64,000 bases of DNA. Source: Mycetocola zhadangensis. Its GTDB lineage: Bacteria > Actinomycetota > Actinomycetes > Actinomycetales > Microbacteriaceae. The notes under the pieces were generated by a model. It had not been told where the DNA came from. It worked only from the letters and a program-made list of their open reading frames with translations, and made no database searches. Positions 1 through 64,000 of this stretch are shown here, piece after piece. The DNA is taken from positions 1 to 64,000 of the forward strand of contig NZ_RCWJ01000002.1 of the NCBI RefSeq assembly GCF_003668565.1, written 5' to 3'. How positions within the stretch are numbered: the first letter of the stretch is position 1; every line of letters begins with the position of its first letter. Made by a program: the position numbers and the translations under genes.

Positions 1-35
1 CCCAACCAGAAAAGGCCGAGTCAACGGGTATTTGG

Positions 36-78
36 CATTTGACATTGTGCACGCTGTTGAGTTCTCAAGGATCGGATG
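36..78 (-). promoter_or_regulatory. probable rRNA operon leader (boxA-like antitermination region)
   Basis: Read on the minus strand, this stretch contains TTGAGAACTCAACAGCGTGC followed by AATGTCAAATGCCAAATA. Actinobacterial 16S rRNA leaders carry a similar GAGAACTCAA...GTG element, thought to be the boxA/NusB antitermination site. The 16S gene itself would lie left of position 1 and is not visible. The assignment rests on recollection of such leaders, not on an alignment. Confidence 0.55.
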
Positions 79-124
79 CTCCCGCTTTTCACCCCTCAGG
101 GCTGCTCCGCAGGGCAACTTCTCT

Positions 125-153
125 ACCCTACCACATCGATCAGCCGTGTGAAA
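125..153 (-). promoter_or_regulatory. promoter P2, probably of the rRNA operon
   Basis: On the minus strand TTTCAC (148-153) and TAGGGT (125-130) are spaced by 17 bases, about 50 bases upstream of the boxA-like leader. Tandem promoters before rRNA operons are usual. The -35 box is a poor match, so this is weaker than P1. Confidence 0.35.
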
Positions 154-235
154 CCGGCCGCTCCCCGTGATTTCCAGTCGAGCCAGACATCACAAGAACC
201 GCCGAATTTCTTCGGTTGTTCGAGGGTGGGTTTAT

Positions 236-264
236 ATCCTAAACCTCAAAATGAAGACGCTCAA
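236..264 (-). promoter_or_regulatory. promoter P1, probably of the rRNA operon
   Basis: On the minus strand TTGAGC (259-264) and TAGGAT (236-241) are separated by exactly 17 bases. The promoter points left towards the boxA-like leader. No coding region lies between it and the window edge. Confidence 0.45.
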
Positions 265-437
265 GAGCGCTTATCTTTTGGTTGGGATTGGTCCCGCATG
301 AGGCCGGCGAGCTAAGCTCAGCCGCACCTTTGGGGTGACGAGTAGTTACTCTACGTTCGATCAGGATTACCCCGCAAATCTGCCCTGCAACCCGGGCGTG
401 TCGCCGCGCGGTGGCCCGTGATCGCGCGGAATCGGGT

Positions 438-1451
438 TCAAACCTTCGGCGCCGTCGAGTCACGCACCACGAGCTCCGGCTGAAAAACGACATGCTGCCG
501 TTCGAATTCGTCTGGCGCTTCTGCTTCACGCAGGAGAAGGTCAACGGCGGTGGAGCCAATAAGGGCGCTCGGCTGCCGTATCGAGGTCAGCGGGACGACC
601 GCCGCGCTGGCGAAATCAATGTCGTCGTAGCCAACAATGGCGACGTCTCCCGGCACCGTGAGAGGGCCGACCATGCTGAGCGCTTGAAGGAGTCCCATGG
701 CGACCAGGTCATTGGCTGCAAAAAGCGCGTCGGGTCGCTCGACAGCGTCGCGCTCCCGGATGGCCTCACCCACCTGCCGCCCCTGCAGCACAGTGAGTGC
801 GTCCGTCGCGATGTACTCGAGCGTCGCGTCGGCCGTCTCATCGACAGCATTCGTCGCACCCGCCAGCCGGTCGGCCACCTGGTGGAGATCCCTCGGACCC
901 CCGACGAACGCGAGGCGCCGCCGCCCGGTGTCGAGAAGATGCCTGGCCGCGAGATACCCGCCGGCAACGTCGTCGACCGCGACCGACGAGAAACGTTCAT
1001 CGGTCGTGGGCCTGTCAACGAGCACCGTCGGAATGCCTCGCCGGTGGAGTGCGTCCAGCCGACTCTGCGCATCACCGACTGGGGAGAACAGCACGCCATG
1101 CACTCGTTGCTTCTCGAACAGGTCCAGGTACGCGGCCTCCCTGTCCTCGTTCTCATCACTGTTTCCGAGCAGGACGGTGAGCCCATCCTCCGCGGCCCGG
1201 TCCTCCGCGCCGCGTGCAACGTCTGTGAAGAAGGGGTTCGAGACATCGAGCACGATCAGGCCGATACTGAGGCTCCGCCCTGCCCGCAACTGGCGCGCGG
1301 CGTCGTTGCGCACAAACCCGAGCTCGTCGATGGCCGCACGGACTTTATCCACGGTGTGAGGGGAAACCTTGTCGGGACGGTTGAGAACATTAGAGACCGT
1401 TCCCACCGATACTCCGGCCCGTGTCGCCACATCGCGAACACTCATTCCCAT
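438..1451 (-). CDS. LacI-family transcriptional regulator
   Basis: A 337-residue LacI/GalR repressor. Residues 3-22 form the usual N-terminal helix-turn-helix and hinge (VRDVATRAGVSVGTVSNVLN). The rest is a periplasmic-binding-protein-like effector domain, beginning with SIGLIVLDVSNPFF. The start is the ATG at 1451, which has GGAGG seven bases upstream; an in-frame extension to 1565 lacks family similarity. It is divergent from rhaM and beside the rhamnose genes, so a rhamnose-responsive role is inferred from context. Palindromes with the LacI-like core TGAA-N4-TTCA occur in the divergent gap and before rhaI. The effector is not readable from sequence. Confidence 0.9.
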   Translation of the reverse strand: MGMSVRDVATRAGVSVGTVSNVLNRPDKVSPHTVDKVRAAIDELGFVRNDAARQLRAGRSLSIGLIVLDVSNPFFTDVARGAEDRAAEDGLTVLLGNSDENEDREAAYLDLFEKQRVHGVLFSPVGDAQSRLDALHRRGIPTVLVDRPTTDERFSSVAVDDVAGGYLAARHLLDTGRRRLAFVGGPRDLHQVADRLAGATNAVDETADATLEYIATDALTVLQGRQVGEAIRERDAVERPDALFAANDLVAMGLLQALSMVGPLTVPGDVAIVGYDDIDFASAAVVPLTSIRQPSALIGSTAVDLLLREAEAPDEFERQHVVFQPELVVRDSTAPKV

Positions 1452-1556
1452 AGCTGATCCTCCGTCATTGGTGATGCCAGCGTAGCGGCGAAGTCGACGT
1501 CCTCTGGTTCCGGCGCGAGCCGACCGACTCGCGAAGACGTGATACAAATGAGCGCA

Positions 1557-1588
1557 TTGAATCATTTCATTTCATGCACCGAAATGAA
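1557..1588. promoter_or_regulatory. operator cluster between lacI-type regulator and rhaM
   Basis: The segment holds a perfect 8-bp inverted repeat, TTCATTTC (1566-1573) and GAAATGAA (1581-1588), around a 7-base spacer. An overlapping TGAA-N4-TTCA site lies at 1558-1569. The same TGAA-N4-TTCA core recurs before rhaI at 2387-2398. It lies in the divergent gap, where a LacI-type protein could control both directions. Confidence 0.55.
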
Positions 1589-1695
1589 CAAAATTGCGGA
1601 TGCCACTGGCGCCGCATCGAGGGATATCACCGAGAACGCCAATCGCGTCCAGTGACGATCCACCACTCGCATCGTGACCAAAGGAGCTCATCGAC

Positions 1696-2025
1696 ATGGA
1701 CAGCGAAACCGGACGTGTGTGTTTTCTTATGCACCTCAAGCCCGAACGCGTCGACGACTATCTCGCCGCCCACGAAACGGTGTGGCCAGAAATGCTCGAG
1801 GCGCTGAGCGCCTGCGGTTGGCGCAATTACTCTCTCTTCCTTCACAAAGAAGATGGCCTCGTCGTCGGCTACCTCGAGACCGATGACTTCGACCGCGCGC
1901 GCGCCGAGATGGACCGTACCGATGTGAATGCTCGCTGGCAGGCGACCATGGCCGGCTTCTTGGCTGAAGAGACAGCGCCAGACCAGACGATGATGCAGCT
2001 GCACGAATACTTCCATCTGGCCTGA
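1696..2025 (+). CDS. rhaM: L-rhamnose mutarotase
   Basis: A 109-residue protein of the RhaM/YiiL family, interconverting alpha and beta anomers of L-rhamnose so that the isomerase receives the right form. Family features seen are the early CFLMHLKPERVDDYLAAHE stretch with its histidine, the WPEMLEAL motif, the RNYSLFLH segment and the C-terminal HEYFHLA. Full length matches the family (about 105 residues). The ATG at 1696 is preceded by AAAGGAG. It is the first gene rightward from the divergent LacI-type regulator. Confidence 0.93.
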   Translation: MDSETGRVCFLMHLKPERVDDYLAAHETVWPEMLEALSACGWRNYSLFLHKEDGLVVGYLETDDFDRARAEMDRTDVNARWQATMAGFLAEETAPDQTMMQLHEYFHLA

Positions 2026-2081
2026 GACCGGACGAGCCCCGCACCCTGACCTGCGTCCCCCACCCGAAACGTCCCCTCGCG

Positions 2082-2306
2082 TTGCAGCGAGGATTCCCGT
2101 CATTCCTCGTTGAGCATGGCGTGCCGTTCGTCGGATGGATCATGCTCGGCCTGCTGGCCGCTTCGCTCCTTATCGGCGCGATCTGGGCACCTCGGACCCA
2201 GGGCCGAAGCCTCCAGGAGATCGAGGACGAGCGTGAGGGAGCGTCGACCGGTGCCACCACTTCGGCCGCCGACGCCGGCGACCTCACCGGTGCCGCGTCG
2301 CGCTAA
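2082..2306 (+). pseudogene. C-terminal remnant of an MFS sugar transporter
   Basis: The frame encodes a transmembrane helix (FVGWIMLGLLAASLLIGAIW) followed by APRTQGRSLQEIEDERE. That is the conserved end of sugar-porter MFS proteins, whose last helix is followed by a PETxGxSLEEIE motif. No start codon with a ribosome site and none of the other eleven helices are present. The frame runs back open only to the rhaM stop. A stem-loop terminator follows at 2326. It reads as the tail of a deleted transporter that once sat between rhaM and rhaI. A tiny functional membrane peptide is possible but unlikely. Confidence 0.7.
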
Positions 2307-2325
2307 CGCGATCAGGACCATTGAG

Positions 2326-2361
2326 AAAGGGGGAGCGCTGCGATGCGGCACTCCCCCTTTT
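2326..2361 (+). terminator. rho-independent terminator after rhaM / MFS remnant
   Basis: AAAGGGGGAG (2326-2335) and CTCCCCCTTT (2351-2360) form a perfect 10-bp stem with a 15-base loop. The T-run continues to 2361. It separates the rhaM unit from rhaI. Confidence 0.75.
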
Positions 2362-2385
2362 GGCACGTCCGTCTGGTAACTTAGC

Positions 2386-2400
2386 TTGAAACGATTCATT
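2386..2400. promoter_or_regulatory. LacI-type operator before rhaI
   Basis: TTGAAACGATTCATT is a near-palindrome with the central CG dyad and TGAA...TTCA arms typical of LacI/GalR-family operators. It sits 40 bases before the rhaI start and shares its outer half-sites with the operator at 1558-1569. Confidence 0.55.
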
Positions 2401-2439
2401 CATTTGCCCGATGCGAGTGAACTTCAGTAAGGACGAACA

Positions 2440-3606
2440 ATGACGATCGACTCCACAGCGCTTGCGACGCTCGAGAAGCAGGCAATCGAACTCCCCTCAT
2501 GGGCCTTCGGCAACTCCGGCACCCGGTTCAAGGTATTCGGCACCCCCGGCACTCCCCGCACCATCCAGGAGAAGCTCTCCGACGCCGCCAAGGTTCACGA
2601 GCTCACCCGCCTGGCACCGAAGGTCGCCCTTCACATTCCGTGGGACAAGGTCGATGACTACGCGGCTCTCCGCGACTACGCAGCCAACCTCGACGTGACC
2701 CTCGGAACCGTGAACTCCAACACCTTCCAGGACGACATCTACAAGTTCGGCTCGCTCACGCACACCGATGCCGCCATTCGCCAGAAGGCGATCGACCACC
2801 ACTTCGAGTGCATCGACATCATGAGCGAAACCGGCTCGCGGGACCTCAAGATCTGGCTCGCCGACGGCACCAACTACCCAGGACAGGGCGACATCCGGGG
2901 CCGCCAGGACCGCCTCGCCGAGTCACTCGAGCAGATCTACGCACGCCTCGGCGACGACCAGCGCCTCGTACTCGAGTACAAGTTCTTCGAGCCAGCTTTC
3001 TACCACACCGATGTTCCGGACTGGGGAACCAGCTACGCCCAGGTCAGCGCTCTCGGCGACAAGGCGCTCGTCTGCCTCGACACAGGTCACCACGCGCCAG
3101 GCACCAACATCGAGTTCATCGTCGCCCAGCTGCTTCGCCTCGGCAAGCTCGGCTCGTTTGACTTCAATTCGCGCTTCTACGCCGACGACGACCTCATCGT
3201 TGGCGCGGCCGACCCGTTCCAGCTCTTCCGGATCCTCTACGAGGTCGTCCGCGGTGGCGGACTCGACGACGACTCACCCGTCGCGTTCATGCTCGACCAG
3301 TGCCACAACGTCGAAGACAAGATTCCGGGCCAGATCCGCAGCGTGCTCAACGTTCAGGAGATGACCGCACGTGCACTGCTCGTTGACCGCGACGCTCTCT
3401 CCGCCGCGCAGAACGCCGGCGATGTGCTCGGTGCCAACGCCATCCTGATGGATGCTTTCTACACGGATGTTCGGAGCGACCTGGCAGCGTGGCGCGAGTC
3501 CCGCGGTCTTCCGGCTGACCCGATGGCTGCCTACGCCGCCTCCGGCTATCAGGAACAGATCGCTGCCGACCGCGTTGGCGGCCAGCAGGCCGGTTGGGGC
3601 GCATAA
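2440..3606 (+). CDS. rhaI: L-rhamnose isomerase
   Basis: A 388-residue TIM-barrel xylose-isomerase-like enzyme that converts L-rhamnose to L-rhamnulose. It resembles the RhaI type of Pseudomonas stutzeri and Gram-positives rather than E. coli RhaA. Metal-binding positions expected for the fold are seen as Glu in LVLEYKFFEP, Asp and His in CLDTGHHAPG, and Asp in GSFDFNSRFYADDD. Length agrees with the family. It has its own upstream LacI-type operator and an AAGGA ribosome site, and follows a terminator, so it probably starts a separate transcript. It faces the hydrolase gene at 3701 tail to tail. Confidence 0.93.
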   Translation: MTIDSTALATLEKQAIELPSWAFGNSGTRFKVFGTPGTPRTIQEKLSDAAKVHELTRLAPKVALHIPWDKVDDYAALRDYAANLDVTLGTVNSNTFQDDIYKFGSLTHTDAAIRQKAIDHHFECIDIMSETGSRDLKIWLADGTNYPGQGDIRGRQDRLAESLEQIYARLGDDQRLVLEYKFFEPAFYHTDVPDWGTSYAQVSALGDKALVCLDTGHHAPGTNIEFIVAQLLRLGKLGSFDFNSRFYADDDLIVGAADPFQLFRILYEVVRGGGLDDDSPVAFMLDQCHNVEDKIPGQIRSVLNVQEMTARALLVDRDALSAAQNAGDVLGANAILMDAFYTDVRSDLAAWRESRGLPADPMAAYAASGYQEQIAADRVGGQQAGWGA

Positions 3607-3700
3607 CAGAGACGAGCTCTTCAGCTGACGGGGTGTCGGCGGCCCGGGATGGCTTCGGCCTCCCCGCCGCAGGCACCCTGCGGTCGTATGAAAACGCCGG

Positions 3701-4279
3701 CTACCTGAGCCGGTCGAGGAACCGCACAACGTAATCCGTCAGCACGGAAGCGGACTCCGCTTCGAACGACGGCAGGCTGGAATCGACGAAGAGGTGCGAG
3801 TTTCCCGGGTACAGGAAGAGCTCCGCGTCCTCGGCTTCGGCGACGAGCGCCCTGGCGGCGTCGATGTCGCCGGAATCGACAAACTCCGGATCTGCTTCGG
3901 TGGAGTGGATTTGCACAGGCACTCCGGTCGGCCACGCCTGGCTGAACTCGGAAACGGGAAGGCATCCCGAAAAGAGAAGTGCACCGCGGCATCCGGGCCG
4001 AGCCTGTGCGAGCAGCTGGGCAGGCATCACTCCGAGCGAAAAGCCGGCGTAGACGAGGTCTGACGGCAGCTCGGCCGCGACGGCCTTTCCGCGCTCGAGA
4101 ACCACATCGAAGCCGATGCCCCTCGCGTGGTTCACACCCTCGTCCAGCGTCTCGAACGTGCGCCCCTCGTAGAGGTCCGGCACGTGAACGGTATTTCCGG
4201 CGTTCCGGAGTTTGTCACCGAAAGCCAGGACACCGGGCGTCAGCCCCTGTGCGTGGTGGAACAGCAGCACTTCAGCCAT
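3701..4279 (-). CDS. dienelactone hydrolase family protein
   Basis: A 192-residue alpha/beta hydrolase of the DLH family, cytoplasmic. The nucleophile motif is GFSLG, with serine where classical dienelactone hydrolases have cysteine. The acid and histidine are likely in STEADPEFVD and PGNSHLFVD. The ATG at 4279 is preferred because GAAAGGG lies just upstream; a TTG start at 4294 would add five residues. It lies downstream of the rhaQ permease on the same strand, with a gap of about 110 bases. A role in rhamnose metabolism is not evident and the substrate is unknown. Confidence 0.8.
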   Translation of the reverse strand: MAEVLLFHHAQGLTPGVLAFGDKLRNAGNTVHVPDLYEGRTFETLDEGVNHARGIGFDVVLERGKAVAAELPSDLVYAGFSLGVMPAQLLAQARPGCRGALLFSGCLPVSEFSQAWPTGVPVQIHSTEADPEFVDSGDIDAARALVAEAEDAELFLYPGNSHLFVDSSLPSFEAESASVLTDYVVRFLDRLR

Positions 4280-4390
4280 CGAAAACCCTTTCAACCGGTT
4301 ACGCGCGAATCTCCCGTATGTGCTGGTGCCTGACCCTATTACACCGACCTCAAGCGCAGCGGCATCACACGGCAGGCAGGCGGAGCTCGG

Positions 4391-5479
4391 TCAGATCCCG
4401 CCGTATTTACGTTTCGTCAGCCCGTTGAGAAGCGACGCAAACACCAGCACCAGACCGAGGGCGAGGAGCTGCACCTGCACCCCGTCGTTACCGGGGAAGG
4501 CGAGGAGGATTCCGGCGTTGAGCCAGACGATGAGGATCGTCGCCAGGACGACGCCGGAGACCCGGCCGATCCCGCCGGTGATAGCCACCCCTCCAAGTAC
4601 CGCGATGGTGATGGCGGGCAGCGCCATGCCATTTCCGCTGGTCCCTGCGTCCGGTCGCGCTGAGGCGAACTGGGCGACAGTGACGATTCCGACAAGTCCG
4701 GAGATGACACCGGAGAGAACATAGACCGCGAAGCGGTTCGGGCGCACGTTGATGCCAGCCCAGGCAGCCGCGGTGTCGTTCGTGCCGAGGGCGTAGATCC
4801 GGCGCCCGAAGGTGGTCTTGTTGAGCAGAATCCACACCACGAGGACTACGGGGATCAGGAAGGTGAAAATTCCGAGGGGAACCAGCGGCAGGTACGAGCC
4901 GATGAGCGGAAGCTCGATTGCTTTTGCTGCCGAATAGAAGGACTGGATCTCCGTCGAGTTGACGGGCTTCTGTCCACTCCACACGAGGGCAATCGACCGG
5001 TAGGCGTAGAACGTCGCGAGCGTCGCGATGAGAGGAGGGAATCCGACGAACGACACAAGAGCTCCGTTGACGCCACCGAGAATTCCGCCGAGCACGATGG
5101 CGAAGATCATGGCGACCGGAAGGTTCCACCCCCACAGTCCGTATGACATCCCGAACGCAATGCCTGTCACGGAGACCATCGATCCGACCGACAGGTCGAT
5201 GCCGCCTCGACCAGACAGGATGACGCCGAGCTGGGCCAACCCGAGCATGGCCAGGGGCACGGCGTTGATGAGGGATGCCGCGAGGTAGTCAGAGTTGTAC
5301 GAGCCGCTCAGTGCCCCAGTCGCGTCAAGCACCGTCATGAGGATGAGCATGAGAACAATGAGAACCGCAAGAAGCACGACGCGTTGGGTGAGGAGCGCCT
5401 CGAGCGCGCGGCCACCGATCGACCGCTTCGTGTTCTGGGTTCTGACCTTCGGTACCGTCTGGGTCGTCAGTCCGCTCAT
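4391..5479 (-). CDS. rhaQ: rhamnose ABC transporter permease RhaQ
   Basis: A 362-residue inner-membrane permease of the BPD_transp_2 (RbsC-like) family. It has about ten hydrophobic helices and the conserved GRGGIDLSVGSMV motif near residues 110-125, which lies in the coupling region. The short N-terminal tail is cytoplasmic. Its ATG overlaps the stop of the upstream permease gene (ATGA at 5476-5479), so the two are translationally coupled and probably form the heterodimeric channel. The order rhaS-T-P-Q matches the rhizobial rhamnose importer. Specificity is inferred from the locus. Confidence 0.87.
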   Translation of the reverse strand: MSGLTTQTVPKVRTQNTKRSIGGRALEALLTQRVVLLAVLIVLMLILMTVLDATGALSGSYNSDYLAASLINAVPLAMLGLAQLGVILSGRGGIDLSVGSMVSVTGIAFGMSYGLWGWNLPVAMIFAIVLGGILGGVNGALVSFVGFPPLIATLATFYAYRSIALVWSGQKPVNSTEIQSFYSAAKAIELPLIGSYLPLVPLGIFTFLIPVVLVVWILLNKTTFGRRIYALGTNDTAAAWAGINVRPNRFAVYVLSGVISGLVGIVTVAQFASARPDAGTSGNGMALPAITIAVLGGVAITGGIGRVSGVVLATILIVWLNAGILLAFPGNDGVQVQLLALGLVLVFASLLNGLTKRKYGGI

Positions 5480-6486
5480 GCTCTGCTCCTCCGAGCCCGT
5501 TCGCGAAGCAGGTCAGTGCCAACCGCGATGATGATGAAGATTCCAACAAACAGGTTGGCGAGTTGCGACGGCCAGCCGAGCTGTGTCACACCGGAGTTGA
5601 CCGTCTGCACGAGGATTGCCCCGAGAAGCGTTCCGATGACCGAACCGCGGCCGCCGAGGATCGAGGTTCCGCCGATGACGACAGCGGCGATCACGGCGAG
5701 CTCCCGCCCAGCACCGACACCCTGGTCCAGGGTCGATGTGCCCGCCGCGATGAAGAAGCAGGCACCGAGGCCGACAAGCGCGCCGGTTGCGACGTACGCG
5801 AACACCACACGGGGCTGCACCTTCACACCCGCCAGCCTGGCGGCGTTCTCGTTGCCGCCGATCGCGAACAGGTGTCTGCCGCCAGCGGTGTTGCGCAAAT
5901 ACCACCACGCGATCAGCACGACGAGGATCGTGATCGCGAAACTGTGCGGCACCCCAAGCGTGCGGCCCGATTCACCACGGCCGAAGACGTCGAGGGTCGA
6001 CGGTATTCCGTTCACCGTCGACGACCCGAACACCCTCAGGGCGAAGAACTGGAAGATGTTCGCCGTTCCGAAGGTGATGATGATCGCGTGCACACGCCCG
6101 TAGGCGATAAGGGTGCCATTGATCAAACCAAGCACCGTGCCGAGGACCATACTCACCAGCACTGCGACGATCAGTGGCACGTCGTAGTTCACGAGGAGTT
6201 TGGCGGTCACCACGGCGCAGAGCGCGATCGCGCCTCCCACCGAGACGTCGATGCCCGCCGTGATGATGATGAACGTCATCCCCACACCAATCAGCGCGAT
6301 GGGCGCGACCGAGACCAGCAGCGGTTGGATCGACGACGGGCTGAGAAAGGAGGGAGTGAAGATTCCGAGCAGCACCCACAGCACCGCGATCACACCGACG
6401 AGGACCAGCTCCTGCCCCGTCACCGGAGGAGGGAGGATTCGTTTTACAATCGGCTTCGACGCCCGTTCGTGCGCCACAGCGGTCAT
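5476..6486 (-). CDS. rhaP: rhamnose ABC transporter permease RhaP
   Basis: A 336-residue membrane permease of the RbsC-like family and partner of RhaQ. It carries the typical ITAGIDVSVGGAIAL motif around residues 85-100 and multiple hydrophobic spans. Its ATG overlaps the end of the rhaT ATPase gene by four bases, and its own end overlaps rhaQ by four bases. This tight packing indicates one polycistronic message. The substrate assignment to rhamnose comes from the flanking rhaS, rhaI, rhaD and rhaB genes rather than from the permease sequence. Confidence 0.87.
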   Translation of the reverse strand: MTAVAHERASKPIVKRILPPPVTGQELVLVGVIAVLWVLLGIFTPSFLSPSSIQPLLVSVAPIALIGVGMTFIIITAGIDVSVGGAIALCAVVTAKLLVNYDVPLIVAVLVSMVLGTVLGLINGTLIAYGRVHAIIITFGTANIFQFFALRVFGSSTVNGIPSTLDVFGRGESGRTLGVPHSFAITILVVLIAWWYLRNTAGGRHLFAIGGNENAARLAGVKVQPRVVFAYVATGALVGLGACFFIAAGTSTLDQGVGAGRELAVIAAVVIGGTSILGGRGSVIGTLLGAILVQTVNSGVTQLGWPSQLANLFVGIFIIIAVGTDLLRERARRSRA

Positions 6487-8018
6487 GATGGCTCCTCGCT
6501 TCCGTGGGTCTCGCCAGCCGCAGCCGCCAGAATTTCGACCTGCGTGGCATCCGGGGTGAATTCGTGAGCAATCTCGCCCGATCGGATCACGATGATCCGA
6601 TCGGAGATCCGCAGCACTTCGCCGAGGTCGCTTGTGACGACGAGGACCGCTGTGCCCTCTGACGCGAGGTCGTCGATGATTCTGTGGATCTCTTCCTTCG
6701 CCCCAACATCAACACCCTGGGTCGGTTCGACAAGGACGAGGAGTTCCGGCCGGTTGACCAGCTGCCGAGCCAGAACGACCTTCTGCGCGTTTCCGCCAGA
6801 CATCGCGCTGATCGGTTGCCTTTCACTCGGCGTCTTCACGGCCAGACGCGTGATGAAGTTGCGGGCGATGTCGCGTTCGGCGCGGCGTTGCACCCATCCC
6901 TTGATGCGTGACAGCAGGTGGAGTTCGCCGATGGTGATGTTGAACGCGATGCTCTGGAAGGAGAACGAGCCCTGCGCTGAGCGGTTGGCTGGGAGGAGGT
7001 GGATGCCACGCTTCTTCGCCGAGGACGGCCGCCGAAGCACCACAGGTTCGCCCCGAACGAGCATCCTGCCGCCGGTCGGACGCTGCATCCCGTAGATGGT
7101 GCTGGCGATCTCGCCTGCACCTGAGCCGATAAGACCGTAGAGTCCAACGATTTCACCTGCGCGCACATCGAGGCTGATTTCACTGAAGGAGCCAGCGAGG
7201 CTCATATCGTCGAGTTGAAGCACGACGTCACCTCGAGTCGCCTCCACGTCTGCTCGCGGCTCCGCGAGGACACCGCCAACCATGAGTTCGGCGATCTCCC
7301 GCACGGTCAGCTCACCAATCGGACGTGTGGTGATCGTCTCGCCGTCTCGCATGATCGTCACAACGTCGGCGATGCGGAAGAGCTCGTCGAGGCGGTGGGA
7401 GATGTAGATGACCGAGACGCCGGTAGCTGTGAGCCGCCGGATGACGGCAAACAGCACGTCGATTTCTGCGTCGGTCAGAATGGCCGACGGCTCGTCAAGA
7501 ATGAGCACGCGGGCCTCTCCGGCGAGCGCCTTCGCGATCGACACCTGCTGCTGCTGTGCGATCGACAGGTCACCGACGGTTCTCGTGGCGATTCCCACGT
7601 CGAGCCCGACCGTGTCGAGCAGCGAGTTCATCTGCTCGGCCTGCGCTGCCCAGTCCACTCGGATTCCCCTGCGCAGCTCCCGCCCGACGAAGACGTTCTC
7701 GGCAACGCTCAGTTCGGGGAAGAGTTGTGGCTCCTGATAGACGGTCTGCACACCCAGGCCGAGAGCATCCGTCGTTGATGTAATGGAAACCGGTTCACCG
7801 TTGAACTGGAGCGAACCGGCGTCGGCCCGCTCGGCGCCCGCGAGAATCTTGATGAGTGTGGACTTGCCAGCCCCATTCTCTCCGACGAGGGCGTGCACAG
7901 TGCCAGGGGCGACGCTCAGGTCTGCGTTGCGGATCGCCCGGACACCGCCGTATGTCTTGACGATTCCGGACAGCTCGACCCGCGGGACGGACCCAACCAC
8001 TTCTGCTGTGTTCGACAT
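6483..8018 (-). CDS. rhaT: rhamnose ABC transporter ATP-binding protein
   Basis: A 511-residue duplicated sugar-ABC ATPase of the RbsA/MglA type. The first domain has an intact Walker A (GENGAGKS) and Walker B (VLILDEPSA). The second has the degenerate Walker A GLIGSGAGE, the signature MSGGNAQKV and a Walker-B-like LLVLVEPTQG. One active and one degenerate nucleotide site is the norm in this subfamily. The ATG at 8018 has GAGGA upstream; further in-frame extension has no family similarity. It lies between the binding-protein gene and the permeases, with a stem-loop separating it from rhaS. Confidence 0.9.
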   Translation of the reverse strand: MSNTAEVVGSVPRVELSGIVKTYGGVRAIRNADLSVAPGTVHALVGENGAGKSTLIKILAGAERADAGSLQFNGEPVSITSTTDALGLGVQTVYQEPQLFPELSVAENVFVGRELRRGIRVDWAAQAEQMNSLLDTVGLDVGIATRTVGDLSIAQQQQVSIAKALAGEARVLILDEPSAILTDAEIDVLFAVIRRLTATGVSVIYISHRLDELFRIADVVTIMRDGETITTRPIGELTVREIAELMVGGVLAEPRADVEATRGDVVLQLDDMSLAGSFSEISLDVRAGEIVGLYGLIGSGAGEIASTIYGMQRPTGGRMLVRGEPVVLRRPSSAKKRGIHLLPANRSAQGSFSFQSIAFNITIGELHLLSRIKGWVQRRAERDIARNFITRLAVKTPSERQPISAMSGGNAQKVVLARQLVNRPELLVLVEPTQGVDVGAKEEIHRIIDDLASEGTAVLVVTSDLGEVLRISDRIIVIRSGEIAHEFTPDATQVEILAAAAGETHGSEEPS

Positions 8019-8047
8019 GAGTTCCTCGCTGAATCGAAAGAGAAGGA

Positions 8048-8081
8048 GTCGGAGGGGTCCGGTCGGCCGAGCCCCTCCGAC
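8048..8081 (-). terminator. intercistronic stem-loop between rhaS and rhaT
   Basis: GTCGGAGGGG (8048-8057) and CCCCTCCGAC (8072-8081) pair perfectly over 10 bp with a 14-base loop and no T-run. Such hairpins after binding-protein genes commonly stabilise the upstream message or partly terminate transcription, so that the binding protein exceeds the membrane components. That role is inferred here. Confidence 0.6.
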
Positions 8082-8092
8082 GGTGTCGCTGG

Positions 8093-9127
8093 TTAGTAGT
8101 CGAAGTCGTCGACGTTCTCGGAGGTGATCCTCAGGGCAGGGCCGAGCAGGAGCTCCTTGTTCGATTCGTCGAAAGCAACCTCGGGGAGGTCGTCGCTGAC
8201 ATCGTTCGTCGCTTCGAACCCGTTGTCCTCGGCGAGCTGGAGTCCAGCCCACGCGGTGAGGTAGCCAAGCGCCTCAACATCCCAGAGGATCGATGCACTC
8301 GATGATCCGTCTTCGATGTACGGCTTCATGGATTGCGGAGTGCCGAGCCCGACCGTGAAGACCTGGCCGATCTTTCCGGCGTCGGATACCGCCTGTGCCA
8401 CACCTGGCGCCGATGACGTGCACTCGCCGACCAGCCCGGTGAGGTCAGGATGTGCGTTCATCAGGTCTGTGGCCATCGACGTCGCCGCCGCCTGGTCTTC
8501 ACCCGCGTACACAATGTCGACGATTTCGGCATCCGGGTACTTCTCCGCGGTGTACGCCTCCTGTACCTCGATCCAGGAGTTGAGGTTCGCGGCTGTCTCA
8601 CCGCAGGAGACGATGGCGTACTTGCCGGATCCGCCCATGGCCTCAAGGAGCGCATCGGTCAGTCCCTCACCGATGCCCTGGGCCGAGGCCTGGTTGACGA
8701 AGACCTCGCGAACCGAGTTCGGAGCGTCGGTGTCACTCGTTCCGACCTGAATTCCGGCGTCGGCTGCCTCCTGCAGCAGAGGAGCCATCGAGTCGGGGTC
8801 ATTGGGAGCAACAATGAGTGCGTCGACGCCCTGCTGGATGAACGAGCGAACGATGTCGGCCTGGGCGGCCGCGTCTGCGGTCGTTGGCCCCTGGTACAGC
8901 CACTCAATTCCCAGTTCTTCGGCGGCAGCCTTACCCCCGGCATTCATCGCCTCGAAGTAAGGAACACCCTGCAGCTTTGGCACGAACGCGACGGTGACCT
9001 TGTCGTCTCCACCGCCTCCACCTCCTCCGCCGCCGCCCGTGTCATCACGACTTGTGCATGCGGTGGTGGCGAGGGCCGCCGTCAGCGCGAGTGCGCCGAA
9101 CGCGAGTACTTTCTTCCTGATCAACAC
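8093..9127 (-). CDS. rhaS: rhamnose ABC transporter substrate-binding lipoprotein
   Basis: A 344-residue exported sugar-binding protein (Peripla_BP_4 type). The N-terminus MLIRKK plus a hydrophobic run ends in a lipobox-like ATTAC, so it is probably a lipoprotein on the outer membrane face. A ten-glycine linker follows the cysteine before the folded domain starts (KVTVAFVPKLQG). The GTG at 9127 is chosen because it directly precedes the charged signal-peptide start and AGAGG lies upstream. It is the second gene of the operon after the DeoR-type regulator. Homology to rhizobial RhaS and the context support rhamnose. Confidence 0.87.
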   Translation of the reverse strand: MLIRKKVLAFGALALTAALATTACTSRDDTGGGGGGGGGGDDKVTVAFVPKLQGVPYFEAMNAGGKAAAEELGIEWLYQGPTTADAAAQADIVRSFIQQGVDALIVAPNDPDSMAPLLQEAADAGIQVGTSDTDAPNSVREVFVNQASAQGIGEGLTDALLEAMGGSGKYAIVSCGETAANLNSWIEVQEAYTAEKYPDAEIVDIVYAGEDQAAATSMATDLMNAHPDLTGLVGECTSSAPGVAQAVSDAGKIGQVFTVGLGTPQSMKPYIEDGSSSASILWDVEALGYLTAWAGLQLAEDNGFEATNDVSDDLPEVAFDESNKELLLGPALRITSENVDDFDY

Positions 9128-9173
9128 AGTGGTGCCTCTTTCTTCTGTGAACCGGGCAGCATTGCCCTGCTGG

Positions 9174-9194
9174 TCGCGACGCTCCTCGTCGCGA
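9174..9194 (-). other. intercistronic hairpin between deoR-type regulator and rhaS
   Basis: TCGCGACG (9174-9181) and CGTCGCGA (9187-9194) form a perfect 8-bp stem with a 5-base loop in the 97-base gap before rhaS. It could mark an RNA processing point separating regulator and transporter expression. Nothing more is visible in this gap. Confidence 0.45.
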
Positions 9195-9224
9195 GGTGGT
9201 TGGGGTGCGCGAGGCGAGGTCCGG

Positions 9225-10037
9225 TCATGCCGACACCGTCTCGGATAGCTCGTTCCGCACGCGCGATGGCACCGGCACAACGTGGACGTCGACGCCTGAG
9301 CCCTGCCAGGCGTCCGCGAACTCCGTTCCGACGGCGTCGTCCGTGTACAGCGCCGAGATCTGCTCGGGCGGAGCGAACGCGTGAATGCCGAAACCCGACG
9401 CCTTCGCGGCCGTGAACAGGCCGACGATCGAGTCGCATGAGCGGGCGAGTGCCTTTTTCGCCTCGCCCTCCTCGCTCGACAATTCGAGCAGGCCGAGGCT
9501 CCGTGACACACTCGTCGCTCCAAAGAAGCCGACCTTTACGCGCCCCCGACCCTCGAGAACATCGGTGAAAGCGCCGACCACCGATCGTGACGCTCGACGC
9601 AACACTCCGCCGGGAAGGATGACCGTGGCATCCGATCGCTCCATAAGAAAACTTGCGAGGTGGATGCCATTGGTCACGACAACGAGACCGGTGCGGCTGA
9701 TCAACTCGGTTGCGAGGTAGTGCGCCGTCGTTGACGAGTCGATGGCGATGACGTCGCCGTCCTGGACCCGGGTCGCTGCAGCACCGGCGATCGCGCGTTT
9801 CGCTGCGGCGTCGGAACGGAGCCTGCTCTCGAAGGCACCCTCGTCTCGCGGGGTCGAGGCGACCGCTCCCCCTCGAACCCGCCGAAGCAATGATCGCTGC
9901 TCGAGAAGATCCAGGTCTTTACGGACGGTGACCGGTGAGACGCCGAACCGCTCGGCCAGGTCATTCACGGTGACACGCCCCCGCGATGAGAGCTCGTCGA
10001 GGATGACCTCTTCACGTACGAAGTCGTACCGGCTCAT
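9225..10037 (-). CDS. DeoR/GlpR-family regulator of the rhamnose transporter operon
   Basis: A 270-residue sugar-phosphate-responsive repressor. The winged helix-turn-helix occupies about residues 6-57 (RVTVNDLAERFGVSPVTVRKDL). The sugar-isomerase-like DeoR effector domain follows, with VIAIDSSTTAHYLATEL and VVTNGIHLASFL. The ATG at 10037 follows GGGGAA; a longer in-frame reading to 10208 has no family similarity. It is the first gene of the operon with rhaSTPQ, matching the rhizobial rhaR-rhaSTPQ arrangement. A palindrome in its promoter spacer suggests autoregulation. The effector is probably a phosphorylated rhamnose intermediate, by inference. Confidence 0.87.
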   Translation of the reverse strand: MSRYDFVREEVILDELSSRGRVTVNDLAERFGVSPVTVRKDLDLLEQRSLLRRVRGGAVASTPRDEGAFESRLRSDAAAKRAIAGAAATRVQDGDVIAIDSSTTAHYLATELISRTGLVVVTNGIHLASFLMERSDATVILPGGVLRRASRSVVGAFTDVLEGRGRVKVGFFGATSVSRSLGLLELSSEEGEAKKALARSCDSIVGLFTAAKASGFGIHAFAPPEQISALYTDDAVGTEFADAWQGSGVDVHVVPVPSRVRNELSETVSA

Positions 10038-10085
10038 CGTTTTCCCCGTTCGGCGACAGTGACGAACTCTCAGGTTTGCACTCGA

Positions 10086-10115
10086 AAGATAGACGTAAAC
10101 GTCACTTCGCGTCAA
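10086..10115 (-). promoter_or_regulatory. promoter with embedded palindrome for the deoR-rhaSTPQ operon
   Basis: On the minus strand TTGACG (10110-10115) and TATCTT (10086-10091) are 18 bases apart. The spacer contains the perfect palindrome GACGT-AA-ACGTC (10092-10103), which is well placed for repressor binding, most simply by the DeoR-type protein it drives. Confidence 0.6.
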
Positions 10116-10231
10116 GAAACGAAACCAAACTGTTGCTTCACGCTTGCCCGACGGCCCATGACGGTGGGCGTCCCGCGCTGTTCGGGAGCGTGAGCTGTAA
10201 CATTTCATCCCGAAGCGAGGAGCGCGAAATC

Positions 10232-10993
10232 ATGGCTACAACATCGACTGTCGACGCCGAGTCGCGTCGGGAGCGCCTGCTCGAGATCCTCACCACCGAC
10301 GGAATCATCCGTTTGGACGCTGCGGCCGAGCGCCTCGGTGTGTCGGCCATGACCGTGCGGCGCGACCTTGCCGACCTTGAGACCGAGGGGCAGTTGCGCC
10401 GGGTTCGAGGTGGAGCGGTCCCATCACTCAGGCCGCGCTCGTTCGTCGACCGGATGTCGACCGGCGCCGACGCGAAGCTCGTGATCGCGGATAAGGCCCT
10501 CGACCTGATGCCGACGACTGGTGCCGTTGCGTTCGACGCATCGTCGACGGCTGGCACAGTTCTGGCGCGAATGGAGGGCACGCGCGACGAGCTCACTCTC
10601 GCGACAAACTCCTACGAGAACTTTCAGAGCGCACGCCGGGTGGCGGGAACGGCACTGCTTATCGGCGGCGAGGCTGAGGAACGAACGGACAGCTTCGTCG
10701 GACTGCTCGCTTGCCAGGCTGCGGGCTCACTGCACTACTCCCGGTTCTTCACCTCGGCCGGAGCCGTCGACGCCGAGCGTGGCACGAGCGAGGTCACCCT
10801 CGCTGAGACGCAGGTCAAGCTCGCGTTTGTGGACGCGTCTGACGAGACCGTTCTTCTCGTCGATTCGTCCAAGCTGGGCCAGCGTGCCCTGGCCCGCGCG
10901 CTGAACTGGCAGCACGTGAGTCTCATGATCACCGAGCTCGATCCGACCGACAGTCGACTTGACCCGTATCGGGAGCTGGTCGCGCTGGCCTGA
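10232..10993 (+). CDS. second DeoR/GlpR-family regulator
   Basis: A 253-residue DeoR-type protein. The N-terminal helix-turn-helix is IIRLDAAAERLGVSAMTVRR, and the effector domain includes VAFDASSTAGTVLARM and LTLATNSYENF. The ATG at 10232 has GAGGAG about ten bases upstream. It is divergent from the first DeoR-type gene and 82 bases before rhaD, transcribed the same way. It probably controls the catabolic rhaD-rhaB unit. With the LacI-type protein at 438 it makes three local regulators in one rhamnose locus, which is unusual. Division of labour among them is not readable from sequence. Confidence 0.87.
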   Translation: MATTSTVDAESRRERLLEILTTDGIIRLDAAAERLGVSAMTVRRDLADLETEGQLRRVRGGAVPSLRPRSFVDRMSTGADAKLVIADKALDLMPTTGAVAFDASSTAGTVLARMEGTRDELTLATNSYENFQSARRVAGTALLIGGEAEERTDSFVGLLACQAAGSLHYSRFFTSAGAVDAERGTSEVTLAETQVKLAFVDASDETVLLVDSSKLGQRALARALNWQHVSLMITELDPTDSRLDPYRELVALA

Positions 10994-11009
10994 CCGGTCG
11001 CCGGATTTC

Positions 11010-11038
11010 TTGACGGATCCTGTTGCCGGTGTTACTTT
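11010..11038 (+). promoter_or_regulatory. promoter of rhaD-rhaB
   Basis: TTGACG (11010-11015), a 17-base spacer and TACTTT (11033-11038) lie 38 bases before the rhaD start. AACAGGAG provides the ribosome site. Short TTAC/GTAA arms flank the -10 and may be part of an operator. Confidence 0.55.
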
Positions 11039-11075
11039 CTGTAAGAGTTAACACGAACGAACAACAGGAGCGCGC

Positions 11076-13112
11076 ATGACCAACGAGACAGCCGCGGCAC
11101 TGATCGCCCGAAGCAACAGGCTCGGCGCCGACCCGAAGAACACCAACTATGCGGGCGGCAACACGTCAGCCAAGGGCGTCGAGACCGACCCGGTCACCGG
11201 CGAAAACGTCGAACTGCTCTGGGTCAAGGGCTCCGGTGGAGACCTCGGCACGCTGACCGAGAAGGGCCTCGCCGTTCTTCGTCTCGACCGCATGCGCGCG
11301 CTCACAAACGTCTACCCCGGCGTCGACCGCGAAGACGAGATGGTCGCAGCGTTCGACTACACGCTGCACGGCAAGGGTGGTGCTGCCCCGTCGATCGACA
11401 CTGCAATGCACGGCCTCGTAGACGCCGCACACGTCGACCACCTGCACCCCGACTCCGGCATCGCGATCGCCACCGCCGCTGACGGAGAAGAACTCACCAA
11501 GACCATCTTCGGCAACAGGGTTGTCTGGGTTCCGTGGCGTCGCCCCGGCTTCCAGCTCGGCCTCGACATCGCCGAGATCAAGGCGCAGAACCCGGATGCC
11601 ATCGGTTGCATCCTCGGCGGGCACGGCATCACCGCGTGGGGCGACACCAGCGAGGAGTCCGAGAGCAGCTCGCTCTGGATCATCGACACCGCCGCCGAGT
11701 ACATCGCGGCGAACTCGCGCCCCGAGCCATTCGGCCCCGCCCTCGACGGCTACGCCGCACTCCCCGAGGCCGAGCGTCGCACCAAGGCAGCCGCTCTCGC
11801 TCCGACGCTCCGCGGTTTGGCATCCACCGACAAGCCGCAGGTCGGACACTTCACCGACGACGCCGCCGTTCTCGACTTCCTGGCCAGCGCTGAACACCCC
11901 CGCCTCGCCGCACTCGGTACCAGCTGCCCCGACCACTTCCTGCGCACCAAGGTGAAGCCGCTTGTCGTCGATCTGCCGGCATCCGCTTCGGTGGAAGAGA
12001 CGATCGAGCGCCTGCGGGTTCTCCACGAGGAGTATCGCAAGGACTACCAGGCCTACTACGACCGCAACGCGACGGCGGACTCCCCAGCGATTCGCGGCGC
12101 TGACCCACTCATCGTTCTCGTACCGGGCGTCGGCATGTTCAGCTATGGCGCGAACAAGCAGACCGCACGCGTGGCGAGCGAGTTCTATCTCAACGCCATT
12201 CACGTGATGCGCGGGGCCGAGGGGCTCTCGAGCTACGCTCCGATCGACGAGACCGAGAAGTTCCGCATCGAGTACTGGGCCCTCGAAGAGGCCAAGCTGC
12301 AGCGCATGCCGAAGCCGAAGCCCCTCGCGACCCGCGTCGCGCTCGTGACCGGTGCGGCATCCGGAATCGGAAAGGCGATCGCCACCCGCCTGGCCGCCGA
12401 GGGCGCCTGCGTCGTCATCGCAGACCTGTCGCTCGAGAAGGCGGAGGCCGCTGCCGCCGAAATCGGAAACACGGATGTCGCCATCGGCGTCGCCGCTGAC
12501 GTCTCCAGCGAGAAGGCGGTGCAGTCCGCGATCGACGCAGCGGTTCTGGCATTCGGCGGGCTCGATCTCGTTGTGAACAACGCCGGGCTGTCGCTGTCGA
12601 AGTCCCTGCTCGACACCACCGAGGCCGACTGGGACCTGCAGCACAATGTGATGGCCAAGGGCTCGTTCCTCGTGTCGAAGGCTGCGGCCCGCGTGCTCAT
12701 CGACCAGAAGCTCGGCGGCGACATCATCTATATCTCGTCGAAAAACTCGGTCTTCGCCGGCCCGAACAACATCGCATACTCGGCGACCAAGGCAGACCAG
12801 GCGCACCAGGTGCGACTGCTCGCCGCTGAGCTCGGTGAGTACGGCGTGAAGGTCAACGGCATCAACCCTGACGGTGTCGTTCGCGGCTCGGGTATCTTCG
12901 CATCGGGTTGGGGCGCCAACCGTGCCAAAACCTACGGCATCGAAGAAGAGGACCTCGGCAAGTTCTACGCACAGCGCACGATCCTCAAGCGTGAGGTCGT
13001 TCCAGAGAACGTCGCCAACGCGGTGTTCGTGCTCTGCACAAGCGACCTGTCGCACACGACCGGCCTGCACATTCCGGTGGACGCCGGGGTCGCTGCCGCC
13101 TTCCTGCGATGA
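11076..13112 (+). CDS. rhaD: bifunctional rhamnulose-1-phosphate aldolase / short-chain dehydrogenase
   Basis: A 678-residue fusion. Residues 1 to about 400 form a class II aldolase domain with zinc-ligand-like histidines in AAHVDHLHPDSG and LGGHGITAWGD. It cleaves L-rhamnulose-1-phosphate to dihydroxyacetone phosphate and L-lactaldehyde. From about residue 420 a Rossmann short-chain dehydrogenase follows, with TGAASGIG, NNAGLS and the YSATK catalytic pair. This half oxidises lactaldehyde in the Bacillus RhaEW/YuxG homologue. The fused architecture and length match that family. AGGAG precedes the ATG. rhaB follows 34 bases later on the same strand. Confidence 0.93.
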   Translation: MTNETAAALIARSNRLGADPKNTNYAGGNTSAKGVETDPVTGENVELLWVKGSGGDLGTLTEKGLAVLRLDRMRALTNVYPGVDREDEMVAAFDYTLHGKGGAAPSIDTAMHGLVDAAHVDHLHPDSGIAIATAADGEELTKTIFGNRVVWVPWRRPGFQLGLDIAEIKAQNPDAIGCILGGHGITAWGDTSEESESSSLWIIDTAAEYIAANSRPEPFGPALDGYAALPEAERRTKAAALAPTLRGLASTDKPQVGHFTDDAAVLDFLASAEHPRLAALGTSCPDHFLRTKVKPLVVDLPASASVEETIERLRVLHEEYRKDYQAYYDRNATADSPAIRGADPLIVLVPGVGMFSYGANKQTARVASEFYLNAIHVMRGAEGLSSYAPIDETEKFRIEYWALEEAKLQRMPKPKPLATRVALVTGAASGIGKAIATRLAAEGACVVIADLSLEKAEAAAAEIGNTDVAIGVAADVSSEKAVQSAIDAAVLAFGGLDLVVNNAGLSLSKSLLDTTEADWDLQHNVMAKGSFLVSKAAARVLIDQKLGGDIIYISSKNSVFAGPNNIAYSATKADQAHQVRLLAAELGEYGVKVNGINPDGVVRGSGIFASGWGANRAKTYGIEEEDLGKFYAQRTILKREVVPENVANAVFVLCTSDLSHTTGLHIPVDAGVAAAFLR

Positions 13113-13146
13113 GCAACCGCATTTCGAGCAAGGCTGGGGCCACCGC

Positions 13147-14565
13147 GTGACCGGCACGGTTGCGGCCGTCGACCTCGGCGCGACGAGTGGCCGGGTTATG
13201 CTCGGCCACGTCGGACCAAATGAGTTGCGGCTCGAGTTGGTGTCTCGCTTCCCGAACGGGCCCGTCGAGATCGACGGCGGGCTGCACTGGAGCGTGACGG
13301 GCCTGTACGAGTCGGTGTTGGCCGGCCTGACCGAGGCCGCCACTCGCGCCCCGAACCTCGCGAGCATCGGCATCGACTCGTGGGCGGTTGACTACGGCCT
13401 GCTCTCCGGCGGAGAGCTACTCGGTGAGCCGTTCCACTACCGCGACGGCCGCACGGAACGCGGCGTCGCGGCCGCGCACGCGAAAGTTCCATTCGAGGAG
13501 CTCTACGCCCAAAACGGCCTGCAGTTCCTCGCGTTCAATTCGCTCTACCAGTTCGCCGCCGACGGGGACGAACTGAACAGGGCCGATTCGGCTCTGCTCA
13601 TTCCCGACCTGCTGGCCTACTGGCTTACCGGCGCCCGCGTCACCGAGTCCACCAACGCATCGACGACCGGCCTGCTGACTGTCAATGGCGAATGGAACGA
13701 TGCGCTCATGAGCAGGCTTGGCCTGCCCCGCGCATTGTTTGCGCCGCTCGTTTCTCCGGGCACGACGATCGGTACGCTGCTGCCGCCTCTCGCCGAGTTG
13801 ACCGGCCTTTCTTCGCGCGTTCCCGTGACCGCCGTCGGATCGCACGACACGGCATCCGCTGTTGTTGGTATTCCGATGACGACGGGGAACGCAGCGTACA
13901 TTTCGTGCGGCACCTGGGGGCTCGTCGGGCTCGAACTCGATGCGCCTGTGCTCACCAACGCCAGCCGCGAGGCGAACTTCACGAACGAGGGTGGAGTCGA
14001 CGGGCGGGTGCGGTTCCTTCACAACGTGATGGGGCTGTGGCTGCTCAGCGAGTCGGTGCGCACGTGGGAGCGCGAGTCCGGAACCCCCATCGACCTGCCG
14101 GCCCTCCTGAGTCAGGCCGCTGCGGTGACCGGCCCCGTCCCCGTCTTCGACGCGAACGACGCTCGGCTCATGGCACCGGGCGACATGCCCGCGCGCATTG
14201 CCGAACTGCTGCGTGAAACGAACCAGTCAGTTCCGCTTTCGCAGGCTGAGTTCACCAGGTCAATTGTTGAGAGCCTTGCGGATGCTTTCGCTCACGCTGT
14301 CGAGACCGCGTCACGTCTCGCGGGCACGACAGTATCGGTGATCCACATCGTCGGCGGTGGATCGCTCAACACGCTGCTCTGCCAGCTGACCGCGGACCGA
14401 GCCGAACTGCCGGTGCTCGCCGGGCCGGTCGAGGCGACCGCGATCGGCAACGTGCTCGTGCAGGCTCGCGCTGTGGGGCTTCTCGACGGTGATCTGGAAT
14501 CGCTGCGAGCGCTGGTTGCTGCATCCTTCGAGCCAGTGAGGTTCGAACCGCGCTCGCGCTCCTGA
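13147..14565 (+). CDS. rhaB: rhamnulokinase
   Basis: A 472-residue FGGY-family kinase, phosphorylating L-rhamnulose at C1. The N-terminal phosphate loop reads VAAVDLGATSGRVMLG. Substrate and hinge motifs include SIGIDSWAVDYGLL, GSHDTASAVVG and SCGTWGLVGLE, and the C-terminal nucleotide motif is HIVGGGSLNTLLCQLTADR. The GTG at 13147 is the only start that puts the phosphate loop near the N-terminus; an ATG overlapping the rhaD stop is in another frame. It is co-transcribed with rhaD and ends at a bidirectional terminator. Confidence 0.93.
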   Translation: MTGTVAAVDLGATSGRVMLGHVGPNELRLELVSRFPNGPVEIDGGLHWSVTGLYESVLAGLTEAATRAPNLASIGIDSWAVDYGLLSGGELLGEPFHYRDGRTERGVAAAHAKVPFEELYAQNGLQFLAFNSLYQFAADGDELNRADSALLIPDLLAYWLTGARVTESTNASTTGLLTVNGEWNDALMSRLGLPRALFAPLVSPGTTIGTLLPPLAELTGLSSRVPVTAVGSHDTASAVVGIPMTTGNAAYISCGTWGLVGLELDAPVLTNASREANFTNEGGVDGRVRFLHNVMGLWLLSESVRTWERESGTPIDLPALLSQAAAVTGPVPVFDANDARLMAPGDMPARIAELLRETNQSVPLSQAEFTRSIVESLADAFAHAVETASRLAGTTVSVIHIVGGGSLNTLLCQLTADRAELPVLAGPVEATAIGNVLVQARAVGLLDGDLESLRALVAASFEPVRFEPRSRS

Positions 14566-14580
14566 ACGACCACCCCTGCG

Positions 14581-14629
14581 CAACACCCGCTGATCCGCTC
14601 TTCTGCTGGAATGGGTTCAGCGCGTGTTG
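14581..14629. terminator. bidirectional terminator between rhaB and the small membrane gene
   Basis: CAACACCCGCTGA (14581-14593) and TCAGCGCGTGTTG (14617-14629) pair over 13 positions with one mismatch, between convergent genes. Confidence 0.6.
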
Positions 14630-14641
14630 TCGTTTACCACG

Positions 14642-14860
14642 TCAGCCGACGAGTGCGGCGATCGCCGCAATAGCACTGGCCAGCGTGATCACCGCAGCCA
14701 GCACGAAGAGCACCATGTGGACGGTGAGGAACTTTGTCGCTTTACCCGCGGCATCCCGCGCCCTCGGGTCTTTCACAACGCGACGGTAAAGCGGCGGCCA
14801 GACGATGAGGTTGAACACAACGTTGACGGCCAGAAGTGCGATGACGAGCGGCGAGTCCAT
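14642..14860 (-). CDS. small two-helix membrane protein (SCO4848-like)
   Basis: A 72-residue protein with two hydrophobic helices (about residues 4-21 and 46-71). Between them is a basic loop, PLYRRVVKDPRARDAAGKATK. It resembles the SCO4848-type small membrane proteins of actinobacteria, whose function is unknown. The minus-strand TAGGTT lies six bases before the ATG at 14860, which suggests a leaderless transcript. It is divergent from the 2-hydroxyacid dehydrogenase gene and convergent with rhaB. Confidence 0.75.
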   Translation of the reverse strand: MDSPLVIALLAVNVVFNLIVWPPLYRRVVKDPRARDAAGKATKFLTVHMVLFVLAAVITLASAIAAIAALVG

Positions 14861-14930
14861 TCGTCGAACCTAGCAGCGGCGCCACTGTCAACTCCTCGGG
14901 CAGCGGAACGCCCTTCGATAGGGTCGATTC

Positions 14931-15851
14931 ATGACTGATCCACTGCTCGTGAGCGTCCCAGGCAAGACCCTCCGCAAAGCCATCGGTGACATTGATGGCG
15001 TCGAATTCGTCGAGTGGGACTTTTCAGGGCCCGCACCTCGATCCGAGTTCGACATCGTGATCACTCCGTACATGGGCGCTACAGACAAGCTCGGCGTCCT
15101 CGCCGGAGTCACCACAAGGCTCGTCCAAAGTCAGTCCATCGGCTATGACGGCGTCGACGAGGTCCTTCCGCCCGGAAACGTCTTTGCCAATGCCAGCTCG
15201 GTGCACGAAACATCGACGGCCGAACTGACGCTTGCGCTTCTCCTCGCATCACAACGTGGCATCCCCGACTTTGTCCGCGCCGCGGGCGACGGCCGCTGGG
15301 CCCCTGCCCGCTACGAGAGCCTCGCCGACCGCACGGTGCTGCTTCTGGGTTACGGCGGAGTCGGGAAGGCCATCGAAGATCGGCTCGCGCCGTTCGAGGT
15401 GAACCTCGTCCGTGTCGCCACGCGGGCGCGCAGCGACGAACGAGGCCAGATCCATGCAATCAACGAGCTCCCCGAGCTCTTGCCTCAGGCCGACATCGTA
15501 ATCGTCGGGGTTCCACTCACTGCCGACACCACGGATCTCGTCGACGATCAATTTCTCTCCTCAATGCCCGATGGCGCCTTGCTCGTGAATATCGCTCGCG
15601 GAGCCGTTGCGAACACTGACGCGATCCTTCGCCACGCTGAGTCCGGCCGACTGCGGTTCGCTCTCGACGTCACAGACCCGGAACCCCTGCCAGAGGGTCA
15701 CCCGCTGTTCGCCCTGCCGAATGTGCTCATCAGTCCGCACGTCGGCGGTGCCACCACCGCCATGATGCCCAGGATGGCGCGGCTCGCTCGCCGTCAGATT
15801 GAGCGAATGCTTCGGGGCGATGAGCCGGAGAACGTGGTGCTGCGGAGCTAA
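14931..15851 (+). CDS. D-isomer-specific 2-hydroxyacid dehydrogenase
   Basis: A 306-residue NAD-dependent dehydrogenase. The nucleotide-binding motif is VLLLGYGGVGKAI. The catalytic triad is seen as Arg in NIARGAVAN, Glu in DVTDPEPLPEGHP and His in ISPHVGGAT. The enzyme reduces or oxidises a D-2-hydroxyacid or an analogous substrate, which the sequence does not identify. It has no ribosome site; TAGGGT ends six bases before the ATG, pointing to leaderless translation. It stands alone between the rhamnose locus and the fibre locus. Confidence 0.87.
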   Translation: MTDPLLVSVPGKTLRKAIGDIDGVEFVEWDFSGPAPRSEFDIVITPYMGATDKLGVLAGVTTRLVQSQSIGYDGVDEVLPPGNVFANASSVHETSTAELTLALLLASQRGIPDFVRAAGDGRWAPARYESLADRTVLLLGYGGVGKAIEDRLAPFEVNLVRVATRARSDERGQIHAINELPELLPQADIVIVGVPLTADTTDLVDDQFLSSMPDGALLVNIARGAVANTDAILRHAESGRLRFALDVTDPEPLPEGHPLFALPNVLISPHVGGATTAMMPRMARLARRQIERMLRGDEPENVVLRS

Positions 15852-15879
15852 TCTGCACACTAACTTCAGTGAGCAAAAT

Positions 15880-16065
15880 TTCCCTATCGCTGAGCGGGCG
15901 TCTATGCTAACGTCGCTTTTGGGGGATTGCTTTCGTGCCCCGGCGCAAGAAGATGAATTCCTGCGCCAAGGATGGCGCGGATTCATAACTTTGCTTCCGG
16001 GGGGAACATCAGTGGACTATGTCCGTCGATGAGTGCCCGCCAACTGACACTCAAAAGGAACACTG
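15880..16065 (+). promoter_or_regulatory. promoter and structured 5' leader of the fibre locus
   Basis: TTCCCT (15880-15885) and TATGCT (15903-15908) are 17 bases apart. The inferred leader of about 150 bases is long for this genome and can fold. GGCGCA (15942-15947) pairs with TGCGCC (15962-15967), and a CCCCGG near 15938 can pair with CCGGGG near 15997. AAAGGAA precedes the ATG at 16066. No known riboswitch class is recognised. Confidence 0.45.
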
Positions 16066-16653
16066 ATGAAGAAAATCACTAAAGGAACTATTGCTGCAGG
16101 CGCTGCCGTCGCACTCCTGCTCGGCACCGGCGGATCTCTCGCCTACTGGAACAGCACCGTAGACGTGGGAACTCCTGCTGTCATCTCCGCAGGTAACCTT
16201 GCTCTCACGCAGACCGCTGCACCCGCCTGGACGATCGTGCACACCAGCGGCACATCGACCCCCGTCGCCGACATCGCCGCGGTTCGCGTCGTTCCCGGCG
16301 ACCGCCTCGTCTTCAGCGCTGACTACTCGATCGCAGCTCAGGGCCAGAACCTCGAGTTCACCGCAACCGTCGCTCCCGGATCAATCACCCCGGTCGATGC
16401 GGCTGACCCCGCAGACGTGGCGCTTGCTGGCGACCTCGCTCAGACGGCCGCGTTCACCATCAACGGTGTCGCCGGCCCCACCGCGACGATCGCGCACAAC
16501 AGCAACACCGCAGGCACATACGCCGTCACGATCGATGTTGACCTCAACTGGGCATTCGCTGGCGCTCCTGCAGATGACAACGCCTCGAAGACCGGACAGG
16601 TTAACCTCTCCCAGTTCGCAGTTGCCGTAACCCAGGTCGACGGCAGCCTCTGA
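16066..16653 (+). CDS. TasA-like exported protein with alternate (SipW-type) signal, RER_14450 family
   Basis: A 195-residue secreted protein. Residues 1-27 form the alternate signal peptide, with MKKITKGTIAAGAA, a hydrophobic core and GGSLAYWN. This AYW-type site is the hallmark of proteins cleaved by dedicated ER-type signal peptidases. The mature part is Ala/Thr/Asp-rich and predicted beta-sandwich, with the VRVVPGDRL segment shared by TasA/camelysin-like proteins. It has no cysteine. It is the first gene of a five-gene locus ending with such a peptidase, and is followed by a strong stem-loop, so it is probably the most abundant product, that is, the major fibre subunit. That role is inferred. 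Confidence 0.87.
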   Translation: MKKITKGTIAAGAAVALLLGTGGSLAYWNSTVDVGTPAVISAGNLALTQTAAPAWTIVHTSGTSTPVADIAAVRVVPGDRLVFSADYSIAAQGQNLEFTATVAPGSITPVDAADPADVALAGDLAQTAAFTINGVAGPTATIAHNSNTAGTYAVTIDVDLNWAFAGAPADDNASKTGQVNLSQFAVAVTQVDGSL

Positions 16654-16662
16654 TAGTGGCTC

Positions 16663-16688
16663 GTGGTCGTCGCCTCGGCGACGACCAC
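16663..16688 (+). terminator. strong stem-loop after the first fibre gene
   Basis: GTGGTCGTCGCC (16663-16674) and GGCGACGACCAC (16677-16688) pair perfectly over 12 bp around two bases. It begins ten bases after the stop and lacks a T-run. Such a hairpin inside an operon fits partial termination or message protection favouring the first gene. Confidence 0.65.
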
Positions 16689-16700
16689 ACCGGGGTTCAT

Positions 16701-17300
16701 ATGGTTCACGCGAATACGAAGTACACAGCTCGTCGCGATTCGCGACGGCTCGCAAAAGCCAGCTCGCGAGCGCGATCGCTTCTGACAGCCACGCTGCTGT
16801 CGGGCGGCGCGCTCGCGCTCGGCCTCGCGAGCGCCGGTGGAACCTATGCGTTGCTGAATGCGAGCGTCCAAACCCCCGCCGTCACGGTCACAGCCGGAAC
16901 CTTCGAGTTGCGGGTAAACGGCGCTGCATCGTCAGCACTCGGCACGTGGGCCGCCGTGACTCCGGCTACTCCGGTTGCTCGGTCCTTCACTGTCACCAGT
17001 GTCGGCGATGTGCCCTCAGTTCTCAACGCACGAATTGCCACGACCACGAGTACGGCGATTACCGCGAACACCCAGGCCCGACTCACTCCTGTCGCAAATG
17101 CGGCGGCGTGTGCCGTCGGGCTCGGCGGTCCGCTCGCCGACCTGAGCGGGTACACCCTCGGATCTCTCGACCGGCTCGCAGCCGGCCAGACAAAGACATA
17201 CTGTCTCGAGGTACGGCTCAGGCCGGCAACACCGACTACCCAGAGCGGTCAGGGCGTCGGATTCACGCTCACCATCGGTGCCGACCAGGAGGCGCGCTAA
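16701..17300 (+). CDS. minor SipW-dependent exported protein with conserved cysteine pair
   Basis: A 199-residue exported protein. A basic N-terminus (RRDSRRLAKASSRAR) leads into a hydrophobic core and the site GGTYALLNAS, an alternate-type signal like that of the first gene. The mature part carries two cysteines (AAACAVGLGG and TYCLEVRLRP). They align with two in the N-terminal domain of the next gene's product, so a disulfide is likely. The ATG at 16701 is chosen for its signal layout; an in-frame GTG at 16656 would add 15 residues that overlap the stem-loop. It is one base before the next gene and probably a minor subunit. Confidence 0.75.
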   Translation: MVHANTKYTARRDSRRLAKASSRARSLLTATLLSGGALALGLASAGGTYALLNASVQTPAVTVTAGTFELRVNGAASSALGTWAAVTPATPVARSFTVTSVGDVPSVLNARIATTTSTAITANTQARLTPVANAAACAVGLGGPLADLSGYTLGSLDRLAAGQTKTYCLEVRLRPATPTTQSGQGVGFTLTIGADQEAR

Positions 17301-17301
17301 T

Positions 17302-18624
17302 ATGCGAAGTGCCCGTCAAGGCGTAGCAGGCTTTCTTGCCGGCATCATGGCGTTCGCCCTGCTTGTGGGCGGCGGCGGCGCGGCCTGGGCATACTGGACA
17401 GCGTCGGCTCAGGGAACAGGGCAGGTCACCACCCCTTCCGTGACTGTGACTCAAATCAGCTTCCCATCACTGAATGCGACGTACACCAACGCACACGCAC
17501 GTCAGACAGTGACCGGCCCTTTCTCGATCTCCAACACAGGAAGCGTCGCCGGTTTTGCGACCGCGAGCATCTCCTCGACTGCGCCCATCGCTGCGCAACT
17601 GCCACTGACGATCTGGCGTGTTGCGAATTCAGCAGCCTGCGTCGCAGGGTCGACGATTCCTTCAGACGCCGTTACGGGCACATGGGCGTCGGCAACCCTC
17701 GGGAACATCCAGCTTGCAGCCGGTCAGGCGCAGACCTTATGTGTACGCACAACCATCCCGCTTTCACAACGAGACAGTGTGGCATCGGCCACAGGCGACG
17801 CCAGGGCTGCGGGCACCCTCAATGTTTCCCTCGCGACTACCACCGGGTGGACAGCGGCATCTACTCCAGCCGTAGCGACGCAAACTATGTCAGCCATCTA
17901 CCCGCTGGACACCGCGCTCGCACCCGTCAACGATTCTCGATGGCACTCGATTCGAAGCGCGAACGGCGCGACCTGTCTCGATGTCGAGGCCAACAACACC
18001 TTCGGCAACGCAATCGCCTATCAATGCGGAAGCTCCGTCCAAGCGAATCAGATGTGGCAGGTCGTCCCGGTCAGCGAAGCCGATCGCTCGCTCATCACTC
18101 TGCGTCCACGCCACTCTCCGAACAGCCGTCTCGCAGTGGACGGATCCAACCGCCAGGTGACCGTGTCGTCTGACCCCGCGTCTCCCGCCCAGCAGTGGTA
18201 CGTCCAACGCGTCTCAACGACCACCGTGCAATTTGTATCTGCGACGAACGGACTGTGTCTCTCCATGCCACAGGCCTCTGGTGTCGCAGCTCTCACGATG
18301 ATTGACTGCAGCAACATCGGCTCTGTAATCGTGAACCCCCTGCGCATCCCCCTCGGATTCTCCTCAAACGCCACGACAACCACGCTCACGGTTGGTCCGC
18401 GCGTCGCGGCCGCGCCGTTCTTCTTGCAACGGCTCTCGGGCGGAACGTGGACCACTGTGACCACGACGTCACAGGCGAACGCGTTGACCGTCGCCAACGA
18501 CCTTCTCGTGGAAGGTCCGAACACAATGCGCATCATTTTCATTGATGGAACTTTCCCGGCGTACAACAACCTCGTTCTCAACCGAGCCGGCACTGTTGTC
18601 ACGGCCGTCTCCGGGACGGGTTGA
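17302..18624 (+). CDS. SipW-dependent exported protein with C-terminal ricin-type lectin domain
   Basis: A 440-residue secreted protein. The alternate signal peptide ends in AAWAYWTAS (about residues 28-36). Residues about 35-200 repeat the TasA-like/cysteine-pair domain of the preceding gene (SAACVAGS and QTLCVRTTI). From about 210 to 350 there is a beta-trefoil lectin domain with QxW-type motifs (NQMWQVVP, QQWYVQ) and CLDV/CLSM repeats. The last 90 residues look like another beta-sandwich. The arrangement suggests a carbohydrate-binding tip or coat protein on a fibre. AGGAGG precedes the ATG. The TGA lies three bases before the next ATG. Confidence 0.83.
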   Translation: MRSARQGVAGFLAGIMAFALLVGGGGAAWAYWTASAQGTGQVTTPSVTVTQISFPSLNATYTNAHARQTVTGPFSISNTGSVAGFATASISSTAPIAAQLPLTIWRVANSAACVAGSTIPSDAVTGTWASATLGNIQLAAGQAQTLCVRTTIPLSQRDSVASATGDARAAGTLNVSLATTTGWTAASTPAVATQTMSAIYPLDTALAPVNDSRWHSIRSANGATCLDVEANNTFGNAIAYQCGSSVQANQMWQVVPVSEADRSLITLRPRHSPNSRLAVDGSNRQVTVSSDPASPAQQWYVQRVSTTTVQFVSATNGLCLSMPQASGVAALTMIDCSNIGSVIVNPLRIPLGFSSNATTTTLTVGPRVAAAPFFLQRLSGGTWTTVTTTSQANALTVANDLLVEGPNTMRIIFIDGTFPAYNNLVLNRAGTVVTAVSGTG

Positions 18625-18626
18625 GA

Positions 18627-19460
18627 ATGATGTCGCGCCCACTCAGCCGCAAAGTTCTGCCATTGGCGATTGCCTTCGGCGTTGCCCTCGCGCTCACTCC
18701 CGCAACCGCCGCTACCGCAGCTGTCGACGAGCCGCTCCTGATCTCGCGTGACGGTGTGACCTTTGCGCCCGCAAGCGACGTGCCGCTCTTCCCCTTGGCC
18801 GGGCGCATCGTGCCAGGCGATGAGGTCACAGATCGCGTCTGGCTGCGCAACGACTCCACCGAGGCTGGGCGCCTCGGACTAAACCTTGCGAACGCCACAG
18901 CAACGAACCGGGACCTCGCACAGGCATCCGATCTCACCTTCACCGACGTAGATGGCCGCGAACTCGCTCAAATCACCGTCGAGGAGGCCGTTGCGGCCGC
19001 GCCATGCGCCCCGCTGAATAACGACATCGTGCTCGCACCTGGCGAGACCTTCCCCCTCGACATCGCGCTGAATTTTGACGCGACCACGGGTTCCGCCCCC
19101 GGCGACAGCGGCCGTGAGGGCGCGCTTGGGACCTTGAGCTTTCAGCTCCGCGCCACCCTCACTGACGCCCAGGTCGACCCAGGCGACGACGGCTCTGTGT
19201 TGTGCCCGCCGACGGGTGGAACAGGGCCGAACCCTGACCCCGGCACCCCGGACCCCGGCACCCCTGGCGCCGGCGGCAACGGAGGCGCGGGTGCTGGTCT
19301 GCCTGGTTCGGGGAACTCGAACGGCGACCTTCCGACCACCGGTGGCCAGTTCAGCGCCTTTGCCGTTCTCCTGAGCACCGTGTTCCTCGGGGGCGGAGCC
19401 ATCGGCATCGCGCTCTCGCGCCGGCGCCACGAAGCCAGCATCGATGCCCAACACCCGTAA
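18627..19460 (+). CDS. LPXTG-anchored cell-wall protein of the fibre locus
   Basis: A 277-residue surface protein with an ordinary Sec signal peptide cleaved near TPATAATAAVD. A beta-sandwich domain follows, with GRIVPGDEVTDRVWLRNDS echoing the VVPGD segment of the first gene. Next come a Pro/Gly/Asn-rich spacer (PNPDPGTPDPGTPGAGG) and a complete sortase signal: LPTTG, a hydrophobic stretch and SRRRHE. It would be linked covalently to peptidoglycan by a housekeeping sortase, as no sortase gene is in view. It overlaps the signal peptidase gene by 17 bases. The start could equally be the ATG at 18630. Confidence 0.85.
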   Translation: MMSRPLSRKVLPLAIAFGVALALTPATAATAAVDEPLLISRDGVTFAPASDVPLFPLAGRIVPGDEVTDRVWLRNDSTEAGRLGLNLANATATNRDLAQASDLTFTDVDGRELAQITVEEAVAAAPCAPLNNDIVLAPGETFPLDIALNFDATTGSAPGDSGREGALGTLSFQLRATLTDAQVDPGDDGSVLCPPTGGTGPNPDPGTPDPGTPGAGGNGGAGAGLPGSGNSNGDLPTTGGQFSAFAVLLSTVFLGGGAIGIALSRRRHEASIDAQHP

Positions 19461-20118
19461 CCGGAAACGACTGCCCGGATTTCTGCGTGCTCTGAGCACC
19501 GGGATCATGACCGGCCTGTTCTCGATCATTGTCCTCGTCGGGATTGTCGCGATTGTCGTTCCTGCCGTGACTGGGTCGACGGCGCTCACCGTGATGACAT
19601 CGTCAATGGAGCCGCACTATCCAGCGGGCACTCTGATTGTGGTGCGCCCGACAGACGTCGACGACATCGCTCCGGGTGACGTCCTGACCTATCAGCTGCA
19701 CAGCGGAGAGCCGACGCTCGTGACTCACCGCGTGACGGAGCAGAGACGTACGGCGGATGGCGAATTCATGTTCACCACACAGGGTGACGCGAACCCCAGC
19801 CCGGACGCCGGCTTCGTGATCGAAGACCAGGTAGTCGGCACGGTTTGGTACGCGGTGCCGTGGGTCGGCTGGGTCAGCCAGATCGTCACGGGCGACATTC
19901 GAGCGGTCGTCGTACCGCTCGCGGCGGGAGCTCTTGGGATCTACGCAATCTGGATGATCGGATCCGGCCTTAGGGAGCGCACCAAGCGCCCCAAAGGTGG
20001 ACCCGCACGCAGTGAAGCGGCCGACTCGGCGCTGGCTGCCAAGGCGCCGGCCGACGGAACGCCCGCGCTTGCGGATGGGCAGCCGCTAACGCGCCGCGCG
20101 CGCCGCCAGGTCCACTAA
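19444..20118 (+). CDS. ER/archaeal-type signal peptidase I (SipW-like)
   Basis: A 224-residue membrane peptidase. It has an N-terminal helix (about residues 20-43), the catalytic serine in MTSSMEPHYPAG (Ser54), histidine in LVTHRV (His95) in place of the bacterial lysine, and aspartate in QGDANPSPD (Asp115 or Asp121). A second helix follows near residues 155-175. The Ser-His-Asp arrangement defines the SipW/SPC18 class that processes alternate signal peptides. The C-terminal 50 residues are a charged cytoplasmic tail. The overlap with the LPXTG gene implies coupled expression with its presumed substrates. Confidence 0.9.
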   Translation: MPNTRNRKRLPGFLRALSTGIMTGLFSIIVLVGIVAIVVPAVTGSTALTVMTSSMEPHYPAGTLIVVRPTDVDDIAPGDVLTYQLHSGEPTLVTHRVTEQRRTADGEFMFTTQGDANPSPDAGFVIEDQVVGTVWYAVPWVGWVSQIVTGDIRAVVVPLAAGALGIYAIWMIGSGLRERTKRPKGGPARSEAADSALAAKAPADGTPALADGQPLTRRARRQVH

Positions 20119-20198
20119 CGCAACTCAGGGCGACTCGGGCCGGCTCGCACCCAAGCGCCAGTCCAAGCCCACGCTGCGCGCGCTTTTCCGTGTAGAGT

Positions 20199-20215
20199 GT
20201 GTGGTCTGACCACAC
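20199..20215. promoter_or_regulatory. FadR/LldR-type operator
   Basis: GTGTGGTC-T-GACCACAC is a perfect 17-bp palindrome 17 bases before the regulator start. Its TGGTCTGACCA core fits the TGGT-N3-ACCA consensus for GntR/FadR-family proteins and closely resembles known LldR sites. Confidence 0.75.
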
Positions 20216-20231
20216 CACGAACGGGAGCAGC

Positions 20232-20990
20232 GTGACGGATGAACCCCGCGCCTGGCGCGTCGTGCTCGAGTCGATCGAGCGCGACCTGCTCGACGGCCGC
20301 CTGCGCCCCGGCGACCGACTGCCAGGCGAACGCACCCTCTCCGCCGACCTCGGCGTCGGACGCTCGAGTGTGCGTGAAGCACTTCGGGTGCTCGAGGTGC
20401 TCGGTCTGATCCGCACGGCGACGGGCTCGGGCCCCAGTGCGGGTGCGATCATCGTTGCGCTGCCCGGCGGCGGCATGTCCGCCCTTATGCGACTCCAGGT
20501 TGCCGCGACGGGCTTCGCTGTCGCCGACATCGTAGGAACGCGACTCGTTCTCGAGACCGCCGTTGCTGCCGACCTGGCCGAGTCCGCTCCGAAGCGGAGC
20601 CTTGAGGCATCCGTCGGTCTTCTGGATGTCATGGAGTCGCGCACACTCTCAGCCGACGAGTTTCTCGCTTTGGACGCGCAGTTTCACCTCTCGCTCGCCG
20701 AGGCGTCTGGCAACCAGGTGATCGCGGCGACGATGGCCGGCCTGCGCAGTTCGATCGAGAGTTACGTGCGCGCCGGGGCGTCGACCCTGCCGTCGTGGGA
20801 GGCGACATCCGCTCGGCTGATGCTCGAGCATCGCGACATCGTGAGGGCAATCGAGTCCGGCGACGCGGCTGTCGCCCGCGCAACGGTGCACTCGCACATC
20901 GAGAACTACTACTCCGAGACCAACCTGCCCGCGCATCGAGTGGTCGGTTTGCCAGAAACGGTTCCGGATGCCACGCCACGAGGCACGTAG
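20232..20990 (+). CDS. GntR/FadR-family regulator, probably LldR-like
   Basis: A 252-residue regulator. The N-terminal winged helix-turn-helix includes [20 protein letters not shown] and [17 protein letters not shown]. The C-terminal FCD effector domain has the metal-ligand pattern [23 protein letters not shown] and HSHIENYY. The GTG at 20232 follows CGGGAG. It immediately precedes lldD on the same strand, and its upstream palindrome matches the LldR operator type. The simplest reading is a lactate-responsive repressor of itself and lldD. A regulator of another organic acid is possible. Confidence 0.85.
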
Positions 20991-21042
20991 ACAACCCTTT
21001 TTGGCATTTGGACCACCACTACCCCCGACAGAAAGAGACCCC

Positions 21043-22311
21043 ATGGTCGAGAGACGAATCCCGAAGGTGCACGACCTCGCACCGCTGATGCAGTTCAAGA
21101 AGCCGGAGTTCAACGCACGCACCCGGCGGCTCGCTGCAGCGACAAGCATCGCCGACCTGCGGACGATCGCGAAGCGTGTCACCCCGAAGGCTCCGTTCGA
21201 CTACACCGACGGCGCTGCGGAGGGCGAGATCTCGCTGAGCCGCGCCCGCCAGGCGTTCCAGGACATCGAGTTCCACCCGTCCGTGCTGCGCGACGTGTCC
21301 AAGGTCGACACCACGCGCGAGGTGCTCGGCAAGACCAGCGCTCTGCCGTTCGGTATCGCCCCGACCGGCTTCACCCGCATGATGCAGACCGAGGGTGAGC
21401 GCGCCGGAGCAACCGCAGCCGAGGCCGCCGGCATCCCATTCACCCTCTCCACCATGGGCACCACCTCGATCGAGGACGTCGCCGCCGCAGCACCGGGTGG
21501 ACGGAACTGGTTCCAGCTCTACATGTGGACCGACCGCGACCGGTCGCTCGCCCTCGTTGACCGTGCCCAGGCCGCAGGCTACGACACCCTCATGGTCACC
21601 GTCGACACCCCGGTCGGTGGCGCACGCCTCCGCGACGTCAAAAACGGCTTTTCGATTCCGCCTGCCCTCACCCCGAAGACCGTGATCAACGCGCTGCCTC
21701 GCCCGGCCTGGTGGATCAACTTCCTCACCACAGAGCCCCTCGCCTTCGCGAGCCTTGACCGCTGGTCGGGCACCGTTGCCGCCCTCATCGACACGATGTT
21801 CGACCCGACGGTCGGCCCCGACGAGGTGAAGTTCATCCGCGAGCAGTGGAAGGGCAAGCTCGTCGTCAAGGGCATCCAGTCCGTCGCAGACGCTCGCCTC
21901 GCCGTTGAGCTCGGTGCGGACGCCATCGTGCTGTCGAACCACGGCGGACGCCAGCTCGACCGCGCACCGATTCCGTTCCACCTGCTCCCAGCTGTCGTCC
22001 GGGAGGTCGGCACCGAGGTCGAGGTGCACCTCGACACCGGCATCATGAACGGCGCCGACATCGTGGCCTCCGTCGCCCTCGGCGCCCAGTTCACCCTCAT
22101 CGGCCGTGCCTACCTCTACGGCCTCATGGCCGGTGGCCGCCAGGGTGTCGATCGCACGATCTCCATCCTCTCCGAGGAAATCCGCCGCACCATGAAGCTG
22201 CTCGGTGTCGCGAGCCTCGAGGAGCTCGAGCCGCGCCACGTGACCCAGCTCGCGCGCCTCATGCCCATCGGGCAACCAGCCGCGAACACTGTTTCCGCCC
22301 TGAACGGCTAA
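21043..22311 (+). CDS. lldD: FMN-dependent L-lactate dehydrogenase (alpha-hydroxy acid dehydrogenase)
   Basis: A 422-residue TIM-barrel flavoenzyme oxidising L-lactate to pyruvate, usually membrane-associated and feeding the respiratory chain. Visible family motifs are [13 protein letters not shown] (FMN binding), [26 protein letters not shown] and the active-site SNHGGRQLD with its catalytic histidine and arginine. The ATG at 21043 has AAAGAG upstream. It follows the LldR-like regulator by 52 bases. Besides external lactate it can accept lactate formed from rhamnose via lactaldehyde. Other 2-hydroxyacid substrates (glycolate, mandelate) cannot be excluded. Confidence 0.9.
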
Positions 22312-22331
22312 GAGCGCACCTCTGCGAATCG

Positions 22332-22360
22332 GGTCCATCGCCTCCGGGCGGTGGACCTTT
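22332..22360. terminator. bidirectional terminator after lldD
   Basis: GGTCCATCGCC (22332-22342) and GGCGGTGGACC (22347-22357) form an 11-bp stem with one mismatch and a 4-base loop. A short T-run follows. It lies between the convergent lldD and glycosyltransferase genes. Confidence 0.7.
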
Positions 22361-22364
22361 CGCA

Positions 22365-23102
22365 TCAGCGGACGAACCAGCCCCGCACCCTCCCCGGCAG
22401 GGCGCCGATCCCCCACAGCGTCACCCGCAGCATGGCCTCGGCCACAATGCCGCCGGTCATTTTCGACACCCCGAACTCCCGCTCCACAAAGGTGATCGGC
22501 ACCTCGACGATGGTGAGCCCGGCACGCTGAGCGTGAAACAGCATGTCGACCTGGAAGCCGTAGCCCTGGCTGTGCACATTTTCCAGACGGATGCTGCTCA
22601 GCGCGGATGCGGTAAACACCCGATATCCCCCGGTCACGTCCCGTTGCGGCAGCCCGAGCACGAGTCGCGCGTATGCACTTCCGCCCCGCGACAGCAGTTC
22701 ACGGTACTTCGGCCAGTTCTCGACGCCACCGCCAGAAATCCAGCGCGATCCGAGAACGACGTCAGCGCCAGCATCCGCTGCTCTCAATAACGACGGAAGC
22801 TGCTCGGGGGCGTGTGATCCGTCAGCGTCCATCTCGACGATGCGCTCGTAACCGCGGGCGAGCGCCCAGCGAAACGCCTCGCCGTAGGCCATGCCGAGGC
22901 CGTTCTTGCCCGCGCGATGCAGGACAAAGAGCGAAGAGTCGGATGCCGCCAGGCCGTCGGCGATCGCACCGGTGCCGTCTGGAGAATTGTCGTCGACCAC
23001 GAGAATGTGCACGTCGGGCGTCGCCGCGCGCACTCGAGCGACGATGGCCGCAACATTCTCGCGCTCGTTGTACGTCGGAATGACGACAAGCGTTTCTGCC
23101 AC
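22365..23102 (-). CDS. polyprenol monophosphomannose synthase-like glycosyltransferase (GT2)
   Basis: A 245-residue GT-A glycosyltransferase resembling Ppm1/DPM1. It transfers mannose from GDP-mannose to polyprenyl phosphate for lipoglycan or protein mannosylation. Motifs seen are VVIPTYNERENV, VVDDNSPDGTG, the metal-binding MDADGSHAPEQLP, QRDVTGGYRVF and the late SKMTGGIVAEAM. It lacks the acyltransferase domain fused to it in mycobacteria. The GTG start at 23102 has GGGAGGA upstream. No mannosyltransferase partner is adjacent. Confidence 0.87.
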   Translation of the reverse strand: MAETLVVIPTYNERENVAAIVARVRAATPDVHILVVDDNSPDGTGAIADGLAASDSSLFVLHRAGKNGLGMAYGEAFRWALARGYERIVEMDADGSHAPEQLPSLLRAADAGADVVLGSRWISGGGVENWPKYRELLSRGGSAYARLVLGLPQRDVTGGYRVFTASALSSIRLENVHSQGYGFQVDMLFHAQRAGLTIVEVPITFVEREFGVSKMTGGIVAEAMLRVTLWGIGALPGRVRGWFVR

Positions 23103-23170
23103 GTGCGTCCTCCCGAGGCGGCGGGCGCCGCGCGGCTTCCCAGCCTAATCCTTCGGCAAGGGCCCTTCCG

Positions 23171-24637
23171 TCAGCGCACCCCGCTCATGAGTCGCAGCAC
23201 CGGGCGGGCGATGAGTGCGAGCACGATTCCGATCACGATCGCGATGCCGCCGAGCAGGCCGAAGTACAGCGACTCATCCACGGTGAGGTACCACTCGGCC
23301 AGAAGGCCCGAGACGGCGGAGCCCAGCGCGACCGAGAGAAAGAACAGGGCGACCATCTGCGTGCGGAACGCCTCTGGCGCGAGCTTCGTGGCGACCGAGA
23401 GCCCCACCGGCGAGATCAGCAGCTCCGCGATGGTGAAGACGAGGAGGATGCCGATCATCGCGAGCAACGGTGTCGAGTTCGCTGCCCCACCGGCAAACGG
23501 CAGGAACAGCAGGAACGCGAGACCCATGATGGCTGTGCCCGCCGCGAACTTGAGCGGAGTGCTCGGCTGTTTCGTGCCCCACTTCGTCCAGATCGCCGCA
23601 AACACACCGGACAGAACGATGATGAAGATCGGGTTGATCGACTGCACCCACGACACCGGCATCTCCCAGCCGAACAGGCCACGGTCGAGCCGTTCGTCCG
23701 AGTAGATTGTGACGACGGTGAACTGCTGCTGGTACAGCGACCAGAACGCCGCACTCGCGATGAACAGCGGAATGAACGCGTACACCCGCTTGCGCTCGAT
23801 CGAGGAGACGTGCTTGCTCGTGAGAATCACGATGAAATACAGAATTGCGGATGCCACGGTCAGACCGATCACAATCGTGACGAGGTTCTCTGCGGTGATG
23901 ACGCCGGTCATCACGAGGATCACGATCAGCACAAGTGCTGCGGCACCGATCAGCCCGTACAGCAGCCAGCGTGACTTCGGCAGCGGGTCGGGAACGTGGC
24001 TCGCGATCGCGGGCAGACGCTTGCGGCCGAACGAGTACTGGATCAGGCCGATCGCCATTCCGACAGCGGCGAGGGCGAAGCCGTAGTGGAAGCCGAGGCT
24101 CTGCTGGAGCAGTCCCGTGAGGATGGGTCCAAAGAACGCACCCAGGTTGATGCCGAGGTAGAACAGGGAGAAGCCGGCGTCGCGGCGCGGATCCTTCTCC
24201 GCATACAGCGTTCCGACCACACTCGTGGCATTGGCCTTGAGACCACCGGACCCGATGGCGACGAGGATGAGGCCTGCAGCAACACCGGCGACGCCAGGGA
24301 CAAGGGCCAGGGCGATGTGCCCGACCATGATGACGATGGCGCTGTAGAACAGCACACGTTCACTGCCGAGCAGCCGGTCAGCAACCCAGGCGCCGAGGAT
24401 CGTCGACAGGTACACGCCACCGCCGTACGCGCCGACGATGCCGGCGGCTGTGACCTGCGGAATGCCGAGTCCGCCCTCTTCTACCGAGTAGTACAGGTAG
24501 ATGAGGAGGATGCCCTGCATTCCGTAGAACGAGAAGCGCTCCCACATCTCGACACCAAACAGGTTGGCGAGAGAACGGGGTTGTCCGAAAAAACTGTGGT
24601 CTTCGCGTGCGGAGGCCGGAGTTGTGGTCTGGCTCAT
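23171..24637 (-). CDS. POT/PTR2-family peptide MFS transporter
   Basis: A 488-residue proton-coupled oligopeptide transporter with about 12-14 membrane helices. The family signature VEMWERFSFYGMQGILL (an ExxERFxYYG variant) is in helix 1. GSGGLKANATSVVG and FSLFYLGINLGAFFGP, typical of DtpT-like carriers, follow. It imports di- and tripeptides. The ATG at 24637 starts a hydrophilic tail of about 20 residues. It is separated from the mannosyltransferase-like gene by 68 bases on the same strand and probably has its own promoter. Confidence 0.9.
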   Translation of the reverse strand: MSQTTTPASAREDHSFFGQPRSLANLFGVEMWERFSFYGMQGILLIYLYYSVEEGGLGIPQVTAAGIVGAYGGGVYLSTILGAWVADRLLGSERVLFYSAIVIMVGHIALALVPGVAGVAAGLILVAIGSGGLKANATSVVGTLYAEKDPRRDAGFSLFYLGINLGAFFGPILTGLLQQSLGFHYGFALAAVGMAIGLIQYSFGRKRLPAIASHVPDPLPKSRWLLYGLIGAAALVLIVILVMTGVITAENLVTIVIGLTVASAILYFIVILTSKHVSSIERKRVYAFIPLFIASAAFWSLYQQQFTVVTIYSDERLDRGLFGWEMPVSWVQSINPIFIIVLSGVFAAIWTKWGTKQPSTPLKFAAGTAIMGLAFLLFLPFAGGAANSTPLLAMIGILLVFTIAELLISPVGLSVATKLAPEAFRTQMVALFFLSVALGSAVSGLLAEWYLTVDESLYFGLLGGIAIVIGIVLALIARPVLRLMSGVR

Positions 24638-24689
24638 ACCTAAGACGGTACTCCCCGAATCACGGCTTCGCGAAAGCTATTGCTCGATC

Positions 24690-24725
<36 letters not shown>

Positions 24726-24738
24726 GAGGCTTCCGGCG

Positions 24739-25986
24739 CTACGCGCCGCGGAACTCCTCGAGAACGGCCTCCAGCTGGTCGACCGCCCAGTCGAGGTCGT
24801 TCTCCTCGACCACGATCGGCGGGGCCAGCCGAATCGTTGAGCCGTGTGTGTCCTTGGCGAGGACCCCGCGCTCCATCAGTCGCTCGCAGACAGCCCGGCC
24901 CGAGGCGAGCGCTGGGTCGATGTCGATTCCGGCCCAGAGTCCGGCGCCTCGCACCTCGAGCACGCCGTGCCCGACGAGAGCGCCGAGCCGTTCGTGCAGT
25001 CGAGCGCCGAGCACGCGCGCCCGCTTCTGGTATTCGCCGCTCGCCAGCATCCGCACGACAGCGCGGCCAACGGCGGCGGCCAGCGGGTTGCCGCCGAAGG
25101 TTGACCCGTGCTGGCCCGGCTGGAGCACACCGAGGATGTCGCGGTTGCCGACGACAGCAGACACCGGAACGATGCCACCGCCGAGCGCTTTGCCGAGCAG
25201 GTACAGGTCGGGCACAACGTCGACGAGGTCGCAGGCAAAGGTGGCTCCGGTTCGACCGAGGCCTGACTGGATCTCGTCGGCGATGAACAGCACGTTGTGA
25301 TCGGTGCACAGTTCGCGAACCGTGGGCAGGTAGTCGGCCGGCGGAACAACGATGCCGGACTCGCCCTGGATCGGCTCGATCAGAACAGCAACCGTGTTCT
25401 CGTCGATGGCCGCAGCGAGCGCCGCAGCGTCACCGTATGGCACCGTACGGAAGCCAGGCGTGTACGGGCCGAAGTCAGCGCGGGCATCTTCGTCGTCGGA
25501 GAAGCTGATGATCGTCGTGGTGCGACCGTGGAAGTTGCCGGCCATCACGATGATGTTGGCCTGCCCGGCCGCAACGCCCTTCACCCGGTATCCCCAGGCG
25601 CGCGCAACCTTGATCGCTGACTCCACCGCCTCAGCACCGGTGTTCATTGGCAGCACCATCTCTTTGCCGGCCAGTTCGGCGAGCGCCTGGGCGAATGACC
25701 CGAGCTGATCGTTGTAGAAGGCACGGCTGGTCAGGGTGACCCGGTCGAGCTGCTCACGCGCTGCGGCGAGTAAAGTGTGGTTCGAGTGCCCGAAGTTCAC
25801 GGCCGAGTACGCCGCAAGGCAGTCGAGATACCGCTTGCCGTGCACGTCGGTCACCCATGCACCATCAGCGGATGCCACAACCACCTCGAGCGGGTGATAG
25901 TTGTGGGCAACGAACTCTTCTTCGCTCGCGATAACGCGTCGCGCCTCACTGGTCATCACGGTCATTTCCCCATTCACGATGCTCAT
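24739..25986 (-). CDS. rocD: ornithine aminotransferase
   Basis: A 415-residue class III PLP-dependent aminotransferase converting ornithine and 2-oxoglutarate to glutamate semialdehyde and glutamate. Motifs include SAVNFGHSNHTLL, the PLP-phosphate region MNTGAEAVESAIKVAR, IADEIQSGLGRTG with its aspartate, and the Schiff-base lysine in LLGKALGGG. The ATG at 25986 overlaps the stop of the upstream dimethylargininase-like gene (ATGA), so the two are coupled. The glutamate semialdehyde formed cyclises to the P5C that PutA, elsewhere in the window, also handles. Confidence 0.92.
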   Translation of the reverse strand: MSIVNGEMTVMTSEARRVIASEEEFVAHNYHPLEVVVASADGAWVTDVHGKRYLDCLAAYSAVNFGHSNHTLLAAAREQLDRVTLTSRAFYNDQLGSFAQALAELAGKEMVLPMNTGAEAVESAIKVARAWGYRVKGVAAGQANIIVMAGNFHGRTTTIISFSDDEDARADFGPYTPGFRTVPYGDAAALAAAIDENTVAVLIEPIQGESGIVVPPADYLPTVRELCTDHNVLFIADEIQSGLGRTGATFACDLVDVVPDLYLLGKALGGGIVPVSAVVGNRDILGVLQPGQHGSTFGGNPLAAAVGRAVVRMLASGEYQKRARVLGARLHERLGALVGHGVLEVRGAGLWAGIDIDPALASGRAVCERLMERGVLAKDTHGSTIRLAPPIVVEENDLDWAVDQLEAVLEEFRGA

Positions 25987-26846
25987 GACTTCCGCAGCTC
26001 CAGGGTGCAGCACTTCACGCCACCGCCACCGAGCAGCAGCTCGGAGAGGTCAACTCCGATGGGGTTGTAGCCGCGCTCGCGCAGCTGACGTTCGAAGCCA
26101 ACAGCGCGCTTCGCGATGACGACGTTGTACCCGTCGGAGATCGAGTTGAGGCCGAGAATAGAGGCGTCCTCCTCACTGACGAGAATGGCATCCGGGTATC
26201 GATCCTGGAGGATCAAAAGGGATTTCGCGTCGAAAGCGCTCGGCAGGTAGGCGATGTTGGCGCCCCGGTCTCCCGTGAGCGGGTCGAGCACCGCGATCGC
26301 TGTGTCGAGGTGGTAGAAACTCGGGTTGACGAGGTTCAGGGTGACGACCTCGCGGCCGTACAGTGCGGCGACCTCGCTGTGGCTCTTCGACTCACTCCGG
26401 AAACCCGTGCCGGCCAGGATTGTGTCGCCGACCAGGAGGAAATCACCCTCACCCTCATTGATGTTCTCGGGAACCCGCACGTCGAAGCCCTGCTCGCGGA
26501 ACCAGTCCATGTATGCGGGTCCCTCCGGCATGCGCTCGGGGAAGGTGAAGCTCGCGCCGTACGCGATGTTGTCGATCACGAAACCACCGTTCGCCGAGTA
26601 GACCATGTCAGGCAGGCCCTCGACGGGATCGATCAGGTGGACGTCGTGGCCGAGCCCGACGTAAGTGTCGTACAGCACCTGCCACTGCGCGAGTGCCTTG
26701 GCGGTGTCGGTTGGGTTCGCCGGCTCCATCCACGGGTTGATCTTGTACGAGACCGTGAAGTGTTCAGGGCGGCACATCAGGTAGCTGCGGGTCGTTGGGA
26801 CGCGGCGCTGCTCCGGTGCCTGCGTCAGGGTGTCGATGTTCGTCAT
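25983..26846 (-). CDS. dimethylargininase / arginine-hydrolase-like amidinotransferase-superfamily enzyme
   Basis: A 287-residue guanidino-group-modifying enzyme with the pentein fold. Catalytic residues are visible: the substrate aspartate and asparagine in LPDMVYSANGGFV, acidic residues in EGEGDFLLVGD, histidine in NPSFYHLDTA and the C-terminal nucleophile in VKCCTLE. Homologues are annotated dimethylargininase (citrulline-forming), but its coupling to rocD argues for a route from arginine to ornithine. M. tuberculosis has the same trio (Rv2324 AsnC, Rv2323c, rocD). The ATG at 26846 has only a weak ribosome site. Confidence 0.8.
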   Translation of the reverse strand: MTNIDTLTQAPEQRRVPTTRSYLMCRPEHFTVSYKINPWMEPANPTDTAKALAQWQVLYDTYVGLGHDVHLIDPVEGLPDMVYSANGGFVIDNIAYGASFTFPERMPEGPAYMDWFREQGFDVRVPENINEGEGDFLLVGDTILAGTGFRSESKSHSEVAALYGREVVTLNLVNPSFYHLDTAIAVLDPLTGDRGANIAYLPSAFDAKSLLILQDRYPDAILVSEEDASILGLNSISDGYNVVIAKRAVGFERQLRERGYNPIGVDLSELLLGGGGVKCCTLELRKS

Positions 26847-26972
26847 GCTGGTTCCCGTCAGGAAAGCGGCGGACGGTGTCCTGGTTGGCCAGCAGCTCGC
26901 GGGTCGCGAACCGGCAGGCACGCCGTGCTCCCAGTGTGGCACGCAGCCCCGAAATCTTGTCTGCAGTTCAGC

Positions 26973-26997
26973 GCATGAATGCTGCGTGAATTCTCGC
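26973..26997. promoter_or_regulatory. candidate AsnC/Lrp operator in the divergent gap
   Basis: GCAT-GA-ATGC (26973-26982) and the near-palindrome GCGTGAATTCTCGC (26984-26997) lie side by side, 33 bases before the regulator start and upstream of the dimethylargininase-like gene. Placement suits a local Lrp-type regulator. The rest of the 26847-27029 gap shows nothing else clear. Confidence 0.4.
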
Positions 26998-27029
26998 TCA
27001 GACGCAAGAATCGGGCGTAGACTGCGGCC

Positions 27030-27467
27030 ATGGACAACCTCGACCGCGGCATTATCGACCTGCTGAGGCAGAACGCCCGCGCCGGATACGGCGATATCGG
27101 GCAGGAGATCGGCCTGTCGGCCTCGGCCGTGAAGAGGCGCGTTGACCGGCTGACAGCGGATGGAGTCATCCGCAGCTTCACGGTGCAGGTGGACCCGGCT
27201 GTCGACGGCCTGCACACCGAGGCCTACGTTGAGATTTTCTGTCGCGGCACCGTTGCGCCGGATGAGCTCCTCCGAATACTGGCGGATGTTCCCGAGGTCA
27301 TTGATGCAGGCACGGTCACGGGAAGCGCGGACGCCATCGTCCACATGCGCTCACGTGACATCCCCAGTTTGGAAGCGGCACTTGAGCGGGTTCGCCGTGC
27401 GCCGCACGTTGATCACACCCGCAGCGCCATCGTCCTGTCGCGGCTGATCTCCCGCGCCGTCGACTAG
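27030..27467 (+). CDS. Lrp/AsnC-family regulator of the arginine/ornithine module
   Basis: A 145-residue feast/famine regulator. Residues 1-60 form the helix-turn-helix (LDRGIIDLLRQNARAGYGDI, LSASAVKRRVDRLTADGVI). The rest is the RAM ligand-binding domain with GTVTGSADAIVHMRSRDI. It is divergent from the dimethylargininase-like/rocD operon, the usual place for its regulator, and arginine or ornithine is the likely ligand. TAGACT ends six bases before the ATG and no ribosome site is present, so the transcript is probably leaderless. Confidence 0.88.
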   Translation: MDNLDRGIIDLLRQNARAGYGDIGQEIGLSASAVKRRVDRLTADGVIRSFTVQVDPAVDGLHTEAYVEIFCRGTVAPDELLRILADVPEVIDAGTVTGSADAIVHMRSRDIPSLEAALERVRRAPHVDHTRSAIVLSRLISRAVD

Positions 27468-27507
27468 GCGGGCGTCTCAGACGGCGGTCGCCTTCGTCGG
27501 GGTTCTT

Positions 27508-27564
27508 TCGAGTGACACTTATGGCCGGTTACCCCGCCACGCACCCATCACATCTGTCACTCGA
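27508..27564. repeat. 10-bp inverted repeat with 37-base spacer
   Basis: TCGAGTGACA (27508-27517) and TGTCACTCGA (27555-27564) are exact inverse complements downstream of the AsnC-type gene. The spacer can form an inner GGC...GCC pairing. It may be part of the message end or a small RNA. No coding frame fits it. Confidence 0.5.
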
Positions 27565-27628
27565 GCGCGCACCAGGCCCACGGCGGCTCTGGACCCGGCC
27601 GCGGTGATGTGCACGCGCGTTAACTGAA

Positions 27629-27663
27629 GCAAGGCCACCCCGTCGGTGACGGTGTGGCCTTGC
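27629..27663. terminator. stem-loop terminator between the asnC-type and small membrane genes
   Basis: GCAAGGCCA (27629-27637) pairs with TGGCCTTGC (27655-27663), and an inner CCGTC/GACGG extends the stem. It lies between convergent genes. T-runs are weak on both sides. Confidence 0.6.
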
Positions 27664-27716
27664 TGCTGTCGTCAAGTCGGGCTCAGCGAGCCCTTAGACG
27701 AAGTTCAGGGAAGAAG

Positions 27717-27881
27717 CTAGATGCTCTTCTTGCCGGTGACGACGCGGAGCAGCCAGGCGATGATTGCCAGAACGAGGAGCACGACGCCGACCCACAGGAG
27801 GAAGTTGAGGGACTGGACGAAGCCACCGGTGACAAGAAGGATGATGGCGATGATTGCGACCACTACAAGGAGAATGTTCAT
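27717..27881 (-). CDS. 54-residue membrane protein
   Basis: A very short open frame from ATG 27881 to TAG 27717. The product begins MNILLVVVAIIAIILLVTGG, continues through a second hydrophobic stretch (FLLWVGVVLLVLAIIAWLL) and ends RVVTGKKSI. It has two membrane helices with a short FVQSLN hairpin between them. Near-identical small proteins are common in Microbacteriaceae genomes, as far as I recall, with unknown function. The clean codon usage, membrane pattern and flanking terminator support it. Confidence 0.7.
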   Translation of the reverse strand: MNILLVVVAIIAIILLVTGGFVQSLNFLLWVGVVLLVLAIIAWLLRVVTGKKSI

Positions 27882-28010
27882 GTCTACGACCGTAACAGCG
27901 CCCCACGTTTGGGTGCCAGAAAGCCCCGGGGCCTTGACTCCTAACCCTCGTAGCTGGTAACAGGGTGTGAGTTAGGTGAGTTTTCGCCGCGAAGCTCGAG
28001 GGAGAACACC

Positions 28011-28349
28011 GTGGTCACCATCGTGAAAGCCGCGGATCTGCGCATCGGCAGCGGGAGGACGGCGCGCTTCGAGGGGGTGGCGCACGACTCGGGGGTCTCG
28101 TTCTACCTTGTCGACAACGACCCTGGGCAGGGGCCCGGATTGCACAAGCACCCGTACACCGAGACCTGGCTGGTGCAGTCGGGGTCAGTGACCATCACGG
28201 TCGGTGACGAGACGGTCGACGCCGCGGGCGGCGACATCCTCACGGTTCCGGCTCACACACCGCACAAGTTCATCAACTCAGGACACGGTTCGCTGCACAT
28301 GGTGTGCATCCACGCGTCACCGGCGATGATTCAGGAAAACCTCGAATGA
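28011..28349 (+). CDS. cupin-domain protein
   Basis: A 112-residue single-domain cupin. The first cupin motif reads GPGLHKHPYTETWLVQSG, giving two histidines and a glutamate as metal ligands. The second reads PAHTPHKFINSG with a third histidine. The GTG start follows GAGGGAG. The fold covers dioxygenases, isomerases and binding proteins, so no reaction can be assigned. It faces the alpha/beta hydrolase gene tail to tail across a terminator. Confidence 0.83.
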   Translation: MVTIVKAADLRIGSGRTARFEGVAHDSGVSFYLVDNDPGQGPGLHKHPYTETWLVQSGSVTITVGDETVDAAGGDILTVPAHTPHKFINSGHGSLHMVCIHASPAMIQENLE

Positions 28350-28350
28350 C

Positions 28351-28417
28351 CGAACGGATGCCGCTGGTGCAGCGAACGCGACAGGAACGTCGAGACGCTG
28401 CCCATGGCATCCGTTCG
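28351..28417. terminator. bidirectional terminator built from CGAACGGATGCC arms
   Basis: CGAACGGATGCC (28351-28362) and GGCATCCGTTCG (28406-28417) are perfect inverse complements. Inside them GCAGCG (28370-28375) can pair with CGCTGC (28396-28401). It fills the gap between the convergent cupin and hydrolase genes. Confidence 0.65.
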
Positions 28418-28423
28418 AAATAA

Positions 28424-29299
<876 letters not shown>

Positions 29300-29396
29300 T
29301 TATAGCGATGGTGACACGCTTCTCGGGCCACGACCAGCACGCCGATGGCAGACTGAGGTGCGGCGGTCGAGTCCGCCACCGGAAGGAACCGCCCAC

Positions 29397-30140
29397 ATGC
29401 CCGATGCCGGAGATCTCAAGCAACTTCGAGCCCTCACCGACGAGTTCACGCGGTTCATGCTGTCGTACAAGTTCGCTGTCGACGAGATGATGACGAAGAT
29501 CAACATCCTCAGGGAAGAGTTTTCTCACCGGCACGACTACAGCCCGATCGAGCACGTGAGTTCGCGACTCAAGTCGCCGGACAGCATTCTGGCCAAGGCC
29601 GCTCGGAAGGGTTGCGAGCTGACGCTGGCAGGCATCCGTTCAGATCTTCATGACATTGCCGGTATTCGGGTGACCTGCAGCTTCATTTCTGACACCTACA
29701 AGATTTTCGACATGATCGCAGCGCAGCGGGATGTCACTGTGCTGCAGGTGCGCGACTACATCAAGGAGCCCAAGCCGAACGGCTACAGGAGCCTGCACAT
29801 GATCGTCGAGGTGCCGGTGTTTTTGTCGGACCACGTCGAGCAAGTGAAGGTGGAAATCCAGATCCGCACGATTGCCATGGATTTTTGGGCAAGCCTCGAG
29901 CACAAGATCTATTACAAATACAACCGCGCCGTGCCCGAGCGCCTGCTCGCCGAGCTGCGTGACGCTGCCCTGGCCGCGGGCTCACTTGACGTGAGAATGG
30001 AGCGGCTGCACGACGAGGTGATCGCTCTCCGCGATCTGGGCGGCGCCGACGACGGTGTGATGGACGCGCGCGACATCGGCCGGGCAGGCGTGCCGGAGGC
30101 GCTGCTTCGGATGCTCGCCGTCTCGCGGTCGGCCGAGTAA
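29397..30140 (+). CDS. small alarmone synthetase (RelA/SpoT-domain (p)ppGpp synthetase)
   Basis: A 247-residue single-domain GTP pyrophosphokinase. It has only the synthetase fold, with DLHDIAGIRVTCSF, the substrate-binding KEPKPNGYRSLHMIVE and EIQIRTIAMDFWASLEHKIYYK. There is no hydrolase, TGS or ACT domain, so this is a RelQ/RelP-type stand-alone enzyme making (p)ppGpp or related alarmones. The ATG at 29397 has GGAAGGAA about ten bases upstream. It converges with the Vgb-like gene with only three bases between stops. Confidence 0.87.
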   Translation: MPDAGDLKQLRALTDEFTRFMLSYKFAVDEMMTKINILREEFSHRHDYSPIEHVSSRLKSPDSILAKAARKGCELTLAGIRSDLHDIAGIRVTCSFISDTYKIFDMIAAQRDVTVLQVRDYIKEPKPNGYRSLHMIVEVPVFLSDHVEQVKVEIQIRTIAMDFWASLEHKIYYKYNRAVPERLLAELRDAALAAGSLDVRMERLHDEVIALRDLGGADDGVMDARDIGRAGVPEALLRMLAVSRSAE

Positions 30141-30143
30141 CGC

Positions 30144-31031
30144 CTACGGGCGCAGTTCGGCCAGGAACCCGGTCTCGAGTGCGACCCACACTGTGCCGTC
30201 CTGAGCAACCGCGAGCCCGTGCGGCTCACTGTTCGGCGTCGGCAGGTCGATCACCGCGATCGTTCCGTCTGCGGCGATGAAGCCCAACTGGTTCGAGCCC
30301 CACAGGGTGAACCAGCACCCACCGTCCGGGTTCGCGACGATGGCGTGCGGCTTGCTCTCGCGATCCGGCAACTCGAACTCGGTGAGCTCTCCATTGCGGT
30401 CGATTCGTCCGATCTGGCCTGCGGCGATTTCGGTAAACCAGGCGGCAGCATCCGTTGCAACAGTGATGCCAACCGGGCCTGCTCCATGGGTCGGGAGCTG
30501 TGTGAGGGCCACTGCCGAGTTGCCTCCGCGGATGTAGCCGACCGCGTTGGCTGCGTTGAGGGTGAACCAGACGCTCTCGCCGGAGACGGCGATCATCGAC
30601 GGGGTGCCGTGCTCGACACCGGCTGTGAACTCCGCGACGCGGCCCAGAATGTCGATACGGCCGATCGAGTCCGTGGTCATTTCGGTGAACCACACCTCGC
30701 CGGAGTCGGCGGAGGCGACACCGAAGGGGCGCGCGTTCGCGGTTGGCACAGCGGTTTCGGCCCGGACGCCTTCTGGTCCGACCCGGATTATGCGGTTGAG
30801 CGCTGAATCGGTGACCCAGACGGAGTCTTCGGTTGCCACGGCGGGGAGCGATGGCTCGGAGCCTTTGCCGAGCGGAATTGTGGTGAAGCTGCCGTCGGGG
30901 TCGCGGCGCACCAGGGCCGATCCGCGGATGAGCGTGACCCACACCGCACCGTCATCTGTGATGGCGACACCGTACGGAGCGGCCTCCGCAGCGGAGATCC
31001 GGTGTTCGGAGAACTGCATGGGCTCGGTCAT
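30144..31031 (-). CDS. virginiamycin B lyase-like beta-propeller (Vgb family)
   Basis: A 295-residue protein of about seven repeated blades, each with a pattern like PFGVASADSGEVWFTEM or GITVATDAAAWFTEI followed by IGRID. The histidines in SKPHAIV and SEPHGLA match the positions used for catalysis in staphylococcal Vgb, which linearises streptogramin B antibiotics. In soil actinomycetes such genes may be intrinsic resistance determinants or streptogramin-unrelated lyases. There is no signal peptide. TAGGCT lies six bases before the ATG, suggesting a leaderless message. Confidence 0.83.
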   Translation of the reverse strand: MTEPMQFSEHRISAAEAAPYGVAITDDGAVWVTLIRGSALVRRDPDGSFTTIPLGKGSEPSLPAVATEDSVWVTDSALNRIIRVGPEGVRAETAVPTANARPFGVASADSGEVWFTEMTTDSIGRIDILGRVAEFTAGVEHGTPSMIAVSGESVWFTLNAANAVGYIRGGNSAVALTQLPTHGAGPVGITVATDAAAWFTEIAAGQIGRIDRNGELTEFELPDRESKPHAIVANPDGGCWFTLWGSNQLGFIAADGTIAVIDLPTPNSEPHGLAVAQDGTVWVALETGFLAELRP

Positions 31032-31156
31032 GATTCCAGCCTATGCGTCTGTGCTTCCCGTGGATCACTTCCTGCGTGCTTGCCGCGACCAGGTTTGTAT
31101 TGCTACGTTGAGAGGCGGTTCGTTCAGCGCAGCGACCACACAACAGCGAGGACCCC

Positions 31157-31525
31157 ATGCCGCACACGTTTACTCTCGACGCCTCGGTGTCAACGCCACC
31201 GTTTGAGCAACTTCGGGTGCAGGTCATCGACGCTGTGCGCGATGGCTCTCTGGTGCCGGGAGACAAAATGCCCACGGTGCGCAACCTCGCCGCCGAGCTC
31301 GGAATCGCGGCGAACACCGTCGCTCGCGCCTACCGCGAGCTCGAGCGCGATGACGTCATCGAGACCCGCGGTCGCAATGGCACATTCGTCTCGGCCGTTG
31401 GCGACCCAACGCACCAGCAGGCGCAGTTGGCCGCAGTGGCATACGCTGACCGGGTGAAATCGCTCGGCATTCCCGCCGACGACGCCCTGTCGATCGTCAC
31501 GGCGGCCCTGGGCATCCGCGCCTGA
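31157..31525 (+). CDS. GntR-family regulator, YtrA subfamily
   Basis: A 122-residue short GntR protein. It has the winged helix-turn-helix (PPFEQLRVQVIDAVRDGSLV, GDKMPTVRNLAAELGIAANT) and a tail of about 45 residues instead of an effector domain, as in YtrA regulators. Those proteins usually control ABC or MFS exporters. Its stop abuts the stop of the convergent DHA2 exporter, which is the obvious candidate target, though the arrangement is tail to tail. Confidence 0.85.
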   Translation: MPHTFTLDASVSTPPFEQLRVQVIDAVRDGSLVPGDKMPTVRNLAAELGIAANTVARAYRELERDDVIETRGRNGTFVSAVGDPTHQQAQLAAVAYADRVKSLGIPADDALSIVTAALGIRA

Positions 31526-32917
31526 TCAGCGCACGGGGGAATCGTCCACTACCGTCGGGTTGCGGATGCCGACGAACGAGATCACTCCTCCGAGGATCAT
31601 GGCGATTGCTGTCGCGATCATCGCCCGGTGGAAACCCGCGAGGTCGAGCACAGTGCCAAGAATGAGGCCAGCGCAGGCAACGGCCACGAGGCCGGCCACA
31701 CGGGCAACGGCGTTGTTGATGGCTGAGCCGATGCCGGCTTGCGACTCGTCGATCGCGCCGAGGATGGCGCTCGTGAGCGGTGCGACCGTGATCGAGAGGC
31801 CGATACCGAAGATCACGAGCCCCGGCAGCAGTTCGAGCCAGTAGTTCACTCCGGAGTCGACGGCGAGCATGAGCAGAAATCCGAGGCCACCGACGATCGG
31901 GCCAACCGTCATGAACATGCGCGGTCCGACGCGGCCAGCCCACGCGCCAATTCGGCTCGAGAGAAAAAGCATCACCAGGGTCGGTGGAAGCGTGGCAATT
32001 CCGGCCAGCGTTGCGGGCCAACCGGCGACCTGTTGCAGGTAGATGGCGATCACGAAGAAGCCGAGCCCCAGGGCGCCGTAGATGAATACGGTGGCGATGT
32101 TGCCAGCCGAGAAGTTGCGGGACTCAAACAGCGAGAGCGGCATCATCGGGTCGCGTGTTCGGCCTTCCCACCAGAGGAAGGCGGCGAACGCGATCACACC
32201 AACGAGGAGTGGAACCCAGACGACAGGGCTCGTCCAGCCGAACCTGGCCTGTTCAATCAGGGCGAACACCGGCCCGCCGAGTCCGATGGCACCGAGGATC
32301 GCACCGATCACATCCACCCGTGGCCGCCGCGTTGTCCGCTCGGGATCCTTTCCCATTCTGGTCAGCAGTACGAGAGTCACCGCGATGGGAATCACGTTAA
32401 TCCCGAAGACGAGCCGCCAACTGACCGTGTCGACGAGCAATCCGCCGATGAGCGGCCCGACGATCATGGCCGTGCCTGTCCACGCCGTCCAGGTACCGAT
32501 GGCCCTGGCCTGCGCCTGCCCCGAGAAGGTTGAAATGATGATCGCCAGCGAACTCGGCACAAGAAGCGCGGCGGTCGCGCCCTGCAGCGCTCGCACGAAA
32601 ATGAGGAACTCGGCACTCGGGGCGATGGCACAGAGGAGAGAGGTAGCCCCGAATCCAACCAGTCCGATCGCGAGGATGCGAACCCGGCCGAAGGCATCCG
32701 ACAGGGAACCAGCGAGAAGGATAAACGCGCCAAGTGTGAGCAGATACGCATCGACGACCCACTGCTGAACCGGAAGACCGCCGCCGAATTCGCGGGTGAT
32801 GGCTGGCAGCGCAACGTTGATGATGGTGCCGTCGAGAAACGCGACGAATGACGCCAGAATCGCGACGAGAAGAACTATGCGCTGGGTGGCGGAGTCGGTT
32901 CGAGGGGCGGATGCCAT
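31526..32917 (-). CDS. DHA2-family (EmrB/QacA-like) MFS drug exporter
   Basis: A 463-residue inner-membrane exporter of the 14-helix DHA2 group. Helix 1 carries SFVAFLDGTIINVALPAI (the D1 motif), motif A reads GSLSDAFGRVRIL, and motif C follows in WTGTAMIVGPLIGGLL. Proton-driven export of drugs, dyes or metabolites is expected. The ATG at 32917 is chosen because the family consensus begins shortly after it; the longer in-frame extension is unrelated. It may be linked to the neighbouring Vgb-like lyase as a resistance pair, by inference. Confidence 0.87.
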   Translation of the reverse strand: MASAPRTDSATQRIVLLVAILASFVAFLDGTIINVALPAITREFGGGLPVQQWVVDAYLLTLGAFILLAGSLSDAFGRVRILAIGLVGFGATSLLCAIAPSAEFLIFVRALQGATAALLVPSSLAIIISTFSGQAQARAIGTWTAWTGTAMIVGPLIGGLLVDTVSWRLVFGINVIPIAVTLVLLTRMGKDPERTTRRPRVDVIGAILGAIGLGGPVFALIEQARFGWTSPVVWVPLLVGVIAFAAFLWWEGRTRDPMMPLSLFESRNFSAGNIATVFIYGALGLGFFVIAIYLQQVAGWPATLAGIATLPPTLVMLFLSSRIGAWAGRVGPRMFMTVGPIVGGLGFLLMLAVDSGVNYWLELLPGLVIFGIGLSITVAPLTSAILGAIDESQAGIGSAINNAVARVAGLVAVACAGLILGTVLDLAGFHRAMIATAIAMILGGVISFVGIRNPTVVDDSPVR

Positions 32918-33115
32918 TGAACAAGTATGCTCCGGAGCGCACCGACCCGGGAGGGCCGATAACGGGAGGGCAGGAAGCCCACCCGCTCGTCTTTTCGGGG
33001 CGAGGTGGTAGTACCGAGCACCCCTTGCCGCTCTCTCTCCCGCGGAGTAAGCATGGGGAAGTCCGGATCCCATGCTGAGAATCACGGATCGACCGGTTCA
33101 TTGACGGAGGTCAGG

Positions 33116-34066
33116 ATGCGCCGAGCAAGGCGAATCGGCATCGCGCTCACCGCTGCGGCCATCGTTGTCTGTGGCAGTGGTTGCAGCACAGCCACCGACG
33201 CGGCGAGCGCTCAACTCTGCGACGAACCATCGTCGACCCCGACGGTCGAGGACCCCTCAACGCGTCCCCTCGCCTTCAGCTCGAACCGCGCCGACAGCTT
33301 CGACCTGTGGCTGATGGGAGCGGATGGCACGGATCCGGTCCAGCTGACCACCGCCGATGGTGTCGAGGGGATGGCGTCGTGGTCACCCGACGGTACTCAA
33401 TTGCTCTTCCTGTCGGCCGTCGACACGGAGAGCAACGGCGACGTCTGCGTGATCAACGCCGACGGAACAGGGCTCAAGAACCTCACCAGCACCCCGGACG
33501 TCTACGAGACCACGCCGTCATGGTCGCCAGACGGCTCCGAGATCGTCTACGGGACCTGGAAAGGCAAGGCTCACGAACTGCACGTGATGGACAGCACCGG
33601 GAAACGCAGCCATCGAATCACATCCAACGGTAATTGGCCCAGCTGGTCTCCGGATGGCGAGCTCATCGTCTTCAGCGCCAGTCGCGGTTCTTCAGCGCAG
33701 GACCTCTGGACGGTGAATCGAGACGGAAGCGACAAGGCGCTACTGGCCGATGGCGACAGTGAACTTACCGAGCCTGCGTGGTCGCCGGATGGACGAACAA
33801 TCGCGTACGTCTCGGTGGGCAGTGAGGAAACCGAAGAGGACATCTTCATCATGCCTGCCGGCGGCGGATCAGATCGTCGAGTCGCGGCCCTCCCCGGCAA
33901 CGATCACTGGCCTCCGGCCTGGTCGCCAGACAGTATGCAGCTCGCCTTCACAGCGGACGGTACCGATCTGGTTGGCGAGATCGTCGTGGTTGACCTGAGG
34001 ACCCGAGAAACCACGAATCTGACCAACCACGAGTCGCACGACGCGTTCCCAGCGTGGCGACAATAG
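33116..34066 (+). CDS. TolB-like beta-propeller lipoprotein
   Basis: A 316-residue secreted lipoprotein. The signal peptide MRRARRIGIALTAAAIVVCG ends in the lipobox GSGC. About six WD40-like PD40 blades follow, each marked by W-SPDG (ASWSPDGTQLLF, PSWSPDGSEIVY, PAWSPDGRTIAYV). In proteobacteria this fold is TolB; in actinobacteria such lipoproteins have no assigned role and may bind other envelope proteins. GGAGG precedes the ATG. It stands alone. Confidence 0.83.
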   Translation: MRRARRIGIALTAAAIVVCGSGCSTATDAASAQLCDEPSSTPTVEDPSTRPLAFSSNRADSFDLWLMGADGTDPVQLTTADGVEGMASWSPDGTQLLFLSAVDTESNGDVCVINADGTGLKNLTSTPDVYETTPSWSPDGSEIVYGTWKGKAHELHVMDSTGKRSHRITSNGNWPSWSPDGELIVFSASRGSSAQDLWTVNRDGSDKALLADGDSELTEPAWSPDGRTIAYVSVGSEETEEDIFIMPAGGGSDRRVAALPGNDHWPPAWSPDSMQLAFTADGTDLVGEIVVVDLRTRETTNLTNHESHDAFPAWRQ

Positions 34067-34076
34067 CGACTTCGCT

Positions 34077-34388
34077 CTATTTAGAGGGTTCGGGTGGCTC
34101 CGGCGTGATGCGGAGACCGGCAGGTGAGTTCGCCAGCCGGACCAGCTCTTCGACCCAGGCACGATTCAGACGTGGTTCCCTGCTGCCGACAAAGTCGAAC
34201 TGCAGGGGGATCGCCGGGTGGATCCAGATAGAACTGTGTCCGCTGCCAGACGCAACGGTGTACTCCCAGGAGAACGAGAAGCTCTCACCGCGGCGCACCT
34301 TGGAGAGGATGACGACCTTGAGGTGCGCGAGCACCCTGTCGTCGAAATCGACCGAAATGGACGGTGTGCCGTAAATGAACTTGCCCAA
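34077..34388 (-). CDS. DUF7882-like small protein
   Basis: A 103-residue protein starting MGKFIYGTPSISVDFDDRVL and containing LKVVILSKVRRGESFSFSWE and SIWIHPAIPLQF. This is the compact family widespread in Microbacteriaceae and now, to my recollection, called DUF7882; older records misname it ATP-dependent DNA ligase. No ligase motif is present. The start is a TTG at 34388 with GGGGAG upstream. It follows the next listed gene by three bases, so the two are co-translated. Function is unknown. Confidence 0.8.
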   Translation of the reverse strand: MGKFIYGTPSISVDFDDRVLAHLKVVILSKVRRGESFSFSWEYTVASGSGHSSIWIHPAIPLQFDFVGSREPRLNRAWVEELVRLANSPAGLRITPEPPEPSK

Positions 34389-34391
34389 CGT

Positions 34392-34748
34392 CTACTCCCC
34401 TAGCCCAGCGTCGATTTCGTGCATGACGGCATTGAAGTCGTCCGCGGTGTTGCCTGCGTCCGCCGATTGTTCGACCATGCCGTGGATGCCAACCTGCGGC
34501 ATGTCAGGAACCGGAAAACGCGCGGCCTCTTCCTCCGCACTGACGCCGCCAACGTCTGCGACGTCAAACTGGCTGGCCTGGCTGAGAAGAAACTCGTGCA
34601 CCGTGACTTCGCCGTTGGCTTCAAGAACCGGGATGTTCACCGTGACGCTGTTCTCCGCGTCGGCCACCGTGGTGGTGTACTGGAGAAGCGCTGCCGTGAT
34701 GGCGTTGCCCGTCACAATGGACCCACCGCTGTAAGTAATGCGCTTCAT
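34392..34748 (-). CDS. hypothetical protein paired with the DUF7882-like gene
   Basis: A 118-residue protein starting MKRITYSGGSIVTGNAITAA. A hydrophobic middle without clear membrane spans and an acidic C-terminus (DDFNAVMHEIDAGLGE) follow. The ATG at 34748 is preferred over an upstream in-frame start at 34784 because the conserved part begins there. It overlaps nothing and precedes the DUF7882-like gene by three bases. The pairing recurs in related genomes as far as I recall. No function can be proposed. Confidence 0.7.
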   Translation of the reverse strand: MKRITYSGGSIVTGNAITAALLQYTTTVADAENSVTVNIPVLEANGEVTVHEFLLSQASQFDVADVGGVSAEEEAARFPVPDMPQVGIHGMVEQSADAGNTADDFNAVMHEIDAGLGE

Positions 34749-34868
34749 TCTTCCGACAGTAGCCCACGAAAAATTTACCGCCACACCCCTCGACCCGTGC
34801 CGGTGCGCGTGCTACGCCCGCCCCCAATCATGGCCAGGCGCACGTCGAAGAGGCCGCTCGGATCGCGG

Positions 34869-37800
34869 CTAAATGACCTCTTCGCTCCACGGATCGGGGT
34901 TTCCGAACCGGTGCGCCGTGATCGAAATCGCCTGCTCGTGCAGGAACGGAAGCAACTCGATCCGGCCAGACTGCGTCACAGCTCCCGAGTAGATCGCGAG
35001 ATCCGGGTTGCCCTCGGCGGCCACAGCGAGCGCCGAGTGCAACGACCGCCGCGCCTCAGCGCTTCCGACGAGTCGCACCCGGCCAGCATCGGCGTCGACT
35101 TTCGACGCTCGCGCGATCCATTCAGCATCCGTTTCAACAGAAACGGGTACGAGCAGGTCGCCGAGCACTCCGCGAATCGCGGAGGGCAGACCGGATGCCA
35201 CGCTCAGCGTGAACTTGGACCGCGAACGCACCGCAGAAATCACCACTCGAAGCACCTCACCGAGGTCGGCGTCGGCCGTGGCGCGCACCGCGACGGGCAC
35301 CGGGCGGTAGCGGAACAGGTTGCGTTCAACTCCGAGCGCCGAGGCGTCCTTCACCTCGCCGTACTCATTGCCCCAGGCGATGGCATCCGAGAGGGCGGAC
35401 CGACGCAGCACATCGAACTCTTCGTAACCGAGCGACGGCTGTGCCGACTCGATGATGCGGGTGACCCGAGAATCGAGTCCTCGCAGGTGCAGCGTCTTGC
35501 TGCTTGAACCGGAGTCGGGCAGCCATGAGCCCAGCGTCATCAGGTAGTTGGGGCCGCCGGCCTTCGCGCCGGCACCAACAGCGGACCGCTTCCAGCCACC
35601 GAACGGCTGACGCTGCACGATGGCGCCAGTGATGCCACGGTTGACGTAAAGGTTGCCCGCTTCGATGGTGCTGAGCCACTCGTCGAGGTCATCGGCATCC
35701 TGCGTGTGCAGCCCGCTCGTCAGCCCATAGTCGATGGCGTTCGTATAGCGGATGGCCTCGGTGAGGTTCGGAGCGTGCATGACACCGAGCACTGGGCCGA
35801 AGAACTCGGTCAGGTGGAAGTACGAGCCCGGCGCGACATCACCGCGAATTCCCGGCGACCAGAGCTTGCCTGTGTCATCGAGCTGCCGCGGCTTGACCAG
35901 CCATTTCTCGCCAACGCCGAGTTCGGTGAGAGCGTGCAGCAGCTTGCCGTTCGCCGGCTCGATGATCGGGCCCATCTGGCTGGTGGGGTCGTCCGGGTAA
36001 CCAACACGAAGCGACGTCGCCGCGTCGATGAGCTGACGCCGGAACCTGTCGCTCTTCGCGACAGACCCGACCAAAATCACGAGGCTTGCCGCCGAGCACT
36101 TCTGCCCGGCGTGGCCGAACGCGCTCTTCACAACGTCGGCCGCAGCGAGGTCGAGGTCAGCACTCGGCGTGACGATGATGGCGTTCTTGCCGCTCGTCTC
36201 GGCGTGCAGGTTGAGCTCCGGCCGCCAGGAACGGAACAGCTTCGCGGTCTCCCACGCACCGGTGAGGATCACCCGGTCGACAGCCGGGTGCGACACCAGC
36301 TGTTTGCCGAGCCCGCCTTCGTCGAGCGAGACGAGGGTCAGCAACTCCTGCGGAATGCCGGCTTCCCAGAGCGCCTCAACCATCACTGCCGCTGAGCGAC
36401 GGGCCTGGTGCGCCGGCTTGATCACGACGGCAGACCCAGCGGCGAGCGCTGCAAGCACCCCTCCGGCTGGGATCGCCACAGGGAAGTTCCACGGCGGTGT
36501 GACGACGGTGAGCTGCGACGGCACGAAGCGTGCGCCACGAATGGCGTCGAGCTCGCGCGCCTTGGCGGCGTAGTAGTGGGCGAAGTCAATCGCTTCGCTG
36601 ACTTCGGGGTCGGCCTCGGCGATGGTTTTTCCGGTTTCGGATGCCATGACCTCGATCAGGCGGTCACGGTTTGCGGCGAGCGCGAAACCGGCACGGTCGA
36701 GAAGTGCTGCACGTTCTGCCGCTGGCGTTGCCCCCCAGGCAGCACCACGGGCGCGGACTCCCTCAAGGATGAAGTCGAGCGTTGCCGCGTCGGTGACCGT
36801 GCACGCGTCGATGGTCGCCATGCCGAGCTCGCTGCCAGGGACACGCGCGAGGATCCGGCGACCCCACGCCCGGTTGGCCGGGAGCGCCGGGTCGGTGTCC
36901 CGGGTGTTGACGAAGCCGGGCGCACCGAGATCGGTCGCCGGAATGGTGTTGAGGGTCGTGGTGTCGAACACCCGAACCGTGTCGAACGGAGACTCGGCCT
37001 TCGACGCACGCGAGAGCCCGAGCACCTGCTGGGTCATCCCGATTTCTTCCTCGTCGGCGATGGCCCTTGTGAACGACTGCTCGGCCATCGCACCGGTCTT
37101 ACCCGGCGACAGCTCCTCAACGGGCGCGATTGTCCATTCGGTCTCGCGGTTCTGCGTGCGGCGAGGCGAAGGAACGTCGTGCGCCGTGGCATCCAGCGCC
37201 TGTGCACTCGCAAGGAAACGGCGCTTCTCCCGCTCGAACAGCGCCGTGTTCGTGGTCAGCTCGAACACCGCAGACATGAAGTTCTCCTGCGACGCGTTCT
37301 CCTCGAGGCGGCGGATCAGGTAGCTGATTGCGACGTCGAACTCTCGCGGGTTGACGACCGGTGTGTAGAGCAGCAGGTTGCCGACGTCGCGCTTCACTGC
37401 AGCGGCCTGACCCGTGGCCATGCCGAGCAGCATCTCGAAGTCGACACCGCCGGTCACTTCGCGCTTTTGCGCGAGCAGCCAGGCGAAAGCGAGGTCGAAG
37501 AGGTTGTGTCCTGCGACACCGATGCGAACGTTCCGAGTGCGTTCGGGGCTCAGCGCCCACATCAGCACCCGCTTGTAGTTGGTGTCTGTGTCTTGCTTCA
37601 CGTTGTACGGCGCTGTGGGCCAGTCGTGGATCTTGGCCTCGACGCCCTCCATGGCGAGGTTCGCACCCTTGACCAGACGTACCTTGATGGCGGCACCGCC
37701 TGCGGCAACCCGCTGAGCCGCCCAGTCCTGCAACGTCTGCATCGCCGACAGGGCGTCGGGCAGGTAGGCCTGCAGCACGATTCCGGCCTCGAGCTTGCGC

Positions 37801-38546
37801 AGCTTGTGCTGGTCGAGCACCCGCATGAACACCGCGAGGGTGAGGTCGAGGTCGCGGTATTCCTCCATGTCGAGGTTGATGAATTTTGGTGAAGCGGATG
37901 CTGCCGCCAACTCATACAGCGGAGTCAAACGTTCCACAATCCGCTCGACTGCCTCGTCGAACGACCACATGGACAGCTGCGAGACGATCGCCGACACCTT
38001 GATCGAGACGTAGTCGACGTCATCGCGGGCGAGGAGGTCGCGGGTTCCCTCGTAGCGGTTGTGCGCCTCGTGCTCACCGAGGACAGCCTCACCGAGCAGG
38101 TTGAGGTTGAGCCGGGAGCCGCCCTCCCGCAGGTGCGCGATGGCCGGGCCGAGCTTCTCAGGGGTGGCGTCGACGACCAGGTGCCCAACCATGTTGCGGA
38201 GCACACGTCTGGCGATCGGAATGACGACGCCGGGGATCACTGGCCCGAGAACTCCGCCGGCCGCGATGGCCGCCTTGAGGTACCAGGGCAGGAACGCGGG
38301 CGTGAGTTTCGCGACCCGTTGCAGGTTGTAGCCGGCCACAAAAAGGTCTTCTGGGCGCATGACGCCGTCGACGAAGCCGACGGTGAAGGCGAGTCCGTTG
38401 GGATCTTTCAGGACTTCGGCGAGTCGCTGGGCGGCGGGATCGACGGGAGCATCAGCGCTCTCGGTCACCCACTTTTGAGCGAGGACAATGGCGTCGGCGG
38501 CGAGCTGGGTGGCGCTGAGCTCAGCGCCGGCCGAGGTGTGAGGCAT
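34869..38546 (-). CDS. putA: bifunctional proline dehydrogenase / P5C dehydrogenase
   Basis: A 1225-residue PutA oxidising proline to glutamate. The N-terminal half is the FAD-dependent proline dehydrogenase barrel, with FINLDMEEYRDLDLT, VRLVKGANLAMEG and MATGQAAAVKRDVGN. The second half is an aldehyde dehydrogenase with the catalytic cysteine in HAGQKCSAASLV and glutamate in LHAETSGKNAIIV. No ribbon-helix-helix DNA-binding domain is at the N-terminus, so this is not the autoregulatory type; the divergent LysR gene probably regulates it. The ATG at 38546 follows the divergent promoter region. Confidence 0.93.
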   Translation of the reverse strand: MPHTSAGAELSATQLAADAIVLAQKWVTESADAPVDPAAQRLAEVLKDPNGLAFTVGFVDGVMRPEDLFVAGYNLQRVAKLTPAFLPWYLKAAIAAGGVLGPVIPGVVIPIARRVLRNMVGHLVVDATPEKLGPAIAHLREGGSRLNLNLLGEAVLGEHEAHNRYEGTRDLLARDDVDYVSIKVSAIVSQLSMWSFDEAVERIVERLTPLYELAAASASPKFINLDMEEYRDLDLTLAVFMRVLDQHKLRKLEAGIVLQAYLPDALSAMQTLQDWAAQRVAAGGAAIKVRLVKGANLAMEGVEAKIHDWPTAPYNVKQDTDTNYKRVLMWALSPERTRNVRIGVAGHNLFDLAFAWLLAQKREVTGGVDFEMLLGMATGQAAAVKRDVGNLLLYTPVVNPREFDVAISYLIRRLEENASQENFMSAVFELTTNTALFEREKRRFLASAQALDATAHDVPSPRRTQNRETEWTIAPVEELSPGKTGAMAEQSFTRAIADEEEIGMTQQVLGLSRASKAESPFDTVRVFDTTTLNTIPATDLGAPGFVNTRDTDPALPANRAWGRRILARVPGSELGMATIDACTVTDAATLDFILEGVRARGAAWGATPAAERAALLDRAGFALAANRDRLIEVMASETGKTIAEADPEVSEAIDFAHYYAAKARELDAIRGARFVPSQLTVVTPPWNFPVAIPAGGVLAALAAGSAVVIKPAHQARRSAAVMVEALWEAGIPQELLTLVSLDEGGLGKQLVSHPAVDRVILTGAWETAKLFRSWRPELNLHAETSGKNAIIVTPSADLDLAAADVVKSAFGHAGQKCSAASLVILVGSVAKSDRFRRQLIDAATSLRVGYPDDPTSQMGPIIEPANGKLLHALTELGVGEKWLVKPRQLDDTGKLWSPGIRGDVAPGSYFHLTEFFGPVLGVMHAPNLTEAIRYTNAIDYGLTSGLHTQDADDLDEWLSTIEAGNLYVNRGITGAIVQRQPFGGWKRSAVGAGAKAGGPNYLMTLGSWLPDSGSSSKTLHLRGLDSRVTRIIESAQPSLGYEEFDVLRRSALSDAIAWGNEYGEVKDASALGVERNLFRYRPVPVAVRATADADLGEVLRVVISAVRSRSKFTLSVASGLPSAIRGVLGDLLVPVSVETDAEWIARASKVDADAGRVRLVGSAEARRSLHSALAVAAEGNPDLAIYSGAVTQSGRIELLPFLHEQAISITAHRFGNPDPWSEEVI

Positions 38547-38635
38547 GATCACGAGACTATTCCCTCTTGCGTGGGTGAGAAGTGAGCTGCACGCGGGTTG
38601 CGTCAACTCCCAGTTTTAGTGTGAGCCCGATCGTT

Positions 38636-38693
38636 CATCCAGAAAAGTGAATCTTTCTTACCGGTATTCATCGGATTTTCTGATGGATAGGCT
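38636..38693. promoter_or_regulatory. LysR-type operator and promoter between putA and its regulator
   Basis: CATCCAGAAAA (38636-38646) pairs with TTTTCTGATG (38676-38685) save one inserted base. Inside it TGAAT (38648-38652) pairs with ATTCA (38666-38670). TAGGCT (38688-38693) lies seven bases before the regulator ATG and serves as its -10. Nested palindromes in the divergent gap are typical of LysR control. Confidence 0.55.
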
Positions 38694-38700
38694 GGGCCGC

Positions 38701-39594
38701 ATGCTCGACATGAGACGGCTCCGCCTGCTGCGCGAAGTACAGTTGCGCGGCACGCTGGCCGGAGTTGCCGAAGCACTCGCCTTCAGCCCGTCCTCGGTGT
38801 CACAGCAGCTGGCCCAGCTTGAGCGCGAGGCAGGCGTGAAGCTGCTGCAGAAGAGTGGCCGTCGGGTGCAACTCACTCCGCAGGGCGAACTGCTCGCCGC
38901 CCGTGCGGCCGAACTTCTCGACGGGCTCGAGCGGGCAGAGGCCGAGCTCGCCACGTCCCTCGATGCGGTGATCGGCACGGTGCGGCTGGCCGTGTTCCAG
39001 TCCGCCGCGCACGCCGTTATCCCCGAGGCGCTTTCCCTGCTTCGGGTTGAGCACCCGCAGCTCCGGGTCGAGATCGTCGAGCGCGAGCCCGAGGCCGGCC
39101 TCTTCGACCTGGCCGCTCGGGACTTCGACCTGGTCCTGGCCGAGCAGTACCCGGGCCACACCCGACCGCACCTGCCCGATCTCGATCGTGAGTTTCTCGC
39201 AACCGATGCCCTCCGACTTGCCGTACCAACGGCATCCGCTATTTCTACATTGACGGATGCCACGGACCTCCCGTTTGTGATGGAACCGGAGGGCACCGTG
39301 GCGAGGTTGTGGTCGACGCAGCTCTGTCGCGCTGCCGGGTTCGAACCAGACGTGCGGTTCGAAACGGCCGACCTCATCGCGCACATTCGGTTGATCGAAT
39401 CGGGCAACGCCGTCGGGATGCTGCCCGATCTGGTGTGGGCCGGACGCGAACCGGCGCTGCGCCTTGTCGACCTGCCGGGGACTCCGGCGCGTACCGTGTT
39501 CACCTCGGCGCGGCGGGTGAGTGCCGCCCGGCCGGCGGTCACCGCGGTGCGGAGTGCGCTGGCGCGGGCGACCGGGTTCCTAGTCGCGGACTGA
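38701..39594 (+). CDS. LysR-family regulator divergent from putA
   Basis: A 297-residue LysR-type regulator. The N-terminal helix-turn-helix is MRRLRLLREVQLRGTLAGVA with SPSSVSQQLAQLEREAGVKL. The periplasmic-binding-like effector domain starts near VIGTVRLAVFQSAAHAVIPE. It probably activates putA in response to proline. The ATG at 38701 follows TAGGCT by seven bases without a ribosome site (leaderless). No other target is adjacent. Confidence 0.87.
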   Translation: MLDMRRLRLLREVQLRGTLAGVAEALAFSPSSVSQQLAQLEREAGVKLLQKSGRRVQLTPQGELLAARAAELLDGLERAEAELATSLDAVIGTVRLAVFQSAAHAVIPEALSLLRVEHPQLRVEIVEREPEAGLFDLAARDFDLVLAEQYPGHTRPHLPDLDREFLATDALRLAVPTASAISTLTDATDLPFVMEPEGTVARLWSTQLCRAAGFEPDVRFETADLIAHIRLIESGNAVGMLPDLVWAGREPALRLVDLPGTPARTVFTSARRVSAARPAVTAVRSALARATGFLVAD

Positions 39595-39672
39595 TCCACG
39601 AGCTGCTGTGCGTGCCCCAGCCCGAGCATGGGCCGAGGCGCCTCACCCTTGCCATTGCGTGCCTCGCCCTTG

Positions 39673-39730
39673 CCACGAGGCGCCTCTCAGCGAGCCACGA
39701 GCCGCGAGGTGCCTCTCACCGAGCCACGAG
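39673..39730. repeat. two tandem 29-bp repeats
   Basis: Two copies of a CCRCGAGGYGCCTCTCASCGAGCCACGAG-type unit lie head to tail at 39673-39701 and 39702-39730, differing at three positions. Each contains the near-palindrome GAGGCGCCTC. A further GAGGCGCCTC lies at 39635-39644. Confidence 0.8.
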
Positions 39731-39946
39731 TTGCTGACTATGTGACCCTTTCGAGGCGGTCAACCCCGCAATTGCAGCACCTCGCGGGCACCGACTGCCT
39801 CAGCGCGCAGCGAGCTGCATCACCCAGCCGCGAGTTGCCGGGTATGAGGCGCTTCTGAGGCAGTCAACCCCGCAAACTCAGCACCTCGCGAGGTGCTGAG
39901 TTTGCGATTCCTTCCGGCACGCAACCCCGCAACTTCAGCGTCTCGC
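39727..39946. repeat. cluster of palindromic intergenic repeats
   Basis: Three related units end in CAACCCCGCA...CAGC..CTCGCG. Copy A has arms CGAGTTGCTG (39727-39736) and CAGCACCTCG (39775-39784). Copy B runs from CGAGTTGCCG (39831) to CTCGCG (39890). A partial copy C is at about 39920-39946. A perfect 36-bp palindrome with arm CGCAAACTCAGCACCTCG occupies 39871-39906. The same family recurs at 47004-47064. No gene is visible in the whole 39595-40023 gap. Confidence 0.85.
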
Positions 39947-40023
39947 GGGCGCCGCGACGGGCGTTACGCCACCCGACACGGATGCCACGTGACAGCACCT
40001 CCGAAGGACAGCACACTTGAGCC

Positions 40024-40434
40024 ATGGACATCCTCTTCGTCGCCGGCTTCTCGCCCATCGTCGCCGACCCGAACGCCTCCCGATCCTTCTACGGCGATGT
40101 GCTCGGCGTGCAGTTCGAGAAGAAGATGGACGACTACAGCTACACCCATGAGCTTGCAGGCGTGAAACACCTCGGCCTGTGGCCGCTCGCCGAGGCCGCC
40201 GAGACCTGCTTCGGCACTCCGACCTGGCCGGCGCACATCCCTGTGCCGCAAGCCACCATCGAGTTCGAGGTCGCCGACGTTGCCGTCGCGGAGCGCGAGC
40301 TTCGCGAGAAAGGGCTGGCCCTCATCCACGGCACGCGGCTTGAGCCGTGGGGCCAGGTCACCGCACGCCTCCTGAGCCCGGAGGGGCTTCTGGTCGGGCT
40401 GGTGTCGACACCGTGGCTGACCACGGGCGAATAG
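40024..40434 (+). CDS. VOC (glyoxalase/bleomycin-resistance) family protein
   Basis: A 136-residue vicinal-oxygen-chelate protein. The two beta-alpha-beta-beta-beta modules begin at VAGFSPIVADPNASRSFYGD and ATIEFEVADVAVAERELREK. The first has the SRSFYGDVLG core and the second ends GLLVGLV. It may be a dioxygenase, a glyoxalase-like enzyme or a drug-binding protein; the metal-ligand set is incomplete for glyoxalase I. It precedes the FAD oxidoreductase by 37 bases in the same direction. Confidence 0.82.
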   Translation: MDILFVAGFSPIVADPNASRSFYGDVLGVQFEKKMDDYSYTHELAGVKHLGLWPLAEAAETCFGTPTWPAHIPVPQATIEFEVADVAVAERELREKGLALIHGTRLEPWGQVTARLLSPEGLLVGLVSTPWLTTGE

Positions 40435-40471
40435 TCGCCTATCCCAGAGCGCCCGTGACAGAATCGGCCGC

Positions 40472-42148
40472 ATGACGACACCGGGAACGTACGACGCCAT
40501 TCTCGTCGGCGGGGGCCACAACGGCCTCGTCGCTGCCGCCTATCTGGGCAAGGCAGGCAAGCGGGTGCTGCTGCTCGAGCGGCTCGACGTTCTCGGCGGC
40601 GCCGCGATCTCAGCGCAGGCCTTCGACGGCGTCGAGGCGTGGCTGTCGCGCTACTCGTACCTCGTCAGCCTGTTGCCGCAGCGCATCATCGACGATCTCA
40701 AACTCGACATCACCCTGGTGCGGCGCAGGTACTCGTCGTACACGCCGGACCCGACCGATCCGACGCGAGGTCTGCTCGTCGACAACGACGATGCGGCCGC
40801 GACGAGAGCATCGTTCGATCGCATCGGCGCCCCCGGTGATGAGTTCGACCTGTTCACCCAGTTCTACGAGCACTGCCGACGGCTCACCCAGGCGCTCTGG
40901 CCCACGATGACCGCGCCGCTGCTCACTCGCTCGGAAGCCAAACGACTGGTCACAGAGGCCGGAGGCGCGAGCGAGTGGGAGGCGATGATCGAGACGCCGA
41001 TCGGTGAGGTGATCTCACGGCACCTGCAGAACGACCTCGTTCGCGGCGTCGTCTTCACCGACGCCCTTATCGGCACCTTCGCCAGGGCCCACGACGCCGA
41101 CCTGCAGCAGAACATCTGCTTCCTCTACCACCTGATCGGCGGAGGCACAGGCGACTGGGACGTCCCCGTCGGCGGGATGGGCGCAGTGTCGGCCGAGCTT
41201 GCCCGCGCTGCCCGCGACGCCGGCGCCACCCTGGTCACGAACGCCGAGGTCACTTCCGTTTCCCCCGACGGCGTCGTTCGGTACCGTCACGGCGGCGCCG
41301 AGCACGAGGCGCGCGCCGACTGGATCCTCTCCAACGTGGCCCCTGCCGTGCTCGATCGGTTGCTCGTCGCCGGCACCACCGTCAGCCACGGGCGCGAGCA
41401 ACTCGCGGCGGGCGAGCCCTCTGTCGGCGTCTTCGAGGCGCACCCGTTCGGCATCGGCACCGCAGCGACATCCAAACCCAACACCTCCCGCGAGGGCGCC
41501 CAGGTCAAGGTGAACCTCCTGCTGAAGCGCCTGCCGCAACTGCGTGATGCAAACGTCACCCCCGAAGCCGCGTTCGGCGGCACCTTCCACATCCACGAGT
41601 CGTGGTCCGAACTCGACGCGGCATACCTGACCGCCGCCGGGGGTGGCATCCCGAGCCCGCTGCCCTGCGAGATCTACTGCCATTCCGTCGCCGACCCGAC
41701 CATCCTCTCCCCCGAACTGCGCGAGGCAGGAGCGCACACCCTCACCGTCTTCGGCCTGCACACGCCGGCGCGGCTCGTCACCGACGCGAATAACGACGAG
41801 ATGCGCGCTCGCCTGCAGGCAGCCGTGCTGGTGTCGCTGAATTCGGTGCTGGCCGAACCGATTGAAGACCTTTTATTGACGGATGCCACGGGGCGGCCCT
41901 GTATCGAAACCAAGACCACTCGAGACATCGAGCGTGCGGTCGGGATGCCGCTCGGCAACATCTTTCACGGTGGGCTCGACTGGCCGTTCGCCGAGGACGA
42001 TGCCCGGCTCAACACCCCGGCCGAGCGCTGGGGCGTGGCGACGGCGCACCCGCGAGTGCTGGTTTGCGGATCGGGAGCGCGCCGCGGTGGAGCCGTCTCG
42101 GGAATCGGCGGGCACAACGCCGCGATGGCGCTGCTCGAGAGCGAGTAG
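40472..42148 (+). CDS. FAD-dependent oxidoreductase of the phytoene desaturase / PYROXD2 type
   Basis: A 558-residue flavoprotein. The dinucleotide-binding motif AILVGGGHNGLVAAAYLGKAG opens the protein, followed by LERLDVLGGAAIS. The C-terminal FAD motif is near HPRVLVCGSGARRGGAVSGIGG. The large central substrate domain resembles human PYROXD2 and bacterial carotenoid-desaturase-like oxidoreductases. There are no adjacent carotenoid genes, so a carotenoid role is not supported. The ATG at 40472 follows the VOC gene by 37 bases and the two may share a transcript. Confidence 0.85.
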   Translation: MTTPGTYDAILVGGGHNGLVAAAYLGKAGKRVLLLERLDVLGGAAISAQAFDGVEAWLSRYSYLVSLLPQRIIDDLKLDITLVRRRYSSYTPDPTDPTRGLLVDNDDAAATRASFDRIGAPGDEFDLFTQFYEHCRRLTQALWPTMTAPLLTRSEAKRLVTEAGGASEWEAMIETPIGEVISRHLQNDLVRGVVFTDALIGTFARAHDADLQQNICFLYHLIGGGTGDWDVPVGGMGAVSAELARAARDAGATLVTNAEVTSVSPDGVVRYRHGGAEHEARADWILSNVAPAVLDRLLVAGTTVSHGREQLAAGEPSVGVFEAHPFGIGTAATSKPNTSREGAQVKVNLLLKRLPQLRDANVTPEAAFGGTFHIHESWSELDAAYLTAAGGGIPSPLPCEIYCHSVADPTILSPELREAGAHTLTVFGLHTPARLVTDANNDEMRARLQAAVLVSLNSVLAEPIEDLLLTDATGRPCIETKTTRDIERAVGMPLGNIFHGGLDWPFAEDDARLNTPAERWGVATAHPRVLVCGSGARRGGAVSGIGGHNAAMALLESE

Positions 42149-42239
42149 CTCCGTCCCCGCGACCGGAGCGGGGCGCTTTCCGGGCTGTCGTGCAGTGGCG
42201 GTGAGTATTGTGGGGCGTGTGCTCCCGACCATCCGGAGT

Positions 42240-44279
42240 ATGGGAAAGGCACACTTGAGCACACCGATCACGAGCGACGTCGATTCGCAAACGGCCGACG
42301 ACGGCAGGAACAGCGCAGAGCTTCTCCGCCTCGACCAGTGCGCCCGCGAACCGATCCGCACTCCCGGGTCGATCCAGCCGCACGGCGCACTTCTGGCTCT
42401 CGACCCGCAGAGTTTCGTGATCAGCATCGTGAGTGCGAACTGCGCAGACATGCTCGGAACCGGTTCCCCCCTTCTTGGCCAGGCTCTGGCAGAGGTCACC
42501 GGGGGAACCTTCGAACGTGACGTCCGAGCATCCGTTTCGGGTTCTGCAAATGAACTGAACCCGCTTCACCTGATCGTCGGAGAACGCTCATTCGACGCCA
42601 TCGTGCACTCGGTCGACGGCTTCGTTGTCATTGAACTCGAGCCGGAGTTGTCTGGGCCGTCTCCACTGTCGACGTCGGCGTTGCACGCGCTGCACCACCG
42701 GCTGGCGCGCAGCACAACGGTTGAGGAGCTCCGCGCCGACGCCGCTGCCGGGCTGCGCGCACTCACCGGATTCGACCAGGTGATGATCTACCACTTCCAC
42801 CCGGACGGTCACGGTGAGATTGTCGCTGACGACCACGCCGACGGCATGGAGCCGTACGGCGGACTGCACTTTCCGGCGTCCGACATCCCCGCGCAGGCTC
42901 GAGAGCTGTATCTCACCAAACTCTCCCGCGCGATCGTGAACACATCGCGGTCGAGTGTGAACCTTCTCACCAACACCGATGAGTCCATGGCTTCTCCCCT
43001 CGACCTCGGCCAGGCCGAACTGCGGAGCGTATCGCCCCACCACCTGAAGTTCATGAGCAACATGGGGCAGGAATCGACGCTGTCCATCTCGATGGTGCGC
43101 AACGGAGAGCTCATCGGCATGATCACCTGCGCGCACCGCAGCGTGCTGAGAATCCCGTTCCTGCTGCGCCGCGGCATCGAGGTTCTTGCCAACCAGATCG
43201 CGTTGCAACTCGACGCGCTTGGCCGGGTCGAGCAGCTCACCCGACAGGTGGCCGTGCGAAGCATGCGTTCGCAGCTGATGAGCCAGCTCGCCGCCACCGA
43301 CGACATTGTGGAATCCCTGCTTCGCGGAGAGGTCACCGTGCAGGACGTGATCGAAGCCGACGGAGTCGCTGTGCGCCTCGGCGGCATCAGCTCGGTCACG
43401 GGCACCGTGCCGCAGGCGAGCGAGCGCGAACTGCTGATCACTCATGCTGAACGCACCTGGTCTGTCGAACCATTTGCCAGCGACGCAATCGCCGTCGATC
43501 ACCCGGAGCTGGCGGCGGTCGGCCGCTCGTCAGCCGGTGTTCTCGTGCTCCGCATCGGAGGAAACGGCGACTACCTGGCCTTCTTCCGGAACGAGATCCT
43601 GCGCAGCGTCTCCTGGCTCGGCGACCAGACGAGCGCCAACCGCAACACTGTGCTTTCGCCCCGCAACTCGTTCTCGTCGTGGACAGACAGCGTCACGGAC
43701 ACTGCAGAGCCATGGGATGACCTCATTCCGGAAGCGGCCGAACTTGCCCGTGACCTCGAAGGTGCGCTGCTCCGAAAAGCCGAGTCTGAACTCGCCCACC
43801 TCGCTCTCCACGACGCCCTGACGGGCCTGCCGAACCGCCGCAACCTCATCAGTCAGCTCGAACTCGCGCTCGATCGCGAGAACGCCGACACTCAACTCAG
43901 CCTTCTCTTCATCGATCTGGATGGCTTCAAGGGCATCAACGACTCTCACGGACACGACGTCGGCGACTCGCTCCTCACCCTCGTTGGCCAGCGTGTCGTT
44001 TCGGCGACCCGCGCAGACGACCTCGTGGCCCGGCTCGGCGGAGACGAGTTCGTGGTTCTCTGCGAGGACGCGGGCGGCGGCGAAGTCGATGTGATCGCGT
44101 CGCGCGTGCGCGCATCAATTGCAGAGCCCATCACCATCGGCGACCTTTCCCTCTCCGTCACGGCGTCCGTCGGCACAGCCGTCGCGGCCGGCGACTCCGA
44201 GGCCTCAGACATCCTGCGGCGAGCGGACGTCGACATGTACCGGGCGAAAGCACGTCGGCGTGAGCCCGCCCGGCCCTGA
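42240..44279 (+). CDS. bphP: bacteriophytochrome-regulated diguanylate cyclase
   Basis: A 679-residue photoreceptor with PAS2 (about residues 30-130), GAF (145-320), PHY (330-500) and GGDEF (520-679) domains. The biliverdin cysteine is Cys34 (DQCAREPIRTPGSIQPHG). The chromophore motif PASDIP is at 212-217, His268 and His299 match His260 and His290 of the Deinococcus protein, and the PHY tongue motif PRNSF is at 474-478. The cyclase has GGDEF at 600-604 and an inhibitory RADD at 591-594. Light should control c-di-GMP synthesis. No haem oxygenase gene is adjacent. The ATG at 42240 is uncertain; GTG 42219 (leaderless) and TTG 42255 are alternatives. Confidence 0.93.
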   Translation: MGKAHLSTPITSDVDSQTADDGRNSAELLRLDQCAREPIRTPGSIQPHGALLALDPQSFVISIVSANCADMLGTGSPLLGQALAEVTGGTFERDVRASVSGSANELNPLHLIVGERSFDAIVHSVDGFVVIELEPELSGPSPLSTSALHALHHRLARSTTVEELRADAAAGLRALTGFDQVMIYHFHPDGHGEIVADDHADGMEPYGGLHFPASDIPAQARELYLTKLSRAIVNTSRSSVNLLTNTDESMASPLDLGQAELRSVSPHHLKFMSNMGQESTLSISMVRNGELIGMITCAHRSVLRIPFLLRRGIEVLANQIALQLDALGRVEQLTRQVAVRSMRSQLMSQLAATDDIVESLLRGEVTVQDVIEADGVAVRLGGISSVTGTVPQASERELLITHAERTWSVEPFASDAIAVDHPELAAVGRSSAGVLVLRIGGNGDYLAFFRNEILRSVSWLGDQTSANRNTVLSPRNSFSSWTDSVTDTAEPWDDLIPEAAELARDLEGALLRKAESELAHLALHDALTGLPNRRNLISQLELALDRENADTQLSLLFIDLDGFKGINDSHGHDVGDSLLTLVGQRVVSATRADDLVARLGGDEFVVLCEDAGGGEVDVIASRVRASIAEPITIGDLSLSVTASVGTAVAAGDSEASDILRRADVDMYRAKARRREPARP

Positions 44280-44303
44280 CTGACACGACGCGCACCGCTG
44301 CTC

Positions 44304-44407
44304 GGTCACAAAGGGCTGATCGCTACCCGGCATGGTCACAAAGGGCTGATCGCTACCCGGCGTGGTCACAAAGGGCTGATCGCTACCTGGCGTGGTCACA
44401 AGGGGCT
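44304..44407. repeat. 30-bp tandem direct repeat, three copies plus a partial
   Basis: GGTCACAAAGGGCTGATCGC begins at 44304, 44334 and 44364 with exactly 30-base spacing. A truncated copy starts at 44394. Units differ at only one or two positions. The array follows the phytochrome gene, and the 44280-44555 gap holds no gene. The spacer-less head-to-tail layout excludes CRISPR. The period is a multiple of three but no credible coding frame covers it. Confidence 0.9.
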
Positions 44408-44555
44408 CGAAAACCCGAAAAAGCTCGACCCTTATCGACTGAGCAAAGAGGCTGCGACCGTTTGCGACCAAGCCAGCAAGGTGGCCCGAGCTGGCCCCGA
44501 GTTCGGACCACGAGCCAGCCAGCGAGCCAGCCAGGCCAACGAGCACTGACGCCCC

Positions 44556-45503
44556 TCAGTGCCAGCGGTGATCCTGAATGGTGATCCGCGGGCCACGCCG
44601 CGGCTTCCGCACGCCGCTCGCGAGAATGAGCCGCAGCACGCGCTGCCGCTGCCCCTCCCACGGCGCAAGCAGCTCAAGCATGCCGTCGTCGTCCACCGGC
44701 GAGCCGGCCAGCGCCACACCAACCGTCGACGCGAGGTGGTAGTCGCCAACGCTGACAGCATCCGGGTTCCCGTGCGCCCGCGCCGTGACCTCCGCGGCCG
44801 TCCAAACGCCAATCCCCGGCAGACTTCGAAGACGAGCGGATGCCGTCACCGACTCCCGCAGAACATCCTCCCCTGTCGAGAGCGTACGTTCGAGAGCTCC
44901 GGCGACGCGGCTGGCGCGAACAGCGGTCTCCGACCGTTGCGGGCCGACGCCCGCCTCGTGCCACTCCCAGCTCGGAATGAGCCTCCACGTGTCGGGGGAC
45001 GGTGCGACCACCATGCCTTCCGGCGCCGGGCCGGGTGCCGGATCACCGTGGCGTCGAACCAGCATGCGCCAGGCACGCCACGCCTCGACAACAGTGACCT
45101 TCTGCTCGAGCACCGCAGGCACAAGCATTTCGAACACGAGCCGGTTGCGGCTCAACCGAAGTCCCTGGTTGCGTCGACGAACCTCGGTGAGCAGCGGGCT
45201 CGAACTCAGGTCGAGGTCGTCCCAGGTGTCGCGCGAACCGAGGAGCTCTGGCACCCCGTCGATCGCCCACTCGGCACCATCACCCCACGCCGAAACGGCG
45301 ATCTCATCCGCGCGTTGCTCGAGGTGGAGAGTCGCCGGCCCGAGCGGTGTGCGCAGTGTCAGCCACGCGCCGGTGGCTGTTCGGCGGAAGCACGGACCGT
45401 CTCCGCCGCGCGAGAGCGGTGACAGGGTCTTCGACACCGACACCGGGTGCGACGGCGCATAACGTGAGCGCAGCCCCTGGTCGGGAGCTGCGAGCGTGTC
45501 CAT
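44556..45503 (-). CDS. AlkA-like DNA-3-methyladenine glycosylase
   Basis: A 315-residue HhH-GPD base-excision repair enzyme. The C-terminal half has the helix-hairpin-helix LRSLPGIGVWTAAEVTAR, and the catalytic aspartate lies in AVSVGDYHLA. It removes alkylated bases from DNA. The N-terminal 100 residues form the AlkA-like first domain. No iron-sulfur cluster motif is present. TAGTGT ends six bases before the ATG, suggesting leaderless expression. It is divergent from the FAD oxidase gene, which looks leaderless too. Confidence 0.87.
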   Translation of the reverse strand: MDTLAAPDQGLRSRYAPSHPVSVSKTLSPLSRGGDGPCFRRTATGAWLTLRTPLGPATLHLEQRADEIAVSAWGDGAEWAIDGVPELLGSRDTWDDLDLSSSPLLTEVRRRNQGLRLSRNRLVFEMLVPAVLEQKVTVVEAWRAWRMLVRRHGDPAPGPAPEGMVVAPSPDTWRLIPSWEWHEAGVGPQRSETAVRASRVAGALERTLSTGEDVLRESVTASARLRSLPGIGVWTAAEVTARAHGNPDAVSVGDYHLASTVGVALAGSPVDDDGMLELLAPWEGQRQRVLRLILASGVRKPRRGPRITIQDHRWH

Positions 45504-45615
45504 GCGACCACACTACGTGAATGGCACCGACACGCCGACAGAACGATCACCACATACGTGAGGAAAACTCGGGTATGGCTGGTGCTCCCGTTGCCGATAC
45601 CCATAGAGTTCCCGC

Positions 45616-46995
45616 ATGACTTTTTCTCCCACCGACGTCACGAGCCTCCGCGCGGCCCTGACTGGTGAGGTTTTTGAGCGCGGGGACGAGGGAATGGCCG
45701 CTGCCGTTGCCGCCCAGAACACTCTTGTGGTGCACGACCCAGACATCGCGGTCGCGGTCGCAGACGAGGCCGACGTCTCAACAGCCGTGCGGTTCGCGGC
45801 CGAGCACGACCTCCCCGTGACGGTGCAGGCAACCGGCCACGGGGCCTGGCGCCCCGTGGCCTCGGGCCTCATCATCCTCACCTCCAGCCTCAACTCGGTG
45901 TCGGTCGACGAGAACGAGCGAATCGCGACGATCGGTGCTGGCGCACGCTGGAGCGCCGTCATCGACAAAGCAGCGCCGTTCGGGCTCGCCCCCATCACCG
46001 GATCCTCGCCACACGTCGGCGCCATCGGTTACACGCTCGGCGGTGGGCTCGGCCCCCTGTCCCGCAGTCATGGCTTCACAGCCGATTGGGTGCGCGGCTT
46101 CCGAGTCGTCCTCGCCGACGGCTCCGTCGCCGCCGCAACGCCCGCCGAGAACCCCGATCTGTTCTGGGCCCTGCGGGGAGGCAAGGGGGGCCTCGGCATC
46201 GTGACCGAGATGCGGCTCGAGCTCGTGCCACTGCGCACGCTCTACGCCGGCAGCCTCCTCTTCGATACGCCCAACATTGAGACGGCGCTTCGCACCTGGG
46301 TGGACTGGACCCGCACAGCACCCGACACCGTCACTACCTCGATCGCCCTGCTCTCGATGCCGCCGATCGACGAGGTTCCCGAGCTTCTTCGGGGCAAATT
46401 CCTCTTGAGCATGCGGTTCGCCTATCCAGGCGGCCCCGCGGAGGGCGCCCGGCTGCTCGAACCCCTGCGCCAGGCGGCGCCCGTCTATCTCGACGGGGTC
46501 ACCGAGATCCCGGCAACGGCCATGGGGTCGATCCACGCCGATCCCGACCAGCCGTCGCCGATCTGGGATCTCGGCCTCCTGCTCGGCCACATCGACCAGG
46601 ACTTCGTGACCGAACTTCTTGCAAGCTTCGGGCCCGACGCGAACTCCCCGTTCGTGGCCACCGAAATCCGCCACCTCGGCGGCGCCACCTACCGCGACGT
46701 CGACGGAGGCTCCGCGGTCGGCGGCCGCACCGGCGCATTCACCCTCACGCTCATTGGTGTCGTGCCACCGCTCTTTGAACGGATGCCTGTCGTCGCGAAC
46801 GCTTTTCTCGAGCGTGTGCGACGCTTCATCTCGCCCGAGACGAACATCAACTTCTCTGCCCGAGTCGAAACCCCGGATCACTTCGCACAGGCCTGGCCGC
46901 CCGAGACGTTCGAGCGGCTGGCCCAAGTGAGAGCGACCTACGACCCGGAGGGCCTCTTCGCGTTCGGGCCGGCGGAAACCGTCGCGCAACTCTGA
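45616..46995 (+). CDS. FAD-linked (BBE-like) oxidoreductase
   Basis: A 459-residue flavoprotein of the VAO/PCMH fold. The FAD-binding domain includes DEADVSTAVRFAAEHDLPVT, ATGHGAW with the histidine used for covalent attachment, and VGAIGYTLGGGLGPLSRSHG. The second cysteine that makes a bicovalent link in berberine-bridge enzymes is replaced in GSSPHVG, so only a single covalent bond is expected. The C-terminal berberine-like segment with NINFSARVET and YDPEGLFAF is present. The substrate is unknown. Confidence 0.85.
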   Translation: MTFSPTDVTSLRAALTGEVFERGDEGMAAAVAAQNTLVVHDPDIAVAVADEADVSTAVRFAAEHDLPVTVQATGHGAWRPVASGLIILTSSLNSVSVDENERIATIGAGARWSAVIDKAAPFGLAPITGSSPHVGAIGYTLGGGLGPLSRSHGFTADWVRGFRVVLADGSVAAATPAENPDLFWALRGGKGGLGIVTEMRLELVPLRTLYAGSLLFDTPNIETALRTWVDWTRTAPDTVTTSIALLSMPPIDEVPELLRGKFLLSMRFAYPGGPAEGARLLEPLRQAAPVYLDGVTEIPATAMGSIHADPDQPSPIWDLGLLLGHIDQDFVTELLASFGPDANSPFVATEIRHLGGATYRDVDGGSAVGGRTGAFTLTLIGVVPPLFERMPVVANAFLERVRRFISPETNINFSARVETPDHFAQAWPPETFERLAQVRATYDPEGLFAFGPAETVAQL

Positions 46996-47003
46996 TCTCG
47001 TGC

Positions 47004-47064
47004 CGCGAGATGCTGGGTTTACGAGGTTGCCCATTCAGGAACCCCGCAAACCCAGCAACTCGCG
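47004..47064. terminator. palindromic repeat acting as bidirectional terminator
   Basis: The left arm 47004-47028 pairs with the right arm 47040-47064 over 25 positions with three mismatches, around an 11-base loop. The element lies between the stops of two convergent genes (46995 and 47075). Its CGCGAG...GCTGGGTTT and CGCAAACCCAGC...CTCGCG arms belong to the family seen at 39727-39946. Confidence 0.75.
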
Positions 47065-47074
47065 AGACGCGGAG

Positions 47075-48184
47075 CTAGAGGTGACGCTCGTCGGGCCCGT
47101 TGTACTCCGACAGCGGGCGAATCAGCGCGTTCGATGCCGCCTGCTCCATGATGTGCGCCGTCCAGCCGACGACTCGAGCGGCCACGAACAGCGGCGTGAA
47201 CGTCAGGGTGTCGAAGCCCATCAGGTTGTACGCCGGCCCTGACGGGTAGTCGAGGTTCGGCTTGATGTTCTTGCGCGACACCATGGCCTCCTCTAGTGAG
47301 TTGTACAACTCGAGAGTGTCCGGCCGGTTGTAGTAGGTGACGAGCTTCTCGAGCGCGGCCTTCATGGTCGGCACCCGCGAGTCGCCGTTCTTGTAGACCC
47401 GGTGCCCGAAGCCCATGATCTTGCGCTTCTCAGCGAGCGCCTGCTCGAGCCAGGCCTCAGCCTTGTCCGCGGTGCCGATCTCATCGAATGTGTGCATGAC
47501 GGCTTCGTTGGCGCCGCCGTGCAGTGCGCCCTTCAGTGCTCCGATTCCGCCGACCACCGCCGAGTACAGGTCGCTGAGCGTCGAGGTGATGACTCGAGCC
47601 GTGAAGGTCGAGGCGTTGAACGAGTGCTCGGCGTAGAGGATAATCGACACGTTGAACGCCTCAACCACCTCGTCGGCCGGCACCTCGCCGAACGTCATGT
47701 ACAGGAAGTTGGCCGAGTAGCCGAGGTCATCACGCGGCGGAACGAGGTCCTCACCACGGCGACGGCGCTGGTCGTACGCCACGATGGCCGGGATCTGCGC
47801 GTACAGTCGCGCGGCCTTGTTGAGGCTCGATTCCTCGGTTGCGAGCTCAGCCTCGGGGTCGGTCGCTCCGATGGCAGAGACGGCGGTGCGCAGCACGTCC
47901 ATCGGGTGGGCGGTCATCGGAATGAGATCGACGACAGCCTTCACGTTGTCGTCGAGAGCGCGCTGCCCACGTTCGACATCCTCGAATTCCTGCAGCGCAG
48001 CATCCGTCGGCAATTCACCGCGCCACAACAGGTAGGCGACCTGCTCGAAGCTGCAGTTCGCGGCGAGCTCCTGCACCGGGTAGCCGCGGTACAGCAGCGA
48101 ATTCGTCTCCGGGTTGACCTTGGAGACGGCCGTGTAGTCGACGACGACGCCGGCGAGGCCCTTCTTGATGTCGGTATCGGTCAT
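47075..48184 (-). CDS. prpC: 2-methylcitrate synthase
   Basis: A 369-residue citrate-synthase-fold enzyme condensing propionyl-CoA with oxaloacetate to 2-methylcitrate. Active-site features are VDLIPMTAHPMDVLRTAVSA, GALKGALHGGANEAV (histidine) and MGFGHRVYKNGDSRV (histidine), with the catalytic aspartate in NLDYPSGPAYNLMGF. Length fits PrpC rather than the longer citrate synthases. It is the last gene of gntR-prpD-prpB-prpC. A stem-loop separates it from prpB. Confidence 0.9.
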   Translation of the reverse strand: MTDTDIKKGLAGVVVDYTAVSKVNPETNSLLYRGYPVQELAANCSFEQVAYLLWRGELPTDAALQEFEDVERGQRALDDNVKAVVDLIPMTAHPMDVLRTAVSAIGATDPEAELATEESSLNKAARLYAQIPAIVAYDQRRRRGEDLVPPRDDLGYSANFLYMTFGEVPADEVVEAFNVSIILYAEHSFNASTFTARVITSTLSDLYSAVVGGIGALKGALHGGANEAVMHTFDEIGTADKAEAWLEQALAEKRKIMGFGHRVYKNGDSRVPTMKAALEKLVTYYNRPDTLELYNSLEEAMVSRKNIKPNLDYPSGPAYNLMGFDTLTFTPLFVAARVVGWTAHIMEQAASNALIRPLSEYNGPDERHL

Positions 48185-48223
48185 GCCGTGCTCCTTTGCG
48201 TGAGTGTGGTGCGAAGTGTCTGG

Positions 48224-48261
48224 GGCGGTGTGACAATTACGAGAACGGATGCCACACCGCC
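48224..48261 (-). other. intercistronic stem-loop between prpB and prpC
   Basis: GGCGGTGTG (48224-48232) and CACACCGCC (48253-48261) pair perfectly over nine bases with a 20-base loop. There is no T-run. It may tune the amount of prpC message. Confidence 0.5.
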
Positions 48262-48274
48262 GGTGCGAGGAACC

Positions 48275-49174
48275 CTACCGTTCGACGGTGAAGTTGAACA
48301 CCGAGGTGTCGAACTGGTTGTAGCCCTCGTAATCGATGAGCTCGTACAGGTCGGCGCGGTGCTGCATCTCGCCGAGCTTCGACGTGAGGTTGCCCTCGTC
48401 ATTCAGGGTGTCGAGCGCGCGTCCGGCTGCGCCCATGGCGGTGCGCAGCAGCGAGACGGGCCAGATCACAATGTTGATGCCGACGTCGGCCAGCTGAGCA
48501 CTGGTGAACAGCTCGCTCTTGCCGAACTCGGTCATGTTGGCGAGGATCGGCACGTCGACAGCCTGACGAATGGCCTCAAACTCGCTGAGGTCACGCATCG
48601 CCTCGGGGAAGATCGCGTCAGCCCCGGCGTCGACGAGCTTCTTGGCGCGGTCGATCGCTGCGTCGAGTCCATCGACGGCACGGATGTCTGTACGCGCCAT
48701 GATGAGGAAGTTGTCGTCGCGACGCGCGTCGGCTGCCGATCGAATCCGCTTGAGCGCTGTCGATTCGTCGACGACCTGTTTGCCGTCGAGGTGTCCGCAG
48801 CGCTTGGGGTTGACCTGGTCCTCGATGTGCATGCCGGCGATGCCCGCGTCTTCGAGCTCCTGGATGGTGCGGGCGACGTTCATCGGTTCACCGAAGCCGG
48901 TGTCAGCGTCAACGAGCGCCGGCAGCTCGGTCATGCGGGCGATCTGCTTCGCCCGGCCGGCGACCTCGGTGAGGGTGGTTAGCCCGATGTCTGGCAGGCC
49001 GAGGTCTGCGCTGAGCACGGCGCCGGAGATGTAGATGCCGTCGAAACCCTTCTGCTCGATCAGTCGGGCAGACAGCGGGTTGAATGCCCCGGGGAAGCGC
49101 AGCAGTTCACCGGTGGCAAGACGGTCGCGGAAGATCCGGCGCTTCTCTTCGGGTGTGGTCTTGGCGTAGAGCAT
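48275..49174 (-). CDS. prpB: 2-methylisocitrate lyase
   Basis: A 299-residue TIM-barrel lyase of the isocitrate lyase/PEP mutase superfamily. It splits 2-methylisocitrate to pyruvate and succinate. Seen are the metal site ALVDADTGFGEPMNVART, HIEDQVNPKRCGHLDGKQVV with the catalytic cysteine, and MARTDIRAVDGLDAAIDRA. Length matches PrpB. Its ATG directly follows the prpD stop with no gap, so the two are translationally coupled. Confidence 0.93.
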   Translation of the reverse strand: MLYAKTTPEEKRRIFRDRLATGELLRFPGAFNPLSARLIEQKGFDGIYISGAVLSADLGLPDIGLTTLTEVAGRAKQIARMTELPALVDADTGFGEPMNVARTIQELEDAGIAGMHIEDQVNPKRCGHLDGKQVVDESTALKRIRSAADARRDDNFLIMARTDIRAVDGLDAAIDRAKKLVDAGADAIFPEAMRDLSEFEAIRQAVDVPILANMTEFGKSELFTSAQLADVGINIVIWPVSLLRTAMGAAGRALDTLNDEGNLTSKLGEMQHRADLYELIDYEGYNQFDTSVFNFTVER

Positions 49175-50698
49175 TTAGAACAGTCCCTTCGGGGATTCGA
49201 CCGCGGCCAGGACCCCGGGGGCCGCGTGAATGGTGAGTCCGCTCAGCTCATCCGCGGTGAGTTCGGGCAGTCGCTGCACCGTGGTGAGGAAACGCTCAAT
49301 CTCCTCGGGCTCGAGTACGGGCTCAGCCAGGGTGCGGAACTTGGCGATGTAGTCCTCGCGGGCGAACGGCCGTGCTCCGAGCGGGTGTGCGTCGGCGACG
49401 GCGATTTCGTCGACCAGGGTGCTGCCGTCGGTCAGTGTGATCTCTACCCGGCCGCCGAAGGCCTTCTCGGCCGGGTCGTGCGAGTGGTAGCGGCGCGTCC
49501 ACTCGGCGTCTTCCTGAGTGGTCACCTTGTTCCACAGCTCGACGGTCTCCGGTCGTGCGGCGCGCTCGGGCGAGTATGAGTCGACGTGGTGCCAGCGTCC
49601 GTCCTGCAGGGCGACAGTGAAGATGTATGGAATCGAGTGGTCGAGCGTTTCGCGCGACGCTGTCGGGTCGTACTTCTGCGGGTCGTTTGCGCCAGAACCG
49701 ATGACGTAGTGGGTGTGGTGCGAGGTGTGCAGGACGACGGAGGCGATCGCTCCGTCGACGAGCAACTCGGGGTGCTCGTTGTGCAGTTTGCGGGCGAGGT
49801 CGATCCACGCCTGCGCCTGGTACTCGGCCGAGTGCTCCTTCGTGTAGCTGTCGAGAATGGCGCGCTTGGCTTCGCCCGCCTCGGGCAGCGGGACCTCGTA
49901 TGTCGCGTTCGGACCGTCGAGCATCCAGGCGATGACGCCGTCTTCGCCCTCGTAGATCGGCTCGGGGGAGGTTTGTCCGCGCATTGCCCGGTCGACGGCT
50001 TCAACGGCCATCTTGCCCGCGAACGCCGGAGCGTGTGCTTTCCAGGTGGAGATCTGGCCCTTGCGTGACTGGCGGGTGGCCGTGGTGGTATGCAGCGCCT
50101 GGCCGATGGCCTGGAAGATTGTTTCGACGTCGAGGCCGAGCATGGTGCCAATTCCGGCGGCAGCCGACGGGCCGAGGTGCGCGACGTGGTCGATCTTGTG
50201 GGCGTGCAGGCTGATCGCCTTGACGAGGTCAACCTGGATCTCGTAACCCGTTGCGATACCGCGGAGAAGGTCCTTGCCCGTTGCACCCACGTGCTGGGCG
50301 ACGGCGACGAGCGGCGGGATGTTGTCGCCCGGGTGCGAGTACTCGGCAGCGAGGAACGTGTCGTGGTAGTCGAGCTCACGAACGGCGACGCCGTTCGCCC
50401 ACGCTGCCCACTCGGGGCTGACCCGACGCGCTGCGTCAGGTCCGAACACGGTCGAACCGTTTCCGCCTGTCGTGACCGGGTGAGCGAGCGCCTGCGAGCG
50501 GGCGGCCACGACCGGTGCACGGGTCAGTGAGGCGGCAGCGACCGCAGCATTGTCGATGATCCGATTGATGATCATCTCGGTCACCTCGGGGGTGACTTCG
50601 ACAGGGTCAGCCGCAACTTCGGCGAGAGCCCAGGCGAGCTGCCCTTCGCGGACGAGATTTTCCTCGCTCCTGTGTACGCGCAGGTGGTGGGTCTTCAT
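49175..50698 (-). CDS. prpD: 2-methylcitrate dehydratase
   Basis: A 507-residue MmgE/PrpD-family dehydratase producing methyl-cis-aconitate from 2-methylcitrate. Recognisable stretches are [60 protein letters not shown] and [11 protein letters not shown]. It is iron-sulfur-free, unlike AcnD. Its ATG at 50698 overlaps the stop of the gntR-type gene by three bases, placing it second in the operon. Confidence 0.93.
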
Positions 50699-51363
50699 GG
50701 TGTTCCTTTCATCGAAGACGCAGGGGTGCCGGCGGAGAGCGCGGCGGTGTCAAGCAGGTTGGTGAGGCTCTTGCGCAGGTGGACAGCGGTGGCCTGTGCC
50801 GCGAGCAGTTCGTCGCTGTCGAGGATCGCCTGCACGATGAGCAGGTGTTCACCGACAGATTCGGTGAGGCGCGCCGGGTTGTCCTGGGCGAGGCGTCGAG
50901 CCCGGGCGAGGTGGCCGCGGAGGCTGCGGAGCGAGCTGAGCAGGAACTGGTTTTGCATGGCCGCGTCGATGGCCGCATCAAGACGCGCAACGAGCGCGTA
51001 GTAACCAGCCGTGTCGCCCGCAACCGTGGTGCGGGCGCTCTCGAAGTCCGCGCGGAGCGCCTCGAAGATTCGCGCGTTGCGGCGGCGAGCGGCCAGCCGG
51101 GCGGCCTGCGTTTCGAGCGCCTCACGGAGTTCGAAGAGTTCAGCGAGGTTGGCCGCAGACACGTCGGTTACGACGCCGGCGCGGCCCCGCTGGGTGTCGA
51201 CGAGCCCCTCGGCCGCGAGGCGGGTGATGGCCTCACGAAGGGGTGTCCGGGAGATGCCGAGTCGTTCAGACTGCTCGGTCTCGGCGAGAACGGTGCCTGG
51301 CGAGAGCCGCCACGAAAGAATGTCCTCTTTCAGGACGTCGTAGGCCCTATCGCTTGCTCGCAC
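50695..51363 (-). CDS. GntR/FCD-family regulator of the propionate operon
   Basis: A 222-residue regulator. The winged helix-turn-helix comprises [20 protein letters not shown] and [20 protein letters not shown]; an all-helical FCD effector domain follows. The GTG at 51363 is chosen because homologues begin at RASDRAY and TATACT lies exactly six bases upstream, giving a leaderless start; an ATG at 51387 would put the operator inside the gene. It overlaps prpD and leads the operon. The GTATAC palindromes upstream suggest autorepression relieved by a methylcitrate-cycle metabolite. Confidence 0.83.
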
Positions 51364-51370
51364 CCGGCCA

Positions 51371-51453
51371 GTATACGCACGCAACATCCGCTCGGTATAC
51401 AGAGGCCACAAAATCGGGTGCCGGTTGCGAGCCGATCGCCTGTTTGGTATACC
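51371..51453. promoter_or_regulatory. three GTATAC palindromes, operators of gntR-prpDBC
   Basis: GTATAC occurs at 51371-51376, 51395-51400 and 51447-51452. The last lies within GGTATACC. The first overlaps the minus-strand -10 TATACT (51370-51375). The region of about 90 bases separates the upstream catabolic operon from gntR-prpDBC on the same strand. Confidence 0.65.
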
Positions 51454-51455
51454 GG

Positions 51456-52490
51456 CTAGTGCCGCGGTGGCTCGTGCGCCAGTGCGGCCGCCGCGAGCGA
51501 GTCCGGTACGGCATCGAGCGACGACGGGGTCCAGTTCGGTGAGCGGTCCTTGTCCACCACCTGCGCGCGGATGCCCTCGGCCAGGTCGGGTTGTGCGGCA
51601 AGCCACGCCGAGGTGCGGTACTCCTGCGCGAGGACATCGCGCAACGAACCCAGTTCGCGCGCACGTCGAACGGCGGCGAGCGCAACGGTCAGCGCCATCG
51701 GTGACAGCGATTCGAGTTCGAGCGCCGCAGCGGCGGCCGCGGCCCCTGCCTCGTCGCGGAGCCGCTCGAGAATCTCGGCCACCGAATCGGCCGAGTAACA
51801 CCGGTCGATCCACTCCCGCTTCTGCTCCAGCTCGGAAGCCGGCGGGGTCTCGTCGAACAGCAGCACCACCTCGCCTGGTGAGCCGGGGTCTGCGCGTTCG
51901 CCGAAAGCCTGGAGCAGGTGCGGGAGGCGATCCACCGGGACGTAATAATCCGCGAATCCGCACGCCACGGCATCCGCCCCGCTCATCGTTACGCCGTTGA
52001 GCGCGAGGTAGGTGCCGAGTTCCCCAGGGGCGCGGGCGAGGAGCCAGCTGCCGCCGACGTCAGGGCTGAACCCGATGCGGGTTTCGGGCATGGCCACACG
52101 GCTGGTCTCGGTGACAATGCGGATGCTGCCGTGCGCGGAGACGCCGACGCCTCCGCCCATGGTGATGCCGGTCATGAACGCGATGTACGGCTTGGGGTAC
52201 TCATCGATCGTGGCGCAGAGCTCGTACTCGTCGCGCCAGAAGCGTCGGGAGAGGTCGTTGCGGCCGCTCAGGGCGTGCTCGCGCAAACCGCGAATGTCGC
52301 CGCCCGCGCACAGCCCGCGGTCGCCAGCCCCGTCGATCACGACCATCGCCACCTCAGAGTCGGTGCGCCAGCGCTCGAGCGCGTCGGCGATGCCGGAGAT
52401 CATCTCGTGGGTCAACGCGTTGAGCACGTGCGGGCGGTTGAGGGTGATACGGCCAACGCCGTCTGCCACGCTCGTGATCAGGTCTGCCAC
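51456..52490 (-). CDS. 3-hydroxyisobutyryl-CoA hydrolase (HIBCH-like)
   Basis: A 344-residue crotonase-fold hydrolase of valine catabolism. It contains GLCAGGDIRGLREHAL, KPYIAFMTGITMGGGVGVSA, PETRIGFSPDVGGSWLL with the catalytic glutamate and aspartate, and the HIBCH-specific C-terminal ending EGIRAQVVDKDRSPNW. The extra C-terminal 90 residues distinguish it from ordinary enoyl-CoA hydratases. It is the last gene of a five-gene minus-strand run of acyl-CoA enzymes. Confidence 0.88.
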   Translation of the reverse strand: MADLITSVADGVGRITLNRPHVLNALTHEMISGIADALERWRTDSEVAMVVIDGAGDRGLCAGGDIRGLREHALSGRNDLSRRFWRDEYELCATIDEYPKPYIAFMTGITMGGGVGVSAHGSIRIVTETSRVAMPETRIGFSPDVGGSWLLARAPGELGTYLALNGVTMSGADAVACGFADYYVPVDRLPHLLQAFGERADPGSPGEVVLLFDETPPASELEQKREWIDRCYSADSVAEILERLRDEAGAAAAAAALELESLSPMALTVALAAVRRARELGSLRDVLAQEYRTSAWLAAQPDLAEGIRAQVVDKDRSPNWTPSSLDAVPDSLAAAALAHEPPRH

Positions 52491-52554
52491 GGATATTCCC
52501 TTCGTCTCTCCCAGTATCGCGAGGCGACGGCCGGTGCCGTGCCACCTCTCCCCG

Positions 52555-53382
52555 CTACAGGAAAATGTCAGGAAAAAGGTCCTTCTCGTCCACCCCCGGC
52601 GAGTACTGCGAGAAGTCGGTCACGCCCGCTGCGAGAAGCACGTCCTCGACGATGAGCGACTGGCCGGTGTACTCGCGCGACGGCTTCGTCAGCACCTCGT
52701 ACGCGGCGTCCGCGTAGATCTCCGGGGTGCGGCTCCTGGCGAGCAACGCCTCACCGCCAAGGATGTTGCCGACGGCCGCCGTTTTGATGGTCGTGCGCGG
52801 CCAGAGCGTGTTGGCCGCGATGCCGTCGCGGGCGAATTCAGCGGCGAAACCCAGGGTCGCCATCGACATGCCGTACTTCGCGAGGGTGTATCCGGTGTGG
52901 GCACCGAGCCATTTTGGGTCGAGGTTGATCGGCGGGCTGAGCGACAGGATGTGGGCGTTCGGTGCCTGCTTGAGGTGCGGGATGGCCGCGCGCGACAACA
53001 TGAACGTGCCGCGCATGTTGACGTCCTGCATGAGGTCGAACCGCTTCGGGTCGAGCTCGAGGGTGCGCGCCAGGCTGATCACGCTCGCGTTGTTCACGAC
53101 GATGTCGATGCCGCCGAACTCCTCGACGGTTTTCGCGACCGCGTCGGCAATCGACGCGTCGTCACGCACATCACCGACGACGGCGAGCGCCTGCCCGCCA
53201 GCCTCGCGGATCGCCTCCGCAGCCGTGTGAATGGTGCCCTCCAGCCGCGGGTCGGGGGTGTCCGTCTTGGCGAGCAGCGTGATGTTCGCTCTGTCACGCG
53301 CGGCTCGAAGGGCGATGGCCAGGCCGATTCCACGGCTGCCGCCAGACATGATCAGGGTTTTGCCTGCAAGGTTTTCGGTCAT
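52555..53382 (-). CDS. short-chain dehydrogenase (HSDL2-like)
   Basis: A 275-residue NAD(P)-dependent SDR. The cofactor motif is MSGGSRGIGLAIALRAARDR, the NNASV segment follows, and the catalytic Tyr-Lys lies in TGYTLAKYGMS. The serine expected before it is within LSLSPP. Sequence and length match the N-terminal domain of human HSDL2 and its bacterial homologues, found with fatty-acid and branched-chain catabolic genes. The substrate is unknown. It stands 64 bases upstream of the HIBCH-like gene. Confidence 0.85.
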   Translation of the reverse strand: MTENLAGKTLIMSGGSRGIGLAIALRAARDRANITLLAKTDTPDPRLEGTIHTAAEAIREAGGQALAVVGDVRDDASIADAVAKTVEEFGGIDIVVNNASVISLARTLELDPKRFDLMQDVNMRGTFMLSRAAIPHLKQAPNAHILSLSPPINLDPKWLGAHTGYTLAKYGMSMATLGFAAEFARDGIAANTLWPRTTIKTAAVGNILGGEALLARSRTPEIYADAAYEVLTKPSREYTGQSLIVEDVLLAAGVTDFSQYSPGVDEKDLFPDIFL

Positions 53383-53423
53383 GAACGTCCTTCGATCGAG
53401 GGAAGAAATAAGGCGAGCGGATG

Positions 53424-54197
53424 TTATCGGCTGGCAGAACGGGAAACGAACGCGGCGATTCGACCACGGGCGTCGCTCGTAGCGGCAGCAGCCGCGATGG
53501 TGCGTGCCTCGTCATCGAGAGCCGAGGGGTAGTCACGACCGACGCCAGCCCGGAGGAGCCGCTTCGCCTCACCGAATGCCGCTGTCGCGCCGGAGAGCCA
53601 GACGTCCGCGATCTCGCGCGCTCGGGCATCCGTTTGACCGTCGGAAACGACCTCGGTGACCAGTCCCCAGTCGAGGGCTTCCGCAGCGGTCAGCGACCTG
53701 CTGCTTAGGGTGAGTTCGAGCGCGCGGCGCATGCCGATCGCTTCGGGCAGGAGCGTTGAGACGCCGCAGTCCGGGGTGAGGCCGATGTCGGCGTACTTCG
53801 ACACGAACCTGGCGGACTCCGCGGCAACGATGTAGTCGGCCACGAGCATGAAGCCGAGCCCGCCACCGGCGACGGCGCCGTTCACCGCTGCGACGATCGG
53901 TTTCGGGGTGGCCGCGAAGGTGCGGTGCCCCTCGTGGATGATGTCGGCGAGCTCACCGATGGTTGCGGCGCTGTCGCCGTCCATGGCGGACATTTCGGCG
54001 ACGTCTCCTCCAGCGCAGAACGCCGGGCCGGCCGCGTCGAAGAGCACGGCACCGATGTCATCGCGGTCGGCGACCTGCTGCGCAAGGTCGCGCCAGGCAC
54101 GCGCGGCGTCTTCATTGATCGCGTTCAGTCGGGTCGGCCGGTTGAGGGTGAGGTGGGCGAGGCCGTTGTCGACCGTGAAGAGGATGCTGTCGGTCAT
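53424..54197 (-). CDS. enoyl-CoA hydratase/isomerase family protein
   Basis: A 257-residue crotonase-fold enzyme. The oxyanion-hole segments are FCAGGDVAEMSAM and NGAVAGGGLGFMLVADY. Active-site glutamates of classical hydratases would lie in these two loops; here the second loop shows ADIGLTPDCGVSTLL with aspartate where glutamate is more usual, so isomerase or hydratase activity is open. The ATG at 54197 follows AAGGAA. It is within the acyl-CoA catabolic run. Confidence 0.85.
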   Translation of the reverse strand: MTDSILFTVDNGLAHLTLNRPTRLNAINEDAARAWRDLAQQVADRDDIGAVLFDAAGPAFCAGGDVAEMSAMDGDSAATIGELADIIHEGHRTFAATPKPIVAAVNGAVAGGGLGFMLVADYIVAAESARFVSKYADIGLTPDCGVSTLLPEAIGMRRALELTLSSRSLTAAEALDWGLVTEVVSDGQTDARAREIADVWLSGATAAFGEAKRLLRAGVGRDYPSALDDEARTIAAAAATSDARGRIAAFVSRSASR

Positions 54198-54267
54198 GCT
54201 GTTCCTTTCGAAGGAATGCGGGAGTTCTGGAAGGCAGATATTCGGGCGACGAACGGATGCTGCTGGC

Positions 54268-55032
54268 TTACTTCGGTGCCATCCGGATGGCGCCGTCGAG
54301 CCGAATGGTCTCGCCGTTGAGGTAGTCGTTCTCGGCGAGGTGCTGCACGAGAGCGGCGTATTCGTCAGGGCGCCCGAGCCGGGAGGGGAAGGGCACCTGG
54401 GTTCCAAGCGAGTCCTGTGCTTCCTGCGGCAGCCCCATCAGCATGGGCGTCTCCATGATCCCCGGCGCGATCGTGTTCACCCGGATGCCGTACCTGGCGA
54501 GTTCGCGGGCGATCGGAAGGGTCATCGCGTGCACGGCGCCCTTTGATGCGGCGTAGGCGGGCTGGCCGATCTGGCCGTCGAACGCCGCAACGGATGCTGT
54601 GTTGACGATGAGCCCTCGGCTCCCGTTCTCGTCCCCCTCGTTTGTCGACATGACTGCTGCGGCGAGGCGCAGCACATTGAAGGTGCCGACGAGGTTGACC
54701 TGGATGACCGTCTGGAATGCGGCGAGCGGGAGTGTCCCGTCGCGGCCGAGCACCTTGCCTGGGGTCGCGACGCCGGCACAGTTCACGACGATGCCGAGCG
54801 GTGCCAGCGCAACCGCTGCGTCAACGGCGGCCTGAACCTGTTCTTCGCTGGTCACGTCTGCGGCCACAAAGCGAGCGTTTTCGCCCAGGTGAGTGGCAGC
54901 ATCCGCCCCCTTTGAACTGGGCAGGTCGACGATCACGACCGAGACGCCCTGCGCGGCGAGGCGGGTGGCCGTTGCGTGACCGAGGCCTGAGGCGCCACCG
55001 GTGATGAGTGCGGAAATTCCGTCGAGCTTCAT
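54268..55032 (-). CDS. 3-hydroxyacyl-CoA dehydrogenase type 2-like SDR (HSD10/MHBD-like)
   Basis: A 254-residue SDR. Cofactor motif TGGASGLGHATATRLAAQG, an NCAGVATPGKV segment, catalytic serine in NTASVAAFDGQ, and YAASKGAVHAMTLPIARELA with Tyr and Lys are all present. It resembles human HSD17B10, which acts on 2-methyl-3-hydroxybutyryl-CoA in isoleucine breakdown and on straight-chain 3-hydroxyacyl-CoA. GGAGG precedes the ATG at 55032. The thiolase upstream would take its product. Confidence 0.88.
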   Translation of the reverse strand: MKLDGISALITGGASGLGHATATRLAAQGVSVVIVDLPSSKGADAATHLGENARFVAADVTSEEQVQAAVDAAVALAPLGIVVNCAGVATPGKVLGRDGTLPLAAFQTVIQVNLVGTFNVLRLAAAVMSTNEGDENGSRGLIVNTASVAAFDGQIGQPAYAASKGAVHAMTLPIARELARYGIRVNTIAPGIMETPMLMGLPQEAQDSLGTQVPFPSRLGRPDEYAALVQHLAENDYLNGETIRLDGAIRMAPK

Positions 55033-55172
55033 TGCTTGATCCTCCAGAGAACGGGTCGAGTGCAGCCTAGGGCTGGCCGCTGACGCGCGGCGGCCTGCTT
55101 GTGCTGCACAGCGCCGCGAGCCGGGGCGCGGAGCGGGGATGTTGTGCCGTCCCCACAATTTCGAGTGCCCGG

Positions 55173-56366
55173 CTACAGCCGTTCGATGATCGTGGCGTTG
55201 GCCATGCCACCGCCCTCGCACATGGTCTGCAAACCGTATCGGCCGCCGCTGACCTGCAGCGCGTTGACCAGGGTGGCGAGGATGCGGGTGCCCGACGCAC
55301 CAAGTGGGTGCCCGAGTGCGATGGCGCCGCCCCATGGGTTGAGTTTGGACACGTTCACGTCGAACTCACGCTGCCAGGCGAGGGGAACAGAAGCGAACGC
55401 CTCATTGACCTCAAACACGTCGATCTCGTCGATCGCGATGCCCGTGCGTTCGAGGACGCGACGGGTGGCTGGGAGAACCCCGGTCAGCATTTCGAGCGGG
55501 TCGCTGCCGACGGCCGCGAAGCCGACGAAACGGGCTCGAGGAGTGAGTCCGAGCTGCTCGGCCTTCTCCTCGCTCATGATCAGGGCGGCCGACGCGCCGT
55601 CGGTGAGCGGCGAGGAGTTGCCAGCTGTGATGTTCCAGCCGATCTCCGGAAAACGTTCGGCGAGTTCGTCGGTATGGAAGGCGGGCGGCAGGGTGGCGAG
55701 GGCGTCGGCTGTTGTTCCGCGGCGCACGGTTTCGTCGATGCCGAACGTCGTGGTCGAGCCGTCGAGCGCTCTGAGGGTGATCGGCACAACTTCGGGAGCG
55801 AACAGGCCACGGTCGATCGCGGCGCTGGCCCGGGTGTGCGACTGGGCTGCATACGCGTCGAGCTCGGCGCGGCTGATCTTCCAGCGAGCGGCAATGAGCT
55901 CGGCCGAGATGCCCTGGTGTACGAGGCCATCCGGGTAGCGCGAGGCGAGCATTGGGCCGAGGTAGTCCTCACCCTGGGTGGCGTAGCCGATCGGCTGCTG
56001 GCTCATCTGCTCGACACCGCACGCGATGACGATGTCGTTGGTGCCGGCCAGAATCGCCTGCGCGGCGAACTGTGCGGCCTGCTGGCTCGACCCGCACTGC
56101 CGATCGACCGTGGTGCCCGGCACGCTATCCGGGAAGCCGGCCGCGAGCACCGCATTGCGAGCGATGTTCGTCGACTGCCGCCCGGACTGGGTGACGCAGC
56201 CGGCGATCACGTCCTCAACCAGTGCGGGGTCGAGACCCACGCGCTCGACCAGCCGTTGCAGGGTCTGAGCAAGCAGGTCGACGGGGTGAATGCCGCTGAG
56301 GCCTCCCCCGTGCTTGCCTCGCCCCGCGGCGGTGCGAACGGCATCAACGATCACTGCTCGTGACAT
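55173..56366 (-). CDS. acetyl-CoA C-acetyltransferase (thiolase)
   Basis: A 397-residue thiolase. The acyl-accepting cysteine is in VDRQCGSSQQAAQFAAQAI. The second-half motifs NPWGGAIALGHPLGASGTR (histidine) and MCEGGGMANATIIE are intact; the usual second cysteine is in MCEGG. It cleaves 3-ketoacyl-CoA or 2-methylacetoacetyl-CoA, giving acetyl-CoA plus propionyl-CoA in the latter case. It heads the minus-strand run above prp. An AAGGAG ribosome site precedes the ATG at 56366. Confidence 0.9.
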   Translation of the reverse strand: MSRAVIVDAVRTAAGRGKHGGGLSGIHPVDLLAQTLQRLVERVGLDPALVEDVIAGCVTQSGRQSTNIARNAVLAAGFPDSVPGTTVDRQCGSSQQAAQFAAQAILAGTNDIVIACGVEQMSQQPIGYATQGEDYLGPMLASRYPDGLVHQGISAELIAARWKISRAELDAYAAQSHTRASAAIDRGLFAPEVVPITLRALDGSTTTFGIDETVRRGTTADALATLPPAFHTDELAERFPEIGWNITAGNSSPLTDGASAALIMSEEKAEQLGLTPRARFVGFAAVGSDPLEMLTGVLPATRRVLERTGIAIDEIDVFEVNEAFASVPLAWQREFDVNVSKLNPWGGAIALGHPLGASGTRILATLVNALQVSGGRYGLQTMCEGGGMANATIIERL

Positions 56367-56404
56367 GGGAGCTCCTTCGACTCGGCGTGCATTTCGAGCG
56401 TACG

Positions 56405-56440
56405 ACGGATGCTCCCTTCCGGGCCACCGCAGGACGGCCC
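56405..56440. repeat. 36-bp repeat, copy 1, downstream of ppk2
   Basis: ACGGATGCTCCCTTCCGGGC continues to ACGGCCC at 56440. It matches the copy at 57442-57477 at 35 of 36 positions. It contains the stem CCGGGCC...GGCCCGG and may act as terminator. Confidence 0.9.
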
Positions 56441-56469
56441 GGTTTGTCGAGAACGTGCGGTGGGAGCGC

Positions 56470-57300
56470 CTACTTCTTTTTTGCTTTCAGGGTTCTCGCG
56501 TGATCAATGACGAGTTTCGACTCGTCCCTGGGTGGTCGTTCGTACGAGGCTGCGACCGGCCGATCGGGAATGGTCACCTTCTCCGGTTCCCGATGCTCAT
56601 AGGGGACCTGATCGAGCAAGTGCTTGATGGAGTTGAGCCGGGCAGCGCGCTTGTCGTCACTTTCGATGGTCCACCACGGCGAGAAGTCCTGGTCGGTCGC
56701 CGCAAACATGTCGTCCTTGGCTCGCGAGTAGTCCTCCCAGCGAGTGATCGAAAAGAGGTCCGTGTCTGAGAGTTTCCAGCGACGCATCGGGTCCTCAAGA
56801 CGCGAGCGGAAGCGTTCCTCCTGAATAGTGTCCGAGACGGAGAACCAGTACTTCACCAGGATGATCCCATCGTCAACCAGCATCTTCTCGACCTGGGGTA
56901 CCTGCTCAAGAAACCGGTGGTACTGCTCATCACTGCAATAGCCCATCACCCGTTCAACCCCGGCGCGGTTGTACCAGGAGCGGTCCATCAGCACGATTTC
57001 ACCGGTACTGGGCAGGTGTTCGATGTAGCGCTGGAAGTACCACTGGCCTCTCTCCCGCTCGCTCGGCGTCGGAAGTGCGACCACCCGGGCTGAGCGTGGA
57101 TTGAGATACTGAACGATCCGCTTGATCGCGCCGCCTTTACCGGCGGCGTCGCGGCCCTCAAAGATGACCAGCACTCGTGCCCCGGTCTCGATCACCCATT
57201 GCTGCATGCTCACGAGTTCCGCTTGCAGCCGTTCCAGTTCCTGCTCGTAGAGCGACTTGGAGACGCGTTTGATGGAGCCCGACTTTTTCGACTTCGACAT
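56470..57300 (-). CDS. ppk2: polyphosphate kinase 2
   Basis: A 276-residue PPK2 enzyme transferring phosphate between polyphosphate and nucleotides. Walker A is FEGRDAAGKGG, Walker B-like RSWYNRAGVERVMG, and a lid-forming ERFRSRLEDPMRRWKLS segment follows. The single-domain length fits class I PPK2. The start at 57300 (MSKSKKSG) follows AAAGG. The C-terminus ends in lysines. It is flanked by two near-identical 36-bp repeats, so it may have entered as a unit. Confidence 0.92.
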   Translation of the reverse strand: MSKSKKSGSIKRVSKSLYEQELERLQAELVSMQQWVIETGARVLVIFEGRDAAGKGGAIKRIVQYLNPRSARVVALPTPSERERGQWYFQRYIEHLPSTGEIVLMDRSWYNRAGVERVMGYCSDEQYHRFLEQVPQVEKMLVDDGIILVKYWFSVSDTIQEERFRSRLEDPMRRWKLSDTDLFSITRWEDYSRAKDDMFAATDQDFSPWWTIESDDKRAARLNSIKHLLDQVPYEHREPEKVTIPDRPVAASYERPPRDESKLVIDHARTLKAKKK

Positions 57301-57441
57301 GGTTGCCTTTCGCCGTGCTGCAGTCCCACTGACTGTCAGCACCGGTTGCATGATCATAAACACTGTGCGGCGAGCGGCAGGGGGCTTGCGCTGGCTGACG
57401 GGGACTGAGTGTGCGGTTAACCCTCCTCTCTCGGAGCAAGA

Positions 57442-57477
57442 ACGGATGCTCCCTGCCGGGCCACCGCAGGACGGCCC
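57442..57477. repeat. 36-bp repeat, copy 2, upstream of ppk2
   Basis: Starts ACGGATGCTCCCTGCCGGGC and differs from copy 1 (56405-56440) at one base. It sits about 140 bases before the ppk2 start and 65 bases before the divergent reductase-like gene. Confidence 0.9.
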
Positions 57478-57542
57478 CCTTCCCGAATCGCGCACGCGAT
57501 GGCAACGTAGTCGAGTACGACCGGACGCAGTGAGGTGGCCCC

Positions 57543-58109
57543 ATGGGAAAGATCATCGTGCAGCAGCTCGTCACCATCGATGGCTTCGCTGCGGACGCTG
57601 AAGGAGACATCAGCTTCTTCGAATCGGTGTCCGACTGGACCCAATCTGACGCCGACCAGCTCACCTTTCTCGACTCGCTGTCGTTGATGGCTCTGGGGCG
57701 GAAGACGTATCGCATGTTCGCGGGCTACTGGCCGACCGAGCAGTCGAGCGCAGAGATCATCGCGGACAAGGTGAACGCGCTCGACAAGGTCGTGTTCTCA
57801 CGATCACTCGACAGAGCGCCGTGGGGCGATTATCCGGCGGGCCGGGTCGTCGCAGGCGATGCCGCTCAGACTCTGCGCGCGCTCGCGGATGACGCGCCAG
57901 GCGACGTGGTCGTGTGGGGCAGCCTGACCCTCACAGACCAGCTCTTCCAGTCGGGTGGTGTCGATGAGGTGCGCTGGCGGGTCTGCCCGATGGCGCTCGG
58001 TGGCGGGCGGAGGGCGCTCCCGGTCGGTTATTCAACGGGAGCCATGCGGCTGCTCCGGAGCAAGACGTACGATTCGGGACTGCTCACCGCCGACTACGCC
58101 CTCCTCTGA
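57543..58109 (+). CDS. dihydrofolate reductase/RibD C-terminal family protein
   Basis: A 188-residue protein of the RibD-C/DHFR-like fold (YyaP/YwjB type). It begins KIIVQQLVTIDGFAADAEGD, with a GRKTYRMFAGYWP core and the conserved DVVVWGSLTLTDQLFQ motif. Its members are NADPH-dependent reductases with unidentified substrates; they are not the essential folate enzyme. GAGGTGG precedes the ATG. It stands alone, divergent from ppk2. Confidence 0.83.
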   Translation: MGKIIVQQLVTIDGFAADAEGDISFFESVSDWTQSDADQLTFLDSLSLMALGRKTYRMFAGYWPTEQSSAEIIADKVNALDKVVFSRSLDRAPWGDYPAGRVVAGDAAQTLRALADDAPGDVVVWGSLTLTDQLFQSGGVDEVRWRVCPMALGGGRRALPVGYSTGAMRLLRSKTYDSGLLTADYALL

Positions 58110-58252
58110 ACTCCGCCCCTCCAGCACTCACGACCGGCGAAGCGACGGCCCGTATGGCCGGGCGGCGCCTGTTCGACCTGGCCGCCTGTGTCCGGGCCGG
58201 CGAGACGCTGGTGCGCGACTCGCGCGCGGGCGACGAACGATAGGGTGACTTC

Positions 58253-58660
58253 GTGACCTACCCACCCCAGCCACAGCCACAGCCAGCGGCAGGCCCAGGC
58301 CGCGGCCTCGCCGTGACATCCCTCGTCCTCGCGATTCTCGGCGTGATCGCCGCCGTCGTCGTGCTGCTCATCTTCGCCGGATGGGCTGCGCTCAGCCTTC
58401 TGACCGGCGCGCCGATGCACGTGCTCGCCAGCATCGGCAAGATGTGTGCGATCGCCGCTGCGTCCACCGTCATTCCCCTCGCGGCTCCAGCGCTCACCTT
58501 GGGTGTGGTCTGGCTGGCGCGTTCCCGCGGCTGGACGCCACGTCCCCGCGGACACGGGCTCGCCGTAAGCGGGGTGGTCATCTCGGCCATCGCGCTTGCG
58601 TCTTTGCTGCTCACCGCGCCGTTCTGGGGCGTCGAGGTCTGCACCAGGCTCGTCTGCTGA
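58253..58660 (+). CDS. DUF4190-like membrane protein
   Basis: A 135-residue membrane protein. It has a proline/glutamine-rich cytoplasmic start (TYPPQPQPQPAAG) and three hydrophobic spans, the first being GLAVTSLVLAILGVIAAVVV. The GHGLAVSGVVISAIALA repeat of that span is typical of DUF4190-like proteins. It ends VCTRLVC. The GTG start lacks a strong ribosome site. Function is unknown. Confidence 0.7.
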   Translation: MTYPPQPQPQPAAGPGRGLAVTSLVLAILGVIAAVVVLLIFAGWAALSLLTGAPMHVLASIGKMCAIAAASTVIPLAAPALTLGVVWLARSRGWTPRPRGHGLAVSGVVISAIALASLLLTAPFWGVEVCTRLVC

Positions 58661-58768
58661 GCTCTGAACTCCTGACAGGTCAATCTGCCGTCCCGCGGTA
58701 CTGACCGGGCCGCGTGGTACGGCAGCTACGTCCGGCACCACCCAGCGAACACCGGCTAAAATCAGCGG

Positions 58769-59686
58769 GTGGCCATTTCGAAGATCCTCCTGTACTACGT
58801 CTTCACGCCCCTGGCCGACCCCGATGCGATCCGGCTCTGGCAGCGAGACCTTTGCGAGTCGCTGAACCTGCGCGGCCGCATCCTGATCTCGAAGGACGGC
58901 CTCAACGGCACGGTTGGCGGCGAGCTCAGCGCCGTGAAGAAGTACCTGCGGAAGACACGCGAGTACCCCGCGTTCAAGAACCTCGACGTGAAGTGGTCCG
59001 AGGGCACAGGTCTCGACGATAACGGCGGGAGCGTCGACTTCCCGCGCCTGGTCGTAAAGGTTCGCGAGGAGATCGTCTCGTTCGGCGCTCCCGGCGAGCT
59101 TCAGGTGGATGAGAACGGCGTCGTCGGAGGTGGCACGAAACTGCAGCCGACCGAGCTGCACGAACTCGTGGCCGAGCGCGGCGACGATGTCGTCTTCTTT
59201 GACGGGCGCAACGCGTTCGAGGCCGAGATCGGACACTTTAAGAACGCGGTGGTCCCCGACGTTTCCAACACGCGCGAGTTCGTCGCGGAGCTGGAGAGCG
59301 GTAAATATGACCACCTCAAAAACAAGCCGGTCGTGACCTACTGCACCGGAGGCATCCGTTGTGAAGTGCTCTCAGGCCTGATGAAAAGCCGCGGATTCGG
59401 CGAGGTCTACCAGCTGGACGGCGGCATCGTTCGCTACGGCGAGACGTTTGGCGACGGCGGACTGTGGGAGGGCTCGCTCTACGTCTTCGACAACCGACTG
59501 TCGATGGACTTCTCAGACCACGCGGCGATTGTCGGCGCCTGCGCGATCTGCGGTGAGGCGAGCAAGCACATGCAGAACTGTGCGGATGCCTCCTGCCGCA
59601 CCCAGCTGGTCCTGTGCGATGCGCACGCGGCTGAAGCGCCGCTCTGTGACGAGCACGCCGCAGCGTCGAACAACATCACGGCGTAA
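58769..59686 (+). CDS. trhO: tRNA uridine(34) hydroxylase (rhodanese-related)
   Basis: A 305-residue member of the UPF0176/YceA family, which forms 5-hydroxyuridine at tRNA position 34. The N-terminal acylphosphatase-like part has [17 protein letters not shown]. The rhodanese domain has [20 protein letters not shown] and the active cysteine loop [18 protein letters not shown]-terminal cysteine-rich tail ([19 protein letters not shown]) suggests zinc binding. TAAAAT ends six bases before the GTG start, so translation is probably leaderless. Confidence 0.88.
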
Positions 59687-59880
59687 ATCTCCCGGTCGCG
59701 CAACCCTCGGTGTGTGGCTGGTGAACTGGCCGTTCCGTTCGCCGTGAATGCTCGAGCGCTCGGTCTTGCGGCATGATCTTCCTTTTTACGCCGTTTCGAG
59801 AAAAGTCCTCCACAGGAGCACTTTTTCAGAACATTTCGAACATAGCTTCTAATGTCAGCGGTGCTTTGGTAAAATCAAGC

Positions 59881-61866
59881 ATGGTCCAGATATCGGAGCA
59901 GATTCGCCAGATCGCACAGGAGATGTGCGATCGGATTGCTTCGCTGGAGCCCGCACCCCCCTCCATCTTTGCCTCCACTGCCAACACATCACAGGTTGGC
60001 ACCCCCACCGCTGGCACCTCGTCCGCGTCACTTGCTGCGGTTCCCCTGTCGGTGATCATCGACGGTGCGTCCGACGCTCAACTCCAGCATTTGCTTCGGG
60101 AGTCGTCCCGGCTGCGGTCCGAGGCAGACGCTGTCGTCGCAGCGACGGCCGGGGTGATCGCGAAGCGTTCTGCCCGTGAGCTGGGTCAATCCGGATTAGC
60201 CAAACGCAACGGTGATCACAACGCCGTTGACATGGTGCAACGGCTGACCGGGTCGACCCGAGTCGAAGCCGCTCGACAGGTGAAGCTCGGCGAAGCGATG
60301 AGGGAGGCCGATGTCGCCACCCATCCCACCAAGAGCGGTACCGGTCGCCCTGATGACGACGGCGCTGACGGGACCCCCGGCATAGCAACGCCGGTGCTCG
60401 AGGTGCCGTGGCATGAACCGCTCACCCGGGCAGTTCGGAACGGCTCTTTAAAGCCAGAGGCGGTGACCATCATCATGCGTGGCCTCGGCGAACCCAACGA
60501 ACGCGTCAGCGTCGAAGACCTTCGCCTCTCGGCCGAACAGATCCTGGAAGGCGCCGCCGGCGTGAACGCTGACGAACTGGGCCGGCGAGCCCGACTGCTC
60601 CGCGACCAGATCGACCCGGTCGGAGTGCGGTTGCGGTGGGACCAACACTATGAGAACCGAAAATGGCGGTTCAGTCGCTCAGCGGACGGTGTCCGCACCG
60701 CATGGGTCGAGTTCGATGATGAGTCCGCCGCCTACATTGACCAACTCGTGGGCATCGGAATGCGCCCTCGCCGCGGCGGACCGCGCATGGTCGACCCGCT
60801 CGAAGCTGAACGCGCCCAAGAACTCATCGACGACCCGCGCAGCAACGATCAACTCGTCTTCGACCTGCTGATGGCCACCATCAAAGCCGGCGTGGACGCC
60901 GACCCAACGGTCGCATTCGGCTCCCGGCAACCCGGAGTCCGGGTCGTGATCACCGAGGAACAGTTTCACACCCGCGACGCCGACGGTCACCTCACTGGAA
61001 CCGGGTTCAACGAAGACACCGGCGAAGCGATCCCCGGCAACGTGATTGAACGATTCGTCTGCAACACCGGCATTCGCCTCGTGACCGTCGACACCGACAA
61101 TAACCCGCTCGATGTCGGTCGCGAAGAGCGTCTGTTCACCACCAAACAACGCATTGGACTGGGCATCCGTGACGGCGGTTGCATGTTCAACGATTGCACC
61201 AAACCGCCGTCGTACACCGAAGCACACCACATCAACGAATGGGCAGCCGAGGCCGGACTCACCGATATCGCGGACGGCATCCTTGTCTGCCATGAAGATC
61301 ACATGCTGCTCCACAACAAGGGCTGGAAGTTCGTCCGCACCGGCACCGAGTACGACCTCATCCCACCAATAGACGTTGACCCCGAACAAAGGCCCCGCCG
61401 CGTCCGGTCCAAATCCACGCTCAAACAAGCCCCACCGCGAGCACGGCAACTCCAGATACCGGACGAGACGCATAAAGCCGGCGCGCAATCGAGCAATAGC
61501 GGGCTCCCACCACAACAGCGTCGTGCGGCACCCGAGCCCGCCTGGAATGTACCCGACCCACAGGGAACTGTGTCGGCACCCCCGCCACCCAGCTGGTCCT
61601 CCCAAACACCGCTATCAACGTCAACGTCGAAACCCGCGACCTCGGCACCGCCGCCGGCACGAGCTCAGCGGTCCTCGCAGGCCTCGTCGCCCACTCCGCC
61701 ACGGCAGGCGCCCGGGTCCCCGCCCGGACCATCGTCACCCGCCGGGACTTCAAGGCCCCGGAACCACGACAAGAAGACCGACCCACCAGCCGGTCCCCGG
61801 CGTCGCGAATCAAACCGCCGCGTTATGGAAACCTGGTACGTGGCGCCTGAGGAGCCCAGCAGCTAA
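59881..61866 (+). CDS. DUF222/HNH endonuclease (13E12 family)
   Basis: A 661-residue protein. DUF222 occupies about residues 50-390. An HNH nuclease domain follows, with GGCMFNDCTKPPSYTEAHHI, NEWAAEAGLTDIADGI and LVCHEDHMLLHNKGW giving the paired cysteines and histidines of the metal site. The last 150 residues are a low-complexity Pro/Ser/Thr tail. The family is present in many copies per genome in actinomycetes and probably moves or recombines. TAAAAT ends five bases before the ATG (leaderless). The upstream 110 bases are more AT-rich than the surroundings. Confidence 0.87.
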   Translation: MVQISEQIRQIAQEMCDRIASLEPAPPSIFASTANTSQVGTPTAGTSSASLAAVPLSVIIDGASDAQLQHLLRESSRLRSEADAVVAATAGVIAKRSARELGQSGLAKRNGDHNAVDMVQRLTGSTRVEAARQVKLGEAMREADVATHPTKSGTGRPDDDGADGTPGIATPVLEVPWHEPLTRAVRNGSLKPEAVTIIMRGLGEPNERVSVEDLRLSAEQILEGAAGVNADELGRRARLLRDQIDPVGVRLRWDQHYENRKWRFSRSADGVRTAWVEFDDESAAYIDQLVGIGMRPRRGGPRMVDPLEAERAQELIDDPRSNDQLVFDLLMATIKAGVDADPTVAFGSRQPGVRVVITEEQFHTRDADGHLTGTGFNEDTGEAIPGNVIERFVCNTGIRLVTVDTDNNPLDVGREERLFTTKQRIGLGIRDGGCMFNDCTKPPSYTEAHHINEWAAEAGLTDIADGILVCHEDHMLLHNKGWKFVRTGTEYDLIPPIDVDPEQRPRRVRSKSTLKQAPPRARQLQIPDETHKAGAQSSNSGLPPQQRRAAPEPAWNVPDPQGTVSAPPPPSWSSQTPLSTSTSKPATSAPPPARAQRSSQASSPTPPRQAPGSPPGPSSPAGTSRPRNHDKKTDPPAGPRRRESNRRVMETWYVAPEEPSS

Positions 61867-62070
61867 TCGCCGCAGAACTCGAGGTCATCGCCGTGCAACC
61901 CACGAAGCGACGCGAAGCGGGGAGCGGCTCTCTTGTGCGGTAGCGCTCAAGCTTGCTTAGCGGCCCTGAACGACTTGGCCCACAGCCAACATCGTTGAGA
62001 CGTTTCCGCCGCTGCGGCTCCGCTCCATTCAGGGCGAGCCGCAACGGCAGAAGTTGTCACCGCAAAGGGC

Positions 62071-62316
62071 TTAGCCGTCGGTACGGCCGTCGATCTGATC
62101 GTCGAGAATCGCGTCGGCAGCCTCAGTGTCGGCATCCGAGTTGTTGTAGTGCTCCTTGAGAGTCTCATTGTCGCCCTCGTAGTCTTGCGCGCGGAGCTCG
62201 GGTGAGGAGACGATGTCCTCGCCGTAACCCTGCTCGACGAACTGTGCGTCAACGACCTCGGGAGTCGCGGCCAAACCGTCGGGAAGAGCGTTCTTTGGTG
62301 ATTCTGCGTCAGTCAT
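62071..62316 (-). CDS. small acidic protein of unknown function
   Basis: An 81-residue strongly acidic hydrophilic protein. It starts MTDAESPKNALPDGLAATPE and ends DAILDDQIDGRTDG, with no cysteine and no membrane span. It is probably disordered. The ATG at 62316 follows GAAGGAG; an in-frame extension to 62436 is arginine-rich and unlikely. I do not recognise a named family. The 61867-62070 gap after the HNH gene shows no other feature. Confidence 0.6.
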   Translation of the reverse strand: MTDAESPKNALPDGLAATPEVVDAQFVEQGYGEDIVSSPELRAQDYEGDNETLKEHYNNSDADTEAADAILDDQIDGRTDG

Positions 62317-62410
62317 GTGAAATCTCCTTCGTGTTGCGTTCTTCGACCGTAAGCTGGTGCCCTGCACTCCGGCAAGGGCCTTGCGAGGCAGGCCCTCGAG
62401 CGACACAGGC

Positions 62411-63661
62411 TCAGGGTTGCGTGCGCCACGCCGCAAGCGATTCGATGTCGCGGGTGTTTCCGAACGTGCGGATCAGCGGGATCGGTGAGAGCAGAATGAG
62501 GCCGCCAGCCACCCACAACGTGCCCCGCAGTCCGATCAGTTCGCCGAGCATTCCCCCGACTAAAGCACCGAGGGGGAACAGCCCCATGATGAGAACACGC
62601 ATGGTGGCGTTCACTCGACTGAGCATGTCGTCCGGACAGAGCCGTTGCCGCAAACTCACGTTCGTCACCGCGTAGACGATCTGCCCCAGCTCGCCGGCTG
62701 CCATGGCGACGACGACCAGGAGCGCCGACCAGCCTGGTTGGGCCAACGGAGTCAGCACTGCCAGCGGTCCAGTCGCCACGAGCGCGAGCCAAATGACACG
62801 GACGCTCCCGACGCGACGCGACAGGACCGGCGTGAACGCCGCCCCAACGATGGCCGACACCGAACCAGCCGCGACGATCAAGCCGATCGCTAGCGGAGAG
62901 AGGTCCAGGGTGCGCGAAAGAAATATGAAAGTCACCGCCGAAGAGATCGCGAACGAGAAGTTTCCGGCTGCGCTGGCGAGGGCCGTAGCGCGAAGGATCC
63001 GGTTGCGGGCGACAAAAGCGAGCCCTTCCACAATTTGCGTCCAGAGCCGGGGACGGTCCGGGTGTGCGGGAACAGGAGCCTCGCGGGTACGGATCCCGAT
63101 AAGGCACACCGCAGACACCACAAAAGTGACCGACTGGAGAAGCACAACGCTGGCCCCGCCGACCAGCGCTACCAGCCCGCCACCCAGGCCGGGCCCGACA
63201 ACCTGGCCCGAGGCTCGGATGGCTTCCATGAATGAGTTGCCAGCGAGAATCCTTTCCTTGCCCATCACCGACGGCAGGTAGCTCTGATAACCAACATCGA
63301 AGAACACTCGGGCGAAGCCGGTGAGCAGGGCGACGATGACAAGCTGAATGATGGTGAGGACACCGAACAGTGCGGCGAGCGGGATAGTGACTAGAAGCAG
63401 TGCGCGGATGAGATCGCTCGCCACCAGTACTGGGAGTTTCCTCCAGCGATCGAGCCAGGCACCCGCGGGAAGCCCGATCAGCGCGAAGGCGAGGGTCGAT
63501 GAGGCGGTCACGAGGCCAAGTTCAATTGGCGAGGCGTCCAGGGTGAGCACCGCGAGCAATGGAATGGCCACTCCGCTGACTTGAGCGCCGAGCTGGCTCG
63601 TGGTTTGACCAATCAGCAGCAGCCGAAAGTCGCGGTTCTTCAGAAGTGGCGCATCGGACAT
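62411..63661 (-). CDS. MFS exporter (enterobactin-exporter-like, MFS_3)
   Basis: A 416-residue 12-helix transporter. It opens with NRDFRLLLIGQTTSQLGAQV, followed by the motif-A-like GLPAGAWLDRWRKLPVLV. A second-half GAAFTPVLSRRVGSVRVIW and PDDMLSRVNATMRVLIMG are typical of the MFS_3/EntS-like group. Export of small hydrophobic compounds is likely; the substrate is unknown. The ATG at 63661 directly precedes the conserved N-terminus. It is followed by the small acidic protein gene about 94 bases later. Confidence 0.85.
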   Translation of the reverse strand: MSDAPLLKNRDFRLLLIGQTTSQLGAQVSGVAIPLLAVLTLDASPIELGLVTASSTLAFALIGLPAGAWLDRWRKLPVLVASDLIRALLLVTIPLAALFGVLTIIQLVIVALLTGFARVFFDVGYQSYLPSVMGKERILAGNSFMEAIRASGQVVGPGLGGGLVALVGGASVVLLQSVTFVVSAVCLIGIRTREAPVPAHPDRPRLWTQIVEGLAFVARNRILRATALASAAGNFSFAISSAVTFIFLSRTLDLSPLAIGLIVAAGSVSAIVGAAFTPVLSRRVGSVRVIWLALVATGPLAVLTPLAQPGWSALLVVVAMAAGELGQIVYAVTNVSLRQRLCPDDMLSRVNATMRVLIMGLFPLGALVGGMLGELIGLRGTLWVAGGLILLSPIPLIRTFGNTRDIESLAAWRTQP

Positions 63662-63712
63662 GGCTCTTCATTTTGCGCGCCCTCAGCACCGCCTACAACC
63701 GTTTGCCGAGAG

Positions 63713-64000
63713 TCAGCGACGAGCCGCGGCCACTTCCGCGCCGGCATGAGTTGACATGCGCCACGCCTCGATCGCGGGGACGAGGAGCAGGACGGCGAGA
63801 ACGGCGAAGGCCCACCGGTAGCCAAGCTCGGCCGAGCCGGGGTCGACCAGTGCGGCGCCCGCGGACGTCGCACGCACGATGAGCGCGGCCACCGCGATGC
63901 CGAGTCCGACCGCGACCTGCTGCAGCGTCGAGGCCAGTGTGTTGGCACCCGAGGTAAGCGAGGAGGGCACGTCGGCGAACTGCACCGAGTTGTATCCACT
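63713..64000 (-). CDS. DHA2-family MFS exporter, C-terminal part, cut by the window edge
   Basis: The last 95 residues of a membrane transporter whose start lies beyond position 64000. The visible part begins SGYNSVQFADVPSSLTSGAN. Two hydrophobic helices follow (VAVGLGIAVAALIV and WAFAVLAVLLLVPAIEAW), then a short AARR tail. The SLTSGANTLASTLQQVAVGLG pattern is typical of EmrB/QacA-type drug exporters near helix 13. It is 51 bases upstream of the next MFS gene on the same strand. Confidence 0.75.
   Translation of the reverse strand, partial: SGYNSVQFADVPSSLTSGANTLASTLQQVAVGLGIAVAALIVRATSAGAALVDPGSAELGYRWAFAVLAVLLLVPAIEAWRMSTHAGAEVAAARR

Follow-up and report, generated by a model that had tools for sequence, protein, structure and literature searches.

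Five genes (g1-g5) arranged as a tight operon on the plus strand, at positions 16066-20118 of the window (the whole stretch of 64,000 nucleotides analysed), probably encode a cell-anchored fibre of the TasA/SipW kind, built by donor-strand exchange; its formation, its polarity and the position of g3 at the tip are what we infer from the data below. Newly noted here is a segment of 16-22 residues, located at the position of the TasA donor strand, which is kept in the g1, g2 and g3 families and is absent from g4.

Gene content of the operon

Genes g1 and g2 are separated by 47 bases, g2 and g3 by 1 base, g3 and g4 by 2 bases. Start codons were picked by the analyst, and that of g2 was set at 16701, versus the GTG at 16656 given by ORF tools. 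The gene set of the sequence-only reading (three proteins with SipW-type signals, one bearing a lectin, followed by an LPTTG protein and an ER-type peptidase whose gene overlaps the preceding one by 17 bases) was borne out. The features are as follows.

16066..16653, plus strand: g1, SipW-type exported protein of the TIGR04089 family, proposed major fibre subunit (TIGR04089, TIGR04088, AF2 model)
16147..16191, plus strand: mature N-terminal segment of g1, residues 28-42, proposed donor strand (segment length in the family, AF2 model)
16701..17300, plus strand: g2, SipW-type exported protein, proposed minor or adaptor subunit (same domain as g1, PDB profile matches)
16851..16892, plus strand: proposed donor segment of g2 (segment length in the family)
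17302..18624, plus strand: g3, SipW-type exported protein, proposed adhesin subunit (N-terminus aligned with the g2 family, Pfam lectin matches)
17392..17442, plus strand: proposed donor segment of g3 (segment length in the family)
17941..18309, plus strand: ricin-type beta-trefoil lectin domain of g3, residues 214-336 (PF00652, PF14200)
18627..19460, plus strand: g4, surface-anchored protein, proposed acceptor-only base (domain homology to g2 and g1, fold matches of the model)
18723..19166, plus strand: TasA/archaeal-pilin-like domain of g4, residues 33-180 (hhalign, model alignment to TasA)
19329..19343, plus strand: LPTTG sorting motif of g4 (sequence reading; weak anchor-model match, residues 231-269)
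19444..20118, plus strand: g5, ER/archaeal-type signal peptidase I, SipW-like (TIGR02228, Ser/His motifs in relatives)

The g1 product matches TIGR04089 (exp_by_SipW_III) with 112.2 bits (cut-off 60) and TIGR04088 with 24.0 bits (cut-off 19); its cleavage site was positioned by analogy with TasA. The TIGR04088 score of g2 is borderline (17.1 bits; 19 bits, just over the cut-off, with its neighbours in frame), and that of g3 (13.9 bits) is under the cut-off. The SipW-type signals of g2 and g3 are thus a tentative assignment; the g2 and g3 families align across the signal region (E 3e-17). The signal of g4 is, by eye, of the ordinary AxA type, not SipW-type.

The peptidase g5 matches TIGR02228, the archaeal/ER-like type, with 95.4 bits (cut-off 51.85, E 3.2e-27), and scores 79.8 bits, below the cut-off of 190, with NF046067, the equivalog model of Bacillus SipW. 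Ser54 and His95 are the presumed catalytic residues, and S-M-x-P and [TS]-H-[RK] strings were found in all 75 related peptidases by a pattern search over the whole protein.

The common domain and the N-terminal segment

Profile comparisons link g1, g2, the N-terminus of g3 (g3N) and g4 as one predicted common domain. E values, with those of the reversed-alignment controls in brackets, are 3.7e-15 for g1-g2 (0.3), 3e-17 for g2-g3N (0.41), 1.8e-11 for g2-g4 (1.9e-4, in the signal region) and 3.9e-7 for g1-g4 (0.034). For g3N-g4 the value (0.0079) does not improve on that of the reversed control (0.0057), and the g1-g3N alignment covers 43 columns only, chiefly signal. Residues 80-209 of g2 were paired by hhalign with residues 34-178 of g4, and the g4 domain starts where the first core strand of g2 does. 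Two cysteines of g2 are invariant in a 32-row family alignment.

Ahead of the first core strand, members of the g1 family (93 rows) feature 16-21 residues (median 17), and those of the g2 (52 rows) and g3 families (39 of 41 rows) 17-22 residues. The median is 7 residues in the 30 relatives of g4 parsed, measured to the S of SxDG, which lies inside the first core strand; three of the 30 (value -2) and one (value 33) were mis-parsed, and 18 of 48 relatives were not parsable by the pattern. The donor strand of TasA spans residues 28-38 (PMC9674648), and residue 1 of the g4 model falls on TasA residue 42; g4 therefore starts just behind the donor-strand position.

The AF2 model of g1 alone is beta-rich (mean pLDDT 88.2), with an N-terminus of low confidence. 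No Foldseek match of this model was found at E<=0.001, TasA (8aur) ranking 15th with E 0.11, and VIA Z scores to mixed beta-sandwiches do not exceed 6.0. Searches of the PDB gave nothing credible with the g1 sequence alone (best 1.1) or with the g1 profile, which did not retrieve TasA (best E 0.58). The predicted fold of g1 by itself does not point to TasA specifically. The best PDB matches of the g2 profile, all weak, are TasA 5of1 (0.0091) and 8aur (0.011), followed by AbpX of archaeal bundling pili, 9sj2 (0.012) and 9rhp (0.013); CEP192 is also matched, at 0.012.

The g4 domain, modelled alone (AF2, pLDDT 87.6), is matched by Foldseek to a bundling pilin (7ueg, 2.5e-4), the thread filament (7pnb, 4.8e-4), a tube (9bab, 8.9e-4) and the TasA fibre (8aur, 1.2e-3); two AvmM chains are among its five matches below 0.001. 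VIA superposed model residues 1-152 on residues 42-236 of the fibre form of TasA (Z 8.7, rmsd 3.3, 138 residues), a Z score equalled by unrelated chains (8k2i, 8.8; PorA, 8.6); the values for monomeric TasA (5of2) are Z 6.6 and rmsd 4.0 over 133 residues. The PDB search with the g4 profile gave nothing credible and no TasA (best 0.17). The analogy with TasA and SipW, drawn earlier from the letters of the sequence, finds support in the weak profile matches of g2 and the fold matches of the g4 model.

Conservation, anchors and the variable third position

The g1 family is present in 67 of 150 sampled genomes of the actinobacterial family, including all 65 genomes that carry the close g5 type (Fisher p 9e-41, genomes being counted irrespective of relatedness). 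The close type was defined by a line at >=80 bits, set after a gap between 80.4 and 66.0 bits had been seen. For 73 of the 75 close g5 relatives, a g1 relative is encoded no more than 8 kb away. In this count 79 g1-family places were entered, and weaker neighbours within the same clusters were omitted. The predicted cassette is thus conserved. The co-conservation of the genes, which the sequence-only reading had put forward as a test, is supported; in a scan of named genomes at least one locus was confirmed. After a second pass, 18 of 77 loci still gave no g4, which hence is not required everywhere. At least six long peptidase calls had a wrong upstream start, masking g3 or g4 (L049, L057, L062, L063, L068, L070). 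The second pass restored g4 in seven loci (L056, L057, L072, L079, L106, L108, L120), and weaker matches in L078 and L098 were left uncounted.

The product of g4 consists of an ordinary signal peptide, the fibre-subunit-like domain, a Pro/Gly linker, LPTTG, a hydrophobic stretch and a basic tail (RRR). All anchor models score under their cut-offs (Gram_pos_anchor 16.6 versus 20 bits, TIGR01167 14.2 versus 15.9, NF058582 19.6 versus 27). C-termini of 58 relatives feature LPxTG (7), LAxTG (19), other xxTG motifs (17, of which at least 2 by chance) or a membrane stretch alone (15); four with long tails (L053, L056, L057, L097) were assigned by hand. The LPXTG anchor claimed earlier is plausible for g4 itself from the layout of the motif, and LPxTG or LAxTG ends are found in 26 of the 58 relatives. 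As it lacks the donor segment, g4 would seem to be a surface anchor that can only accept a strand.

The g3 product includes the subunit-like N-terminal domain, a ricin-type lectin (RicinB_lectin_2, PF14200, E 2.8e-13, 50.8 bits versus a gathering score of 25.6; Ricin_B_lectin, PF00652, E 4.3e-8, 33.8 versus 29 bits) and a C-terminal module. A lectin-bearing subunit was read correctly in this operon, but in other cassettes different modules take the place of the lectin in the third gene. In 40 relatives (3 of 43 candidates, L049, L078 and L082, were removed as too short or wrongly extended), Pfam detected a ricin-type lectin in 22 proteins; others carry fn3, CBM2 or laminin-G. Related cassettes often feature a different predicted binding domain, or none recognised, and g3 looks like an exchangeable adhesin, judging from these domain assignments. 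No membrane stretch with a basic tail was seen by eye at the C-terminus of any of the 40 proteins. Two C-termini deserve mention. In L060 a membrane stretch was flagged by script, but the end of the protein is by eye unlike one; in L058 a Pro-rich stretch is followed by VQTTG.

Proposed fibre assembly, known systems and alternative readings

In the proposed mechanism, g1, g2 and g3 would be exported by their SipW-type signals, and cleavage by g5 would free the N-terminal segment, about 17 residues long judging from the families. By homology to TasA, the freed segment would be a donor strand entering the open groove of the beta-sandwich of a neighbour, and the chain would be made mostly by g1, with g2 as a minor or adaptor subunit. 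Since g4 features the same domain minus the donor segment, it could accept but not give a strand, and would end the chain at the cell; its LPTTG motif would allow linkage to the wall by a sortase encoded elsewhere. Three sortases are encoded in the genome, and a sortase was found in 142 of the 150 genomes. With a donor segment, a lectin behind the subunit domain and no anchor, g3 would start the chain distally and present the sugar-binding domain. Because the module of the third gene varies between genomes, the fibre would be retained but its specificity for targets would shift.

TasA fibres are described as donor-strand fibres, not amyloid-like (PMC10903470). The g1-g5 cassette resembles TasA-TapA-SipW in the SipW-type signals, the ER-type signal peptidase of the operon, the N-terminal donor-like segment, and the weak profile (g2) and fold (g4) similarity to TasA; it differs in having additional subunits, a lectin adhesin and an anchored subunit devoid of the donor segment, and in that the peptidase gene is the last of the operon. 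No tapA relative is found among the PDB matches of the g1, g2 and g4 profiles. TapA of B. subtilis, thought to anchor TasA, donates a strand and cannot accept one, according to PMC10151520 and PMC9674648; the polarity proposed for g1-g5 would therefore be opposite to that of B. subtilis.

Archaeal bundling pili and the Sulfolobus thread filament are among the top fold matches of g4. Thread subunits are described as connected by donor strands, and as ordinary signal-peptidase-I substrates, unlike the SipW-type g1-g3; in contrast to g3 and g4, neither a lectin module nor a sortase signal is mentioned for thread and bundling pili in the available part of the source (PMC9715654).

Chaperone-usher pili (type 1, P pili) are alike by analogy only, in that their tip adhesin is joined to a domain of the subunit type; PapG, FimG and CfaB pilin domains are among the fold matches of the g1 and g4 models. 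In chaperone-usher pili it is the adhesin at the tip that has no strand to give and can only accept one, whereas in the g1-g5 cassette the strandless protein is the anchored g4. To our knowledge, an outer membrane is absent in this lineage, unlike in chaperone-usher hosts. TIGR04089 includes g1 as a member, but the model names the exported protein only, and g2-g4 and the mechanism are outside its coverage.

We suggest, tentatively, that the cassette represents a further donor-strand layout: Gram-positive, with SipW-processed subunits, a swappable adhesin donating the first strand and a strandless acceptor, fixed to wall or membrane, closing the chain. Such a layout would present its adhesin in the manner of chaperone-usher pili and be anchored much as sortase substrates are, with no chaperone, usher or pilin sortase involved. 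No description of a fibre of this make-up was found in the open-licence literature, in the portions of text available. If the model is true, close to half of the genomes sampled in the family could produce TasA-type fibres whose adhesin is interchangeable, a role for TIGR04089 proteins would be explained, and Gram-positive donor-strand fibres would have a clear model of polarity and anchoring.

A donor-strand fibre of other polarity or layout, in which g3 would be a shaft or basal subunit and g4 a wall- or membrane-bound chaperone or initiator rather than a terminal anchor, is rather unlikely. The g3 N-terminus is a full subunit-like domain with a donor segment, and hence could both give and accept a strand; the loci in which g4 was not found, and the TapA precedent (PMC10151520), also favour such an arrangement. 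However, g4 misses the donor segment used by TapA, and each shaft copy of g3-type proteins would need to tolerate a large C-terminal module.

It is improbable that no fibre is made, and that the operon encodes four separate surface or secreted adhesins with a common fold and a private signal peptidase. No filament is described for the family in the searched literature, within the text available, and the g1 model is about equally like many beta-sandwiches. This is countered by the linkage of subunit genes to the peptidase, by an N-terminal segment whose length hardly varies within three families and which g4 lacks, and by the top matches of the g2 profile and the g4 model, which are fibre proteins.

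A covalent pilus built by sortase, with g4 as base and g1-g3 as pilins, would agree with the sorting motifs of g4 and its relatives and with the three genomic sortases, but is hardly credible and was rejected, as a PF04203 search found no sortase in the cassette (the nearest match, C2:114390, is about 94 kb away) and no sorting signal with a membrane stretch was seen by eye on g1-g3.

The stretches upstream of the cassettes contain a GGGGGAA motif, which may correspond only to ribosome-binding sites or leaders, in 15 of 76 cases, versus 3 of 380 random stretches.

Gene content and conservation of the cassette

Five genes, arranged head-to-tail on the + strand of the window, make up the cassette:

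16066-16653, +, g1, TIGR04089 protein
16701-17300, +, g2, weaker SipW-type signal
17302-18624, +, g3, weaker SipW-type signal, ricin-type lectin
18627-19460, +, g4, LPTTG, hydrophobic stretch, RRR at the end
19444-20118, +, g5, ER/archaeal-type signal peptidase

The start codons of g2, g3 and g4 were chosen by us. The g1 product matches TIGR04089 at 112.2 bits (cut-off 60); g2 and g3 carry weaker signals than g1, scoring 17.1 and 13.9 bits against TIGR04088 (cut-off 19). The lectin of g3 spans residues 214-336, the g4 product ends with LPTTG followed by a hydrophobic stretch and RRR, and g5 was assigned to the ER/archaeal type by model search. The gene description in the sequence-only reading, including the 17-base overlap of g4 and g5, was borne out. 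Two G-runs, TTTTGGGGGATT and CCGGGGGGAACA, lie in the g1 leader (window 15900-16060); GGGGGAA occurs ahead of g1 relatives in 15 of 76 loci, and in 3 of 380 stretches taken at random.

The cassette is conserved: of 150 genomes sampled in the window's family, 67, belonging to 44 of 85 genera, have TIGR04089, and 97 have g5 relatives. The latter split in two, 75 matches reaching at least 80 bits and the remainder at most 66. A g1 relative lies within 8 kb of 73 of the 75, and the g1 family is present in all 65 genomes hosting these stronger matches; the two genomes having the g1 family without one are both fragmented (190 and 290 contigs). Genes were called in 77 loci, comprising 75 stretches around g1 relatives, the window, and a second cluster of the same genome. 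A peptidase occurs in 72 and a g4 relative in 52, the latter count rising to 59 with a second pass. The first pass gave the exact order g1-g2-g3-g4-g5 in 18 of the 77 loci, and recovery of g4 added another 5; in the remaining loci at least one gene is missing from the gene calls, or the order is different. Order-wide, the g1 family scores above cut-off in 24 of 198 genomes, from several families; phylum-wide in 2 of 296, both from the window's family. Isoptericola halotolerans features a peptidase match, an LPRTG-bearing g4 relative and a g2/g3-like gene.

The common domain and its relation to known fibres

Comparison of profiles, made from families of the 77-locus set, indicates that one domain is common to g1, g2, g4 and g3N, the N-terminal domain of g3. 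E values, with those obtained after reversing one alignment in brackets, are 3.7e-15 for g1-g2 (0.3), 3e-17 for g2-g3N (0.41), 1.8e-11 for g2-g4 (1.9e-4) and 3.9e-7 for g1-g4 (0.034). The g1-g3N value, 1.4e-6, covers 43 columns, mostly signal, and is given without reversed control. The g3N-g4 comparison is no better than its control, because the reversed alignment gives 0.0057 versus 0.0079; on these profiles, g2 is the link of g3N to the group.

The g2-g4 alignment starts at g2 residue 80 (214-residue numbering) and g4 residue 34, 13-14 residues past the predicted g2 cleavage site and one or two past that of g4 (sites set by eye). The distance from cleavage-like site to first core strand measures 16-21 residues in the g1 family (93 rows), and 17-22 in both the g2 (52 rows) and g3 (39 rows) families. 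The structure aligner paired TasA residue 42 with residue 1 of the g4 model; the TasA donor strand is placed at residues 28-38 in a passage of PMC9674648. Since alignment and model of g4 start behind the donor-strand position, and given the segment lengths in g1-g3, g4 appears to carry the subunit domain but no donor strand.

The best PDB matches of the g2 profile are TasA (0.0091, 0.011), then the archaeal bundling protein AbpX (0.012, 0.013), with CEP192 also at 0.012, all weak; two kinds of donor-strand or bundling fibres thus head the list, weakly. The g4 model (pLDDT 87.6) matches a Pyrobaculum bundling pilin (2.5e-4), a Sulfolobus thread (4.8e-4), a 27-nm tube (8.9e-4) and the TasA fibre (1.2e-3), with two AvmM chains interspersed. 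In VIA-align it scored Z 8.7 to the fibre form and 6.6 to the monomer of TasA; two unrelated chains scored 8.8 and 8.6. The g1 model (pLDDT 88.2) is beta-rich, and its structure comparison returned pilin-like matches, none clear. Kinship with TasA therefore rests on g2 and g4, and extends to g1 via the common domain. TasA-like systems are reported as widespread, archaea included, in PMC10903470, where Wang et al. 2022 is cited for this.

Proposed fibre, its adhesin and its anchor

Cleavage by g5 would free the N-terminal strand of g1, g2 and g3. A donor-strand chain would be built of g1, with g2; g3 would start it, displaying the lectin, and the last strand would be taken up by g4, itself fixed to the surface. 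TapA of B. subtilis donates the first strand and, according to PMC10151520, cannot itself receive one. Here, in contrast, the strandless partner would be the anchored g4, so that the chain would be anchored at its acceptor end, the boldest part of the proposal.

Among 40 proteins scanned with Pfam, from 43 candidates at the place of g3, each of two ricin-type lectin models is matched by 22, fn3 by 8, CDtoxinA by 4 (sub-threshold in the window's g3, overlapping the lectin), DUF11 by 3 and a rhamnogalacturonan lyase domain by 2; CBM2, laminin-G, PKD and further domains occur once each. The shortest has 206 residues and the longest, perhaps an over-extended gene call, 1461. On visual inspection, a membrane stretch plus basic tail was seen in none of the 40 C-termini. 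Such a pattern is that expected of a swappable adhesin. The C-termini of 58 g4 relatives contain LPxTG (7), LAxTG (19), other xxTG motifs (17) or a membrane stretch alone (15); anchoring therefore looks constant wherever g4 exists, and its means variable.

Among the matches listed from titles and first lines of open-licence PMC literature, none described an actinobacterial TasA-type fibre, a lectin subunit or a sortase-anchored subunit; the sequence-only reading had proposed a fibre with both lectin and LPXTG anchor.

Genomic site and the second cluster

The cassette site (window 15852-20198) lies between genes at 14931-15851 and 20199-20990. In G002 and G086, two of three other genomes of the genus (loci L129-L131), the relatives of these two genes are neighbours separated by about 0.1 kb; in the third, G149, five unrelated genes lie between them. 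The cassette is an accessory locus at a variable site. Only the second cluster type occurs in these three genomes; the window's own genome has both:

L013:820-9925 = G000:C2:679319-688424, second SipW-type cluster, same genome as the window

Its order is peptidase, three g1/g2-type genes, a gene for a non-lectin exported protein, an LPGTG g4 relative and a response regulator, two opposite-strand genes separating the peptidase from the rest. This cluster type is the one common to the other three sampled genomes of the genus (L095, L101, L103). Between peptidase and rest, on the opposite strand, L013:1699-4251 encodes an 850-aa protein as called, HNH-like by eye, with a low-complexity, Ala/Asp-rich N-terminus.

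Apart from both clusters, a sub-threshold TIGR04088 match (17.5 bits) at G000:C2:316567-316662 (L008) lies inside a transporter-like ORF and is therefore probably due to chance. At L017:301-2829 (G000:C2:353800-356328) a SpaA-like protein with LPLTG is followed by a sortase, and is probably part of a separate sortase-built pilus operon of the same genome.
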